From assembly GCA_913061125.1 (NCBI GenBank), contig CAJXUB010000003.1, positions 1 to 64,000 on the forward strand: a DNA stretch of 64,000 nucleotides. The letters are read 5' to 3'. Within the stretch, counting starts at the first letter, position 1; every line of letters begins with the position of its first letter. Origin of the DNA: an uncultured Flavobacteriaceae bacterium (lineage in GTDB: Bacteria > Bacteroidota > Bacteroidia > Flavobacteriales > Flavobacteriaceae). A program made the translations under genes and the position numbers. This document shows positions 1-64,000 of the stretch, piece after piece. Below the pieces are notes generated by a model, which saw only the letters and a list, made by a program, of their open reading frames with translations, had not been told where the DNA came from and searched no databases.

Positions 1-1
1 C

Positions 2-2758
2 CTTTTATTGATGGTATTTTCTTTAGTATCAATCTCCGCACAAACGGTGTTTATTTCGGGCACCCAACATTCCTCTATTCAGGCGGCTATAAATGCTGCT
101 TCTGATGGGGATGTCATTGATATTACTGGAGTTCACACCCTAACGACTGCTTTGGCCATTCCAGATAAAAGTTTTACCCTTAGGGGAACAGATCCAGCAA
201 CAGATATTATACAGGCTTCTGACACTGCCTATAGCGGCACCGATAGGGTCATTTCTTTATATCAACCTGCTTCACAAAGTGTAACCCTTAACATAGAGAA
301 TTTGGGAATCAAAAATGGGAATTCTAATTCACTTGGAATTAAAAGAGGTGGCGCCATATACATCGATCAGAATTTCAATGGATTGGTTTCAATTTCCAAC
401 TGTGTTATTCAAGGTAGTCGAGGAAGCGAAGGTGGTGCTATTGCATCTCTTGGTTGTGATGTTACAATTACAGACACGACCATTAAAGACAATACCGCTA
501 CTTCTGGTGGTGGACTTATTGCTACAGTTAATGCCAGTAACCCAGATATGGAAATAAATATATCCAGATCATTAATTTCAGGGAATTCTGCAAATAATGG
601 TGGTGGGATGTATATCAATGGAAACAATGGGAACAATGCCATTGAGGTTAACATTGACAATGCAACCATTACTGGAAATTCTGCCACAAGTGGAACAAAT
701 GGTGCTGGAGGAGGTGCCATTTGGGCTAAAGCAGCTAATTCGGCCTCTAATATTGATTTAAAACTAATTCATGTCACAATTGACAACAATAGCCATAGTT
801 CTGCTGCTAAAAATGGGTTGGCTTTTGCTGGAGGCGGCACTGCTTGGACCAATGTAGAGATATACAATTCAATTGTGGTTAATGCAGATGACATGACTCA
901 AAAAGCCATTAACTGGGTCAAAGCCAAACCTATAAACATTATAAATTCTATAATCGGGGGGAGTAATGCCGCTGGTACAGCCGTAGATGGCGCCAAAGCC
1001 AATGACTTTTTAGATGACAGTACAAAAAATAATCAAAAAGGAAAAACTGCAACACAGGCAGGGTTATCGGGAGGACTGAATTCCAATGGGGTTATAGAAA
1101 TTACTGAAGGAAGTGCTGCAGATAATCATTGTTCGGTAAGCATTCCGCCATCTACTGTCACGATTCCAACTCAGGACCAAAGAGGCTTTACAAGAGAAGG
1201 GACATCAGATGCGGGTGCTTTTGAATTTGGCGTTATTCATTACACCACTAATACAACGATTTCTTCGGACGAAACCTTTAGAAGTATTGAGGTCGAGTCT
1301 GGCGCAACCCTTACAGTTGACCCTTCAGGATCTATGGATGTTAGCGGCACACTGACAAACAACGGTTCAATTGTGATGCAATCTTCATCAACAACCTCGG
1401 CCGCATTGAAGGCCTCTTCCATTACAGGGACGGGGACTTATTCATATGCAAAGCATACGGCCAGCACATCGACCAACGATTTGATTTCAGCTCCATTTAC
1501 GGGGCAAAGTTTTTCAGATTTAATGGCTAATAATTCTAATACCATATACAGCAACCCTTCGGATAATACTCAATATTTATTCGGTTCTTATGATAACAAT
1601 TCAGGCGCTTACCTGGCTTACAATCTTAATACAGACGGCACTTTGCTAATGAATCCAGCTCAAGGATTTAGAGCTGGTAATATCAACTCAGAAAGCACCA
1701 TTACTTTTGAAGGAAATTTTCAAACATCCGATCAAACTATCGCCATAAATGTGGGTAGTGATCCTACATACGGCAAGTGGAATTTGGTTGGGAATCCATT
1801 TCCAAGTTATTTGAATTTATCGGATTTTATTGCAGACAACTCCAGTATTTTAGAATCAACTAATGTTGCAGTATATGCCTATGACGGAGATGACACTAAT
1901 GGCTCTGTATGGACCATTTATAGTTCAAATAATTCCTCTGGAATTACTATTGCTCCAGGGCAAGGATTTTTTGTAGCTTCAGGGTCAGCTGGAGGGAATT
2001 TACAATTTAATGTAGACACTCAATCGGTTAATGGTGGAGATGACTTTTTGCAACGTCAAGTGATGACCCCCGACACTCATTTTCAATTAAATTTAGAACA
2101 TCCCAACCAAGTCGCCACCACAACGTTTTATTTTAACCCCCATACTACACTGGGATTGGATCCTGGATATGATGTCGGAACTTTTGCCAACCAAACTTCA
2201 ATTTTTGGATTATTTTCCAGACTGGCTGATGCTTCTCACGAATCTGTTCAATTTGCTGTACAGGCCATTTCTAATGATTTGACTGAAACAGTTTCAGTCC
2301 CTCTAGGCGTGGTTGTTAATCCAGGCGTCGATTATGAGATTCGTTTGAACGATTCTTCAATTTTAGAGTCGGTTCAAGTGTATCTAAAAGATTATCATAC
2401 TGGTGCCTTAGTTTTACTTAACAATGGCAGCTATCAATTTAATACGAATACACCCTTGAATGGTTCCGGTCGCTTCGAATTGCGATTCAGCAATGGATCG
2501 CTCGGGAATGATCAGCCCACTATAGCAGAACATTTTAAGGCGATTCATCAGTTCGATACAGTATTAATCACAGGCGATTTTGAGTTTAATGATAAGATTA
2601 GAATCTATGACATGTTAGGCCGTTTGACCCTGTCATATACCGTTAATGGGAATGAAGATCAAATAAGACTACCGAAAGCTCAAATGGCACGCGGGGTTTA
2701 TTTGGCTCAACTCAACAGACAAGGTGAAATTCAAACCATCAAATTTATTATAAACTAA
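2..2758 (+). CDS. Right-handed beta-helix / choice-of-anchor secreted protein with T9SS type A C-terminal sorting domain (5' end truncated by window edge)
   Basis: The frame is open to the left edge (LLLMVFSLVSISAQ signal-peptide-like). Repeated G-G-A/G-I beta-helix turns; C-terminus ARGVYLAQLNRQGEIQTIKFIIN resembles a T9SS CTD. Confidence 0.8.
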   Translation, partial: LLLMVFSLVSISAQTVFISGTQHSSIQAAINAASDGDVIDITGVHTLTTALAIPDKSFTLRGTDPATDIIQASDTAYSGTDRVISLYQPASQSVTLNIENLGIKNGNSNSLGIKRGGAIYIDQNFNGLVSISNCVIQGSRGSEGGAIASLGCDVTITDTTIKDNTATSGGGLIATVNASNPDMEINISRSLISGNSANNGGGMYINGNNGNNAIEVNIDNATITGNSATSGTNGAGGGAIWAKAANSASNIDLKLIHVTIDNNSHSSAAKNGLAFAGGGTAWTNVEIYNSIVVNADDMTQKAINWVKAKPINIINSIIGGSNAAGTAVDGAKANDFLDDSTKNNQKGKTATQAGLSGGLNSNGVIEITEGSAADNHCSVSIPPSTVTIPTQDQRGFTREGTSDAGAFEFGVIHYTTNTTISSDETFRSIEVESGATLTVDPSGSMDVSGTLTNNGSIVMQSSSTTSAALKASSITGTGTYSYAKHTASTSTNDLISAPFTGQSFSDLMANNSNTIYSNPSDNTQYLFGSYDNNSGAYLAYNLNTDGTLLMNPAQGFRAGNINSESTITFEGNFQTSDQTIAINVGSDPTYGKWNLVGNPFPSYLNLSDFIADNSSILESTNVAVYAYDGDDTNGSVWTIYSSNNSSGITIAPGQGFFVASGSAGGNLQFNVDTQSVNGGDDFLQRQVMTPDTHFQLNLEHPNQVATTTFYFNPHTTLGLDPGYDVGTFANQTSIFGLFSRLADASHESVQFAVQAISNDLTETVSVPLGVVVNPGVDYEIRLNDSSILESVQVYLKDYHTGALVLLNNGSYQFNTNTPLNGSGRFELRFSNGSLGNDQPTIAEHFKAIHQFDTVLITGDFEFNDKIRIYDMLGRLTLSYTVNGNEDQIRLPKAQMARGVYLAQLNRQGEIQTIKFIIN

Positions 2759-2900
2759 AACGCTGATAAACCAACTACATTATGTGGTGTTTTTTAGGTC
2801 AGGGCTTCAGATTAATACGATTCAAAAAACATCATATTATCATGTTATACTTTGTTAAAATAAAAGTTTAACTTAATTTTACATCATTATATTAACCAAT

Positions 2901-3062
2901 ATGAAAACACCAGAAAATCATAAAATCAATCGAAAACAAGCGCTGAAGAAAATGGGTAAATATGCCGCACTTACTGCTCTTGGAACTTTTGTTATACTGA
3001 ATCCTAAAAAGGCACAGGCTCAATCACCACCAAACCCTGGAGATGACCCTTTTGCTGGGTAA
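2901..3062 (+). CDS. 53-aa micropeptide with Tat-like/secretory N-terminus: MKTPENHKINRKQALKKMGKYAALTALGTFVILNPKKAQAQSPPNPGDDPFAG
   Basis: Not in the supplied ORF track (too short). ATG at 2901, TAA at 3060-3062; basic region, hydrophobic core and AQA cleavage-like site; ends 3 nt before the ATG of the next gene. Confidence 0.7.
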   Translation: MKTPENHKINRKQALKKMGKYAALTALGTFVILNPKKAQAQSPPNPGDDPFAG

Positions 3063-3065
3063 ATC

Positions 3066-4178
3066 ATGTCAGCTTATAGTAAACCTGATTTCATTACTTC
3101 AGGAGATGAATTTTCATTAGCATACTTTTCAACGTCAAGTAATTTTTTGTTAGTTCAAGGGGATCTTGAAGTGTTTTTTTGTGACGCTTTAAATCCAAAT
3201 TTTGAGTGCTATAACGAGGTCATAGAAAAGCTGATTATTGATCATCCCGAAATGATCCAATGTTTTGTAGGATATAAGGAGGCGGGCATTTGTCCCCAAA
3301 AAATTACGAATATGGCCTCCAAACAAGGATTATTAACAGGGCAACTATCAACTGCAATTCAGTTGAGCCGTTCTTTTGTTAAGGTGCATTTTGAATCGGT
3401 GTCATTGAAACAAATTTTTTTAGCACCCTATGAGCACCTGATAATTGAAAGACCTGATCTAAAGGATTTTAATATTCTATCTTTTTATCAAAACAAAGGT
3501 CATATATGTATGGTTTCAAAATCGAATGAGATTGCTTATGCCTTAGAATTTGAATATCATAAATTACAAGCTCAATTTGCAAACACATTAATTGAGTATT
3601 ATCACAATTTAGAGTCAAACCCATGGCTGTGCTCTTTTCATGCTTGCGCAGTGCAAAAGAATAACAAAACGTATTTAATCTTAGGAGATTCTGGAGCGGG
3701 TAAGAGTACTTTAACGGCTCTTATGTGCGGAAGTGGATATCGTTTTGTGGGTGACGATTTGATTTTAATGGATTCTGAATTTAATATTTATGACAATCCA
3801 GCAGCCCTTTCAGTTAAAGAAAATTCTTGGAATATAGTATCTAAATACCATGAGAGATTTTCCACAATCAACGAGTCAAGTCGTACTAAAGGGAAGACCA
3901 AAATGAAGTATCTACCCCTTCATTTAATTCAAAATAATACGCCAAAGAAGCATAAAATAAGTGCTTTGATTTGGGTAAATTATAAATCAAATGTAAAAAC
4001 ACAATTAAAGCCTTTGAGCTCATTTGACATTTGCTCAAAATTAATTCCAGATACTTGGGTAAATCCAGACTCAAATTATCCAGAACTGTTTGCACATTGG
4101 CTCATTCAAACCAAAGGGTATCAATTAACGTATTCTGATTTTAGTTCCCTTGAAAGCATATTAAATGAAGATTTTTAA
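3066..4178 (+). CDS. HPr kinase/phosphorylase-like (HprK-related) P-loop protein
   Basis: Walker A GDSGAGKST followed by FVGDDLILMD, the arrangement seen in HprK C-terminal domains. Confidence 0.75.
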   Translation: MSAYSKPDFITSGDEFSLAYFSTSSNFLLVQGDLEVFFCDALNPNFECYNEVIEKLIIDHPEMIQCFVGYKEAGICPQKITNMASKQGLLTGQLSTAIQLSRSFVKVHFESVSLKQIFLAPYEHLIIERPDLKDFNILSFYQNKGHICMVSKSNEIAYALEFEYHKLQAQFANTLIEYYHNLESNPWLCSFHACAVQKNNKTYLILGDSGAGKSTLTALMCGSGYRFVGDDLILMDSEFNIYDNPAALSVKENSWNIVSKYHERFSTINESSRTKGKTKMKYLPLHLIQNNTPKKHKISALIWVNYKSNVKTQLKPLSSFDICSKLIPDTWVNPDSNYPELFAHWLIQTKGYQLTYSDFSSLESILNEDF

Positions 4179-4256
4179 TTTTACGCAATATGCTATTTTT
4201 TAGATTATATCTTTCAATGTTTAGAATAAATATTATTAGTTTTGTGAAAATTTTTT

Positions 4257-5015
4257 ATGATGTCCATTAAAGCTGTATTTCTTTGTTTAATTTCAATTAT
4301 TATCACTTCGTGTGCTTCAAAGAAAGACCTGTATTACCTTCAAGACATTGATCAAATGTCTTTAAAAAATGACTTTAAGTTTTTAAGTATTCAACCAGGG
4401 GATATTCTAGATATTCAAATCAAAGCTTTAAATCCTGAGAGTGTGTTGGTTTTTCAACGACAATCAGCTTTGACGCCTCAACAGGGACAATTACAAAACC
4501 GGGCGATTGATGGCTATCTTGTTGGAGAAGACGGGTCTATCACTCTACCACTTATTGGATCCATATCAACTTCAAAAAAAACTACCCAAACTCTAGCCAC
4601 AGACCTTCAAGATGCCCTAAGGCCATTCATAAAAGATCCAACGGTCAATATCCGCATATTAAACTTCAGAGTTTCTGTTTTAGGCGAAGTTAATAACCCT
4701 GGTACCTTTACCGTTTTGGAGGAGCGCATCAGTGTTCTTCAAGCGTTAGGTTTAGCGGGTGATCTCACCATCAATGGTAACCGAAATAATATAACATTGG
4801 TTAGAACTGCAAACGGTAAAACTGAAAATTACAACATTGATTTGACCAAATCAGAGTTCATGCAATCGTCATTTTACAATCTTAAACAAAACGATATTAT
4901 TTATGTTCAACCCAATACTGCTCGAGTTAAGTCCTCTGGTCTTGTGGGGAACACATCAACGTTAGTATCAATTCTTAGTCTTGCAGTAAGTTTATTTATT
5001 GTAATCACACGATAG
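4257..5015 (+). CDS. Polysaccharide biosynthesis/export outer-membrane lipoprotein (Wza-like, SLBB)
   Basis: Lipoprotein signal IITSCASKKDLYYLQD; 'QPGDILDIQIKALNPES', 'VSVLGEVNNPGTFTVLEERISVLQALGLAGDLTINGNRNNI'. Confidence 0.9.
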   Translation: MMSIKAVFLCLISIIITSCASKKDLYYLQDIDQMSLKNDFKFLSIQPGDILDIQIKALNPESVLVFQRQSALTPQQGQLQNRAIDGYLVGEDGSITLPLIGSISTSKKTTQTLATDLQDALRPFIKDPTVNIRILNFRVSVLGEVNNPGTFTVLEERISVLQALGLAGDLTINGNRNNITLVRTANGKTENYNIDLTKSEFMQSSFYNLKQNDIIYVQPNTARVKSSGLVGNTSTLVSILSLAVSLFIVITR

Positions 5016-5019
5016 TTTT

Positions 5020-7362
5020 ATGAATTCATCTGATAATTTTATTAACCAAGAAAACGATTCTGTTGATTTCGTTAAAGAAGTTAGATATTATTTATTTTTT
5101 TGGCCTTGGTTTTTGGCCTCTGTTATAGTATTTGGCCTTGGTACTTATGTATATCTTAGATATGCAGACACTGTTTATCAAACCAATGCTACTCTACAAG
5201 TTAAAGATGCCTCTTCCGATCCGTCTTCCTTTTTAACTGAAGGTGCCGGAGCAATGTTTAATTTCAACCGAGTTAAGATTGACAATTACATTGCTCAGAT
5301 TGGCTCAAAGCCCAATCTCTCTGTTATGACTGATCGTCTGGATTTGAGAACTCAGGTTTATGCTGTTGGACGGGTCAAACAAAGTCTTGCGTTTGGTGAT
5401 GAAATTCCCTTTGATATTGTGTTTAAAACCGAGCAGGACTATAATCAAATTCGATTGGTTTTGGAGCCCAAGGAAGGAGCCATTCAAATTGGTGAAGATG
5501 AAGAACTCCGGTTTAGTTTTTCGGAGCCATTCGAAACGGATGATTTTATTTTGATTGTTAATGGCAATGCCGTAGAGGATAGCAGTGAGTTTCTTATCAA
5601 ACGAAGTTCTAAGTCCAAAACCATCACGAGCCTGTCAAAGCAAATTGAAATTAATGCCAGCAGCAAAACAGGAGATAATATTGATTTGGCAGTTCAAGGG
5701 TCAAATATTGAGCGCAACGAAGCCATTATAAATACGCTCATTGATGTGGCTCACGAACAACAAATTACCGATAAGCAGGAAATTTTTGCTCTATCAATCG
5801 ATTTTATTAATAATAGGTTAGGATCCATAAAATCTGAAATTGATTCGCTCACCCTTAAAACAACAGGTTTCAAATCAGATAATCTAATTTTTTCTCCCGA
5901 AGCACAAACTTCCGCTGCACTATCCAACATCACTACTTTGGATCAAGAGCAGTTTAATTTAACAACCCAAAGGGCCCTGGCACAATCGCTAAAGCGCAAT
6001 CTGGATAATCAAAATGATTATAGTCTGTTGCCATCAAATATTGGCCTCTCTAGTGGCAATGTTAACGACTTGGTCGTTTCATACAATGAGTTGGTCTTAA
6101 AGCGCAAGAATTTATTGGCTGGAGCCACTAAACGTAATCCGCTCGTTGTTCAATTAAGTGATCAATTAAAAGATCTTAGGGGTAATATTTTTGAAAGTAT
6201 TAATAATTATATAAATAACATAGATACATCGCTGTCAAAGTATAAAGAGTTTAAAAATCGCACCAATTCTAAGGTTTCTAAAATCCCAGGGCTGGAAGCC
6301 TCGCTTTTAAGCTTTCAGCGGAAGTTTCAAATAGCCGAAAAGCTCTACTTGTTTCTTCTAGAGCGTCGTGAGGAAGCTTCAATCAGTTTTGAATCGACAT
6401 TACCAAATACCAGAGTTATTAATTATGCCAACACCGATTATATTCCTGTTGCTCCAAAAAAACAAATTTTAGCGTTAGCAGCTATTCTTTTAGGGCTCAT
6501 GATTCCTTTTGGGGTTCTCTACATTCTAAAACTTTTAGATACCAAAATCCATACCAGGGATGAACTTGAAAAGCTTATCCCCAATTTAGATATCTTAGGG
6601 GAGGTTCCTTATGTCCAAGAGAAGAAATCAGTTTTGGATTCTCGAGGAATCTTTGCCGAAGCCACTAGAGTGATACGATCCAACATCAGCTTTAAGCTTA
6701 AAGACGATGAACATTGTAAAGTCATATTGTCAACCTCAAGCATCAAAGGTGAGGGAAAAACATTGACTGCTTTTAACACTGCTGCTAGTTATGTCGCGGC
6801 AGGAAAAAAAGTATTGCTGATTGGTTCAGATCTTAGGAATCCTAAGGTGCACTCTTTGTTAGGTATTGATCGAAAATCTAATGATAAAGGGCTTAGTAAT
6901 TTAATCTCTAATGGTGTAAGTAAAGTAAACTCAGATTACTTTATTAAAATGGATTTATTTAACAGACAAATGGATGTGTTGCTCAGTGGTCCCATCCCTC
7001 CCAATCCTGCAGAGCTTTTGGGGTCCGAGTCATTTGAATCTCTATTGAATGAGCTTAAGCAGTCCTACGATTATATTGTCATTGACTCTGCACCACTAGT
7101 TCTTGTCAGCGACTCCATACCTCTACTTAAGTTGTCCGATTTGGTATTGTACACCGTTAGAGCTCACTACTCTGATAAAAAATTAATTCCTTTCATTAAG
7201 AGCCTAGTGGAAGATGATAAAGTTAGCACTATCGGTATTGTTCTAAACGGGGTTAAAGCCGGGGCCAAGTCATACTACAAATACGGATACAGCTACCGTT
7301 ACAGCTATCAGTACAAATATAACTACGGCTACGGCTACGGCTACGGGGAAGATCAATCTTAG
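5020..7362 (+). CDS. Wzc-like polysaccharide co-polymerase / BY-family tyrosine kinase
   Basis: N-terminal Wzz-like region, GNVR-like region, Walker A-like 'STSSIKGEGKTLTAFN', Walker A' 'VLLIGSDLRNPKVH', Walker B 'YDYIVIDSAPLVLVSDSIPL', Tyr-rich C-terminal tail. Confidence 0.92.
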   Translation: MNSSDNFINQENDSVDFVKEVRYYLFFWPWFLASVIVFGLGTYVYLRYADTVYQTNATLQVKDASSDPSSFLTEGAGAMFNFNRVKIDNYIAQIGSKPNLSVMTDRLDLRTQVYAVGRVKQSLAFGDEIPFDIVFKTEQDYNQIRLVLEPKEGAIQIGEDEELRFSFSEPFETDDFILIVNGNAVEDSSEFLIKRSSKSKTITSLSKQIEINASSKTGDNIDLAVQGSNIERNEAIINTLIDVAHEQQITDKQEIFALSIDFINNRLGSIKSEIDSLTLKTTGFKSDNLIFSPEAQTSAALSNITTLDQEQFNLTTQRALAQSLKRNLDNQNDYSLLPSNIGLSSGNVNDLVVSYNELVLKRKNLLAGATKRNPLVVQLSDQLKDLRGNIFESINNYINNIDTSLSKYKEFKNRTNSKVSKIPGLEASLLSFQRKFQIAEKLYLFLLERREEASISFESTLPNTRVINYANTDYIPVAPKKQILALAAILLGLMIPFGVLYILKLLDTKIHTRDELEKLIPNLDILGEVPYVQEKKSVLDSRGIFAEATRVIRSNISFKLKDDEHCKVILSTSSIKGEGKTLTAFNTAASYVAAGKKVLLIGSDLRNPKVHSLLGIDRKSNDKGLSNLISNGVSKVNSDYFIKMDLFNRQMDVLLSGPIPPNPAELLGSESFESLLNELKQSYDYIVIDSAPLVLVSDSIPLLKLSDLVLYTVRAHYSDKKLIPFIKSLVEDDKVSTIGIVLNGVKAGAKSYYKYGYSYRYSYQYKYNYGYGYGYGEDQS

Positions 7363-8090
7363 TTGTTAAATAACATCAGATGGTTTTCTCTTAGTCCATC
7401 CCATGCCATCAATTCTTTTTTATCGAGTTTAAGATTATGGAGTTGCTTTAATTGGTAAGGATTGTGAGCATCAGTACAAACAAAGTCGTAAACTCCATGT
7501 TTAAGCCAATTTGACGCTTTTTTTTGGATGTCCTTTCCATAGTATCCCAACAACGATAATGCATTGAGTTGCATTTTGGCGCCTTTTTGTTTGAGGTCTT
7601 TAACCTGATTGATATTTTTCAAGGTGGTGTATCGTTCTGGGTGAGCCAGAATGGGTAAATATTCTTTGTTTAGTAGTACAAATAGGGCTTCATCTAATAT
7701 GTTTAGTGCTCCAAAAAATGGAATTTCAAGCAGTAAGTAGCTTCTAAAACAAGGTAATAATACGTGGCCTTTGTTCACCTCAGCCATAAAAAATTCATCA
7801 ACCATATATTCTGCAGAATACCCTCTCAAATTTACGGGATGGCTTTTCGCAGCATTTTGAAGTAAATCAAAAGCATTTGAAATTGTATCGGGGGTGTTGG
7901 GATAAAGGTCTTTGTAAATGTGTGGGGAGGCAATAAGGGTATTAATTTCGAGTTGCTCGAACAAATTGAGCATTTCTAACGACTGGGCTATGGATTTACT
8001 ACCATCATCAATTCCCGGAAGTATATGGTTATGAAAATCAATAAGACCTTTAAATAGGGCTTGTTTCTTTTTCTTGAACAAAAATATCAT
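7359..8090 (-). CDS. PHP-family protein-tyrosine phosphatase (CpsB/YwqE-like)
   Basis: 'DFHNHILPGIDDGSKS', 'ASPHIYKDLYPN', 'LAHPERY', 'VCTDAHN'. Confidence 0.9.
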   Translation of the reverse strand: MIFLFKKKKQALFKGLIDFHNHILPGIDDGSKSIAQSLEMLNLFEQLEINTLIASPHIYKDLYPNTPDTISNAFDLLQNAAKSHPVNLRGYSAEYMVDEFFMAEVNKGHVLLPCFRSYLLLEIPFFGALNILDEALFVLLNKEYLPILAHPERYTTLKNINQVKDLKQKGAKMQLNALSLLGYYGKDIQKKASNWLKHGVYDFVCTDAHNPYQLKQLHNLKLDKKELMAWDGLRENHLMLFNN

Positions 8091-8197
8091 AATTTTTAAA
8101 CTTACTAAATATAATAAAAAGACCAGTCATTCAACTAATCTCTTTGTTGTTAATCTACAAAAAAATAATTTTTTTATTTACGTATATAGTGCAAAGT

Positions 8198-8231
8198 AGA
8201 TCTCCTTTTGAAATTTATTGGAGACCTTTTT
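8198..8231 (+). terminator. Terminator-like hairpin without an annotated upstream + strand gene
   Basis: agatctcc...ggagacct (8-bp arms, one mismatch) followed by a T run. Confidence 0.4.
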
Positions 8232-8353
8232 AAAGTTTATAAGACCCTCGTATCTGATTATTGGACTATTAAATAAGCGATTATTCAATAAATATTCACA
8301 TTCAAAAAGGCAGAATTAATTTATTTGTTGTAAATTGAAAGAAATTATTACCA

Positions 8354-8449
8354 ATGGATGCTTGTCAAATTGTCTGTTTCTTTGCAATTTTTGTTAGCAT
8401 CTGTGTATCTGTTTGGATGCTAGCAATGATCAAAGAAATTAACTCCTAA
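8354..8449 (+). CDS. Possible 31-aa single-TM micropeptide MDACQIVCFFAIFVSICVSVWMLAMIKEINS
   Basis: Short ORF with a hydrophobic core in a ~400 bp intergenic gap; not in ORF track. Confidence 0.25.
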   Translation: MDACQIVCFFAIFVSICVSVWMLAMIKEINS

Positions 8450-8497
8450 ATCAGATATTTTCAACTTAATAGACTGTGTTTTAAAATTGATTTAAAA

Positions 8498-8926
8498 ATG
8501 AAAAAAGTTGTATTACTCTCCGCGTTATTTATCGCGGGTTGTGCCAGTGACGCTGATTCTGAGGATAATCCACTTCCAGCTCACACAATTGAAGGAAAAT
8601 GGGTATATCCAGCAAACACCCCTTTTGTAAATGATCAAGGCATTTCAAACACCATGTACTTGTTCAAAGATGGCATAAGGTATACTTATTACTGCATTTC
8701 TGAAATGTCAGAGGATTGCGAATCTTTGTATGAATCGTTTGAAGCAGGAGATGGAAATCACATTCCCGGAACCAATCCCTATACATTTAATAACGATACA
8801 TTAACTGTTGATTTGCATTTTGGGAATACCCTAACCACCTCACTCACGTTTGAATGCAACGGAAATAAGGTAAATTTTCAAGAATCCGATTTTAGCCTAA
8901 CCCGGTTAGGAACCACTTGTAACTAA
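8498..8926 (+). CDS. Small lipoprotein of unknown function
   Basis: Lipobox MKKVVLLSALFIAGCASDADSEDN. Confidence 0.7.
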   Translation: MKKVVLLSALFIAGCASDADSEDNPLPAHTIEGKWVYPANTPFVNDQGISNTMYLFKDGIRYTYYCISEMSEDCESLYESFEAGDGNHIPGTNPYTFNNDTLTVDLHFGNTLTTSLTFECNGNKVNFQESDFSLTRLGTTCN

Positions 8927-8940
8927 CACAAGACAAACCC

Positions 8941-9165
8941 CTATTTGGAAGATGTTGTTTTGAAGACAGCTTTAGCTTGCGTCCATAGCCAAAGCCCAGT
9001 GTAGGCAACTGCCATAAAAAGGATAGTGTAAACAACCAAAGCAACAATGTTGCCTTTTTCCAAAAATAAATCCGAAATGGAATGCGTTTCATAATCCAAA
9101 ACTCCCACAAGAATTGCGCAACTTAAACAAGCCAAAAAAATAAAAAAATGTGTTTTTGATTTCAT
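8941..9165 (-). CDS. Small membrane protein, unknown function
   Basis: 74 aa with two hydrophobic segments. Confidence 0.5.
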   Translation of the reverse strand: MKSKTHFFIFLACLSCAILVGVLDYETHSISDLFLEKGNIVALVVYTILFMAVAYTGLWLWTQAKAVFKTTSSK

Positions 9166-9261
9166 CGACTATAAATGTACATTTTTTTAATTTACCACGG
9201 TTTTGTTTCTCGATTATTTGATTTAATCGTAATATTGCAATAAATTAAACAATAACCCATT

Positions 9262-9591
9262 ATGGGATTGGCCAAAACAGAAATATTTTCAAAGTCCCAA
9301 AACGATATTGCCAACTGGGCCAAGGTTTTGGGGCATCCTGCACGAGTGGCTATTTTGCAACATTTGTTCAAAATAAACAGTTGTATTTGCGGTGATTTGG
9401 TCTTAGAAATTGGTCTAGCACAAGCTACTATTTCGCAACACCTCAAAGAACTAAAAACCCTTGGCCTAATCCAAGGAACCGTTGAGGGCACCAGCGTTTG
9501 CTACTGTATTAATCCTGAAAATTGGCTTAAAATGAAACACATCCTGACAGATTTTCTAAATCAAGATGCATTTGAAAACCCTTGTTGCTAA
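9262..9591 (+). CDS. arsR: ArsR-family metalloregulator
   Basis: wHTH 'IGLAQATISQHLKELKTLGLIQG' with 'NSCICGDLV' near the position of the metal-binding ELCVCDL motif; precedes arsenate/arsenite genes. Confidence 0.85.
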   Translation: MGLAKTEIFSKSQNDIANWAKVLGHPARVAILQHLFKINSCICGDLVLEIGLAQATISQHLKELKTLGLIQGTVEGTSVCYCINPENWLKMKHILTDFLNQDAFENPCC

Positions 9592-9607
9592 TCACAAAAA
9601 CCAATCT

Positions 9608-10222
9608 ATGCTGTATCAACCCATTCAACACCAAATCGAGACCTTAAACCAAACGGCTGTTTCGGATGATCGAAAAAAGGGACTTCAATCCCTGATTAAT
9701 TACATCCAATCTAAAGTCAATTTAAAACAAGATATTCGGTTAAATTTTATTTGCACCCACAACTCTCGTCGCAGCCATTTGTCGCAAGTATGGGCACAAA
9801 CTATGGCCTATTATTTTGATATCAAAAATGTGTTTTGTTATTCGGGTGGTACAGAAAGTACGGCGTTATTTTCAGCCGCTGCTAAATCCTTATCCGATTC
9901 TGGTTTTGAAATCGAGGTTTTAGGAAATGACACCAATCCAATCCATGCCATTAAATACGCCTCAACAGCGCACCCCATAATAGGATTTTCAAAAACTTTC
10001 GACAGTCCATTTAATCCCGCCTCTGATTTTGCGGCCGTGATGACGTGCGCTTCAGCCGATATAGGTTGTCCCTTTATTTCTGGTGCAGAAGCCCGTATTC
10101 CAATGACCTTTGAAGATCCCAAAGCGTTTGATAACACACCGCATCAGGCCCAAAAATATACCGAACGAAGTTTACAAATTGCCACCGAATTGAAGTATGT
10201 TTTTTCACAAATTAAAGCGTAA
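9608..10222 (+). CDS. Low-molecular-weight protein-tyrosine-phosphatase-like arsenate reductase
   Basis: P-loop CX5R 'FICTHNSRRSHLSQ'; between arsR and ACR3. ATG 9608 preferred over the upstream in-frame ATG 9566. Confidence 0.82.
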   Translation: MLYQPIQHQIETLNQTAVSDDRKKGLQSLINYIQSKVNLKQDIRLNFICTHNSRRSHLSQVWAQTMAYYFDIKNVFCYSGGTESTALFSAAAKSLSDSGFEIEVLGNDTNPIHAIKYASTAHPIIGFSKTFDSPFNPASDFAAVMTCASADIGCPFISGAEARIPMTFEDPKAFDNTPHQAQKYTERSLQIATELKYVFSQIKA

Positions 10223-10225
10223 AAT

Positions 10226-11272
10226 ATGTCAGCAAAACAATTGAGTTTTTTGGATAAAAACCTAACCCTTTGGATTTTTGTAGCCATGGCCATTGGAGTA
10301 AGTTTGGGCTACTTTGTACCATCAATCCCTGAAACAATTGATGCCATGAGCCGCGGCACCACCAATATTCCCATCGCGATAGGGCTTATTGTTATGATGT
10401 ACCCGCCCCTTGCCAAGGTAAATTACGCCCTTTTACCAAAGGTGTTTCAAAACACCAAAATTCTATCCATATCTCTAATTCTCAATTGGATCATTGGCCC
10501 AATCCTCATGTTTGTGTTGGCCCTTATGTTTTTAAGCGATTATCCCGAATACATGGTTGGTTTGATATTAATTGGGCTCGCTCGCTGCATTGCCATGGTA
10601 TTGGTTTGGAACGATTTGGCCGACGGCAGCACCGAATATGGAGCCGCGTTGGTGGCACTCAATAGCATCTTTCAAGTGTTTGCTTACAGTTTTTATGCTT
10701 GGATTTTTATTACCGTACTCCCACCGTATTTTGGGTTTGATGCTGCTATTGTTGACATCTCAATACAAACTGTTGCAGAAAGTGTTTTAATTTACCTTGG
10801 TATTCCTTTCATTTTAGGCATTTTGAGTCGTCAAATCCTCATTAGATTGAAAGGCGAATTGTGGTACACCCAAACGTTTATTCCAAAAATTTCGCCACTA
10901 ACACTCCTTGCTTTGCTGTTTACCATTGTAGTTATGTTTTCACTGAAAGGAGAGCTTATTGTAGAAATCCCAATGGATGTTTTCATCATAGCTATTCCAT
11001 TACTTATCTATTTTGCACTGATGTTTTTTATTGGGTTCTTTTTTACCAAAGCAATGGGAGCCGATTACGACAAAACCGCTTCAGTGGCCTTTACAGCGGC
11101 GGGGAATAATTTTGAACTGGCCATCGCAGTAGCGATTGGCGTTTTTGGGTTAAATTCTGGCCAAGCTTTTACAGGTGTAATTGGCCCTTTAGTTGAAGTC
11201 CCAGCACTTATACTTTTGGTTAAAGTTTCCTTTTGGCTCAGAAAACGGTACTTTAAAGCAATTACAGATTAA
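10226..11272 (+). CDS. ACR3-family arsenite efflux permease
   Basis: Multi-TM; '[35 protein letters not shown]', '[20 protein letters not shown]'. Confidence 0.92.
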
Positions 11273-11277
11273 AGCCT

Positions 11278-11460
11278 CTAATTCTTATGGGCGCCATCGC
11301 AAAAGGGGGCATCCTGGGTTTTGCCACAATTGCATAACGAAAACCGATTTCTGGTAGGAATGGTGTTCCCATCGGCATCCAAAAGGGTAATTTGTTTGGC
11401 ATTTGTTACCACCACTTTTCCTGTGGCTGAAATTTGAATGGTTGGAGTTTTATTTTCCAT
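11278..11460 (-). CDS. CDGSH-type iron-sulfur domain protein
   Basis: 'RFSLCNCGKTQDAPFCDGAHKN'. Confidence 0.9.
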   Translation of the reverse strand: MENKTPTIQISATGKVVVTNAKQITLLDADGNTIPTRNRFSLCNCGKTQDAPFCDGAHKN

Positions 11461-11497
11461 AGAATTTTTTATTAAAGGTACTATTTTTTAATTTTTT

Positions 11498-11529
11498 TTG
11501 CAGAAATTCATTTAAAATAAATAGATTTG
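11498..11529 (+). promoter_or_regulatory. Bacteroidota-type promoter for tRNA-Pro (TTG-N21-TAGATTTG)
   Basis: TTG 11498-11500 and TAGATTTG 11522-11529, matching TTG/TAnnTTTG. Confidence 0.65.
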
Positions 11530-11541
11530 CTCCTCCAAAAT

Positions 11542-11619
11542 CGGGATGTGGCGCAGTCCGGTTAGCGTACACGGCTGGGGGCCGTGTGGTCGCAGGTTCA
11601 AATCCTGTCATCCCGACCA
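11542..11619 (+). tRNA. tRNA-Pro(GGG), 3' CCA encoded
   Basis: Acceptor CGGGATG/CATCCCG, anticodon stem CACGG-CTGGGGG-CCGTG, T arm with GGTTCAAATCC, terminal ACCA. Confidence 0.93.
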
Positions 11620-11625
11620 CATAGA

Positions 11626-11655
11626 CAATGCCTGACGTAAATCCGTCAGGCATTG
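11626..11655. terminator. Bidirectional hairpin between tRNA-Pro and GH16 gene
   Basis: Perfect 12-bp arms CAATGCCTGACG-TAAATC-CGTCAGGCATTG. Confidence 0.7.
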
Positions 11656-11656
11656 T

Positions 11657-13225
11657 TTAGTTTACAATCAAACGTTTCACAAAACTATTCGATGAGGTTT
11701 CAATCTTAACCAAGTAAATTCCTGGGGTTAAACCAGAAACATCCAATGTTGGTTTGTGATTATTGAATGGGGTCTGAGAAAATACCAATTTTCCAGAAAT
11801 GTCAACAACTGAAAGAGCTTTGATAGAGGTTGGATTTTCGAGTTCCAAGGAAACAAAATGACGTGCGGGATTGGGGTAGAGTTTAATTCGATCGGCCATA
11901 GAATTTCCGAGGCCCAAATTGCTTTGTTCATACACCCGAACGTAATCGATTTCCATAACATCTTGAGTAAAATTTGAAGGTATTTCGCCGCCTAAATTCC
12001 CACCCATAGCGATGTTTAATAAGATGTAATGTAGGTTATCGTAAGGAATTTCGGGTGTGTTTAAACGCTCAAAAAACACGTTATCATCCAACAAAACCTG
12101 AATGGTGTCCTCTGTCCAAATGAGGGAATACGTGTGGTAGGTGCCACTGGAGTCCGAGATGTACGTTGTGGTTCCATTGTTTTCATAATTGCCATTATCA
12201 GCATTTCGATAATGTAGGTAAGCGTAGGTTATATTTTTATTCCAGCCGTTTTGTTCCATAATATCGATTTCGCCACAATCGGGCCAGCCAACGCTGCCAT
12301 AAGTGCTCCCAAAGTAATTTCCAATTTCATTGATATTGGCCCCCAAAGTCCAAATGGCAGGCCATGTTCCTGCAGCTGATGGCAATTTTGCTCTCACGTC
12401 AACCCGGCCATATTTAAAGGCAAATTTTGAATTGAGCCGGGCGGAGGTGTAGCTTTTTGAAACACCATTAAAGGTGTAATTTTCCTTAATGGCTTTAATT
12501 TTTAAACTTCCATTACTGACATAGGCGTTAGAAATATCATCGGTATAATGTTGTTCTTCGCCGTTAGCCCAAGTGGTTCCATTGATTATTGGGATGATTT
12601 GCTGGTGCCATTTTGTTGGATCTGGTGCTCCGGAATAATCGTCGAATTCGTCGCTCCAGACCAAGTTGTCAAAAACCAGAGGAGTACTTTCACCGCCTTC
12701 AATATTATCGATAAAAAACGTTCCTGATAGAAATTGATTTGGTCCAACAAAAAGTGCAATTCTTGAAAAATTCCCGCTGATATTTTGAGTTTCGGACTCT
12801 CCAATAATATTAGCTTGCGAAAAATCAAGTTCTACGCTGGACCATCCGTTACCGGGCACACTTGTTTCAAGAAAAGCATCTCCAAATCCAGAGTCACTGC
12901 CTTCAAATTTAACTTGGAGGGTTGTATTTTGGCCATTGTTCGCGTAGAAATCAAACCGAATAACTTTGGAGTTGTCGAAATTGGCATCTGGAGTTAAATC
13001 TAAATATACCCCTTCAAATAAATTACTTCCAGAATTTTGAATGACCCCAACGGTGTTGCTGGGGTTGGTTGGATCGGTTTGGGGATAAAACACACAGTTG
13101 CCAAATCCTGTAAAGAGATCTTGATTGTTTTCAAAATCCAGAGGTAAATCTTGAGCCATAAGAATTGAGGTGGAAAAAAAAGAAGTAAGAAAACAAAAAT
13201 AAAAAAGCCAGCGTGAAATCATCAT
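11657..13225 (-). CDS. GH16 family glycoside hydrolase (laminarinase-like) with T9SS sorting domain
   Basis: Catalytic motif 'GEIDIMEQNG'; 'WSDEFDDYSGAPDPTKW'; N-terminal carbohydrate-binding-like domain; C-terminus 'LTPGIYLVKIETSSNSFVKRLIVN'. Confidence 0.92.
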   Translation of the reverse strand: MMISRWLFYFCFLTSFFSTSILMAQDLPLDFENNQDLFTGFGNCVFYPQTDPTNPSNTVGVIQNSGSNLFEGVYLDLTPDANFDNSKVIRFDFYANNGQNTTLQVKFEGSDSGFGDAFLETSVPGNGWSSVELDFSQANIIGESETQNISGNFSRIALFVGPNQFLSGTFFIDNIEGGESTPLVFDNLVWSDEFDDYSGAPDPTKWHQQIIPIINGTTWANGEEQHYTDDISNAYVSNGSLKIKAIKENYTFNGVSKSYTSARLNSKFAFKYGRVDVRAKLPSAAGTWPAIWTLGANINEIGNYFGSTYGSVGWPDCGEIDIMEQNGWNKNITYAYLHYRNADNGNYENNGTTTYISDSSGTYHTYSLIWTEDTIQVLLDDNVFFERLNTPEIPYDNLHYILLNIAMGGNLGGEIPSNFTQDVMEIDYVRVYEQSNLGLGNSMADRIKLYPNPARHFVSLELENPTSIKALSVVDISGKLVFSQTPFNNHKPTLDVSGLTPGIYLVKIETSSNSFVKRLIVN

Positions 13226-13405
13226 ATTTAAAATTGTAAAACAAAAATAATTAACTCAAACTAATGGTAATCAGTTTTTTACTACAATTTTAATATAATA
13301 TGTGGTTAATTTGAGACAAATAATCAAGCTAGATCACAACTTAAATTTTGACTTATCAAAAGCAGGCCTGTCTTTAACATTTCTTATTAATTAAACGTTA
13401 AATTA

Positions 13406-13437
13406 TTGTAAACTGCTCACAAAAATTAATAGTTTTG
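13406..13437 (+). promoter_or_regulatory. Promoter for HxlR gene (TTG-N21-TAGTTTTG)
   Basis: TTG 13406-13408, TAGTTTTG 13430-13437, 18 bp upstream of the ATG. Confidence 0.55.
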
Positions 13438-13455
13438 TGCAAGTAATTTTTAGTT

Positions 13456-13893
13456 ATGAAAAAAACCAGATCAAATTGCCCCCTAACCAGTGCCTTAGAC
13501 ATCATCGGTGACAAGTGGTCTCTTGTCATTATTAGAGATTTATTTTTAGGGAAAAAAACATTTACAGAGTTTATAAAGTCCAAAGAAAAAATAGCTACAA
13601 ATATCCTTTCCAACAGGTTAGAGTTATTAGCCCAGCACAAAATAATTAGTGTGACAAAGTTGCCAAATGACCAAAAAACAAAAATCTACTACCTGACCGA
13701 CAGTGGAATTGATTTGTACCCAATCATTTACGAGATGATGCATTGGAGCCGCCGAAATTTAAAAAAAGAGTTCGGCCCCGTGGGCAAGCAAATTTTTTTA
13801 GATTCCATGGATAAATCCTCAAAGGCATTCATTATGGAAACAACACAAGGCTACAAATCGATTCGTCAAGATATTTTAAACCAACTCAACTAA
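13456..13893 (+). CDS. HxlR-family transcriptional regulator
   Basis: 'NCPLTSALDIIGDKWSLVIIRDLFLGKKTFTEF...ILSNRLELL'. Confidence 0.9.
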   Translation: MKKTRSNCPLTSALDIIGDKWSLVIIRDLFLGKKTFTEFIKSKEKIATNILSNRLELLAQHKIISVTKLPNDQKTKIYYLTDSGIDLYPIIYEMMHWSRRNLKKEFGPVGKQIFLDSMDKSSKAFIMETTQGYKSIRQDILNQLN

Positions 13894-13930
13894 CACACAA
13901 TATACCAGATTAAGGCAGGGTCTTTCCAAG

Positions 13931-13960
13931 AAGCATAGTTTCCAACTGTGCTTTTTTTTT
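13931..13960 (+). terminator. Intrinsic terminator
   Basis: aagcatag-tttccaa-ctgtgctttttttttt. Confidence 0.6.
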
Positions 13961-13995
13961 AGTACTTTGCGCAGAAATTTCCCTCAATCGTAATT

Positions 13996-16023
13996 ATGAA
14001 ACATTTCGTCACAATACTGTTTTTTACACTTAGCCTAAGCAGTTTTTCACAACTAGTAGACCCTGTCCAATGGGAATTGATTACCGAACAACATTCTTCA
14101 ACAGAATATACCGTAGAATTTTTGGCCAAAATAGATCCCAACTGGGCCATCTATTCGCAATATGTAGAAGAAGGAGGACCATTGCCCACAATTTTTTCAT
14201 TTAAAGAATCTCCAAACATCGAACTGATCGGTAAAACCGTAGAAATGGAGGCCAACAAAGTGACCAAGTACGATGCCGTTTTTGAGATGGTTGTTTCAAA
14301 ATTCTACACCCTAGCTAAGTTTAGACAACGGATAAAAATTATAAACCCCAAAGCCTTTTCCCTGGAAGGAAATATCGATTATATGACGTGCGATGACACG
14401 AAATGTACCTATAAACCCGACAATCCATTTCGTTTAGAGTTCAGTGTAAATGGTGGGTTAACTGTGGCAGAGACTTCGCCGATACCAAAGGGGAATGTCT
14501 CACAAAATGCCAATGCGCAATTGTACGGAATGAATCCAGAAGGGATAACAGTATTAGATTCCGCTTGCGATTTTGAGGCATTGGGTTTGGGTCAAAATTT
14601 GAAAGAGAACAGCTCGCTGTGGCGTATTTTTGGCTTGGGGTTTTTGGGAGGCCTCCTGGCACTTATAACCCCGTGTGTTTTTCCAATGATCCCATTGACG
14701 GTTAGTTTTTTTACCAAAAAAAATGACAGTTCGTCTCAGTCTGGACTTTCAAAAGCCATTCTCTACGGGGTTTTTATCGTATTGGTTTATTTAATTTTAA
14801 GTGTGCCATTTCATCTTTTAGATTCTGTTAATCCGGATATTTTAAATGAAATTTCAACCAATGTTTGGTTGAATGTTATATTTTTCGTCATTTTTATTCT
14901 CTTTGCGTTTTCTTTCTTTGGCTATTACGAATTGACATTACCCGCAAGCTGGACAAGTGTCACGAGTAAAGGGGAGGGAGTTGGAGGAATTTTGGGCGTA
15001 TTTTTTATGGCGCTAACCTTATCCATTGTCTCTTTTTCGTGTACCGGGCCAATTCTTGGATCGTTATTAGCAGGATCACTTTCTGCCGATGGTGGTGCTT
15101 GGCAACTTTCAGCAGGAATGGGCGGTTTTGGTGTAGCGCTTGGCTTACCATTTGCTCTTTTTGCCATGTTTCCCAACATGCTAAAAACATTACCAAAATC
15201 TGGAGGATGGCTCAACACCACAAAGGTCATTTTAGGATTTTTGGAACTGGCACTGGCGTTCAAGTTTTTGTCTAATGCAGATTTGGTTAAACACTGGGGA
15301 GTCCTAACCATCGAAGTTTTTCTGGCCATTTGGATTGTAATTTTTGCAGGATTGGCCTTATATCTTTTTGGAAAAATCAAATTTCCCCACGACAGCCCTC
15401 TAAAAAAATTATCTTTTTTTAGAATCAGTTCAGGGATTTTAGTTTTAGCCTTTGTCATTTATTTGGCCTCAGGATTTCGCGTTAATCCTACGACCAAAAC
15501 ATTCACCTCACTCACGCTTTTGAGTGGGTTGGCTCCCCCCGTTGGGTACAGCATCATTTACCCAAACGATTGCCCCAATAATTTTGAATGTTTTAAAGAT
15601 TTAAAAGAAGGTATTTCCTATGCCAAAAGAGTCAATAAGCCGATCCTATTGGACTTTACGGGCTACGCTTGTGTTAATTGTAGGAAAATGGAAGAACACA
15701 TTTGGCCATTGCCTCACATCAGACCGTATTTTGAAAACGATTATGTTTTAATATCGTTGTACGTTGATGATAAAGAAACACTCCCGGACAACCAAAAACT
15801 CACTGTAGAGCGCACCGGAGGTGGCGTCCGAACTTTAGAAAATTTTGGTCACAAATGGGCCCATTTTCAAACGGAATTTTTTCAATCCAACTCGCAACCC
15901 TATTACGTGCTACTCAGCCCCGATGCTGAAACCCTACTTACCCCCCCTGTGGGCTACATTCCAGATAGCGATCAGTACGAGGCCTTTTTAAAATGCGGAT
16001 TGGACGCATTCAAACGCCTTTAA
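13996..16023 (+). CDS. DsbD-like thiol:disulfide interchange protein
   Basis: N-terminal DsbD-alpha-like domain, central TM region 'LALITPCVFPMIPLTVSFF', C-terminal thioredoxin domain 'DFTGYACVNCRKMEEHIW'. Confidence 0.92.
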   Translation: MKHFVTILFFTLSLSSFSQLVDPVQWELITEQHSSTEYTVEFLAKIDPNWAIYSQYVEEGGPLPTIFSFKESPNIELIGKTVEMEANKVTKYDAVFEMVVSKFYTLAKFRQRIKIINPKAFSLEGNIDYMTCDDTKCTYKPDNPFRLEFSVNGGLTVAETSPIPKGNVSQNANAQLYGMNPEGITVLDSACDFEALGLGQNLKENSSLWRIFGLGFLGGLLALITPCVFPMIPLTVSFFTKKNDSSSQSGLSKAILYGVFIVLVYLILSVPFHLLDSVNPDILNEISTNVWLNVIFFVIFILFAFSFFGYYELTLPASWTSVTSKGEGVGGILGVFFMALTLSIVSFSCTGPILGSLLAGSLSADGGAWQLSAGMGGFGVALGLPFALFAMFPNMLKTLPKSGGWLNTTKVILGFLELALAFKFLSNADLVKHWGVLTIEVFLAIWIVIFAGLALYLFGKIKFPHDSPLKKLSFFRISSGILVLAFVIYLASGFRVNPTTKTFTSLTLLSGLAPPVGYSIIYPNDCPNNFECFKDLKEGISYAKRVNKPILLDFTGYACVNCRKMEEHIWPLPHIRPYFENDYVLISLYVDDKETLPDNQKLTVERTGGGVRTLENFGHKWAHFQTEFFQSNSQPYYVLLSPDAETLLTPPVGYIPDSDQYEAFLKCGLDAFKRL

Positions 16024-16090
16024 GATTTCAAAAAACAGATTCCTTTTCCAAGATTTATTTTGTTACTTTTGAGAAACCAATACAATTGCA

Positions 16091-16678
16091 ATGCTCGAAA
16101 GTTTTTTAAAATTTTTAGAATCAGGTCTGTATCACATTATAAGCTTTGACGGATACGACCATATTTTGTTTGTCGTTTTGCTTTCGCTGCCGTTTTTATT
16201 TAAAGACTGGAAATGGCTTTTAACCCTTATCACCTTCTTCACTTTAGGGCATACACTGAGTTTAATCCTGGGGGTGTATGATGTGATCAATATAAACGTC
16301 AATGTAACAGAGTGGCTTATTCCTATTACCATTTTCTTTACAGCGCTTTACAATATTTTTACTGCAGGCAAAACCCTACAGCGGCGCCCCTATTTTATGT
16401 ACGGCATTGTATTGTTTTTCGGGCTGATTCACGGTTTGGGGTTTGCCAATGCTTTTGAATCCATGGTGTCGAAAGACGAAAGTACATTTCTGGCCATAGT
16501 TGAATTCGCTTTAGGAATTGAAATAGGCCAACTCATTATCGTATTTTGCGCTTTATTTTTGAGTTTTATTGTTCAAAATATATTTAGATTTTCAAATCGG
16601 GACTGGGTTTTGGTATCCTCATCAATTGTTCTTGGCTTTATGCTGCCGGCCATTTTTATGAGTCCTATATTTTCCTAA
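16091..16678 (+). CDS. HupE/UreJ-family membrane protein
   Basis: 'GYDHILFVVLLSLPFLFKDWKWLLTLITFFTLGHTLSLIL', 'GLIHGLGFAN'. Confidence 0.85.
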   Translation: MLESFLKFLESGLYHIISFDGYDHILFVVLLSLPFLFKDWKWLLTLITFFTLGHTLSLILGVYDVININVNVTEWLIPITIFFTALYNIFTAGKTLQRRPYFMYGIVLFFGLIHGLGFANAFESMVSKDESTFLAIVEFALGIEIGQLIIVFCALFLSFIVQNIFRFSNRDWVLVSSSIVLGFMLPAIFMSPIFS

Positions 16679-16696
16679 AAATCAGTTATAAATGAA

Positions 16697-17119
16697 ATGG
16701 CTAACGATAAACAATTAAAATACGACAAAGCATATTTGAGAATGGCTCAAGAATGGGGGAAACTGTCCTATTGCGAGAGAAAACAGGTCGGCGCCATTAT
16801 TGTTAAAGATCGTATGATTATTTCTGATGGTTACAACGGCACGCCCACAGGGTTTGAAAACATTTGTGAAGATGAAGAGGGATACACGAAATGGTATGTG
16901 CTTCATGCCGAAGCCAATGCCATTTTAAAGGTGGCGTCTTCCACTCAATCGTGCAAAGGAGCAACTTTATACATTACCCTTTCGCCTTGTCAAAGTTGCA
17001 GCAAGCTGATTCATCAGGCCGGAATAATTCGTGTGGTTTACAGCACGCCCTATAAAGATTTGTCTGGTGTGGAATTTTTAGTAAAAGCAGGAATAGAGGT
17101 CTGCCATATTCCAATTTAG
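16697..17119 (+). CDS. Deoxycytidylate (dCMP) deaminase family
   Basis: 'HAEANAIL' and 'SPCQSCSKLIHQAGI' zinc-deaminase motifs; 'SDGYNGTPTGFEN'. Confidence 0.9.
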   Translation: MANDKQLKYDKAYLRMAQEWGKLSYCERKQVGAIIVKDRMIISDGYNGTPTGFENICEDEEGYTKWYVLHAEANAILKVASSTQSCKGATLYITLSPCQSCSKLIHQAGIIRVVYSTPYKDLSGVEFLVKAGIEVCHIPI

Positions 17120-17340
17120 AACTCAAAAAAACTAGTATTCTGTTTTTTTTTAACCACTTTTTCCACTTTTTTAGACACTCGCAAAATAGAAGCGATCAAA
17201 ATGGCGCAACCGGCCGCAATGGTAGTCACAACGGCAGTGTAGCTGTCCCCACTTAAGGGGGCATCAAAGTTAATTTTTGTAATATTAAACACCCCAATAA
17301 TCAGGGCTAAGGCAGATAAGATATAAGTTGCTAATTTCAT
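17116..17340 (-). CDS. Small membrane protein
   Basis: 74 aa, two hydrophobic segments, conserved-looking gene ends. Confidence 0.5.
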   Translation of the reverse strand: MKLATYILSALALIIGVFNITKINFDAPLSGDSYTAVVTTIAAGCAILIASILRVSKKVEKVVKKKQNTSFFEF

Positions 17341-17344
17341 GGTC

Positions 17345-17923
17345 CTATAATAAAAACTTAATGTTTGAAGTGAACAGTTTAACCGCTATGGCCAATAAAA
17401 TGACCCCAAAAATTTTACGGGTTATATTGATGCCATTAGGACCAATAATTCGCTCAATTTTGGATGAGGTTTTGAGAACGATAAAAATCACCAAAACATT
17501 GACAACCACAGCCACTATAATATTTTCAGTTTCAAACTCAGACTTTAGGGACAATAATGTCGTTAGACTACCAGGCCCAGCGATTAAAGGGAAAGCCAAC
17601 GGAAAAACAGTTGCATTTATGGAGGACTCCTCGTCTTGTTTGTATAAGGTGATGCCCAGAATCATTTCCAGGGCAATGAATAGCAAAATAAAGGCTCCTG
17701 CCACTGCAAAGGAATGCACATCTATTCCGACCAAATTCAAAATACTGTCTCCAACAAACAAGAAAACGATCATAATAACCCCAGCAATAATAGAAGCTTT
17801 TTCACTTTGAATATGACCAGCTTTTTTTCTTAAATCGATAATGATAGGAATGTTTCCAACAATATCGATAACTGCAAAAAGCACCATAAATGCAGTAAAA
17901 ATTTCTTTAAAATCAAATGTCAT
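17345..17923 (-). CDS. MarC-family integral membrane protein
   Basis: 'FAVIDIVGNIPIIIDL', 'FPLAFPLIAGPGSLTTLLSL'. Confidence 0.9.
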   Translation of the reverse strand: MTFDFKEIFTAFMVLFAVIDIVGNIPIIIDLRKKAGHIQSEKASIIAGVIMIVFLFVGDSILNLVGIDVHSFAVAGAFILLFIALEMILGITLYKQDEESSINATVFPLAFPLIAGPGSLTTLLSLKSEFETENIIVAVVVNVLVIFIVLKTSSKIERIIGPNGINITRKIFGVILLAIAVKLFTSNIKFLL

Positions 17924-18033
17924 TATCCAATAAATTATTTCAGTTCAAAGGTCGGAAAATTATGTATAATACAAACCAAAACAACTGCAATTATTTTGTG
18001 ACGTCTTTTCATAAAAAACGGTATCTTCGTTGG

Positions 18034-18609
18034 ATGTTTCAACTGGGCAAAACTATCGTTTCTGAAGATCTTCTTGGTCAAGAATTTAGCTGTAATCTTA
18101 AGGCCTGTAAGGGGGCTTGCTGTGTACACGGCGATGCTGGTGCTCCCATTGAGAAAGAGGAGGCCGAAATTCTGAAAGAAATTTACCCAAAAGTAAAACC
18201 GTACCTGCGTCCAGAAGGTATTCAAGCCATTGAAAATCAGGGGGTTTTTGTCACATCAAAACAGGGCGATCTGGAAACCCCGTTGGTAAATGGTGCCGAG
18301 TGCGCCTACGTTGTTTTTGATGACAACCAAACGGCTCTGTGCGGGATTGAGCAAGCCCACAACCAAGGCAAAATCAATTGGAAAAAACCCATTTCATGTC
18401 ATTTGTACCCTGTGCGCGTGAAATCTTACAGCGAATTTTCAGCCGTAAATTATCATAAATGGCAAATTTGCAGCTCGGCATGTGCGTTGGGGCAGGAGCT
18501 GAAAATGCCTGTCTATCGATTTGTAAAACAAGCTTTGATCCAAAAATTCGGTCAAGATTGGTACGATACGCTCGAAAAGATGGCTGAATCCAAATCTGCT
18601 GCGGAATAA
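18034..18609 (+). CDS. DUF3109 family cysteine-rich protein
   Basis: 'MFQLGKTIVSEDLLGQEFSCNLKACKGACCVHGDAGAPIEKEE'; ATG 18034 preferred over the upstream start in the ORF track. Confidence 0.85.
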   Translation: MFQLGKTIVSEDLLGQEFSCNLKACKGACCVHGDAGAPIEKEEAEILKEIYPKVKPYLRPEGIQAIENQGVFVTSKQGDLETPLVNGAECAYVVFDDNQTALCGIEQAHNQGKINWKKPISCHLYPVRVKSYSEFSAVNYHKWQICSSACALGQELKMPVYRFVKQALIQKFGQDWYDTLEKMAESKSAAE

Positions 18610-18615
18610 TTTTTC

Positions 18616-18637
18616 GGTGCCTAGCACCATTTTTTTA
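18616..18637 (+). terminator. Intrinsic terminator
   Basis: GGTGC-CTA-GCACC followed by a T run. Confidence 0.55.
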
Positions 18638-18889
18638 AAAATGGAGATTCAAAAAGTAAAATTTTTCTTTTTCTGCAGGATCAAAAATTTAAGAGAGAAG
18701 CTATTTTTAAACTACTGAAAATCAATAAGTTGTAAGTTAATTTGAATGTTTTTATTGTAAGAAAAGGACTACTTGTTGTTAAAAACTTAGCACCAATGTT
18801 TATAAATAGAGCTTTTATTTAAGGCGACAATTTTAAATCTTTGTTAGGTACAAAATCAGTAAATCAATTAAACTAAAACCGACACACAC

Positions 18890-19870
18890 ATGCCACAAGT
18901 GGAACCTATTTTGCAAGAAAATAAAGATCGTTTTGTAATTTTTCCCATTCAACACCACGATATTTGGGAATGGTATAAGAAGTCGGAAGCCAGTTTTTGG
19001 ACGGCGGAAGAGATCGATTTGCACCAAGATTTAACCGATTGGAACGAGAAATTAAGCGACGACGAGCGTTACTTTATCAAGCATATTTTGGCATTTTTCG
19101 CAGCCAGCGATGGCATTGTGAATGAAAATCTTGCTGAAAATTTTGTCAACGAAGTCCAATACAGCGAAGCCAAGTTTTTCTACGGCTTTCAAATCATGAT
19201 GGAAAACATCCACAGCGAAACCTATTCGTTGCTCATTGATACCTACGTTAAGGATGAGGTCGAAAAAGATAAGCTTTTTAACGCCATAGAAAACTTCCCA
19301 GCCATTAAGAAAAAAGCGGATTGGGCCCTGCGTTGGATTGAATCGCCGAGCTTTGCCGAACGTTTAATTGCTTTTGCGGCCGTGGAAGGCATCTTTTTTT
19401 CTGGGGCCTTTTGTTCCATTTTCTGGTTAAAGAAACGCGGCTTGATGCCCGGTTTAACGTTTTCTAACGAGTTGATTTCTAGAGACGAAGGGGTTCACGC
19501 GGATTTTGCAGTTCACCTTCATAACAATCACTTGGTGAATAAAGTACCAAAAGAACGAATTCGCGAAATTATCGTTGATGCCCTAAACATTGAACGTGAA
19601 TTTATTACGGAGTCATTACCCGTGAGTTTGATCGGGATGAACTCCAAACTCATGTCACAATATCTTGAATTTGTTGCCGACAGACTTCTTCAGGAACTCG
19701 ATTGTGAAAAAGAATACAACACTCCAAATCCTTTTGATTTTATGGACATGATTTCATTGCAAGGGAAAACCAATTTCTTTGAAAAACGTGTTTCAGAATA
19801 TCAAAAAGCCGGGGTCCTCAACAAAGAAGAGGAGGATGCCAACAAATACAGCTTCGACGCCGATTTTTAA
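18890..19870 (+). CDS. nrdB: Class Ia ribonucleotide reductase beta subunit
   Basis: '[17 protein letters not shown]', '[27 protein letters not shown]'. Confidence 0.95.
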
Positions 19871-20033
19871 TCTGGGCGATACATCAAGCTATACCTAAAA
19901 AATAGATAACAAAGGAATTTCCTGCGTTGAACAATTAAAAATAAACTGTGTTTTTGTTGCAAGACAAAAACAATAGAACAACCAACTAACCGCTTTTTTT
20001 AAGCAATTAAAAAGGAGCAAAAATTGTAATACT

Positions 20034-22508
20034 ATGTATGTAATCAAAAGAGACGGCCGAAAAGAAGAAATCATGTTCGATAAAATCACGGCCCGTGTAA
20101 GGAAACTTTGCTACGGTCTAAACCCACTTGTAGACCCTCTGAAAGTCGCGATGCGAGTAATCGATGGCCTCTACGATGGAGTGACCACCAGCGAACTTGA
20201 CAACTTGGCCTCTGAGGTGGCTGCAACCATGACAACAGCACATCCTGATTATGCTAAATTGGCCGCACGTATTTCTGTCTCAAATTTACATAAGAGTACC
20301 AAAAAGACCTTCAGCGAGGTCATGCACGACCTGTACACCTATGTTAACCCGCGCACAGGAAAGGATGCCCCCCTACTTTCGGATGAGGTTTATAAGGTCA
20401 TCATGGACAATAAGGACAGACTGGATTCCACCATCATTTATAACAGAGATTTTGGGTACGACTATTTTGGATTCAAAACACTGGAGCGTTCTTATTTGCT
20501 GAAATTAAATGGGAAAATTGCGGAGCGGCCCCAACACATGCTAATGCGAGTTTCTATTGGAATACATCCCGATGATTTGGATGCTGCCATAGAAACTTAC
20601 AACCTGATGTCAAAAAAATATTTCACACACGCCACACCGACGTTGTTCAACTCAGGCACACCCAAACCGCAAATGTCATCCTGCTTTCTGCTGACCATGA
20701 AAGAAGACAGTATTGATGGGATTTATGACACCCTAAAACAAACGGCCAAAATATCTCAATCGGCTGGAGGAATTGGTTTAGCGATGCACAACATACGTGC
20801 CACGGGCAGCTACATCGCAGGAACGAACGGAACCAGTAATGGGATAGTCCCAATGCTTCGAGTGTACAACGACACAGCCCGCTATGTAGATCAAGGCGGT
20901 GGAAAACGAAAAGGAAGTTTTGCCATTTATTTAGAACCATGGCATGCCGATATTTTTGATTTTTTAGATTTGAAAAAAAACCATGGTAAAGAAGAAATGC
21001 GGGCACGCGACTTGTTTTACGCCATGTGGATTCCCGATTTATTTATGAAGCGGGTTCAAGAAGATGGGCAATGGACTTTAATGTGCCCTAACGAGTGTCC
21101 AGGTCTTCCAGACACACACAGTGACGAGTTTGAAAAGCTGTACATCAAATATGAGCAAGAAGGTAAAGGGAGAAAAACAATTAAAGCTAGAGAACTTTGG
21201 GAAAAAATTACCGAATCGCAAATCGAAACGGGAACGCCGTACATGTTGTACAAAGATGCGGCTAACCGTAAATCGAACCAGCAGAACCTAGGAACTATTA
21301 GATCCTCAAATCTTTGTACAGAAATCATCGAATACACATCTCCTGACGAAGTGGCGGTTTGCAACCTAGCTTCCATCGCGCTTCCAATGTTTGTTAAAGA
21401 TGGTGCGTTTGACCACCAAGAATTGTTTAAAATTACAAAACGTGTAACCAAAAATTTGAATAAGGTTATTGACAGAAACTATTATCCTGTGATTGAAGCC
21501 CAAAATTCAAATTTCAGACACCGTCCTATTGGACTCGGAGTTCAAGGATTGGCCGATACTTTTATCAAGCTCAGACTTCCATTCACGTGTGATGAGGCCA
21601 AACAATTAAATCAAGATATTTTCGAAACCATTTATTTTGCAGCCGTTACAGCTTCCATGGAAGAAGCCAAAGCCGACGGTGCTTATGAGACCTACAAGGG
21701 GTCTCCAATCAGCGAAGGTAAATTTCAGTACAACCTGTGGGGCCTCAAAGATGAGGAGCTCAGCGGAATGTGGGACTGGGGGAAACTTCGAAAGCAGGTT
21801 CTTAAACACGGTGTACGAAATTCCTTATTGGTTGCTCCGATGCCAACAGCAAGCACTTCTCAAATTTTAGGAAATAACGAATGTTTTGAGCCGTACACCT
21901 CCAACATTTACACACGCCGAGTTCTATCAGGGGAGTTTATTGTAGTGAACAAGCACCTTTTAGAGGATCTTGTTCAGTTGGGCTTGTGGAACGAAGGTTT
22001 GAAGCAAGAAATAATGAGAGCCAACGGATCAATTCAACATATTGATCGAATCCCTAAAGACATTAAAGAGTTGTACAAAACCGTATGGGAACTTAGTATG
22101 AAAGACATCATTGACATGTCCAGACATCGCGGGTATTTTATTGACCAATCACAATCCTTGAACCTGTTCATGGAAGGTGCCACCATGGCCAAATTGACAT
22201 CGATGCACTTTTATGCTTGGAAAAGTGGTTTAAAAACGGGGATGTATTATCTTAGAACCAAAAGCGCGGTGGATGCCATTAAGTTCACCCTGGATAACAC
22301 AAAAAAAGCGGAACCACAAGCCGAGGCAGTACAAGACCAAGTGGTCCTTGAAAAACAAAAACAAAAGGCCGCAAAAACGGCCGAGAAGTTTTCACAACAA
22401 ACTGTTGTTGATACTGATGTGGAGCCCATGTCAGCAGAAGAAATGAAGGCTCTGATTCAGCAAGCCAAAGCTTCTGAAGGAGACGACTGTCTCATGTGTG
22501 GGTCGTAA
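20034..22508 (+). CDS. nrdA: Class I ribonucleotide reductase alpha subunit with N-terminal ATP-cone
   Basis: '[18 protein letters not shown]' ATP-cone, '[33 protein letters not shown]', C-terminal CLMCGS. Confidence 0.95.
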
Positions 22509-22530
22509 AGCTAAAAAAACGATAGATTTC

Positions 22531-22566
22531 AAAAAAAATCCGCTGTATCAAGCGGATTTTTTTGGT
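22531..22566 (+). terminator. Intrinsic terminator after nrdA
   Basis: aaaaaaaatccgct-gtatca-agcggatttttttgg. Confidence 0.8.
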
Positions 22567-22582
22567 TTTTTGGTCTAACGAT

Positions 22583-24853
22583 CTATTGAAGTGAGTTGTT
22601 GTACGATGAGCTATATTCATTTAAAAGATTTGAAGTAGCCACTAACAAATCTTTACTTTCAAGAAGTAAGCTGAAGTAAAGTGTGGTGTTTTTTGGGCTG
22701 GACTCTTCTTTTCTTGTTCGTTCGACTTGAATATTCAAATTAGCATCAATAGCGTCTAAAATTTCGGATTTTTGATTGGCAATGACATTCAGTGAATCAT
22801 AAGATTTTGATTCAAATGAATTTTGAACTTCCCTAAATAACAATTCAATGGAACTGCTAAGATCACTTAGTTCCTTAATTTGACTGAACTTCAGTTTTTT
22901 GTGGTTGTTGTTTACATGTTTATAACTCAAGTTGGTGATGTAATCCAAGGACTGGATCATGTCTTGCAAAAATCCTAAAATTTTAATGTAAAAATTACTG
23001 GCACTCACACTCGATTCGTCCAGACTTTTTATAAAATAAAAAATATCATCTCTCAAAGTTTCAATCTCATCCGATAATTTTACCACTTGTTTTTTATTTT
23101 TTTTCAACGCAGCTAAATCTTGTTGGGCTAAAGAAAAAATGGTAGAGTTGTAAACTTTACCCCCGCGTTTAAATACTATAGCAATAGTGTCTGCACTCTC
23201 TCTAATAACGCCTTGAATGGATCGGCTTTCGGATTTTGTATTGGAGTTGGTGGTTATGGTTTCGCGCTGTGTTCTTTTGTATCGGATAGAGCTGTTAATC
23301 AATAGTCCAAAGGCGGTAAAGATGAGGATCGGAAACATAACTTGGACATTAAGCCTCATCAAATAGGCAACAAGACCTGCTGCGCTAAACGCAATGATGG
23401 CCGTGAAAAACCAACCTGCTATGACATTAAGTACACCCGCCACTCGATAAACGGCACTATCTGCACCCCATGCTCTGTCTGCCAGCGATGTCCCCATTGC
23501 CACCATAAAGGTGACATAGGTTGTGGATAAAGGCAATTTCATGGAGGTAGCAATGGAAATTAAAACACTGGCCACCATAAGGTTAACTGCTGCTCGGACC
23601 ATATCAAAAGCGGGGCGGTTTTGTTTCGAAACAGCATTTAAATCATTGATGGGTCTAAATTGGGCATCAATAGCATCTCGAACGGATTTTGGGATGATGT
23701 AGCCGATTGTTTTTGAAGACACGACAGCAGCCCTAACGATACCTCTTGACATGGCGTTAGGTTGAAAACGTTCTTTAGTATCTTGTTGGCTGGATAAATC
23801 TATGGAGGTTTGTACTACTTTTTTTGATTTTGATGAAAACCATAAAGTTAGAACCATAACAAGCCCAGCTCCTAATAACAACCAATTGTTAGTGGGAACT
23901 TTGGACGCTAAAACATCCATCGGGAATTGCGTAGCAGGCAGCCCCGAAACGGACCATTCTAAAAATGAATTATAAGCTGCTACGGGCACCCCGATAAAGT
24001 TCACCAAATCATTTCCTGCAAATGCTAATGCCAAAGCGAATGTCCCGATAATAATGATAAGTCGATATATATTCGTTTTAAAAAGGGAAATCAAAACAAG
24101 AGATAACAAAGACCAAAATACGGAACTTAAAGCTACAATTTCAAATACCTTTGTTTCCAAGAATTCTTTCATGGTTATTCCGCCAAGACTATCAAAAGAC
24201 ATGTTGGCATAGGAGGTTCCTTTTAGCCCTTTCATGAATATAAAGTAGGTGATGGCGGTGAGGGCCAAACCTCCAAAAATTGCTCCAACCCACGGTGCTT
24301 TGGTTTCAAATTGGAAAGAAATCAGGACTCTAGAAACCCATTGAACTAGGGCTCCAATGGTGAATGCCACAGCAACGGAAAGGACGATTCCAAATATAAT
24401 TTGGGATGCTTTGGAGGTGTTGATGTAATCGATAAGTTCGTTAATCCCGCCTCCGTTGGAGTATATTTTAACCAAAGCGATGGCTACAGCGGCACCCAGC
24501 AGCTCAAAAACAATGGACACAGTCGTTGAAGTTGGCATTCCTAAGCTATTGAAAAGATCCAGCAGAAGGATATCCGTAATCATAACCGCCATGAAGATGA
24601 TCATGATTTCGTCAAACATAAATTCACTAGGATTAAAAATCCCTTTTCTTGCAACCTCCATCATCCCGCTAGAGAATACTGCCCCAACGGCTACGCCGAT
24701 ACTGGCGACAATCATGATGGTTTTAAATGAGATGGCTTTAGAACCTATGGCAGAATTTAAAAAATTCACAGCGTCGTTACTGACTCCAACAATCAAATCC
24801 GCTACCGCCAAAAGGGCTAAGGCGATTAACATATACAGATACAGGTTCTCCAT
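22583..24853 (-). CDS. PiT-family inorganic phosphate transporter with long C-terminal cytoplasmic (PhoU-like) extension
   Basis: 'VGVSNDAVNFLNSAIGSKAISF', 'FAGNDLVNFIGVPVAAYNS'; helical C-terminal region. Start set at MENLYLYM (24853). Confidence 0.9.
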   Translation of the reverse strand: MENLYLYMLIALALLAVADLIVGVSNDAVNFLNSAIGSKAISFKTIMIVASIGVAVGAVFSSGMMEVARKGIFNPSEFMFDEIMIIFMAVMITDILLLDLFNSLGMPTSTTVSIVFELLGAAVAIALVKIYSNGGGINELIDYINTSKASQIIFGIVLSVAVAFTIGALVQWVSRVLISFQFETKAPWVGAIFGGLALTAITYFIFMKGLKGTSYANMSFDSLGGITMKEFLETKVFEIVALSSVFWSLLSLVLISLFKTNIYRLIIIIGTFALALAFAGNDLVNFIGVPVAAYNSFLEWSVSGLPATQFPMDVLASKVPTNNWLLLGAGLVMVLTLWFSSKSKKVVQTSIDLSSQQDTKERFQPNAMSRGIVRAAVVSSKTIGYIIPKSVRDAIDAQFRPINDLNAVSKQNRPAFDMVRAAVNLMVASVLISIATSMKLPLSTTYVTFMVAMGTSLADRAWGADSAVYRVAGVLNVIAGWFFTAIIAFSAAGLVAYLMRLNVQVMFPILIFTAFGLLINSSIRYKRTQRETITTNSNTKSESRSIQGVIRESADTIAIVFKRGGKVYNSTIFSLAQQDLAALKKNKKQVVKLSDEIETLRDDIFYFIKSLDESSVSASNFYIKILGFLQDMIQSLDYITNLSYKHVNNNHKKLKFSQIKELSDLSSSIELLFREVQNSFESKSYDSLNVIANQKSEILDAIDANLNIQVERTRKEESSPKNTTLYFSLLLESKDLLVATSNLLNEYSSSYNNSLQ

Positions 24854-24905
24854 TGAATGAGTTACTTTAAAGCTCAACAAATATCATTCTTTAATACCAC
24901 TCCAT

Positions 24906-24922
24906 TGTTAAGTTAATGTTAT
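24906..24922 (+). promoter_or_regulatory. Pho-box-like direct repeat, copy 1 (TGTTAAGTTAATGTTAT)
   Basis: TGTTA-N6-TGTTA, 11-bp periodicity, 53 bp upstream of the PiT start. Confidence 0.5.
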
Positions 24923-25035
24923 CTATAAAGTCATTTTAGAAACAATTTTATAAGATTACCCTGTAGATTCGATTAATTTCATAAAACACCACGAAATAGT
25001 TTAAACTACTGATAATCAGCGTTTTAAATTTTTAA

Positions 25036-25053
25036 TGTTAATTTAATGTAAAC
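25036..25053 (+). promoter_or_regulatory. Pho-box-like direct repeat, copy 2 (TGTTAATTTAATGTAAAC)
   Basis: TTAATGT-TAAT-TTAATGT (from 25033), immediately upstream of TTG-N20-TACATTTG. Confidence 0.55.
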
Positions 25054-25059
25054 AAATAG

Positions 25060-25090
25060 TTGATTTATTGTAAATATTTCTATACATTTG
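25060..25090 (+). promoter_or_regulatory. Promoter of MORN-like gene (TTG-N20-TACATTTG)
   Basis: TTG 25060-25062, TACATTTG 25083-25090; 30 bp before the ATG. Confidence 0.6.
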
Positions 25091-25119
25091 ACGAGTAACA
25101 ACCCCTAAACACAATAATT

Positions 25120-25479
25120 ATGAGAAAATATATTTTGATTTTATTCGCCTCAATCGGTATAATGACCTTTGCTCAAGAGGTTAAAAACCCCGTATTGGAA
25201 GTTAAGGGTGATGTAATTTTAGCGACCTATTTCCACGACAATGGTGCAGTCCATCAGCACGGCTCTTTCACTAAAGACGGAGTTTTACAAGGTCTTTGGA
25301 CGAGTTATGATTTTCAAGGGAATAAATTGTCTCAGGGGTTTTATTCCAACGGCTTCAAAACAGGCCAGTGGTTATTTTGGACCAAAGATGCTCTCAAGGA
25401 AGTTAATTTTTCAGATTCAAAGATTATCAATATCAGCGAGTGGCGAAAAACATCCGATGTTGCACTAAACATCCGATAA
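25120..25479 (+). CDS. Small secreted MORN-repeat-like (YwqK-type) protein
   Basis: Signal peptide MRKYILILFASIGIMTFAQ; 'NGAVHQHGSFTKDGVLQGLWTSYDFQGNKLSQGFYSNGFKTGQWLFW'. Confidence 0.7.
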   Translation: MRKYILILFASIGIMTFAQEVKNPVLEVKGDVILATYFHDNGAVHQHGSFTKDGVLQGLWTSYDFQGNKLSQGFYSNGFKTGQWLFWTKDALKEVNFSDSKIINISEWRKTSDVALNIR

Positions 25480-25512
25480 AAAAAAGCTCCCATGATTGGG
25501 AGCTTTTTTTAT
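25479..25512. terminator. Bidirectional intrinsic terminator
   Basis: aaaaaaagctccc-atgatt-gggagcttttttt. Confidence 0.8.
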
Positions 25513-25532
25513 TTAAACTTTCTCAAACAATT

Positions 25533-28364
25533 TTAGAACGAATAACTGTAACCGATTGAAAATTCGGTTCCGGGGCTAAACTGAGTAAAAATTTGATCCG
25601 TTGCATTATAGGATTCATAAACGCTTTTGCGTTTGCTGTCCAAAATATTCGATACCTTAATGTCAATACTTGATTTTTTCTCTGCTCCAAACTTTTTATT
25701 AAATGTAAAATTTAGACTGTTGAATGGTACTGTATAAACATCCGGTACAATTCCTGTCCCTACCACTTCTAGTGTTTTTCCTTGAACATTGAAAAATAAA
25801 CCTGTTTGAAGTCCTAGGTCATTATTTACATAATTCAATCCAGCATTAATAAGGTAAGGGGACTGGCCTTGCAGGTCTCGTTTATTATCAATGGATTCTC
25901 CATCTCTTGCGGCATTGACCCTTCTGTTGTATTCGTCTTCAAACATGGTTAAACTGGATTCAATGTAAGATGCGTTCACATTAAATTTTAAGTTTTCCAA
26001 ACTGTTCGCAATAAAGCCCAAAGATTTTCTGAACTCAAACTCAAATCCTAAAACAGAGGCATCCCCAAGGTTTCGAGGTGTAAGTTGGTCTGGTGCCGAT
26101 TCGTAAAACGTTAGCTCAATGGGGTCATTAAAGTCCTTAAAAAAGGCACTCAATGCAATCATTTCGCTGTTTTCGCCAAAAAATTCGGCACGTACATCGA
26201 AGTTATTAATGTAGGATGGTTCCAAATCAATATTACCAATAAAAAGTCGGTTTGTGATGGGGTCAAAGATCTGACTTTTAGAGGCCTCCTTAAAGGACGG
26301 ACGGGCTGTTGTTCGGGAGTATGATACCCTTAAATTGGTATTGTCGTTGAGACTGTAAATTAGGTTTGCTGAGGGGAAAAAATCGAATTTATCTATAATC
26401 TTTTCATTAGAAAAAACCTCGGTACCGGCCTGATTTTGACCCGAATAAATGGAACTAAACAACTCTGTTCGTAGGCCGACCACCGCTTTTAGTTGTTCTG
26501 TAACTCCAAATTCATTAGAAACATAAGCTGCACTGATGTGTTGAGTGGCCTCAAAGGCATTGGATTTTTCAAACAAATCTCCAAAAACCAAATGTGTTCC
26601 TGTATCGGTTTCTGGGGTCCAAATATTCTCTTGAGACAATAAATTGTCTGCATTACCGCCAGCAACTTCCAGCGAACCATTTTTTGTGAAGGTGTAATCG
26701 TCAATAAAAAAGTCTCGTTGTTTTGTGGTTTGGCTAAGCCCAAATTTTAGTTTTGCAGGGCGTTCCATAAAAGTATATTTTCTTTTGACATCTATTTTTC
26801 CCACAAGGTTTATTTCTTCTAAATTTCTCCATATTCTGATGGGGTAGCTGGCCGCACTTGGGCTTATAAAATACGTTCCTTGGTCACTTCGTTGTAGAGG
26901 CGTAATTCTGTGATCCTTGTCATAAACTCTGGACAAGGAGGGCGATAATTTCCAATCAACTTTCCAGTCCCCATCTTTAAACGAATGTTGTCCTCCAAGC
27001 AAAAGGTTTGTAATTGACCTTTCGGTGTACAATAAAGCGTCTTTTTTTATGGGTTCGAATCCACTACCGCCACCGGCTTGCGCAATTTCTTGATCAAAAA
27101 CACCTGCACTGCTTTCTCCATTTTGAATGTGCAAAACATTAAATTTATATTTTGCATTATCTCTTTTGTAAACAATACCAGCTAATGTGCTCAGTAAAAT
27201 ACTGTTTTCACCAACGACACCGTTTGAACGTCTGGTGCCTAGAAGTTGGTTAATGGACGAATCATTTTCGTCTTTGATGTAGGTTCCATCGACTCGGTCG
27301 TCATAAAATTGAGTCTTATTTTTGTAAGACAAAGAGAACTGATAACCGAGCTTGTCGTCTCCAATGTCGTATTGATTCCCAGCAGTAAATCCAAAATCAA
27401 AATTTGCTCCGCTGTTGGTTTGTTTGGCTGTGAGTTCTTTATTAAAAGCACCAGTCATTTCTGTCAATACAGAAGAGTTATCGAAAGTACCTGGAATGGG
27501 TTGGTTTCTGTCGACAGGCAAATTTCTCATCCCATTGTCAAAGCCCAAGAAATCGGTTTTACTTCCTGTATAAGATAAATAGTTATTTTTAAAATGCATA
27601 TTGGGGTTATAGCCTGTTCCTATAGAAATGGAATAGTTGGCCTTAGTAGGAAAATCCTTGGTAACGACATCTATAACTCCGCCTGTAAAATCGGCTGGAT
27701 ATTCTGCGGCTGCAGATTTAATCACAATAATATTATCAAGAATATTGGTTGGAAAAATATCCATTTGTACCGTATTTCGGTCTGGATCTAATCCAGGGAT
27801 GTCAACCCCGTTTAAAATGGATTTTGTGTAGCGGTCTCCAAGCCCTCTAACATAAACATATTTTCCACCTTGTATCGATACGCCTGGTACATTTTTCACA
27901 GCACTTGCAATATTACTGGCACCGCTACTTTTAATGCTCTGGGCCGATAGTCCGTCCAATAGTGTTATGGATTTCTTTTGCAAATCCAATACGGCAGATT
28001 CCGTATTTTTTCTAACAGTTGTCGTTATAATGACGTTATCTAGGGAATTTGTATTCAGTGTAACATCTACAAGCACATCGGCATTAGCAGTAACATTGAC
28101 ATTCGAAATTTCTACAGTTTGGTAGCCGATGTAAGAAAACACAACGGTATAAGTACCAGGATCGATATCAATAGTATATTTTCCATCAAAATCTGAAGTG
28201 GTTCCTTTGGTCGTATTTTTAATAAGCACATTGGCAAACGCCATAGGTTCATTAAATTCACCGTCCATAATGGTTCCAGTGATGGCTCCTGTTTGGGCAT
28301 TGGCACTTGAAACTGTAAAAGCAGTTATAAAACATGCAACAAGCCATTTAAAGTAATAGTTCAT
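25533..28364 (-). CDS. TonB-dependent receptor with carboxypeptidase-like regulatory N-domain
   Basis: 'GAITGTIMDGEFNEPMAFANVLIKNTTKGTTSDFDGKYTID', plug 'VPGVSIQGGKYVYVRGLGDRYTKSILNGVDIPG', C-terminal aromatic beta-strand. Confidence 0.92.
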   Translation of the reverse strand: MNYYFKWLVACFITAFTVSSANAQTGAITGTIMDGEFNEPMAFANVLIKNTTKGTTSDFDGKYTIDIDPGTYTVVFSYIGYQTVEISNVNVTANADVLVDVTLNTNSLDNVIITTTVRKNTESAVLDLQKKSITLLDGLSAQSIKSSGASNIASAVKNVPGVSIQGGKYVYVRGLGDRYTKSILNGVDIPGLDPDRNTVQMDIFPTNILDNIIVIKSAAAEYPADFTGGVIDVVTKDFPTKANYSISIGTGYNPNMHFKNNYLSYTGSKTDFLGFDNGMRNLPVDRNQPIPGTFDNSSVLTEMTGAFNKELTAKQTNSGANFDFGFTAGNQYDIGDDKLGYQFSLSYKNKTQFYDDRVDGTYIKDENDSSINQLLGTRRSNGVVGENSILLSTLAGIVYKRDNAKYKFNVLHIQNGESSAGVFDQEIAQAGGGSGFEPIKKDALLYTERSITNLLLGGQHSFKDGDWKVDWKLSPSLSRVYDKDHRITPLQRSDQGTYFISPSAASYPIRIWRNLEEINLVGKIDVKRKYTFMERPAKLKFGLSQTTKQRDFFIDDYTFTKNGSLEVAGGNADNLLSQENIWTPETDTGTHLVFGDLFEKSNAFEATQHISAAYVSNEFGVTEQLKAVVGLRTELFSSIYSGQNQAGTEVFSNEKIIDKFDFFPSANLIYSLNDNTNLRVSYSRTTARPSFKEASKSQIFDPITNRLFIGNIDLEPSYINNFDVRAEFFGENSEMIALSAFFKDFNDPIELTFYESAPDQLTPRNLGDASVLGFEFEFRKSLGFIANSLENLKFNVNASYIESSLTMFEDEYNRRVNAARDGESIDNKRDLQGQSPYLINAGLNYVNNDLGLQTGLFFNVQGKTLEVVGTGIVPDVYTVPFNSLNFTFNKKFGAEKKSSIDIKVSNILDSKRKSVYESYNATDQIFTQFSPGTEFSIGYSYSF

Positions 28365-28379
28365 AAAAGTATATTTAAA

Positions 28380-28411
28380 AAAACAATCGTTCGCAAAAAT
28401 ATGCGAACGAT
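28380..28411 (-). terminator. Terminator-like hairpin between lipoprotein and TonB receptor genes
   Basis: Minus strand ATCGTTCGCA-TATTTT-TGCGAACGAT then TGTTTTTTT, ending about 15 nt before the receptor ATG. Confidence 0.6.
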
Positions 28412-28437
28412 CGTTTAAAAACTAATTCAATTTGAAA

Positions 28438-29676
28438 TTAAAATCCTAAACCGGCTTTAGCATTGGAGTAAGTCCAGCCAAATGCACTTGTGTCTGCACC
28501 TACAGATCCTTGAGCCGTTACAGCAGTTGCAGTACTACCAAATCCTGTAACGCTGACAGTCTCAGCTTTATTTACAAAAATTGATGCTGGGTCAGTAACA
28601 CCTGCAGGCAGTACAATTTCCCAAGCTCCAAAAGTTAGTGTTCCAGCGTTGTAGCTTGCAGCTACAGCATCGTTGTCTAATTCAACATCTTTTCCAGCAG
28701 GAAATCCACTAGCAAAAATATTGTTTGTTGCTCCTGTTGCAGCTTTTCTGTAATCGGCATATTCGCCATTTGAAGTCACAGCGTTACCGAATATTGAAGC
28801 GTTTTGAAGGGTGAATGAACCGGCTGCTGTTCCTTCTGGACCATCAACTTCGAAGGCGTGATCAGAGGCATCTCCTAACACTACAACAACATTGTCAATT
28901 GTTCCAGAGTAAGCTTGGTCGATATCTACAGCGTCATCACCTTGAGCCCAAACGAAAAGGTTGGAAGCATCAACAGTTCCGCCAAAAAACTCGACACCAT
29001 CATCTACGTTGGCTACAACTTCAATATTGTCAACTTCAGTTCCTGTACCCACACCACCCAGTGTAAGACCGTTAATTTCGTTTCCTTCTCCGATAAGAGC
29101 ACCACCATGACGGATTGAAATGTATTTCAATTTTCCAGAATTATCTGCTGGATCATTACCACCGTAAAGCCCCCAAGTGTCTTCAGCAGGGATACCCTCA
29201 ATTTGAAGTGCATCTACATCACCTGAAAAAGAACAAGGTGCTTTACCTAAAACGATAAGACCGCCCCAAAGACCTCTATCGTTCTGGTCTAAGTTAGTTC
29301 CCATTGTCTGTCCAACAGTAATGTTGTCTGAAGCAGAAGTCATAATAATGGGTTGAGAAGCAGTTCCCTCTGCCATAATTTTACCGCCACGGGCAACTAC
29401 TAAGGCTGATGCTAAAGACCCAGAGCCAGAACTCCCCTTAATAATTGTACCGGGCTGAATAGTTAGTGTGGCACCATCTTGAATAACAACTTTTTGATTA
29501 AGTTGATAGATATTGTCACTTGTCCAAGTTGTGTTAGAGGTAATAGCACCAGTTACTGACACAACAGTTGGCTCAGTTGGATTAGTTCCACCGTTATTGT
29601 TGTTGTCGTCATCAGAAGAACAACTGAATAAAGCTACTGCGGTAAAGACAGATAAAGCTAAAATTGATTTTTTCAT
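28438..29676 (-). CDS. Surface-type lipoprotein, repetitive beta-structure, paired with TonB receptor
   Basis: MKKSILALSVFTAVALFSCSSDDDNNNN (lipobox plus acidic signal); start at 29676 rather than 29733. Confidence 0.75.
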   Translation of the reverse strand: MKKSILALSVFTAVALFSCSSDDDNNNNGGTNPTEPTVVSVTGAITSNTTWTSDNIYQLNQKVVIQDGATLTIQPGTIIKGSSGSGSLASALVVARGGKIMAEGTASQPIIMTSASDNITVGQTMGTNLDQNDRGLWGGLIVLGKAPCSFSGDVDALQIEGIPAEDTWGLYGGNDPADNSGKLKYISIRHGGALIGEGNEINGLTLGGVGTGTEVDNIEVVANVDDGVEFFGGTVDASNLFVWAQGDDAVDIDQAYSGTIDNVVVVLGDASDHAFEVDGPEGTAAGSFTLQNASIFGNAVTSNGEYADYRKAATGATNNIFASGFPAGKDVELDNDAVAASYNAGTLTFGAWEIVLPAGVTDPASIFVNKAETVSVTGFGSTATAVTAQGSVGADTSAFGWTYSNAKAGLGF

Positions 29677-29805
29677 TATAATATTATTTAAGTTTGTTAA
29701 ATTACACTGCAAAGAAAGCCCAAACCCCAACAATTTTAGTTAATTATAATTTACAATACCATTATGTATTTGTTACCTAAAAACCCCTAAACCCAATAAA
29801 ACGAA

Positions 29806-29819
29806 ACATTAAATTAACA
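29806..29819 (-). promoter_or_regulatory. Pho-box-like direct repeat, copy 3 (minus strand TGTTAATTTAATGT)
   Basis: Exact 14-mer shared with copy 2, reverse orientation, between the lipoprotein gene and dgt. Confidence 0.45.
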
Positions 29820-29842
29820 TTGAAAATACCTATCTTGCGGTC

Positions 29843-31195
29843 ATGAGTACAAGTATGAATTGGACACAATTGTTGTCATTAAAGCGGCATGGGGATACGC
29901 ACAAACGCCTTCGCCATGAACAAGACGAAACTCGATTGGGTTTTGATGTAGATTATGATCGAATCATTTTCTCTCCAGAGTTTAGAAGTCTGCAAGACAA
30001 AACTCAGGTTATCCCACTGTCCTCCACAGATTTTGTACATACAAGACTAACCCATAGCCTGGAAGTCAGTGTTGTGGCCCGCTCGCTTGGTCGAAAAGCT
30101 GGGGTAAAAATTTTAGAAAATCATCCTGCACTACGAGAAGTACACGGCTACAAGCCCAACGATTTTGGTGCGATCGTTGCGGCAGCTGCCTTGGCACACG
30201 ATATAGGGAACCCGCCTTTTGGGCATTCTGGCGAAAAAGCGATTGGGCATTTTTTTAAACACGGGCCTGGACAACATTTTAAGGCGAAACTTACCGCTAA
30301 AGAATATCAGGATTTATGTGATTTTGAGGGCAATGCCAATGGATTTAAAATTTTAACCCAAAATCTTGAAGGGCGCCCTGGAGGGCTTCGGCTGAGTTAT
30401 GCCACCCTTGGCGCATTTATGAAATATCCCAAAGCCTCGCTACCAAAAAAACCAACGCCCAATATCGCCTCAAAAAAGTATGGATTTTTTCAAAGTGAAC
30501 AATCCATTTTCAACGATGTAACCCATGAATTGGGATTATTAGCTATTAATAACAGCGATTCACAATTTGTGAGACATCCTTTGGCATTTCTTGTCGAAGC
30601 GGCAGACGATATTTGCTACACCATAATCGATTTTGAAGATGGGATTAACCTGGGTTTTATTGAAGAAGAATTTGCTCTTGAATACCTTATCAATTTGGTA
30701 AGAGATAACATTCAAACTGAAAAATTTAATGCCCTACCCACCAAAAAAGCTCGGGTCAGCTACCTTAGAGCATTAGCCATCGGGACCTTAATAGATGACG
30801 CTGTGGCGATTTTTATAACGAACGAGGCGGCCATTTTACAAGGAACTTTTAACGTTTCACTTCTCGAAAAAAGTAAATACCAAGCCCAAATTAATGACAT
30901 TCTAAAACTAAGCGTGGAGCGAATTTACAACGCCGATGAGGTAATCGAAAAAGAAATTTCTGGATTTGAGGTGATCAATGAGTTGTTGCGCAGCTTTACA
31001 GAAGCAGCTAACCACAGCTACGAGGGGCAACCAAGCCATTTCGACACGCTTTTACTAAAAGTATTTTCCGAAGAATTAGATACGAAAAACGAAAATTTAT
31101 ACCAACGTCTTTTGAGCGTATGTACGTTGGTGGCATCTTTTTCAGATAATAAAGCCATTTTGACCTACAAAAAGTTAAAAGGGTTAAATTTCTAA
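29843..31195 (+). CDS. dgt: dGTP triphosphohydrolase (HD domain)
   Basis: 'TRLTHSLEVSVVARSLG', 'AAALAHDIGNPPFGHSGEKAI', 'ADDICYTIIDFEDG'. Confidence 0.93.
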   Translation: MSTSMNWTQLLSLKRHGDTHKRLRHEQDETRLGFDVDYDRIIFSPEFRSLQDKTQVIPLSSTDFVHTRLTHSLEVSVVARSLGRKAGVKILENHPALREVHGYKPNDFGAIVAAAALAHDIGNPPFGHSGEKAIGHFFKHGPGQHFKAKLTAKEYQDLCDFEGNANGFKILTQNLEGRPGGLRLSYATLGAFMKYPKASLPKKPTPNIASKKYGFFQSEQSIFNDVTHELGLLAINNSDSQFVRHPLAFLVEAADDICYTIIDFEDGINLGFIEEEFALEYLINLVRDNIQTEKFNALPTKKARVSYLRALAIGTLIDDAVAIFITNEAAILQGTFNVSLLEKSKYQAQINDILKLSVERIYNADEVIEKEISGFEVINELLRSFTEAANHSYEGQPSHFDTLLLKVFSEELDTKNENLYQRLLSVCTLVASFSDNKAILTYKKLKGLNF

Positions 31196-31250
31196 AAGAC
31201 CAATAATTTTTTATACATTAGCATCATCATTACCCCAAGTATGATTTGTT

Positions 31251-33992
31251 ATGAAAAAAACCTACACGTTCATGGCAGTAGTTTTTACTGTTGCCTTTTT
31301 TACGCTTCTATTGAAAGACAATTCACAACCTTCAATAGAGCAAATGCGGAAAACCCACCAATATTTTCTAGAAAACAGTCCTTTTAGAGCGACAAGGCAT
31401 CTTGCCAAAAAAGAACGAAAAGCAATGGAACTGCCGCCCAACGCCTACAACGAAATGATGTGGGAGCGTACCATGAACCCAACAACGGGGCGTCCCGAAC
31501 CGGAAAAGTTACTACAAATTGAAGATCAAATCCAACAAAATCGCTGGTCTTCAAGACCTGAGGCCCAACAAGATATGATTTGGACTGAACGCGGACCAGC
31601 AAATTTAGGGGGACGCACGAGAGCCATTCTTTTTGATCCTAACGATATCGGAAATTCAAATCCTAATGAAAACTACAACAGAGTTTTTGCAGGAGCTGTT
31701 TCTGGAGGCCTCTGGGTGAACGAAGATATCACAGATCCAAACTCAAGTTGGATTTTAGTGGCGGGTTTATCGTCTAATATCTCAATTACAAAAATTATAT
31801 CCGATCCTAATAATCCCAAAACATTGTACATCGCATCTGGTGAATCCTTTACTGGCGGACAAGCCATAGGGAATGGGGTTTGGAAATCTACCGATGGTGG
31901 AACAACGTGGCGTCATATTTTTGGAGGATACACTGGTGTTGAAGAACAAAAACACATCAATGGTGTTTTTTACATCAACGATATTGCAGCCAGAGATTTG
32001 GGGGATACCACGGAGCTATTCATCACAGTAGCTGGAAGCTATTACAGTTCCTCTGGGACGCTGAATCAATACTATTCTGTGAAACAACAAGGCGTTTATA
32101 AATCTTCTGACAACGGCTCAAATTGGTTAAAACTAGATATTAATGAATCCAATGGTCGACCAATAAATCCCAACGATTTGGAAATTGATTTAAACAACAA
32201 CATTTGGGTCACAACCAATAGAAATTTATGGGGGCAAAGCGGTGGAAAAATTTATAAATCGACCAATGGCCTCAACTTTGAGTTGATGTATGGAGGCGAA
32301 GAGGGTATGGGCAGGACCGAGCTTGAACCCTCAGTAAAAGACCCCGACACTTTTTGGGTACTGGTAAGCCATAGAAATCAAGCAGATTTTTACGTCACTA
32401 CAAATGGTTTTCAAACATTGGACAAAATCTCTACGGAACCAAATGATGCAGACCCAGGGATTACAACAGACGATTTTACGCGAGGTCAGGCCTTTTATGA
32501 TTTAGAAATTGAAGTTAATTCAAACGACGATTTATTTGTAGGCGGAATAGATTTGTTCCGATCAAATGACAAGGCCGATTCATGGATTCAACTCTCCCAT
32601 TGGTATGGTGGTGGGGGATTTCAAAATGTGCATGCGGACCAGCATGCCATTGTATTTCGCCCCGGTTCTGGCAATAATAACCAAGCAGTTTTTGGTAACG
32701 ATGGCGGGGTATATTACTGTAACGACCTTTCAAAACCTAAAGATCAAATTAAAATAGAACCGCGCAACAAAGGATATAATACATCACAATTTTATTATGG
32801 GAGCATTGATAAAAATCCAGCCAATAATAACGATGCTCTAGCAGGAGGCACTCAGGACAACGGCACTTGGACTCAATATAATGCTGAAACTGGAATTAAT
32901 CCCTTCCACAACACGATGGGGGGTGATGGGGCATACACTGAAATTGATGCCAAAGACAACTACATGATTGCCTCATATGTTTTCGATGAGCACATTTATT
33001 ATGATTATCCGGATCAAGAGGATAATCATCCTATTTCCATGGGGAGCAGCAAGGGGAGTTTTATTAATACAGCAGTGCTTGATAAAACATTAGATGTGTT
33101 TTATCACGATTCAAGTCAGGAATCAAATTTTTCTCTGACCCGAAGCTCAAATTTTAAAAGTGGGGAAACGAACATAATTAGAACCGAATTGACTCATGCC
33201 CAATTTGACAATAGACCTTCAGCTTTGAGCATTTCGCCCCACTCCAAACAAGTCACAACCTTATATTTGGGCCTTGTTAATGGAAAATTATTTCGAATTG
33301 ACGATGCTTCTACAACCCCGCGTTGGTCGGAAATTACGGGGAGCAAATTTGTGGGCAGTATTTCGGACGTTGAAGTGGGGACATCAGAAAATGAGCTGTT
33401 TGCCACCCTGCACAATTATGGTATAGACAACATTTGGCACTCCAAAGACGCCGGTAAGACCTGGACATCCATTGAGGGGAATCTGCCCGACTTACCAGTA
33501 AGTTGTATTTTACAAAACCCGTTAACTCCAAAAGAGCTTATCATTGGTACCCCCGTTGGCATTTGGAGAACGTTAGATTTTACAAAAGACCAACCATCTT
33601 GGGAACCCGTTAGTAAAGGTATTAACAGAGTCCCTGTAGTCGATTTGGATTTTTTGAAATCGGACCAAACTATTTTGGCAGCTACGCACGGCAGAGGACT
33701 TTTTACAAGCAAATTTGAGAGTCCAAAGGCTTCAATTGATGACAATGAGATTGACAAAGTAATTGTAGTTCCTACCGTTTCGGATGGAAATTTGAAAATA
33801 GTTCCCAAAAAAGATTTTGGATCATCAACGTTTTATGTGTTTGCCGTAACAGGTCAACTGATATATAAATTTGATATGGAACTAAAAAAAGGAGATAAAA
33901 AAACCATCAATCTTCAGTTAAGTTCTGGCGTGTATTTACTTACCATTCATACCCCAGGACAAAACTTTACAGATAAGATTATCATCAGATAG
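31251..33992 (+). CDS. Secreted BNR/sortilin-like beta-propeller protein with T9SS sorting domain
   Basis: Repeats 'GVWKSTDGGTTWRHIFGG', 'GVYKSSDNGSNW', 'NIWHSKDAGKTWTSIEGNLPD'; C-terminus 'LSSGVYLLTIHTPGQNFTDKIIIR'. Confidence 0.85.
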   Translation: MKKTYTFMAVVFTVAFFTLLLKDNSQPSIEQMRKTHQYFLENSPFRATRHLAKKERKAMELPPNAYNEMMWERTMNPTTGRPEPEKLLQIEDQIQQNRWSSRPEAQQDMIWTERGPANLGGRTRAILFDPNDIGNSNPNENYNRVFAGAVSGGLWVNEDITDPNSSWILVAGLSSNISITKIISDPNNPKTLYIASGESFTGGQAIGNGVWKSTDGGTTWRHIFGGYTGVEEQKHINGVFYINDIAARDLGDTTELFITVAGSYYSSSGTLNQYYSVKQQGVYKSSDNGSNWLKLDINESNGRPINPNDLEIDLNNNIWVTTNRNLWGQSGGKIYKSTNGLNFELMYGGEEGMGRTELEPSVKDPDTFWVLVSHRNQADFYVTTNGFQTLDKISTEPNDADPGITTDDFTRGQAFYDLEIEVNSNDDLFVGGIDLFRSNDKADSWIQLSHWYGGGGFQNVHADQHAIVFRPGSGNNNQAVFGNDGGVYYCNDLSKPKDQIKIEPRNKGYNTSQFYYGSIDKNPANNNDALAGGTQDNGTWTQYNAETGINPFHNTMGGDGAYTEIDAKDNYMIASYVFDEHIYYDYPDQEDNHPISMGSSKGSFINTAVLDKTLDVFYHDSSQESNFSLTRSSNFKSGETNIIRTELTHAQFDNRPSALSISPHSKQVTTLYLGLVNGKLFRIDDASTTPRWSEITGSKFVGSISDVEVGTSENELFATLHNYGIDNIWHSKDAGKTWTSIEGNLPDLPVSCILQNPLTPKELIIGTPVGIWRTLDFTKDQPSWEPVSKGINRVPVVDLDFLKSDQTILAATHGRGLFTSKFESPKASIDDNEIDKVIVVPTVSDGNLKIVPKKDFGSSTFYVFAVTGQLIYKFDMELKKGDKKTINLQLSSGVYLLTIHTPGQNFTDKIIIR

Positions 33993-33995
33993 AGA

Positions 33996-35747
33996 TTACA
34001 GAGATAAGATAAAATTTTTCAAACTTTTAGCATCCAATCCAAATTGTTCGTGCAGCTCAATTGTGGATCCCTGGTCAACAAATTTGTCAGGGATTCCTCG
34101 TAAGTGGACAGGGTTTTTATAACCGTATTTTGATGCAAATTCTAAAATTGAACTTCCAAAACCTCCAATTGTAACCCCATCTTCTACAGAAATAATGGTG
34201 TTATAAGTTCCAAAAATTTGATGCAACAGGGCCTCGTCCAATGGTTTAATAAATCGCATGTCGTAATGCGCAACAGGGAGGGTTTCTATGGCTTTTTGGA
34301 CCGTGTTAGCGAGGGGTCCTACGCTTAAAATAACCTTATTGCGACCTTCTTGTAGCTTCACTCCTTGTCCTATCTGAATGGGTTTAAAGTCCTGTTTCCA
34401 GTCGATCAGACTTCCGCGCCCTCTCGGATATCGTATGGCAATGGGGTGTTTTAGTCCCATTTGGGCAGTAAACATCATATTCCGCAATTCAATTTCATTT
34501 CTTGGCGCAGCAATGATAAGATTTGGAATACATTTCAAAAAAGCAATGTCAAATACTCCATGGTGAGTTGCGCCGTCTTGCCCCACCAGTCCTGCTCGAT
34601 CTAAACAAAAAATTACAGGCAAGTTTTGTAGAGCAACATCGTGAATGACTTGATCGTACGCACGCTGCAAAAACGTGGAATAAATAGCACAAAAAGGCAC
34701 CAACCCTCGTGTGGCCATACCTGCTGCTAACGTTACCGCATGCTGCTCGGCAATTCCCACATCGTAAGCACGATTTGGAAAAGCGTCCATCATGAATTTA
34801 AGGGAACTCCCAGTAGGCATAGCGGGGGTTATACCTACAATATTGTCGTTTTGCTTGGCCAATTCAACCAACGTTAACCCAAACACATCTTGAAATTTTG
34901 GTGGAAGTTTCTCCTGTTTTTTTTGAATGATATTTCCTGTTTCGGGATCAAATTTCCCTGGAGCATGGTACACCACCTGGTTGTCCTCGGCTTGCTTAAG
35001 TCCTTTACCTTTGGTAGTTCTAACGTGCAAAAACTTTGGGCCGTTAATGTTTTTCAGTTTTTCCAATTCATGAATTAGAGTCTGAATGTCATGGCCGTCT
35101 ACAGGGCCAAAATATTTAAAATTCAAGGCCTCAAAGATGTTATCCTTATTCTGACCCCCAGTTTTAACATTGGTCAAATATTGTTTTAGAGCCCCGACGC
35201 TGGGATCTATCCCGATGGCATTGTCGTTTAAAACAACCAATATATTAGCTTCGGTCGCTCCAGCGTGATTTAGCCCTTCAAATGCCATTCCACCCGCGAT
35301 GGAAGCATCACCAATTACAGCGATATGGTGTTTATTTTGCCCTTTCAATTGACTTGCAATAGCCATTCCCAACGCCGCTGAAATTGAGGTAGAGGCATGC
35401 CCTGTTCCAAAAGCATCAAATGGGCTCTCCGATAATTTTGGAAATCCACTAAGACCACCGTACTGCCTGTTGGTGTAAAATTGATTTTTTCTTCCGGTTA
35501 AGATTTTATGGCCATAGGCCTGATGTCCCACATCCCAGATTAAGAGATCTTGTGGGGTTTCAAAAACATAGTGAAGCGCAAGGGTTAGCTCCACCACCCC
35601 CAAGCTTGCACCAAGATGCCCCCCTTTGTTGGCCACGACTTCAATGATAAAGTCTCTCAATTCTCGAGCCAACTTAGGCAAATCCTGAAGATTAAGAGCT
35701 CGTAAATCCTCAGGACAATCGATATACTTAAGCAATTTTCTTTCCAC
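33996..35747 (-). CDS. dxs: 1-deoxy-D-xylulose-5-phosphate synthase
   Basis: 'GHLGASLGVVELTLALHYVF', 'WDVGHQAYGHKILTGR', 'GTGHASTSISAALGMA', 'DRAGLVGQDGATHHGVFD'. Start uncertain (GTG candidates at 35747/35762). Confidence 0.95.
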   Translation of the reverse strand: MERKLLKYIDCPEDLRALNLQDLPKLARELRDFIIEVVANKGGHLGASLGVVELTLALHYVFETPQDLLIWDVGHQAYGHKILTGRKNQFYTNRQYGGLSGFPKLSESPFDAFGTGHASTSISAALGMAIASQLKGQNKHHIAVIGDASIAGGMAFEGLNHAGATEANILVVLNDNAIGIDPSVGALKQYLTNVKTGGQNKDNIFEALNFKYFGPVDGHDIQTLIHELEKLKNINGPKFLHVRTTKGKGLKQAEDNQVVYHAPGKFDPETGNIIQKKQEKLPPKFQDVFGLTLVELAKQNDNIVGITPAMPTGSSLKFMMDAFPNRAYDVGIAEQHAVTLAAGMATRGLVPFCAIYSTFLQRAYDQVIHDVALQNLPVIFCLDRAGLVGQDGATHHGVFDIAFLKCIPNLIIAAPRNEIELRNMMFTAQMGLKHPIAIRYPRGRGSLIDWKQDFKPIQIGQGVKLQEGRNKVILSVGPLANTVQKAIETLPVAHYDMRFIKPLDEALLHQIFGTYNTIISVEDGVTIGGFGSSILEFASKYGYKNPVHLRGIPDKFVDQGSTIELHEQFGLDAKSLKNFILSL

Positions 35748-35785
35748 AGCACAAAAATACACGTTTGAAATTGTATTTTTGGGAT

Positions 35786-36235
35786 ATGAAAGGACTATTT
35801 GACGATGCGTATTTCATGAAAAAAGCTTTAGTCGAAGCCGAATTCGCTTTTGAGCAAGGTGAGGTTCCTGTTGGAGCCATAGTTGTTGCGGACAACCAAA
35901 TTATTGCTCGAGCCCACAATCTTACAGAACGACTCAAGGATGTTACAGCACACGCCGAAATGCAAGCCATAACGGCAGCTTCCAATTTTCTTGGCGGAAA
36001 ATTTCTTCACAATTGCACATTGTACGTCACACTAGAACCTTGTCAAATGTGTGCAGGGGCTTTGTATTGGAGTCAAATTTCACGACTAGTTTATGGCGCA
36101 AAAGATTCAGAACGAGGGTTCGAAATTATGGAAACCCAATTGCATCCCAAAACAAAGATTAAGGGCGGCGTTTTAGCGGAAGAAGCTTCTGATTTATTAA
36201 AACGATTTTTTGTAGAAAAACGAAATTTGAATTAA
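35786..36235 (+). CDS. tadA: tRNA adenosine(34) deaminase
   Basis: 'GEVPVGAIVV', 'TAHAEMQAI', 'TLEPCQMCAGAL'. Confidence 0.92.
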   Translation: MKGLFDDAYFMKKALVEAEFAFEQGEVPVGAIVVADNQIIARAHNLTERLKDVTAHAEMQAITAASNFLGGKFLHNCTLYVTLEPCQMCAGALYWSQISRLVYGAKDSERGFEIMETQLHPKTKIKGGVLAEEASDLLKRFFVEKRNLN

Positions 36236-36465
36236 CCCTTTTTGTCATTCAAATCTCTCATTTTTTCAAGATTCTCTTTGGTCAACATATAATCCGATAC
36301 TTTCTTATCTTTCCATCGGTAGTAAGAAAACAAAGGAAAAACCACGATAAAAAGTCCCACAACACCACTCCCGATAAGTTGTTCGGAATACTCTGAATTT
36401 ATAGTGAACCCTGTCAGCATACTTCCTAAAGAGGCGATGAGTAATATCCAAATCAGGGGTTTCAT
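36232..36465 (-). CDS. Small membrane protein coupled to aspS
   Basis: 77 aa, two TM segments; ATGA overlap with aspS stop. Confidence 0.65.
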
Positions 36466-38207
36466 TTCAGTTTGAGGTTTAACTCGTTCAATTGCATGGA
36501 ATCAATGGGCGATGGTGCGTCAATCATGACATCTCGTCCGGAGTTGTTTTTAGGAAATGCGATGAAATCGCGAATCGTTTCTTGCCCGCCAAGAATAGCC
36601 ACCAGTCGGTCTAACCCGAAGGCAATTCCTCCATGGGGTGGGGCACCATATTCGAAGGCATTCATTAGAAATCCAAATTGGGCTTTAGCTTCTTCTGGGG
36701 TAAATCCAAGGTGATCAAACATGAGGGCTTGCATCTTTTTATCATAAATTCGGATAGATCCTCCACCAATTTCGTTTCCGTTTAAAACTAAGTCGTAAGC
36801 GTTGGCTCTGACCGCGCTCGGGTCAGAATTCAGTAACTCAATGTGGTCGGGTTTTGGTGCCGTAAAAGGATGATGCATGGCGTGGTAGCGCTGCGTCTCT
36901 TCGTCCCATTCCAAAAGCGGAAAATCGGTAACCCATAGGGGTGCAAATTCTTTTGGATTTCTAAGTCCAAGACGTTCTGCAAGTTCCATTCTCAAGGCAC
37001 TTAATTGAGCTCTAACGGCCTTTGTTTTTCCTGATAGTACACAGATCAAATCTCCAGATTTAGCTTTTGTTAATTCGGCCCATTTAGCCAGGTCAGTTTG
37101 ATCGTAAAATTTATCAACAGAAGATTTGTAACTTCCATCCTCATTACATCGTACATAGACCATCCCCATAGCTCCAATCTGTGGACGTCTTACCCAATCT
37201 ATAAGTTTGTCAATATCTTTTCGGGACATAGAATTGCCACCCGGAACGGCGATTCCAACCACCAGTTCGGCAGTATTGAACACCTTAAAATCCTTGTGCT
37301 GTGCGACTTCATTGAGTTCTCCAAAGGCCATTCCAAATCGAATGTCCGGTTTGTCGTTTCCATAGGTTTTCATGGCCTCATCATAACTCATCCGAGGGAA
37401 GGTGCCAACTTCAACTCCATTGATGGTTTTTAGCAAATGTCGTGTCAATCCTTCAAAAGTGTTAAGAATATCGTCTTGTTCTACAAATGACATTTCGCAG
37501 TCAATTTGAGTAAATTCGGGTTGTCTATCGGCGCGTAAATCTTCGTCTCTAAAACATTTTACAATTTGAAAATATTGATCCATACCTCCAACCATGAGCA
37601 GTTGCTTGAACGTTTGGGGGGATTGTGGGAGGGCATAAAATTGACCCTCATTCATTCGGCTGGGGACCACAAAATCTCTAGCGCCTTCTGGGGTAGATTT
37701 GATAAGATAAGGAGTTTCGACTTCTATAAAATTTATGGAAGACAAATAATTTCGTACCTCTTGTGTGACCTTATGTCTAAAGATAAGGTTGTTTTTAACG
37801 GGATTTCTTCGGATGTCCAAATAGCGGTATTTCATTCGAAGTTCTTCTCCGCCATCGGTGTCGTCCTCAATCGTAAAAGGAGGTGTTTTGGCCTCGTTGA
37901 GTATGGTTAGAGAGTCAACCAGAATTTCAATATCACCTGTTGGGATATTTGGATTTTTTGACGCCCGCTCGATGACAGTTCCTGTAATTTGTAGGACGAA
38001 TTCTCGACCTAAATTTTTGGCCGATTCCATGAGTGTTTTTTCGGAACGCTCGGCATCAAAAATTAGTTGTGTTATTCCATAGCGATCTCGAAGATCGACC
38101 CAAATCACAAAACCTTTGTTGCGTGTTTTTTGTACCCACCCACAAAGGGTTACCGTTTGATTGATGTGTGAAGCGTTCAGCTCACCGCAATGGTGCGTCC
38201 TATACAT
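36462..38207 (-). CDS. aspS: Aspartate--tRNA ligase
   Basis: '[30 protein letters not shown]', '[24 protein letters not shown]', '[15 protein letters not shown]'. Confidence 0.97.
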
Positions 38208-38264
38208 GTGTAAAATTTATGACACAAATTTAACATTATTAAATTAAAACCCTAACAGCGGGCG

Positions 38265-41200
38265 CTATCCGATAGCAGGTCGTTTTATGTTAAATTTATT
38301 AATTAAAAAATATAGAATTGGAACCACTACAAGGGTTAGAAATGTTGCAAAAGTTAACCCAAAAATAATCGCCCAACCCATAGGCCCCCAAAACGCTACA
38401 TTTTCGCCGCCAATGTAAAAGTTGGGGTTAAATTCGGTCACTAAGGTTTTGAAGTTAATATTGATTCCAAAAGCAAGAGGTAACAAGCCTAAAATTGTTG
38501 TAATGGCTGTGAGTAAAACGGGTCTAAGTCTTGTTTTTCCGCCTTCAACCACGCAGCTCAATAATTGTTTTGTTGTGAGTTTTTGAGCTGTTTTCAACAT
38601 TAATTCCTGACGTTTTCTCTTTATAATTAAATTGATATAATCGATTAAAACAATGGCATTATTGACCACGATTCCTGCCAATGATATAATTCCTATCATG
38701 GTCATCAGGATGACAAAATCCATTCTAAATATAAGTAATCCAAAAAGCACACCAATGAGACTCAACACAACGGAAATTGAAATAATAATTGGGGTGGTGG
38801 CGGAGTTAAATTGCGCAACTAAAATTAGAAAAATAAGCGAAACTGCGATAAGAAGGGCTTTGCTTAAAAAAGCCATTTCTTCAGCTTGTTTTTCTTGTTC
38901 CCCTGTAAAGCTTATGTCGAGATTTTTGGGGATTTCAAAATTTTCCATTAGACCTCGAATTTTATCATTTACATCTGTGGGGTTGTAGCCACTAAGCACG
39001 TTGGAATATACGGTAACGACTCGATCCAAATCGATGCGTTTTACAGCACTAAAACTGCTGCTATTCTCGGTTGTAGCTACTGCAGAAATGGGGACTTGCT
39101 TGATGCGACCACTACCCTGATCTCTAAAGGTAATTTTCTGATTTAATAGAGCATCTTTGTTGTATCTAAACTCGTCCTTAAGCCGTATGTTGATGGGGTA
39201 GTCATCGGTAAGGTCTTTATAAGTTGACACCTCTTTTCCATACAGGGCTGTCCTTAGGCTGCTGCCAATAAGACCGGTGGATATGCCAAGGCGTCTGGCT
39301 TTTTGTCGATCGACTTGTACCAAGAGTTCCGGTTTTCCTTGTTCGATGTCTAGTTTCAATTCTTCAATTCCGGGGATATTAGCGGCATTAATAAAAGACT
39401 TTAGCTGGTTGGCAGTATCCAAAATGAGAGGGTAATCATCGCCTTTAATTTCTATGTTAATGGGAGATCCTGTTGGAGGGCCTTCGGCAGGTTTGTCAAC
39501 CACTATACTGACTCCGGGGTACCCCTGAATGACCTCTCTAATATCTCGCAGGACTTGCTCTGAACTGATTCCTTGTCGATCTTGAAATTTTACAAAATCA
39601 ACAGTAATTCGGGCTTTATTAGGCGTGTTACCTCCCATTTGGCCTTTTGTCGGATCAGAGGTCCCTTCGCCCACTTGTCCGATAACCGAAGTGACTAAAA
39701 AATTTTCGCCATCAGTTTCGTATTGTTTCAGATGATTTTCAATGTCGGTCTCTATTCTTTTGGATAAAATATTGGTTTCCTCGATGTCCGTTCCGATCGG
39801 ATATTCTAAAAATACAAACACTTGTTTGGCTTCTGTATTGGGGAAAAACAGAACTTTTGGTGGAAAAACTGACATTAACCCTCCTGCAATGAATAACAAT
39901 ATGAATGTTCCTATCACAATAAGATAAGGTTTTTTGCCTTGGAGCGCAACGCTTAAAAACTTTTCGTACAGTTGTTCTAAAGTATTTATGAATGTAGTTT
40001 TTTGCTCTTTTTTTACCACTTTCATATACAATGAAATAAGCATCGGATTGATTACTAATGCGACAAAAAGAGATGAGCTTAACACAATAATTAGAGTAAT
40101 AGGGAGCCATTGCATAAATTTCCCAATAATACCATCCCAAAGAACTAGAGGTAAAAATGCGGCTAGGGTTGTTGCAGTGGAAGCAATAATTGGCATGGCA
40201 ACTTCACCAACGCCTTGTTTTGCGGCTTCTTTTCTGGACATGCCCTCGTCCATAAGGCGATACACATTTTCCACAACTACGATACCATTGTCGACCAACA
40301 TTCCTAGGGCTATGACGAGCGAAAATAAAACCATTGTATTTAGCGTCACCCCCAAAAACCCAAGAATGGTAAAGGATAAAAACATGGACAGCGGTATGGC
40401 AATTCCTACAAATAGTGCATTTCGGAATCCAAGGAAAAAATACAGTACAGTTACAACTAAGATGACTCCTAAAATGATACTATTTTCCAAATCAGAAACC
40501 ATAGTTCGGGTATCGTTTGATTGGTCGTTTGTTTTTGAAATGATGAGGTTTTCTGGAAAGATCGACGCTTTTGCATTTGAAATAATGTTATCAATTTTAG
40601 CAGAAGCTTCCAACAAATTTTGCCCACTTCTTTTTTTGACATCCAACATCACAACGGGTTGAGAATACTCTCGGGCGTAGCTTTGTTTTTCTTGCTCTTT
40701 AAAGGACACCTCCGCAATGTCTCTTAAGTAAACAACATTTCCCTTTTCGTGTTTTACCACGATGTTTTCCAAGTTGGACGGGTCTTTGAATTCTCCCAAA
40801 ACACGTACATTTCTGCGGGTGCCATTTTCTAAAATATCACCACTAGAAATGCTCTGGTTTTCAAAAGCCACAGCATTTTCAATGTCGTTAAAACTAACTT
40901 TTGAAGCTTGCATTTTGTAGAGATCTACTGCAATTTCGAGTTCTTTTTCTTGAACCCCCCTAATGTCAACCCCAGAAATTTCTGTAAGCTCCTCAATTTC
41001 GTCCTCCAAATATTCGGCATATTCTTTAAGTTGATCCATTGAAAAATCTCCCGACAAGTTGATATTCATAATGGGCATCTGCTCACTAAAATTCATTTCA
41101 GTGATGCTGGGTTCGCTGGGCAAATCTTTAGGAAAATCCTTATCAGCCATAGCGATGTCAACCTTGTCCTTAACTTTCAAAAGGGCTTCGGACGGGGCTA

Positions 41201-41519
41201 TGTCGAAGTTAAACTCTACGTTAATACTTGAATACCCTTGAATGGAGGTGGACGTGATTTTATCCACCCCAGTAATGGCATTAATTTCTTTTTCGAGACG
41301 CTTTGTAATTAATCGTTCCACATCTGTTGCAGAATTTCCGGGGTAGGGTGTTGCAACATAAATTTGGGGGATAATAATTTCCGGAAAATTTTCTCTGGCC
41401 ATACCGGTATAGGACAAGTACCCCCCCAAAATAACTATAAATGTAATTACCGCTACAGTGGATTTATTGGAAATAGCCCAAGAGGACAATTTGAATTCTT
41501 TATTTTTTGTTGTACTCAT
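38265..41519 (-). CDS. RND-family efflux transporter permease
   Basis: 'TGVDKITSTSIQGYSSINVEF', large periplasmic loops, multi-TM; start MSTTKNKEFKLSS. Confidence 0.93.
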   Translation of the reverse strand: MSTTKNKEFKLSSWAISNKSTVAVITFIVILGGYLSYTGMARENFPEIIIPQIYVATPYPGNSATDVERLITKRLEKEINAITGVDKITSTSIQGYSSINVEFNFDIAPSEALLKVKDKVDIAMADKDFPKDLPSEPSITEMNFSEQMPIMNINLSGDFSMDQLKEYAEYLEDEIEELTEISGVDIRGVQEKELEIAVDLYKMQASKVSFNDIENAVAFENQSISSGDILENGTRRNVRVLGEFKDPSNLENIVVKHEKGNVVYLRDIAEVSFKEQEKQSYAREYSQPVVMLDVKKRSGQNLLEASAKIDNIISNAKASIFPENLIISKTNDQSNDTRTMVSDLENSIILGVILVVTVLYFFLGFRNALFVGIAIPLSMFLSFTILGFLGVTLNTMVLFSLVIALGMLVDNGIVVVENVYRLMDEGMSRKEAAKQGVGEVAMPIIASTATTLAAFLPLVLWDGIIGKFMQWLPITLIIVLSSSLFVALVINPMLISLYMKVVKKEQKTTFINTLEQLYEKFLSVALQGKKPYLIVIGTFILLFIAGGLMSVFPPKVLFFPNTEAKQVFVFLEYPIGTDIEETNILSKRIETDIENHLKQYETDGENFLVTSVIGQVGEGTSDPTKGQMGGNTPNKARITVDFVKFQDRQGISSEQVLRDIREVIQGYPGVSIVVDKPAEGPPTGSPINIEIKGDDYPLILDTANQLKSFINAANIPGIEELKLDIEQGKPELLVQVDRQKARRLGISTGLIGSSLRTALYGKEVSTYKDLTDDYPINIRLKDEFRYNKDALLNQKITFRDQGSGRIKQVPISAVATTENSSSFSAVKRIDLDRVVTVYSNVLSGYNPTDVNDKIRGLMENFEIPKNLDISFTGEQEKQAEEMAFLSKALLIAVSLIFLILVAQFNSATTPIIISISVVLSLIGVLFGLLIFRMDFVILMTMIGIISLAGIVVNNAIVLIDYINLIIKRKRQELMLKTAQKLTTKQLLSCVVEGGKTRLRPVLLTAITTILGLLPLAFGININFKTLVTEFNPNFYIGGENVAFWGPMGWAIIFGLTFATFLTLVVVPILYFLINKFNIKRPAIG

Positions 41520-41526
41520 GTTCTTA

Positions 41527-42654
41527 TTATTCAGAAACAATAACTTTTTCATTTGCTTTGACCAGGCGGGCACCCTTATCCACAAGAAGCGAATTTGGCA
41601 TCAAACCTTCCGAGATGTAGGTTAAATTGTTATAGGTACTGGCTTGAGTTACAAATGATTTTTTAACGGAGTAGGTATTCCCTGTTTTTTCTAAAGAAAA
41701 CACAAAACTATCACCCTTTCGGTCTTTTTGTATTAGTGTGGTTGGAATGACAACACCATTGGCCGAGAAATCATTGATCTTAACATCCGCTAACATGTTG
41801 GCTTTAAGTTCGCTACTCAAATTATCCAGATCTATACGGACCTTAAAACTTCGGTTGTTTGGGTTGATAAAATTCCCAACCTGACTAATTTTTGAGGTAA
41901 AATTTTTATCGATAGATGAGAAATACACCGCCACTTCCGTACCTTGTTTAATGGATTTTAGGTAGGTTTCTGTCACATCACATTCAATATGAATTTTATC
42001 CAAATTTACCAGCCGAAGGGCAGGCATCTGTGGCGTAGCCAGGCCGCCCGTTTTAATGAAAATCTCATCAACAGTTCCACTAAACGGCGCTATAATTTTT
42101 AGCTTTTGAGCTTGAGATTTTAGACTGTTCAAGCTGTTTTCAAGACCTTCTTTTTTGGCTTTGGCTTGCAGAAATTGCAACTCACTCCCAATATTTTGAC
42201 CCCACAAACGTTCCTGACGCTCAAATGTTGTTTTGGCCAAGTCCAACTGAGTCTGAAGTTCAGCCATAGAGCTCTTTAAAATGGAATTATCTATCTCAGC
42301 CAACGTTTGCCCCTTAGATACACGCTGGCCTTCTTTAACGTAAATTTCTGTGATATTCCCGTTGCGTTCCGGGTATAACTCCACACTTTGGTCTGCTTCA
42401 ACAACCCCTTGAACTTGGATAAAATGGTTGAATTTTTTTTCAACTGCTTTATATGCCGTTACGGCTGTCAATCGCTTGGTTGTATCCAACTCGGTAAGCT
42501 GAAATTCCACCTGTTTCAAGGCATTACTCAAACTATCTATTTGTAGAATTAACCGTGCTTTTTTAGAATTGAGCTCAACAACCGATTTCAAGGGTTGTTC
42601 TTTCTCGTTGCAAGACAAGATTATAATACTCAAAAGGGCAATTATCTTTTTCAT
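41527..42654 (-). CDS. RND efflux periplasmic adaptor (membrane fusion) subunit
   Basis: Lipoprotein N-terminus, 'GNITEIYVKEGQRVSKGQTLAEIDNSIL' lipoyl-like domain. Confidence 0.92.
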   Translation of the reverse strand: MKKIIALLSIIILSCNEKEQPLKSVVELNSKKARLILQIDSLSNALKQVEFQLTELDTTKRLTAVTAYKAVEKKFNHFIQVQGVVEADQSVELYPERNGNITEIYVKEGQRVSKGQTLAEIDNSILKSSMAELQTQLDLAKTTFERQERLWGQNIGSELQFLQAKAKKEGLENSLNSLKSQAQKLKIIAPFSGTVDEIFIKTGGLATPQMPALRLVNLDKIHIECDVTETYLKSIKQGTEVAVYFSSIDKNFTSKISQVGNFINPNNRSFKVRIDLDNLSSELKANMLADVKINDFSANGVVIPTTLIQKDRKGDSFVFSLEKTGNTYSVKKSFVTQASTYNNLTYISEGLMPNSLLVDKGARLVKANEKVIVSE

Positions 42655-42676
42655 GAATTTTGATTTCAAATTAATA

Positions 42677-44008
42677 CTATGGATTTGGGTTGAGCAGCAC
42701 ATCGAGTGCAATATGCTTATTTAAGACTTCAAGCATCGCCTGAATGTATTGTTGTTGCGCGTTGTAAAGCTGCGTTTGCGCTTGGCTCAGCTCAAAACTT
42801 GTGGCCAACCCTTCAAAAAATTTTATTTGATTTTTGTCTTCAATCCGCTCCGCAAGGTTAAGGGCCAGTTTTTTGGTATCCAAATCATTTTTTGCGAAAG
42901 ACAAATCATTTTCAGCGCGCTTGATTTGAATTTCCAATTCGCGCCGAACATTGTTCAAAGAACGTTCCGATTTTTCCAACTCAATTTTTGCTTTTTTGGT
43001 CAAAGCCGTACGACCAAACGAACTAAAAATCGGAATGGCCATATTTACTCCAAATTGCGATGCTCCAAACCATTTTTGAGAACGGTCCAAAAAATCAAAA
43101 GTTTCGTTGTTTCCAATGTAACTCCCATTCACATATGCGGTAAGGGTGGGCAGGGCTTTACTTCGTTCCAATTTTAGAAGCAATTCTTTGGAACGTACGT
43201 CATTAAGAGCAATTTTAAAATCAATATTATTTTCTAATGTTGATTGATTTGGGGTACTGGATTCAAGCATAGAATCGGCCACCAAGTTCTCCATCGAATC
43301 GCTTAAAACTACATCGGTATTGATGTCCAACCCTAAAGTCAAATTAAACATCTGATAGGCCAAATATTTTAGGTTCAAATTGAAGTTTTTAGCACTATTC
43401 AAACCGGCCAGGGTTAACTGAAGTTGTTCAATATTTTCAATTTCAGTCATGCCATTTTCATAGACTTTTTGCAGATCAGAAATTGTATTCTCTACATTGG
43501 TTGTGTTACGTTCTATGATGGATAAATTGGCCTCGATGAGCAAAATATTCCCGTAGGCCCCAACGACGGCTTTACGCAACTCGGATGTTGTTTTTTCTTT
43601 GGCCAGTTTTGAAATTTCCAAATACACTTTAGCGGCCTGAAGTCCCACTAAATACGAACCGTCAAAAAGTTTTTGGTTCAGCGTTAAAGTTCCATTGATC
43701 GTTTGTGGAGTCCCAAAAGCAATTTCTGCAAATTCTCCTGGAGTACCACCAAAAAATTCGGCAGGAACCAAAGAAACTTGTTGCTTTATCCAATTGTTGT
43801 AGGCAATATTGGCACTGATTTGAGGCAAGCCTGTTGAGGTGGTTTGCCATTTTTGGAGTTCAGCCAAACGAATATTATTGGTCGCATCCTGAGCGGATTT
43901 ATTGTTTACAATAGCATAATCAATGGCTTGCTGAAGCGAAAATAGCTTCGAATCGTTTTGAGCAATAGCCGAAATACTTACTAAAAATAGGCCAAGTATT
44001 TTATTCAT
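42677..44008 (-). CDS. TolC-family outer membrane efflux protein
   Basis: 'SLQQAIDYAIVNNKSAQDATNNIRLAELQ'; adjacent to MFP/RND genes. Confidence 0.9.
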   Translation of the reverse strand: MNKILGLFLVSISAIAQNDSKLFSLQQAIDYAIVNNKSAQDATNNIRLAELQKWQTTSTGLPQISANIAYNNWIKQQVSLVPAEFFGGTPGEFAEIAFGTPQTINGTLTLNQKLFDGSYLVGLQAAKVYLEISKLAKEKTTSELRKAVVGAYGNILLIEANLSIIERNTTNVENTISDLQKVYENGMTEIENIEQLQLTLAGLNSAKNFNLNLKYLAYQMFNLTLGLDINTDVVLSDSMENLVADSMLESSTPNQSTLENNIDFKIALNDVRSKELLLKLERSKALPTLTAYVNGSYIGNNETFDFLDRSQKWFGASQFGVNMAIPIFSSFGRTALTKKAKIELEKSERSLNNVRRELEIQIKRAENDLSFAKNDLDTKKLALNLAERIEDKNQIKFFEGLATSFELSQAQTQLYNAQQQYIQAMLEVLNKHIALDVLLNPNP

Positions 44009-44615
44009 TTTTGGTGCGATTTTTTTCAATATGTTTATTAAGAATCTTCAACCCCCGTTTTGTAACAATAGCACGAAGGTGATACTCCAGATAACTTTCA
44101 AGGAGGTAGTTTTTATTAAACTGATTTTCTGAAAATACAGCAGTGTCTCGTATTCCTGACATCCCAACAAAGTACACACGAGAAATAAAGGCGACATCAA
44201 TATCGGCTCTAAAAAGTTCAAGTTCAACCCCTCGGATCAAACTTCTTTCGACAGAGGAATGCATTTTTTCAAATTTTTTAACTTCCAATTGTTCAAAAAC
44301 TTTAGGGTAATATTTTTTAAGTTGGTAGTGTGCCGAACCGCGTTCGTTCTTCAAGTAATCCATCAAAAACATTTTGATGTCATATAACTCTTCTATGGGA
44401 TTTACAGCAGCTTTATTGATGCGTTCAATCCCAAGGTAAATTTGGTCCAAAATTGAAAATGTAACCGTGCGAACAAGCTCCGTTTTATTCGAAAAATGAA
44501 TGTAAATGGTTTTTTTTGAAATACCCATCGCAGCGGCAATGTCGTCCATAGTCACGTTTTTAAACCCAAGGGTTAAAAACAATTCTTCAGATTTTGATAC
44601 GATTTCGTTTTTCAT
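44001..44615 (-). CDS. TetR/AcrR-family regulator
   Basis: 'FLTLGFKNVTMDDIAAAMGISKKTIYIHFSNKTELV'. Confidence 0.9.
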   Translation of the reverse strand: MKNEIVSKSEELFLTLGFKNVTMDDIAAAMGISKKTIYIHFSNKTELVRTVTFSILDQIYLGIERINKAAVNPIEELYDIKMFLMDYLKNERGSAHYQLKKYYPKVFEQLEVKKFEKMHSSVERSLIRGVELELFRADIDVAFISRVYFVGMSGIRDTAVFSENQFNKNYLLESYLEYHLRAIVTKRGLKILNKHIEKNRTKNE

Positions 44616-44742
44616 CATTTCAAGAACGCAAATGTAACACGGAAACTTTAAAAACACCAAAAGTTTCCATAGTTTTTACAATTTTTTAACATTTGTCAAA
44701 CCTTAGCGGCTAAATACACATAATTCTGTTATTTTTGTTTTG

Positions 44743-45720
44743 ATGAAAACAATTGAAGATTACCGAGCCCTTTTGCTGTCACATTTGGAGCAGTACAACA
44801 GCGGTTCAAAACAACCCTATCAACTGTACGATCCCATTCAGTACATTTTGGAATTGGGTGGAAAACGCCTTCGTCCAACTCTCACTCTCATGACAACCGA
44901 TGCCTTTGGAGGCGATACTTCAAAAGCCTTGAATGCCGCCCTCGCCATTGAAGTATTTCATAATTTTTCATTAATCCACGACGACATCATGGACAACGCC
45001 CCCCTGCGAAGAGGCCAACAAACCGTTCATGAAAAATGGGATTTAAACACAGGGATTCTTTCTGGTGATGCGATGCTCATCCTGGCCTACCAATTGTTTG
45101 AGTCCTACAATGCAGTCCAATTCAAAGCCCTAACCACGCTGTTCAGCCAAACGGCCCTGGAAGTTTGTGAGGGGCAACAATACGATATTGATTTTGAAAA
45201 CCGCTTCGATGTCACCATACCAGAATACATTAAAATGATTGAATACAAAACGGCCGTTTTAGTTGGAGCTGCCATGCAAATGGGAGCCATTGTTGCTGGG
45301 GCATCTGTAACGGATCAACAAAGGATATATGATTTTGGTCGAAATCTCGGCATTGCATTCCAGTTGCAAGACGATTATTTGGACGCTTATGGTGATCCGA
45401 AATTATTTGGAAAACAAGTTGGAGGCGATATTCTTGAAAACAAAAAAACCCACCTTTTTTTGAAAGCCATGGAATTAGGATCGGAACAATGTAAAGCCCA
45501 AATCAAACAGTTGTTTACCGAAACGAATCTATCCTCAGTGGCAAAAATAGAGACCGCATTGGCTCTTTTTGAGAGCAGCGGAGCAGCCACCGCCACCAAA
45601 CAGGCCATCGAGCAGTACACCAATAAGGCCCTGCGATGTCTCTCGGATTTGCCCATCACAGACGCTATGAAACAAATGCTACAAAACTTCGGGCTTGAAT
45701 TGATGCGTAGGTCCTCATAA
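44743..45720 (+). CDS. Polyprenyl diphosphate synthase
   Basis: 'GGKRLRPTLTLM', 'LIHDDIMDNAPLRRGQQTVH', 'FQLQDDYLDAYGDP'. Confidence 0.95.
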   Translation: MKTIEDYRALLLSHLEQYNSGSKQPYQLYDPIQYILELGGKRLRPTLTLMTTDAFGGDTSKALNAALAIEVFHNFSLIHDDIMDNAPLRRGQQTVHEKWDLNTGILSGDAMLILAYQLFESYNAVQFKALTTLFSQTALEVCEGQQYDIDFENRFDVTIPEYIKMIEYKTAVLVGAAMQMGAIVAGASVTDQQRIYDFGRNLGIAFQLQDDYLDAYGDPKLFGKQVGGDILENKKTHLFLKAMELGSEQCKAQIKQLFTETNLSSVAKIETALALFESSGAATATKQAIEQYTNKALRCLSDLPITDAMKQMLQNFGLELMRRSS

Positions 45721-45848
45721 TTAATTCTCTATTCTCTGAAATTTTTCGATATAAAACTTTCAAAATACTGTGTGATTTTGTTAAAAGTTGTAATTTTGTT
45801 TTATAATAATCTTAACATTTTGGTAAAGATTACATCGATTGATTCTAA

Positions 45849-48617
45849 ATGGATAAATATTCTTTTTTAAACGCAGCGCACACCGTTTATTTTGCAGAAT
45901 TGTACGAACAATACCAGCAAGATCCAGACGGTGTTGAACCAAGTTGGCGGGCCTTTTTCCAGGGCTACGACTTCGGCAGTGAAACCTATGGTTTGAATGG
46001 TGAGGTTATTGAAGGGGTCAGCACCCAAGTTCCAGAGCATGTTCAAAAAGAATTTCAGGTGGTGAAACTTATCGATGGTTACAGGACGAGAGGGCATTTA
46101 TTTACTAAAACGAATCCGGTGAGAGAACGCCGAAAGTATGCTCCAACCCTTGAAATTGAAAATTTTGGGTTACATCAAAACGATTTAGAAACGGTTTTTA
46201 ATGCTGGTGAAATTTTAGGCATTGGCCCACAAACACTAAGAGAAATTCGCAAACATTTGGAGGCCATTTATTGCGATTCCACAGGGATTGAGTACATGTA
46301 CATTCGTCAACCGGAAGAAATTCAATGGATTCAAAACCGATTAAATCATAACGATAATCACGGCGAATTTTCTGCCGAAGAAAAAAAACACATCTTAAGA
46401 AAACTTAATGAGGCGGTTTCTTTTGAAAACTTTTTACACACAAAATACGTCGGACAAAAGCGATTTTCACTGGAGGGAAATGAATCGCTTATCCCTGCTT
46501 TGGATGCCCTAATTGAAAAAGCAGCAAGCTATGGGGTTAAAGAATTTGTTATGGGGATGGCGCATCGTGGCCGATTGAACACCTTAACCAATATTTTTGG
46601 AAAATCTGCCAAAGACATTTTTAGTGAATTTGATGGTAAAGATTACGAAGAAGAAGTTTTTGATGGCGATGTCAAGTATCACTTGGGCTGGACCAGTAAT
46701 CGCCTGACAGATAATGGCAATCGAATCAACCTTAGTATTGCACCAAACCCCTCGCATTTAGAAACTGTTGGTGCTGTGGTTGAAGGCATCACACGGGCCA
46801 AACAGGACCAATATGATAAGGACGACTTCAGTAAAGTTTTACCCATAGTAGTTCATGGAGATGCCGCAATTGCAGGCCAAGGCCTTATTTATGAAGTCGT
46901 TCAAATGGCTAAACTTGACGGCTATAAAACCAACGGAACCATTCATATTGTTGTCAATAATCAAATTGGGTTTACTACCAACTATTTAGACGCAAGATCC
47001 AGTACGTATTGTACCGATGTTGGAAAAGTAACTCTATCTCCAGTGCTTCATGTCAATGCAGATGATGTGGAAGCCGTAGTGCATGCAGTTCGCTTTGCAT
47101 TGGACTTTAGGATGGAATTCAAGCGCGATGTGTTTATCGATCTTTTGGGATATAGAAAATACGGTCACAACGAAGGGGACGAACCTCGATTTACACAGCC
47201 AAAGCTCTATAAGGCCATTGCAAAACACCAAAATCCAAGAGATATTTATGCCGAAAGATTAATTGCTGAAGGCATCATTGATCAACACTACATTAAACAA
47301 CTTGAAACGAATTATAAAACCAGTTTAGAATCTGAACTTGAAGATTCTAGAAAAGAGGATAAAACCGTCATAACCCCATTTATGCAAGAGGCATGGAGTG
47401 GATTTCACAGAGCAAAATCAGACCAAATGCTTGAGCCTACTGACACCACTTACCCAAAAGCAAAACTTAAGGCCATAACTAGAGCTTTATCAACATTACC
47501 AGAGGACAAAAAATTTATCAGAAAAATTGAACGTCTGGTACAATCCAGACAAACCATGTTTGACAACGACGCTTTGGACTGGGCTATGGCAGAACATTTG
47601 GCCTATGGTTCTCTGTTGGAAGAAGGGTTTGATGTTCGAATTTCTGGGCAAGATGTGGAGCGCGGAACTTTCTCACACCGTCACGCCATAGTCAAAGTAG
47701 AGGACAGCGAAGAAGAAGTGGTTCTGTTAAATAATATCAGTGAAAATCAAGGGCGATTTTACATCTATAATTCACTTTTATCAGAGTACGGCGTTCTTGG
47801 ATTTGACTACGGTTACGCCATGGCCAGCCCCAACACCTTAACCATTTGGGAAGCCCAATTTGGTGATTTTAGCAATGGAGCTCAAATCATGATTGACCAA
47901 TACATTTCAAGCGGCGAAGACAAATGGAAAACTCCCAATGGAATCGTTATGCTTTTACCTCACGGTTACGAAGGCCAAGGGGCCGAACATTCCTCTGGGC
48001 GTATGGAACGGTATTTACAACTTTGTGCCAAAGACAACATGTTTATTGCAGATTGCACTACCCCTGCCAACATGTTTCATCTGTTACGGCGACAGCTCAA
48101 AGCCAATTTTAGAAAGCCACTTATTGTTTTCACTCCAAAGAGTTTATTAAGACACCCCAAAGTACTTTCTACCACCGAAGCATTTGCAACGGGCAGTTTC
48201 CAACCCCTAATTGACGATAAATTGGCCAAAGCATCTGAAATAAAAACTCTCGTTTTTGTGACAGGCAAATTCTATTACGATCTTTTAGAAGCTCAAGAAC
48301 AACTCCAAAGACAAGATGTAGCTTTGGTTAGAATCGAACAATTATTTCCGTTACCGGAAGAAGAAATTCAAAACGTTTTAGCTCGATACAACAAAGCTAA
48401 AGACATTGTATGGGCCCAAGAAGAACCCAGGAATATGGGAGCTTACGCTCACATGCTACTTCACTTGGAAACAGCAAAAAATTGGCGTGTAGCATCAAGA
48501 CGAAGCTACAGCGCACCAGCCGCAGGAAGTGCCACAAGGTCCAAACGCAGACATCAAGAAATTATCGATTATGTGTTTGACAGCACCAAAGACAATCAAA
48601 GAAAAAGACGAAAATAA
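45849..48617 (+). CDS. sucA: 2-oxoglutarate dehydrogenase E1
   Basis: 'MGMAHRGRLNTLTNI', 'HGDAAIAGQGLIYEVVQM', 'LPHGYEGQGAEHSSGRMERYLQL'. Confidence 0.97.
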   Translation: MDKYSFLNAAHTVYFAELYEQYQQDPDGVEPSWRAFFQGYDFGSETYGLNGEVIEGVSTQVPEHVQKEFQVVKLIDGYRTRGHLFTKTNPVRERRKYAPTLEIENFGLHQNDLETVFNAGEILGIGPQTLREIRKHLEAIYCDSTGIEYMYIRQPEEIQWIQNRLNHNDNHGEFSAEEKKHILRKLNEAVSFENFLHTKYVGQKRFSLEGNESLIPALDALIEKAASYGVKEFVMGMAHRGRLNTLTNIFGKSAKDIFSEFDGKDYEEEVFDGDVKYHLGWTSNRLTDNGNRINLSIAPNPSHLETVGAVVEGITRAKQDQYDKDDFSKVLPIVVHGDAAIAGQGLIYEVVQMAKLDGYKTNGTIHIVVNNQIGFTTNYLDARSSTYCTDVGKVTLSPVLHVNADDVEAVVHAVRFALDFRMEFKRDVFIDLLGYRKYGHNEGDEPRFTQPKLYKAIAKHQNPRDIYAERLIAEGIIDQHYIKQLETNYKTSLESELEDSRKEDKTVITPFMQEAWSGFHRAKSDQMLEPTDTTYPKAKLKAITRALSTLPEDKKFIRKIERLVQSRQTMFDNDALDWAMAEHLAYGSLLEEGFDVRISGQDVERGTFSHRHAIVKVEDSEEEVVLLNNISENQGRFYIYNSLLSEYGVLGFDYGYAMASPNTLTIWEAQFGDFSNGAQIMIDQYISSGEDKWKTPNGIVMLLPHGYEGQGAEHSSGRMERYLQLCAKDNMFIADCTTPANMFHLLRRQLKANFRKPLIVFTPKSLLRHPKVLSTTEAFATGSFQPLIDDKLAKASEIKTLVFVTGKFYYDLLEAQEQLQRQDVALVRIEQLFPLPEEEIQNVLARYNKAKDIVWAQEEPRNMGAYAHMLLHLETAKNWRVASRRSYSAPAAGSATRSKRRHQEIIDYVFDSTKDNQRKRRK

Positions 48618-48623
48618 AACAAG

Positions 48624-49835
48624 ATGATTTTAGAAATGAAAGTCCCCTCTCCGGGCGAATCCATAACAGAAGTTGAAATTGCAGAATGGTTAGTTCAAGA
48701 CGGCGATTATGTCGAAAAAGATCAAACTATTGCTGAAGTCGACAGCGACAAAGCCACCTTAGAGCTTCCAGCTGAAGTCAGTGGAACCATCACACTCAAA
48801 GCCGAAGAGGGTGATGCCGTTGAGGTTGGAGCCGTTGTTTGTTTGATCGACACTAGCGCATTAAAACCAGAAGGAGAGACACAGACTGAGTCCGTTAAAA
48901 ATCCCAACCCAACCCCAGTAGCACCGTCAGTAAAAGAATCATCCAAAACCACTTATGCCTCTGGAACTGCAAGCCCTGCAGCAAAAAAAATTCTTTCTGA
49001 AAAAGGCATTGACCCCAGCTCAATTTCTGGCACTGGAAAAGACGGACGAGTGACTAAAGAGGATGCCATAAATGCGGTACCATCTATGGGACAAAAAGTT
49101 GACGTAGAAGGGCGAGAGGTAACCCGATCAAAACTCTCCATGCTGCGTCGTAAAGTGGCAGAACGCCTTGTTTCGGCCAAAAACGAAACAGCCATGTTAA
49201 CCACTTTTAATGAGGTTGACATGTCTCCCATTTTTGAACTCCGCAAACAATACAAAGAAGTCTTTAAAGAAAAGCATGGCGTGGGCTTAGGATTTATGAG
49301 TTTTTTCACCTTAGCAGTGGTTCGCGCCTTGAAATTATTCCCTGCAGTCAATTCCATGATAGACGGAAAAGAAATGATTTCGTATGATTTTTGTGACATA
49401 AGCATTGCTGTTTCAGGCCCAAAAGGCCTCATGGTTCCCGTGATTCGAAATGCTGAAAATTTATCTTTCAGAGGGGTGGAATCGGAAGTTAAACGATTGG
49501 CCATTCGTGCTCGAGATGGACAAATTACGGTCGATGAAATGACAGGAGGAACCTTCACCATTTCCAATGGAGGGGTGTTTGGAAGTATGCTATCGACCCC
49601 CATTATTAATCCCCCTCAAAGCGGTATTTTGGGCATGCACAATATTATTGAAAGACCTGTTGCTGTTGATGGTAAAGTGGACATTCGTCCAATGATGTAT
49701 GTGGCTCTTTCTTACGACCACAGAATTATTGATGGAAAAGAATCGGTTGGGTTTTTGGTTGCCGTCAAAGAGGCCTTGGAAAACCCACAAGAATTCTTGA
49801 TGAACAATAATGTTCTTGTTGCGCTAGAGCTTTAG
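48624..49835 (+). CDS. sucB: 2-oxoglutarate dehydrogenase E2 (dihydrolipoyl succinyltransferase)
   Basis: Lipoyl '[17 protein letters not shown]', PSBD '[31 protein letters not shown]', '[11 protein letters not shown]'. Confidence 0.96.
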
Positions 49836-52669
49836 TGGGCCTCCAGCCAATTCTGCCCCATATCCATATCCACATCAAGAGGGACGAGCATGTCGTAGGC
49901 CGTTTCCATTTCGGATTTGATTAGCGCTTTGACCTGTTCTAATTCAGGATTATACACATCAAAAACAAGTTCGTCATGTACCTGTAACAGCATTTTGGTC
50001 TTATACCCGCCCTTGTTGAGTTTATCATGGATGTTAATCATCGCAATTTTAATAATATCTGCAGCACTTCCTTGTATGGGGGCATTAACTGCGTTTCGTT
50101 CCGCTGCTCCTCTTACAACTGCATTTCTGGAATTTATATCTTTTAAATACCGACGCCGTTCAAGGATTGTTTTAACATACCCATTTTCACGAGCAAAATG
50201 AATTTGTTGATCGATGAAACGGCGCAATTTTGGATATGTGGCATAATAGGTGTCAATGAGAGTTTTGGCTTCCGAACGACTCAAATCCGTCTGGTTGCTA
50301 AGACCGAAAGCAGAAACACCATAGATGATTCCAAAATTAACAGTTTTGGCGTGACTTCGCTGTTCGCGGGTTACCTCACCAATTGGAATATTAAACACTT
50401 TTGAGGCAGTCGAGGCATGAATATCTTCACCGTTTTTAAACGCCTGAATCATAGTTTCCTCTTGGCTTAGTGCTGCAATAACGCGTAGTTCTATTTGTGA
50501 GTAATCGGCAGCCATTAAGGTAAAATCTTTCCCCTTTGGAATAAATGCTTTACGAACTTGACGTCCACGTTCGGTACGAATAGGAATATTCTGAAGATTG
50601 GGGTTATTACTGCTTAGCCGTCCTGTGGCTGCTACGGTTTGAAGATACTCGGTATGAATACGACCTGTGGTTTTTAACACTTGATTGGGTAGCGCATCTA
50701 CATAGGTGTTTTTTAGTTTGGTCAAGCCCCGGTAGTCTAAAACATGTTGTATGATATCATGGTCTTTAGCCAATGCAGAAAGCACATCTTCAGCGGTACT
50801 GTATTGACCAGTTTTTGTTTTTTTAGGTTTATCAACAAGGGTTAATTTCTCAAACAAGATAATACCCAGTTGCTTTGGCGAGGCAATATTGAAAACTTCG
50901 CCGGCCTTGTCGTAAATGGCTTGTTCTAAAGTTTTTATGTCGTTATCCAATTCAACGCTCAATGTGTTTAAAAAATCAACATCCAAGTTAATTCCCTCTT
51001 GCTCCATCGAAGCCAAGACTTTAATAAGTGGTATTTCTATGGTTTTGAAAAGATTAAGCGTATTGGCATCCAACAGTTCAGTTTTGAAATGCTGTGCCAA
51101 TTGGTATGTGATATCGGCATCCTCTACGGCGTATTCGGTGAGTTTTGACAGTTCAACATCACGCATGGTTTTTTGATGTTTGCCTTTTTTTCCAATCAAC
51201 TCTTCAATAGAAATGGGCGTATAATTGAGGTAAGTTTCGGCCAAAACGTTCATGTTGTGACGCATGTCGGGGTTAATGAGATAATGCGCAATCATGGTGT
51301 CAAAAAGAGGCCCTTCAACCGACACATTATATTGGCTCAAAACTTTTATATCGTATTTTAAATTTTGACCAATTTTTTCAATTTTTGGATGCTCAAAAAA
51401 GGGTTTTAAAGTTGTAAGGAGGGCTTGGGCGTTTTGGACGTCTTCTGGAAAGGGGATATAAAATCCCTTATGTGATTCCCAGGAAAATGCAATGCCAACC
51501 AGTTTTGCAGTCAAAGGGTTTAAACTGGTGGTTTCGGTATCAAAGCAAACGGATTTTTGCTGCATCAATTGGGTTAAAAATAAATCCATTGCAACAGGAC
51601 TTTCTATGGATTGGTAATAATGCGGGATGGAGGTTATGGATTGTCTTTTGAAATCACCAGGGGAAGATTGCTCTGCATTTTGATCATCGAAGAGAGAAAA
51701 TTGCCCTGCTCCAGCGTGTTGAGTTTGTTTTGGCGCAACAGCTTGATTGGTGGCCGGAGGTTGGGTTTTGGTCATTTCATCGGAGCCCGTGTCGAAGATT
51801 TTTTTAAAATGTTCTGCTAAACGTCTAAATTCTAAATCTTCGAAAATGGCATTCACTTGTTCAAAATTTGGTGGGTCTAACTCAAAGGTTTTGGCATCAA
51901 ATTCAACAGGAACATCCAACAAAATGGTGGCCAATTTTTTGGACAGAAGCCCCAACTCTGCATTGGCTTCAACCTTTTCTTTCATTTTTCCTTTCAGCTC
52001 ATGAACATTTTCAATGAGCCCCTCCATACTGCCATAGAGCTTGATAAATTTTTTGGCAGTTTTGTCCCCAACGCCAGGAAGCCCAGGGATATTATCCACC
52101 GCATCGCCTTTCATTCCTAAAAAATCGATAACTTGTTTGGGGTCTTCGACTTCAAATTTTTCTTTTACTTCAGAAATACCCCAAGTTTCATAACCCCCAC
52201 CAAACATGGGACGGTACATAAAAATATTGTCACTGACCAGCTGCGCAAAATCTTTATCGGGGGTAACCATAAAAGTTTGAAAACCTTCATTTTCGGCTTT
52301 TTTGGCTAAAGTCCCAATAATATCATCGGCTTCATATCCTTCTTTGACAATCACAGGAATGTGCATGGCTTCTAAGAGGTTATAGATGTAAGGCACTGCC
52401 AGCTTTATGCCCTCTGGTGTTTCATCTCTGTTGGCTTTATATTCTGGAAAAATCTCGAGGCGATCGGTACTACCGCCCTTGTCAAAACAAACGGCCAAAT
52501 GATCTGGTCGCTCTCGTTTAATGACATCTAAAAGTGAATTTGTAAACCCCAGAATCGCAGAGGTATCCAGTCCTTTGGAATTAATTCTTGGATTTTTAAT
52601 AAAGGCATAATATCCTCTAAAAATTAGGGCATAGGCATCGAGAAGAAAGAGACGTTTTTGTTGTTGCAT
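49832..52669 (-). CDS. polA: DNA polymerase I
   Basis: 5'-nuclease domain, 3'-5' exo '[18 protein letters not shown]', polymerase '[17 protein letters not shown]' and '[10 protein letters not shown]'. Confidence 0.96.
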
Positions 52670-52700
52670 GGGTTATGATGTTCGATAAAAAATCTAAATT

Positions 52701-53009
52701 TTAAGTTTGGTTATTTCCATTTTGATATTGAGCCATTGTAAAGCCTTGATCATTAGCGAAAAATTCTGCTTCAACGGCATTGTTTGTGGTTATATATCCG
52801 ACTTGAAAATTCTTACAATCACTACAGGGTTTTTGAATAATTATGGCAATAGCTTCCTCACGAGCTTCTTCAGGTATTTTTTCTGGTCTTATGAGTTCAA
52901 CAGTTAAAAAACTCTTATCGGTCGATTTTTCACATCGAACAACAGAACTACCAAGAGCAACTCCAAGTCCAGAAAACGTTGTGTCTTTTTCGAATGATTT
53001 GCGTTTCAT
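52701..53009 (-). CDS. Hypothetical protein, 102 aa, contains PCSDC
   Basis: ORF between polA and MFS gene; no family recognised. Confidence 0.5.
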   Translation of the reverse strand: MKRKSFEKDTTFSGLGVALGSSVVRCEKSTDKSFLTVELIRPEKIPEEAREEAIAIIIQKPCSDCKNFQVGYITTNNAVEAEFFANDQGFTMAQYQNGNNQT

Positions 53010-53025
53010 TACTATTGTTTAAACC

Positions 53026-54696
53026 CTATTCGATTAATCCTTGTTTTTTAAGTGTTGAATTGGTTTTGTAGGTGTAAAATAGCAAATAAACAAAACACAA
53101 TACTGCGACCCAGTAAGAAGATTGAATGCTGAAAATATCTGCTAATTTTCCTTGGAGCGGTGGTATGATGGCTCCACCCAAAATCATCATGATCAGAAAT
53201 GCAGATCCTTGAGCCGTATATTGACCCAATCCTGAGATACTAAGCGAGAAAATACAGGGCCACATGATGGAGCAAAATAGACCCCCAGAAAGTAGGGCAA
53301 ACAGAGCCAATTGGCCTGAAGCAAATACACCTATAATCATACCAAGAATACCAAGAACACTAAAAATTTTCATGGTCTTTATGGGGTTGTCTTTAGCTAA
53401 AAAGAAGCCGCCAATTTGAACAGCAACACAGATGCTAAATAATAAAATTTCTGTTGATGAATATTGGCCAAAATTAACCAACAAAATGACCCCAAAGGCA
53501 AGGTATGGCACAATAATTAAGAGCCACTTTCTGAGACCTTTGCTGGGGTTAAATACAGTTATGGCACCCACCCATCGGCCGATCATCAATCCACCCCAAT
53601 ACAACGAAATAAATGGCGCAATTTCTGCATCGTTCATGACCTTTAGTCCAATTGGATTTAGGTTATTGACTTTATCGGCAACAGATTTTAAGAGTTCACC
53701 CAAATTACTTTGTATGGTGACTTCAACCCCTACGTATGTGAATATGGCCAGCATCCCCAGAATCAGCTGGGGGTATTTCATTGCTCCCCATCCTTCGGGA
53801 TTTTTGGCGGCTCTGTTACTGGCATAAAAGATTGAGCCAACAACTGCCAAAAGGGCCACGACAAGCAGGAAGAGTCTCGTGTTTTCGATCGTTTCGGTGG
53901 CTTGATTATTTCCAGATGAATACGAGTTGAATATGATTCCAAAACAGGCGGCAATGGCTAAAGTCAAAACAATGAGGGTATTTTTGGCTTTATTTGCCGG
54001 CTCAAAATCATTGTCTGTTTTGGCATTAGGGAGTTTTTTTGAAAAATGGAACAAAGCTGCTGCCGCTAAAAATAAAGCCCCAACACCAAGATATAGCATC
54101 TGAACAGTAGTCAATTTGATTTCATTTTTATAAATCATGTCATTTAATTCATCGCCAGAAAGAGGTGTTGAGCCAAAAATAATTAAGGCGATGACAATGG
54201 GGCCGATGGTCGTTCCAAATGAGTTGATTCCACCTGCCAAATTTAGCCGCTGAGCGCCTTTTTCGGCAGAACCCAATGCCACCACAAAAGGGTTGGCCGC
54301 CGTCTGTTGTAAAGAAAATCCTAATCCTACAATAAAAAGTCCCAATAGGACCAAGTAAAAGACACCAGTTTCTCCTTGTTGTGAGCCGTTAATAAAGGGA
54401 TACATCAGGATGGCACCAAGCGCAGAAATGAGTAATCCATACACAATTCCTGTTTTATACCCCCAACGATTCAAAATATCTTTTTTAATGGAACTTGATA
54501 GAATGAAAAGGACGAGTGCACCTAAATAATAGGCCCCATAAAAGGCAAAATCTACCAGCTGAGATTGGAACTGGTCAATATTGAAATAGGTTTTACAAAA
54601 TGGAATAAATACGCCGTTGGAAGCGGCAATAAAACCCCAAAAAAAGAAAACAGTGACGAGTGTGGTTAGCGCAGATTGATTATTTTTAGAATTCAT
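53026..54696 (-). CDS. Sugar MFS transporter (FucP/GluP-like)
   Basis: '[49 protein letters not shown]', '[15 protein letters not shown]'. Confidence 0.88.
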
Positions 54697-54824
54697 AGTT
54701 GGTTAGTTTATTTGTATATCATCGTAAGATACTAAATTATTGGGATTCAAAAACAATAGTTAAAATTTTTTATACCGACCGAGTTCCTGAACATTATCCG
54801 TATTTTTGCGCATATTTTTTTAGT

Positions 54825-56051
54825 ATGATTAGACTCACCATTTTTATAGGGATTGTCCTGGCATTGGATGTTTATGCCCTTCAAAGTTTCCGAAGTGTGA
54901 CAAAAAATATTTTTGTTACTGCTGCTTATGTAGCGGTCTCCCTAGGCGTGTTTTGTAACTTGGTTTACCAACTGTTAAATTTGGATCGAACCGCAGGAAT
55001 AAACCCCGGTTTTTATACTGCTTTTGCGTTATTTGTTCTGGTTTATGTGCCCAAATTTATTCTAATCGCTGCAATGTTTGGAGAGGATGTGTTCCGACTA
55101 TTTGAAGGACTCTTCAACGCCATAACTTCAAAAACATCAGAAAACCAAAAACCATTCAGCAGTCGAAGACGATTTATCGGTCAATTGGCTTTGGGCCTAT
55201 CGGCCATTCCGTTTTTATCCATTCTTTATGGAATCACCAAAGGGAAATACAACTATAAGGTCTTGAAATATACGCTGTTTTTTGAAGATTTACCTTCAAA
55301 CTTTGACGGTTACCAAATCACACAAATCAGTGACATTCACAGTGGAAGTTTTGACAATAAAGCCAAAGTCGAATATGCTGTAGATTTAATAAATCAACAA
55401 CACTCCGACTTGCTTTGTTTTACAGGCGATTTGGTCAATAGCAAAACCTCCGAGATGAATGCTTGGAAATCAACTTTTTCAAAATTAAATGCCAAGGATG
55501 GTGTTTACTCAGTTTTGGGAAATCACGACTATGGCGATTACATGCGTTGGCCCTCCGAAGCGGCCAAAGCTAAAAATTTTCAGGACATGATAGATCTCCA
55601 AAACGACATGGGATTTGATCTTCTATTAAACGAATCTCGGCACATAGAACGACAAGGACAACGGTTGGCCATAGTAGGAGTAGAAAATTGGGGTAAAGGG
55701 TTTAAGCAAAAAGGCGACTTAAAACAAGCCGCGTCCAACATCGAACCCAATGATTTCAAAATTTTGTTAAGTCACGATCCTTCGCATTGGGAGTATAAAG
55801 TGGTTGATGATGCCATGCACTACCACCTTACCCTGAGTGGGCACACCCACGGGATGCAATTCGGAATTGAAATTCCTGGGCTAATTAAATGGAGCCCCGT
55901 AAAATGGCGCTACAAGTACTGGGCGGGAATATATGAAAAAGCGGGCCAATTTATAAATGTTAACCGTGGCTTTGGCTATTTGGCCTTTCCTGGGCGAGTG
56001 GGAATTTGGCCAGAAATCACAGTAATCACATTAAAAAAAGGGAAAGTGTAG
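54825..56051 (+). CDS. Membrane-anchored calcineurin-like metallophosphoesterase
   Basis: 'QISDIHSGSF', 'FTGDLVN', 'LGNHDYGDY', 'LSGHTHGMQFG'; start MIRLTIFIG. Confidence 0.9.
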   Translation: MIRLTIFIGIVLALDVYALQSFRSVTKNIFVTAAYVAVSLGVFCNLVYQLLNLDRTAGINPGFYTAFALFVLVYVPKFILIAAMFGEDVFRLFEGLFNAITSKTSENQKPFSSRRRFIGQLALGLSAIPFLSILYGITKGKYNYKVLKYTLFFEDLPSNFDGYQITQISDIHSGSFDNKAKVEYAVDLINQQHSDLLCFTGDLVNSKTSEMNAWKSTFSKLNAKDGVYSVLGNHDYGDYMRWPSEAAKAKNFQDMIDLQNDMGFDLLLNESRHIERQGQRLAIVGVENWGKGFKQKGDLKQAASNIEPNDFKILLSHDPSHWEYKVVDDAMHYHLTLSGHTHGMQFGIEIPGLIKWSPVKWRYKYWAGIYEKAGQFINVNRGFGYLAFPGRVGIWPEITVITLKKGKV

Positions 56052-56174
56052 GTTAAAAAATTTGAAATTCTCTCAAATAAATCAAAAAACCTATTGGATT
56101 TAAATAACTTTTTTTAATATTGTAGAAGAAGCATTTGTTTTTTCAATGAAAAAAACAAGCCTAAATCGGAAAAC

Positions 56175-56471
56175 ATGTCGAAATTTGGAGAGTTAATCGA
56201 TGTTGAAGTTCCTGTTCTTTTTGATTTTTTTACGGAATGGGATGAGGCCTCTAGTGCCATGCACCATGTCCTTCGAGACGTAGCAGCAGCTCTCGGTGAT
56301 AAAGCCAAAGTCATAAAAATTGACGTGGATAAAAATCAAGCCCTATCAGAGGCACTTCGCATCAAAGCCCTGCCCACACTCATCATATACAAATCTGGAG
56401 ACATGAAATGGCGTCAAAGCGGCGAACTCGATGCCAATACCATCATCGGAATTATGCAAAATCACATGTGA
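56175..56471 (+). CDS. Thioredoxin-fold protein lacking the CxxC active site
   Basis: 'VPVLFDFFTEWDEASSAMHHVL' and 'IKALPTLIIYKSGD' (cis-Pro retained). Confidence 0.85.
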   Translation: MSKFGELIDVEVPVLFDFFTEWDEASSAMHHVLRDVAAALGDKAKVIKIDVDKNQALSEALRIKALPTLIIYKSGDMKWRQSGELDANTIIGIMQNHM

Positions 56472-56483
56472 TTTCTCCAGAAT

Positions 56484-59400
56484 CTATTCTGAGACAGTTT
56501 GTGCTTCGTTTTCCGAATCGTCGCCAGTGAAAAGTCGCAGATACCCGTTGAATTTTTCCATTTCTATTTTCACAAATTCCTCCGCCTCATACAGGCTCAT
56601 GGTATCAACCAGCCCTTTGTAACGTTCAATATCGGCATAAATGGTTTGAATGTACTTGGATTGATTGTGTTCCGACAAACGGCTGTAATAGTTGAGGTTT
56701 TCTTGGTATTTCAAAGCGACCTGATTGTATAAGTCTCGGCCTTTGTCGTTGGCTTTAACTTCATAATAGGCACCGATAAATGGTTCTAAAAAGATGTAGT
56801 AGCCAAAAATATCAACAGGCATTTTTTCCATCGCTAAGTCTGTAATTTCTTCGGCTTTTTTAAGGTCGCCTTCCATAATTAGCACCTCTATGAGTCGCGC
56901 CATGTTTCCTCTGTACGTAACGCTGTTTCTGCGGGTTTCAACATCGTGATAAATGTCTGTATTTCCACTGTTTCCCCATTTCCAGTTTTTGACCAATTCG
57001 TACATTTTTTCCGAATCTATTCGACCCATATCAAAGGGGTTGTTGTTATCGATAGGGGTTTTGATGGGGACCAATTTGAAGGCAATTCCGTCCAGTTGCA
57101 AATAATCTTTCATCCAAATGTAATCATCATCACCAAAAGCCCCGCCACTAAAATAAATGGGACGTTCCCAATTATTTTGCGCGATAATATCCAACATCAT
57201 CATCCGGTTTTTGTAAATCGCTTGATTGGTGATTTTGATGTCTATATAATCCACGATATTGTCTGCATCTTTAGCGGCCACCACGCCATTTCTAAGAACG
57301 GCTTGTTTATTGACGGGGATTCGTACAAATTCTGTTGGGGCATAATTAGCGTCTAAATCTTGACGGCGTTGGGTGCTGGTGTCGTATCCTTGTTGTTTCA
57401 GCACATACCCGTATTTGGTGCGTTCATCATCGCTGGTAATGAAATCCAAAAATTGATTGAGCCCCAAGGTGTCTTTTGTAACGACTTCTTTAATGATATA
57501 ATCTCGAGTTCCCCATTTGTACTTGTCGTGAGTAAGTTTTGACGGAATTGGTTCGCTGTCGTAGGATTTTCTTTTCATTTGATCGATGTACCAATCGGTA
57601 TTAAACAAACTGGTGCAAACGACTTTAACATCTCTTCTAATTCCTTCAATCTCTTGAGCATACCAAAGCGGAAAGGTATCGTTGTCTCCAATGGTAAAAA
57701 TGATGGCATTGGGCGCACAAGATTCCAAGTAATTTACGGCCATGGCATGGGCAGTTCTTCTCTTCGAACGGTCGTGATCGTCCCAATTTTGACTCATCAA
57801 TACACCAGGCACAGCCAACAAACAGATTAAACCAAGCGCAGGGGCTAAAAGTTTAGATTTGCTGTAGTTTTGAAGGGCGTTAAACAGCGCATAAGCTCCG
57901 ATGCCTATCCATAGGGCAAAGACATAAAAAGACCCCACTAAAGAGTAGTCCCGTTCCCGAGGTTCAAAGGGGCGAACGTTGGTATAGACCTGTATTGCAA
58001 TCCCTGTGAACAAGAAAAAGACCAACATGGTCCAAAAGACTTTTTTATTTTTATTAAACACAAAAAATAGTCCAATGAGCCCCAATAACAAGGGTAGGAA
58101 ATAGTAAGTGTTTCGGGCTTTGTTGTTTAGGACATCGCTGGGAAGATTGTCTTGGGAAACTCCCAAAACATACTCGTCGATGAAGTCAATACCACTAATC
58201 CAATTGCCATGCAAATCCATTTTTCCTTGAACATCGTCTTGTCTCCCCACAAAATTCCACATAAAATACCGCCAGTACATGTACCCGATCTGATAATCAA
58301 AAAGGTAATAAATGTTGTCCAAAAGTGAGGGTTTTTCAATATCCAAATACCGCCCATAATTTCTTAAAAAATCGTGATATCCTTCGTTGTCAATGTTGCC
58401 TTCGGCAACAGCTGATTTGAAGTTGGAAACCAGCGTACGAAACTCATTTTGCATGCTGTACTCTGGCTTGATTGAAAACTCCAAAAGCCCGCAGTATTTC
58501 ATATAATTTGTGGCGTGCTCGCTGCTCCACATGCGGGGCAGTAGTGACCCATGATCGCTGTTGTAGTTTTGGATGGCATTTACATAATCGTTAACCACAA
58601 CATAGCGCCCTGTTTTTTCGTCCTTTTCATATTTGGGTTTGTCGTCCACAAAGGGCTGTTCTTCGTCCAGGCCGGCATACTGATCGGTAAATTGAGGGCC
58701 ATAAAACAGATGGGTTTTGGGGTATTGCTCAAGGTTGTAATAGGCCAACAATTCTCGAGCACTTGAGGGGTTATTTTCGTTGATGGGAACTTGTGCGTTT
58801 GCACGAATGGGGAGCATCAGCCAGGATGTAAATCCTATTACAATAAACGTAACACATAGCAGCCCTGTATTGAGGGCCACGTATCCTTTTCGTTTGGTAT
58901 AATTTAAACCAAAATAAACCAAAATGACAAGCAATAGAAGTGCAATTATGGTTCCAGAATTAAAAGGCAATCCAACACTATTGACAAAGAAGATTTCAAG
59001 AACACTAAAATAGCGTAAAATATTGGGTGCTAAGAGTTTAAATACAAACAATAAAATAGCTACTACGGCAAGGTTTGCCAAAATGAAATTTTTTGGTGTG
59101 ATGGTTCTGTAATTCTTAAAATAATACAAAAGACCTATGGCGGGAATGGTTAAAAGTCCCATAAAATGAACGCCAAATGATAGCCCTACGGTAAAGGAAA
59201 TGAGAATCAGCCATCGGTTTCCTTTGGGCGTATTCATGTCATTTTGCCATCGTAGACCTAAATAAAACATCACTGCCATAAATAGGGTGGCCATGGCGTA
59301 CACTTCCGTTTCTACGGCATTAAACCAAAAAGAGTCCGTAAAGGCAAAGGACAAACTACCCACAAAAGCGGCTCCCAGAATAGCGGTGGGCGTATTGGGG

Positions 59401-59741
59401 TTGTCTTTGGATTGGTCGGCGGTTAGTTGTTGTAACAGCATAACGATGGACCAAAACATAAACGCAATGGTAAAGGCACTGGCCGCTGCACTCATCAAGT
59501 TTAGAACCAAGCCGATTTGTGCCGGCTCAGATGCAAAAATGGAGAAAAAGGCCCCCAACATTTGAAACAAGGGTGCCCCTGGAGGGTGGCCTACTTCAAG
59601 TTTTGAAGAAGTTAAAATGTACTCACCAGTGTCCCAAAAACTGACTGTTGGTTCCACGGTTAGTGCGTAGGTCAAAAATGCGATACCAAATGCAACCCAT
59701 CCTAAAATCAGATTCCATCGTTTAAAATTAAAATTCGCCAT
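56484..59741 (-). CDS. DUF2723 family multi-TM protein (GT-C-like)
   Basis: 'TYALTVEPTVSFWDTGEYILTSSKLEVGHPPGAPLFQMLGAFFSIF'. Confidence 0.9.
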   Translation of the reverse strand: MANFNFKRWNLILGWVAFGIAFLTYALTVEPTVSFWDTGEYILTSSKLEVGHPPGAPLFQMLGAFFSIFASEPAQIGLVLNLMSAAASAFTIAFMFWSIVMLLQQLTADQSKDNPNTPTAILGAAFVGSLSFAFTDSFWFNAVETEVYAMATLFMAVMFYLGLRWQNDMNTPKGNRWLILISFTVGLSFGVHFMGLLTIPAIGLLYYFKNYRTITPKNFILANLAVVAILLFVFKLLAPNILRYFSVLEIFFVNSVGLPFNSGTIIALLLLVILVYFGLNYTKRKGYVALNTGLLCVTFIVIGFTSWLMLPIRANAQVPINENNPSSARELLAYYNLEQYPKTHLFYGPQFTDQYAGLDEEQPFVDDKPKYEKDEKTGRYVVVNDYVNAIQNYNSDHGSLLPRMWSSEHATNYMKYCGLLEFSIKPEYSMQNEFRTLVSNFKSAVAEGNIDNEGYHDFLRNYGRYLDIEKPSLLDNIYYLFDYQIGYMYWRYFMWNFVGRQDDVQGKMDLHGNWISGIDFIDEYVLGVSQDNLPSDVLNNKARNTYYFLPLLLGLIGLFFVFNKNKKVFWTMLVFFLFTGIAIQVYTNVRPFEPRERDYSLVGSFYVFALWIGIGAYALFNALQNYSKSKLLAPALGLICLLAVPGVLMSQNWDDHDRSKRRTAHAMAVNYLESCAPNAIIFTIGDNDTFPLWYAQEIEGIRRDVKVVCTSLFNTDWYIDQMKRKSYDSEPIPSKLTHDKYKWGTRDYIIKEVVTKDTLGLNQFLDFITSDDERTKYGYVLKQQGYDTSTQRRQDLDANYAPTEFVRIPVNKQAVLRNGVVAAKDADNIVDYIDIKITNQAIYKNRMMMLDIIAQNNWERPIYFSGGAFGDDDYIWMKDYLQLDGIAFKLVPIKTPIDNNNPFDMGRIDSEKMYELVKNWKWGNSGNTDIYHDVETRRNSVTYRGNMARLIEVLIMEGDLKKAEEITDLAMEKMPVDIFGYYIFLEPFIGAYYEVKANDKGRDLYNQVALKYQENLNYYSRLSEHNQSKYIQTIYADIERYKGLVDTMSLYEAEEFVKIEMEKFNGYLRLFTGDDSENEAQTVSE

Positions 59742-59781
59742 GGTTTAAATTTAGTTCATGGCGAATTTAATAATAATTCAA

Positions 59782-60072
59782 TCACAAATCCAGATTTTGG
59801 TAAGATTGTAGGGCTTTAAAGTGTTTTTCGAAAGCTGCAATCCCTGTTTTGGTGATGGTGCACCGCGTTTTGGGATAATTGTTTTCAAAACTTTTTGAAA
59901 TCGAAATGTATTCGTTTTCGGCAAGTTTTTTCAGCTGAATGCTTAAATTCCCTTGTGTGCTGTTTGTGATTTTTTTTAAATAATTAAAATCACAGATATT
60001 AACTTTTACCAAAACCGACATCACCATCAGGCGCACCGGGTTGGTTAATAATTTGTCTAAAGGGCTAAACAT
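59782..60072 (-). CDS. Winged-helix transcriptional regulator
   Basis: 'DKLLTNPVRLMVMSVLVKVNICDFNYLKKITNSTQGNLSIQLKKLAENEYISI'. Confidence 0.8.
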   Translation of the reverse strand: MFSPLDKLLTNPVRLMVMSVLVKVNICDFNYLKKITNSTQGNLSIQLKKLAENEYISISKSFENNYPKTRCTITKTGIAAFEKHFKALQSYQNLDL

Positions 60073-60634
60073 TGGATTTACTAAAGTAAAGAGATAGACC
60101 TGGAATGAACAACCCTGCAAAAGCTGCAATTGCATTTATCAACATGGGGTTGATTTCAGAATTTGTCATAAGAATTAAGCTGCAAACAAACACTGCTCCC
60201 CCTCCAATGATTAAGGGCTTAAATCGGATTAGCAGAGCCGATATTAGTAATACGACTCCCAGCAAAAACAGAACATCTTCAACAGGATTTTGCCTTTTAA
60301 AAATAGACGTGACCACTAAAGCGATCCATGCGATATTAAAGACACCCCAAACTAATTTCAACGCCCTGTTGAGGTGAGTTTCATAGCCCATTCGAACCCT
60401 CGTTTTGATGTTGTAAATTACAGTGAGAATTATTCCAATTACAGGGATGATTGTCCAAAACAGTAAAGCCGAATATTGGCTTCGCTGAACATACTCTGGA
60501 AATAGAAAGTGAATGATGCTCAATACGGTAATTAGAATTCCCCAAAAAATAAAATTGACAGAAGTGGGTTTAAGTTGGTCTTTCGTTTTATCAATAGTTT
60601 CGTTGATAAGGTTAAGTTGTTCAGAATGATTCAT
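60065..60634 (-). CDS. Membrane protein co-transcribed with wHTH regulator
   Basis: Multi-TM 189 aa ORF overlapping the regulator start by 8 nt. Confidence 0.7.
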   Translation of the reverse strand: MNHSEQLNLINETIDKTKDQLKPTSVNFIFWGILITVLSIIHFLFPEYVQRSQYSALLFWTIIPVIGIILTVIYNIKTRVRMGYETHLNRALKLVWGVFNIAWIALVVTSIFKRQNPVEDVLFLLGVVLLISALLIRFKPLIIGGGAVFVCSLILMTNSEINPMLINAIAAFAGLFIPGLSLYFSKSNV

Positions 60635-60717
60635 AGTAAAAAGATTTAAATTTAAACAAATATAAACCAGTTTATATTATAAACCAAATAAATCATCCAT
60701 TAATTTTTAAAAAATAT

Positions 60718-60747
60718 TTGTGCAACCAAAGTTTTGTTCTAAATTTG
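60718..60747 (+). promoter_or_regulatory. Promoter of tRNA-Gln (TTG-N19-TAAATTTG)
   Basis: TTG 60718-60720, TAAATTTG 60740-60747. Confidence 0.65.
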
Positions 60748-60764
60748 CATCCTCATTATGAGAA

Positions 60765-60837
60765 TGGCCCATGGTGTAACTGGCAACACGTCTGGTTTTG
60801 GTCCAGAAGAGTCTAGGTTCGAGCCCTAGTGGGCCAA
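60765..60837 (+). tRNA. tRNA-Gln(TTG), CCA not encoded
   Basis: Acceptor TGGCCCA/TGGGCCA, anticodon stem TCTGG-TTTTGGT-CCAGA, T arm CTAGG-TTCGAGC-CCTAG. Confidence 0.92.
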
Positions 60838-60838
60838 C

Positions 60839-60868
60839 AAAAGCTTTAACTTCGGTTGAAGCTTTTTT
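60839..60868 (+). terminator. Intrinsic terminator after tRNA-Gln
   Basis: aaaagctttaac-ttcg-gttgaagctttttt. Confidence 0.7.
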
Positions 60869-60899
60869 ATTGGACCTAAAATAAAAGCGCTCCTAAAAG

Positions 60900-60931
60900 T
60901 TGCAAAATACCAATCTATTCCCTTATATTTG
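60900..60931 (+). promoter_or_regulatory. Promoter of rimP-nusA-infB (TTG-N21-TATATTTG)
   Basis: TTG 60900-60902, TATATTTG 60924-60931. Confidence 0.65.
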
Positions 60932-60955
60932 CACCGAAGAACGGAAAACACAATT

Positions 60956-60981
60956 GAGGGGACGGCAAGTCCCCTCTTTTT
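60956..60981 (+). promoter_or_regulatory. Terminator-like leader hairpin immediately upstream of rimP (possible attenuator)
   Basis: GAGGGGAC-GGCAA-GTCCCCTC-TTTTT, 7 nt before ATG 60989. Confidence 0.65.
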
Positions 60982-60988
60982 ATACGAT

Positions 60989-61453
60989 ATGTTTAAAACA
61001 CTTGTTGAAGAATTATTGGAGGAGAGTTTACAACAACGACCCGATTTATTTTTGATCGATTTTGACATTCTGGAAGGAAACAAAATCCGGATAGTAATTG
61101 ATGGCGATAAAGGCGTACTGGTTGAAGACTGTATGTTTATTAGCCGAGCTATAGAACACAACTTGGATCGTGAAGAACAAGACTTTGCGCTGGAAGTATC
61201 CTCTGCAGGCGCCACCACACCACTGGTTCATCAACGGCAATATAAAAAACACATCGGACGGGTTTTGAAACTCAAAACAACAACCAATGACAAGTATGAA
61301 GCAACCTTAACGGAAGCCGACGACAACGCCATTGTTTTGGAATGGAAAACAAGAGAACCAAAACCCATCGGTAAGGGAAAAGTAACGGTACAAAAAACCG
61401 CTACCATTCCCTATGAAACTATTGAAAAAGCACAAATAAAATTAGTATTTTAA
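60989..61453 (+). CDS. rimP: Ribosome maturation factor RimP
   Basis: 'GDKGVLVEDCMFISRAIEHNLDREEQDFALEVSSAGATTPL'; precedes nusA. Confidence 0.92.
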   Translation: MFKTLVEELLEESLQQRPDLFLIDFDILEGNKIRIVIDGDKGVLVEDCMFISRAIEHNLDREEQDFALEVSSAGATTPLVHQRQYKKHIGRVLKLKTTTNDKYEATLTEADDNAIVLEWKTREPKPIGKGKVTVQKTATIPYETIEKAQIKLVF

Positions 61454-61468
61454 GATAAGAATTTAACT

Positions 61469-62701
61469 ATGGAAAATTTAGCGCTCATTGAATCGTTTTC
61501 AGAATTTAAAGACGACAAACTTATTGACCGAGTGACCCTCATGGCCATTTTGGAAGACGTGTTTAGAAACGCCCTAAAGAAAAAATTTGGGGACGATGAT
61601 AATTTTGACATCATCATCAATCCAGACAAAGGCGATTTGGAAATTTGGCGAAACAGAATTGTTGTAGCTGATGGTGAGGTAGAAAATGAAAACCAAGAAA
61701 TCTCATTGACAGACGCCCAAAAAATTGAACCCGACTTTGAAGTGGGCGAAGACGTCTCTGAAGAAGTGAAATTATTTGATTTGGGCCGACGTTCAATTTT
61801 GGCTCTTCGCCAAAATCTTATCGCTAAAATTCAGGAACACGACAACACCAACATCTACAAGCAATTTAAGGATTTGGAAGGTGAAATCTACACGGCAGAA
61901 GTGCACCACATTCGTCACCGTGCAGTAATCTTGTTAGACGATGAGGGGAATGAACTAATTTTGCCGAAGGACAAGCAAATTCCTTCAGATTTTTTCCGAA
62001 AAGGCGAAAATGTTCGAGGGATTATTGAAAGTGTTGAACTTAAAGGCAGCAAGCCCAACATTGTCATGTCCAGAACAGCACCGGCTTTTTTAGAAAAGCT
62101 ATTTGAACAAGAAATCCCCGAAGTTTTTGATGGACTCATCACCATTAAAAATGTGGTGAGAATCCCCGGAGAAAAGGCCAAAGTTGCTGTCGATTCTTAC
62201 GACGACAGAATTGATCCTGTAGGGGCCTGTGTTGGGATGAAAGGATCTAGAATTCATGGAATTGTTCGAGAATTGGGGAATGAAAATATTGATGTGATTA
62301 ACCATACCAACAACCTTCAATTGTACATCACAAGGTCTCTTAGTCCAGCGCGCGTAACCTCAATAAAAATTGATGAAGAAACCAAACGTGCCGAGGTGAT
62401 TCTAAAACCAGAAGAGGTGAGTAAAGCCATTGGAAGGGGTGGCCACAACATTCGTTTGGCAGGTCGATTGACGGGCTACGACATAGACGTATTTAGAGAA
62501 GGGGTTGAGGAAGATGTTGAATTGTCTGAATTTTCTGATGAAATCGATGCATGGATTATTGAAGAATTTTCCAAAGTAGGGTTGGATACCGCCAAAAGCA
62601 TTTTAGAACAAGATGTGGCAGACCTTGTTAAACGCACCGATTTGGAAGAAGAAACCATCGAAGATGTTTTACGAATTTTAAAAGAGGAATTCGAAGACTA
62701 A
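61469..62701 (+). CDS. nusA: Transcription termination/antitermination factor NusA
   Basis: S1 and KH regions: 'DPVGACVGMKGSRIHGIVRELGNENIDVI', 'KAIGRGGHNIRLAGRLTGYDIDV'. Confidence 0.96.
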   Translation: MENLALIESFSEFKDDKLIDRVTLMAILEDVFRNALKKKFGDDDNFDIIINPDKGDLEIWRNRIVVADGEVENENQEISLTDAQKIEPDFEVGEDVSEEVKLFDLGRRSILALRQNLIAKIQEHDNTNIYKQFKDLEGEIYTAEVHHIRHRAVILLDDEGNELILPKDKQIPSDFFRKGENVRGIIESVELKGSKPNIVMSRTAPAFLEKLFEQEIPEVFDGLITIKNVVRIPGEKAKVAVDSYDDRIDPVGACVGMKGSRIHGIVRELGNENIDVINHTNNLQLYITRSLSPARVTSIKIDEETKRAEVILKPEEVSKAIGRGGHNIRLAGRLTGYDIDVFREGVEEDVELSEFSDEIDAWIIEEFSKVGLDTAKSILEQDVADLVKRTDLEEETIEDVLRILKEEFED

Positions 62702-62774
62702 AAAAATAATTATATTGAACGCCCAACAAGAGGGCACCTTTAGGTCACACTAAAACGAAAAATAAAAGCGATTT

Positions 62775-64000
62775 ATGGCTGGTAACGTTAGACTAAATAA
62801 AGTATTAAGGGAGTTGAACATTTCAATCGACCGGGCTGTGGATTTTTTGGAATCCCAGAACATTGAGATCGAAAAGCGTCCAACAACTAAAATTTCAGAT
62901 GAAATTTATGAATTGCTTTCTGGAGAATTTCAAACGGATGCCAACAAAAAGGTTGCTTCAGCGGAAATCAATCAAGCCAAGCAAAAGGAAAAAGAAGCGC
63001 TCCGACAAAAGCGAGAGATGGCGCAAGAGGAAAAACTCCAAAAGGAGCAACAAGCTCAAACCGTAATTAAAGCCAAAACGTCATTTCAAGGGCTAAAGAA
63101 AGTGGGGAAAATAGATTTGGATAAACCCAAAAAAGATCCAAAACCTGAACCTGCCAAGTCTGAAACTCCAGTTTCAAAACCAGAAGAAAAAACACCACAA
63201 ACCCCTGCTGAAAAACCGGCGGTAAAACAAGAAGAACCTAAAGCGGCACCTTCGGACAAGGTGAAAACGAAATACACCAAATTAACGGGGCCAAAGGCCA
63301 CCGGAAAGACCATTGATTTATCTCAATTTAAAAAACCTGAAAAATCTTCGAAAAGTAAGCCCGATGATTCCAAGTCGGAATCCAAACGAAAGCGAAGACG
63401 AATCAGCAAAGTTACATCCAATCAGGGCTCGAAAGGACAACAGGGGCAAGGCAGAAAACAATCCCGAAACTTTACACCAAAAGTAGAACCCACTGCAGAG
63501 GAAGTTCAAAAACAAGTTCGGGAAACGTTAGAGAAACTTCAAGGAAAATCTTCCAAGGGTAAAGGGGCCAAGTACAGAAGAGATAAAAGAGATCAGCACC
63601 GCCAGCAAACGGAAAAAGAACTCGAGCAACAAGCCCTTGAAAGCAAAACGCTAAAAGTTACAGAGTTTGTTACGGCCAATGAAGTAGCCACAATGATGGG
63701 GGTTTCTGTAACCGAAATTATTTCAGCTTGTATGTCGTTGGGTATGATGGTAACAATGAACCAACGGTTGGATGCCGAAACCTTGTCCATTGTGGCCGAG
63801 GAATTTGGTTACACTGTAGATTTTGTGACCGCTGACATAGACGAAGCTATCGAGGAAATTCAAGACAATGAAGAGGATTTAAAAGGCCGGGCTCCTATCG
63901 TTACCGTAATGGGGCATGTGGATCACGGAAAAACCTCATTGTTGGATTACATTCGGGAAGAAAATGTCATTGCAGGAGAATCTGGCGGAATTACCCAACA
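62775..64000 (+). CDS. infB: Translation initiation factor IF-2 (3' truncated by window edge)
   Basis: '[41 protein letters not shown]', lysine/proline-rich linker, G1 '[21 protein letters not shown]'; open at window end. Confidence 0.96.

Follow-up and report, generated by a model that had tools for sequence, protein, structure and literature searches.

A 53-aa peptide and the HprK-like kinase encoded directly behind it probably form a peptide-modification pair, in which the kinase would phosphorylate Ser42 of the precursor peptide, and the peptide would be exported and act together with a surface protein and a polysaccharide. The window, by which we mean the whole stretch of DNA analysed here, comprises the first 64 kb of contig C3, from a 1.8 Mb assembly that is 99% complete. 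The genes for the precursor peptide (2901..3062, plus strand) and the 370-aa P-loop kinase (3066..4178, plus strand) both start with ATG, and the peptide stop codon lies 3 nt ahead of the kinase ATG, as a sequence-only reading of the same DNA had described. Upstream, and truncated by the contig start, is F1 (1..2758, plus strand), a type IX-secreted giant surface protein whose distinctive C-terminal module of ~410 aa (1493-2755, plus strand) has a type A sorting domain at its end. Found together in scattered flavobacteria, the kinase, the peptide, and the giant surface protein suggest a surface-associated peptide-modification system that is new to description.

The 53-aa ORF is a real gene under purifying selection. 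Among kinase relatives from 301 genomes of the family, and L031 from a Bacteroidetes MAG, almost all complete loci have a small homologous ORF just ahead of the kinase gene, and a profile built from 25 of these ORFs matches 32 of the 301 genomes. The intact homologues collected (n=42) all fall within one bacterial family, and a class-wide draw gave no match in any other family. Neither Pfam nor NCBIfam has a model that fits the peptide. The window and L031 peptides differ with a pS of 0.84 and a pN of 0.18, and those of L034 and L040 with a dN of 0.033 and a dS of 0.42; dN/dS is about 0.05-0.36 among the pairs that can be judged, dS being saturated in some pairs, and the L128 pair, with three changes in all, is uninformative for this ratio. 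Relatives in so many genomes, invariant residues, and synonymous-biased substitution argue that the ORF is not a chance occurrence. Both its conservation beside homologous kinases and its coding pattern of codon substitution bear out the gene that the sequence-only reading had proposed.

Residues 1-40 of the peptide form a conserved leader, with a basic stretch, the hydrophobic segment YAALTALGTFVIL, and AQA, and the tail, QSPPNPGDDPFAG, contains an invariant serine, Ser42 (codon 3024-3026). Aligned, the peptides give the consensus ITRKEALKKMGKYAALTAxGTFxILNPKKAQAxS, behind which comes a tail of roughly 7 to 50 residues. Every one of the 42 intact peptides has the serine at a fixed spacing (LxP, six residues, Ser), never replaced by threonine; the tail behind it differs in length and sequence. 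The AQA site that had been marked ahead of the tail from the letters alone is present here but is only mostly conserved among relatives (variants AQT, AQV, AQE, and AQQ), whereas Ser42 is invariant; this serine had been overlooked, as had the tie to the upstream type IX-secreted giant protein and the dispersed peptide copies. In G285 and G297, where no kinase was detected, decayed peptide copies carry a Tyr or stop codon in place of the Ser codon. A search behind the decayed G285 peptide found no kinase remnant, and orthology of this locus with G070 could not be demonstrated. Elsewhere, two different tandem peptides follow a single F1 upstream of the kinase in L044, one with a KPGKPGKP repeat tail, and five tandem near-identical 119-aa ORFs (MVRAHVGPQIKAAL...) lie at L092:2580-4503, a few kb upstream of an unlinked peptide.

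The kinase carries the Walker A motif GDSGAGKST and the GDD motif already picked out by eye, both in invariant columns of 27 homologues. Its AlphaFold model (pLDDT 87.7, pTM 0.86) matches PEP carboxykinases and HprK/P in the PDB, two families that have this type of P-loop fold in common. The whole model fits PEP carboxykinases better; by sequence, HprK/P ranks first. All 27 kinases match HprK-related kinase A (HprK_rel_A, TIGR04352) as their best NCBIfam family, and the window kinase also shares polysaccharide export neighbors with that family, but it scores 55 bits against a curated cut-off of 200 and its genome has no PqqD-like partner. Identity of the window kinase to the others is ~20%, except to that of L031 (61%). 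Residues H192, K213, D230, and D231 are invariant in the 27 kinases and correspond to the His-Lys-Asp-Asp (HKDD) tetrad of lasso-peptide kinases, where it is essential (PMC9266682).

Likeness to HPr kinase/phosphorylase lies in the P-loop core with its catalytic Asp residues, but the core alone aligns. An HPr gene was found in none of 14 genomes searched (the window genome, 11 other kinase-positive genomes, and two more), with the control positive in seven, so the earlier remark that no HPr gene is visible extends to the whole genome. HPr was accordingly rejected as the substrate for the 12 kinase-bearing genomes, the window genome included; because the gene is missing, the kinase is not functionally an HPr kinase and requires another substrate. 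A distant HprK-like kinase (E 5e-7) without a peptide also occurs in a polysaccharide-type cluster, L060 (G143:C1:952000-971900).

Peptide and kinase occur together in 28 of the 301 genomes, the kinase only in one, where it sits at a contig edge, the peptide only in four, and neither in 268. The suggestion that the peptide is a substrate or partner of the kinase stands to the extent that a conserved gene is tied to the kinase, in 28 of 29 kinase genomes. G137 and G277 have intact peptides and no detected kinase, in assemblies that are 82-84% complete. Of the 29 kinase genomes, 28 have strong matches to the F1 module (E below 1e-60), compared with 4 of the 272 others; twelve kinase-negative genomes examined singly have weaker, generic matches (at most 148 bits vs >340 for the real module). 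The F1 profile was derived from F1 proteins beside peptides, which therefore match by construction; additional F1 copies at other sites in those genomes (G159, G046) are free of this circularity. A third partner, an NTP_transf_5 protein of ~350 aa (PF14907, E 6e-31) with invariant D128 and D130, is a conserved kinase neighbor with relatives in 26 genomes, every one kinase-positive. No relative of it was found anywhere in the window genome, though the kinase, peptide, and F1 are present. Pairwise Fisher p values for the four parts are all <1e-28, values that ignore shared ancestry, and G047 and G270, of the same genus as the window genome, are without all four.

All 27 F1 proteins carry the type A C-terminal sorting domain TIGR04183, and the type IX component SprA (T9SS) is present in G000. 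A PDB search with the F1 module returned generic beta-sandwiches and the sorting domain and nothing else. In G056, several contigs (C1, C21, C24, and C26) break near position ~284 of the module, which suggests that near-identical F1 copies disrupted the assembly. A further neighbor of ~197 aa, present in 12 loci and without a Pfam match, looks like an outer-membrane barrel. Behind the kinase in the window lie genes for a Wza-like polysaccharide export protein (4257..5015, plus strand), a Wzc-like chain-length protein/tyrosine autokinase (5020..7362, plus strand), and a CpsB/CapC-type phosphatase (7359..8090, minus strand). A Wza-like gene lies downstream in L031 too, and its link to the peptide/kinase pair is possible, though observed in this lineage only. 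Polysaccharide-type genes (nucleotide-sugar enzymes, NusG-like antiterminators) occur within 10 kb in about one third of the loci, as a raw count. By eye, translations at 9262-11272 of the window show an ArsR-like regulator, an arsenate-reductase-like protein, and an ACR3-type permease in succession. Scans for sigma-70-type promoters and terminators gave no excess over shuffles, and no exact TAnnTTTG site lies ahead of the peptide gene.

Related chemistry has been described in the linear polyphosphorylated peptide (LPP) clusters of Bacillota (2026). There, LppK loads Ser3 of the linear core with as many as four phosphates, and replacement of this serine by Ala, Thr, or Tyr abolishes phosphorylation (PMC13381572). 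The LPP loci sit among polysaccharide genes and include an NTP transferase and a signal-peptidase-like enzyme that cuts just ahead of the core (PMC13381572). The loci here are alike in having a precursor with a conserved N-terminal part and a variable C-terminus, an HprK-like kinase beside it, a setting in polysaccharide loci, and a conserved serine close to the predicted cut (the third core residue in LPP, about the second here). An NTP transferase (PF14907) adjoins the kinase in most relatives and is absent from the window genome. The rejection of Thr and Tyr by LppK fits the lack of Thr at the serine position of our peptides. The phosphorylated LPP core begins AQS (PMC13381572) and the peptides here often read AQAQS, a resemblance that may be coincidence.

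Against this likeness, the LPP leader motif YxxPxVLxHQxIxFETxxS was not found in the peptide alignment, and no PqqD-like/RRE protein of the LppB type (PF05402) was found in 13 genomes searched, with the control positive, so that an RRE-dependent RiPP was rejected. No SipW-like peptidase or MsbA-like exporter stood out among the conserved neighbors, and the system here differs in its tie to a type IX-secreted giant protein, its Gram-negative family, and its dispersed peptide copies. Since the RRE and the leader motif were sought and are absent, we do not class the system as LPP; judged by sequence, it would work like the LPP of Bacillota, but as a new variant. The comparison with lasso peptides and other RiPPs made in the sequence-only reading proved apt, as the kinase has the HKDD tetrad and most relatives have an NTP_transf_5 partner. 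The paeninodin/pseudomycoidin type (PadeK, ThcoK, PsmK, PsmN; PMC9266682) likewise pairs such a kinase with an NTP transferase, acting on a conserved serine of a ribosomal peptide, and in pseudomycoidin it is PsmN that accounts for the hexoses carried by the phosphoserine (PMC9266682). Here, no macrolactam synthetase or B1/B2 protein was recognised among the conserved neighbors and no B1-type RRE was found (13 genomes), and the serine is at the start of the tail vs the C-terminus in lasso peptides.

We propose that the leader, the conserved N-terminal part, would be read by kinase and export machinery alike; with no PqqD/RRE protein, it would need direct recognition by the enzymes. The kinase would phosphorylate, perhaps polyphosphorylate, Ser42 in the cytoplasm, and in most relatives NTP_transf_5 might then add a sugar or nucleotide to the phosphate, a step missing in the window genome. 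The precursor would be exported by Sec or Tat, the latter being present in the window genome, and cleaved near AQA, so that the phosphoserine would stand at roughly the second position of the short peptide released. Outside the cytoplasm, this peptide might work with the type IX-secreted protein encoded upstream, perhaps also with the exported polysaccharide. We infer the first step, with good comparative support, by analogy with the LPP kinase and the pseudomycoidin enzymes; the later ones are more conjectural.

Alternatively, the peptide may be a small secreted or membrane partner (a chaperone or anchor) of the type IX cargo, with the kinase having another target, such as the precursor form of the surface protein or a sugar. 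The peptide does lie directly behind F1 in most loci, including all six G569 copies, each 13 to about 140 nt behind an F1 protein, and F1-peptide is a recurring unit. F1 modules can also exceed peptides in number, as in G159, with nine strong modules and one peptide. This explanation leaves unaccounted for the invariant serine, never threonine, ahead of a variable tail and the loss of that serine where the kinase is missing, and peptides without an adjoining F1 also exist (L092, L095, L097, L101, L103). We consider it unlikely.

The position of the peptide immediately upstream of the kinase, with a 3-nt gap and possible translational coupling, would also suit a peptide that regulates the kinase rather than serving as its substrate, or an upstream ORF controlling kinase translation. 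Peptide copies unlinked to the kinase speak against this: in G569 a single kinase and NTP_transf_5 pair is separate from the six peptides, in the single contig of G124 both peptides are away from the kinase, and unlinked peptides also occur in G151 and G068, all in the same genome set as a kinase. Such copies, those of G569 and G124 above all, imply that the peptide acts in trans and not as a cis regulator, and a cis-acting upstream ORF was rejected on this ground. With strong selection on the amino acid sequence of the peptide as well, a regulatory role is very improbable. A toxin-antitoxin or bacteriocin-like pair, which a small basic/hydrophobic peptide adjoining an enzyme might recall, is more improbable still, given that no immunity or antitoxin gene was recognised nearby, that dispersed peptides lack an adjoining kinase, and that the genes associate with surface-protein and envelope genes.

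Returning to phosphorylation of Ser42, there is a small chance that the phospho- or phosphoglyco-peptide is a molecular joint or primer tying the type IX-secreted giant protein to exopolysaccharide; if true, this would be a cell-surface assembly system linked by a modified ribosomal peptide. In the literature collection searched, no publication combines 'type IX secretion' and 'HPr kinase'. Sets of an HprK-like kinase, an NTP transferase, and a small peptide recur in polysaccharide loci with roles unknown, and the LPP authors describe the biological role as unknown (PMC13381572). The family studied here shows what is apparently the same chemistry in a different phylum, linked with a single, defined class of secreted surface protein. 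It thereby names a protein partner for LPP-like chemistry, offers natural copy-number and loss variants, and provides hosts that could serve to test what peptide phosphorylation does at the cell surface.
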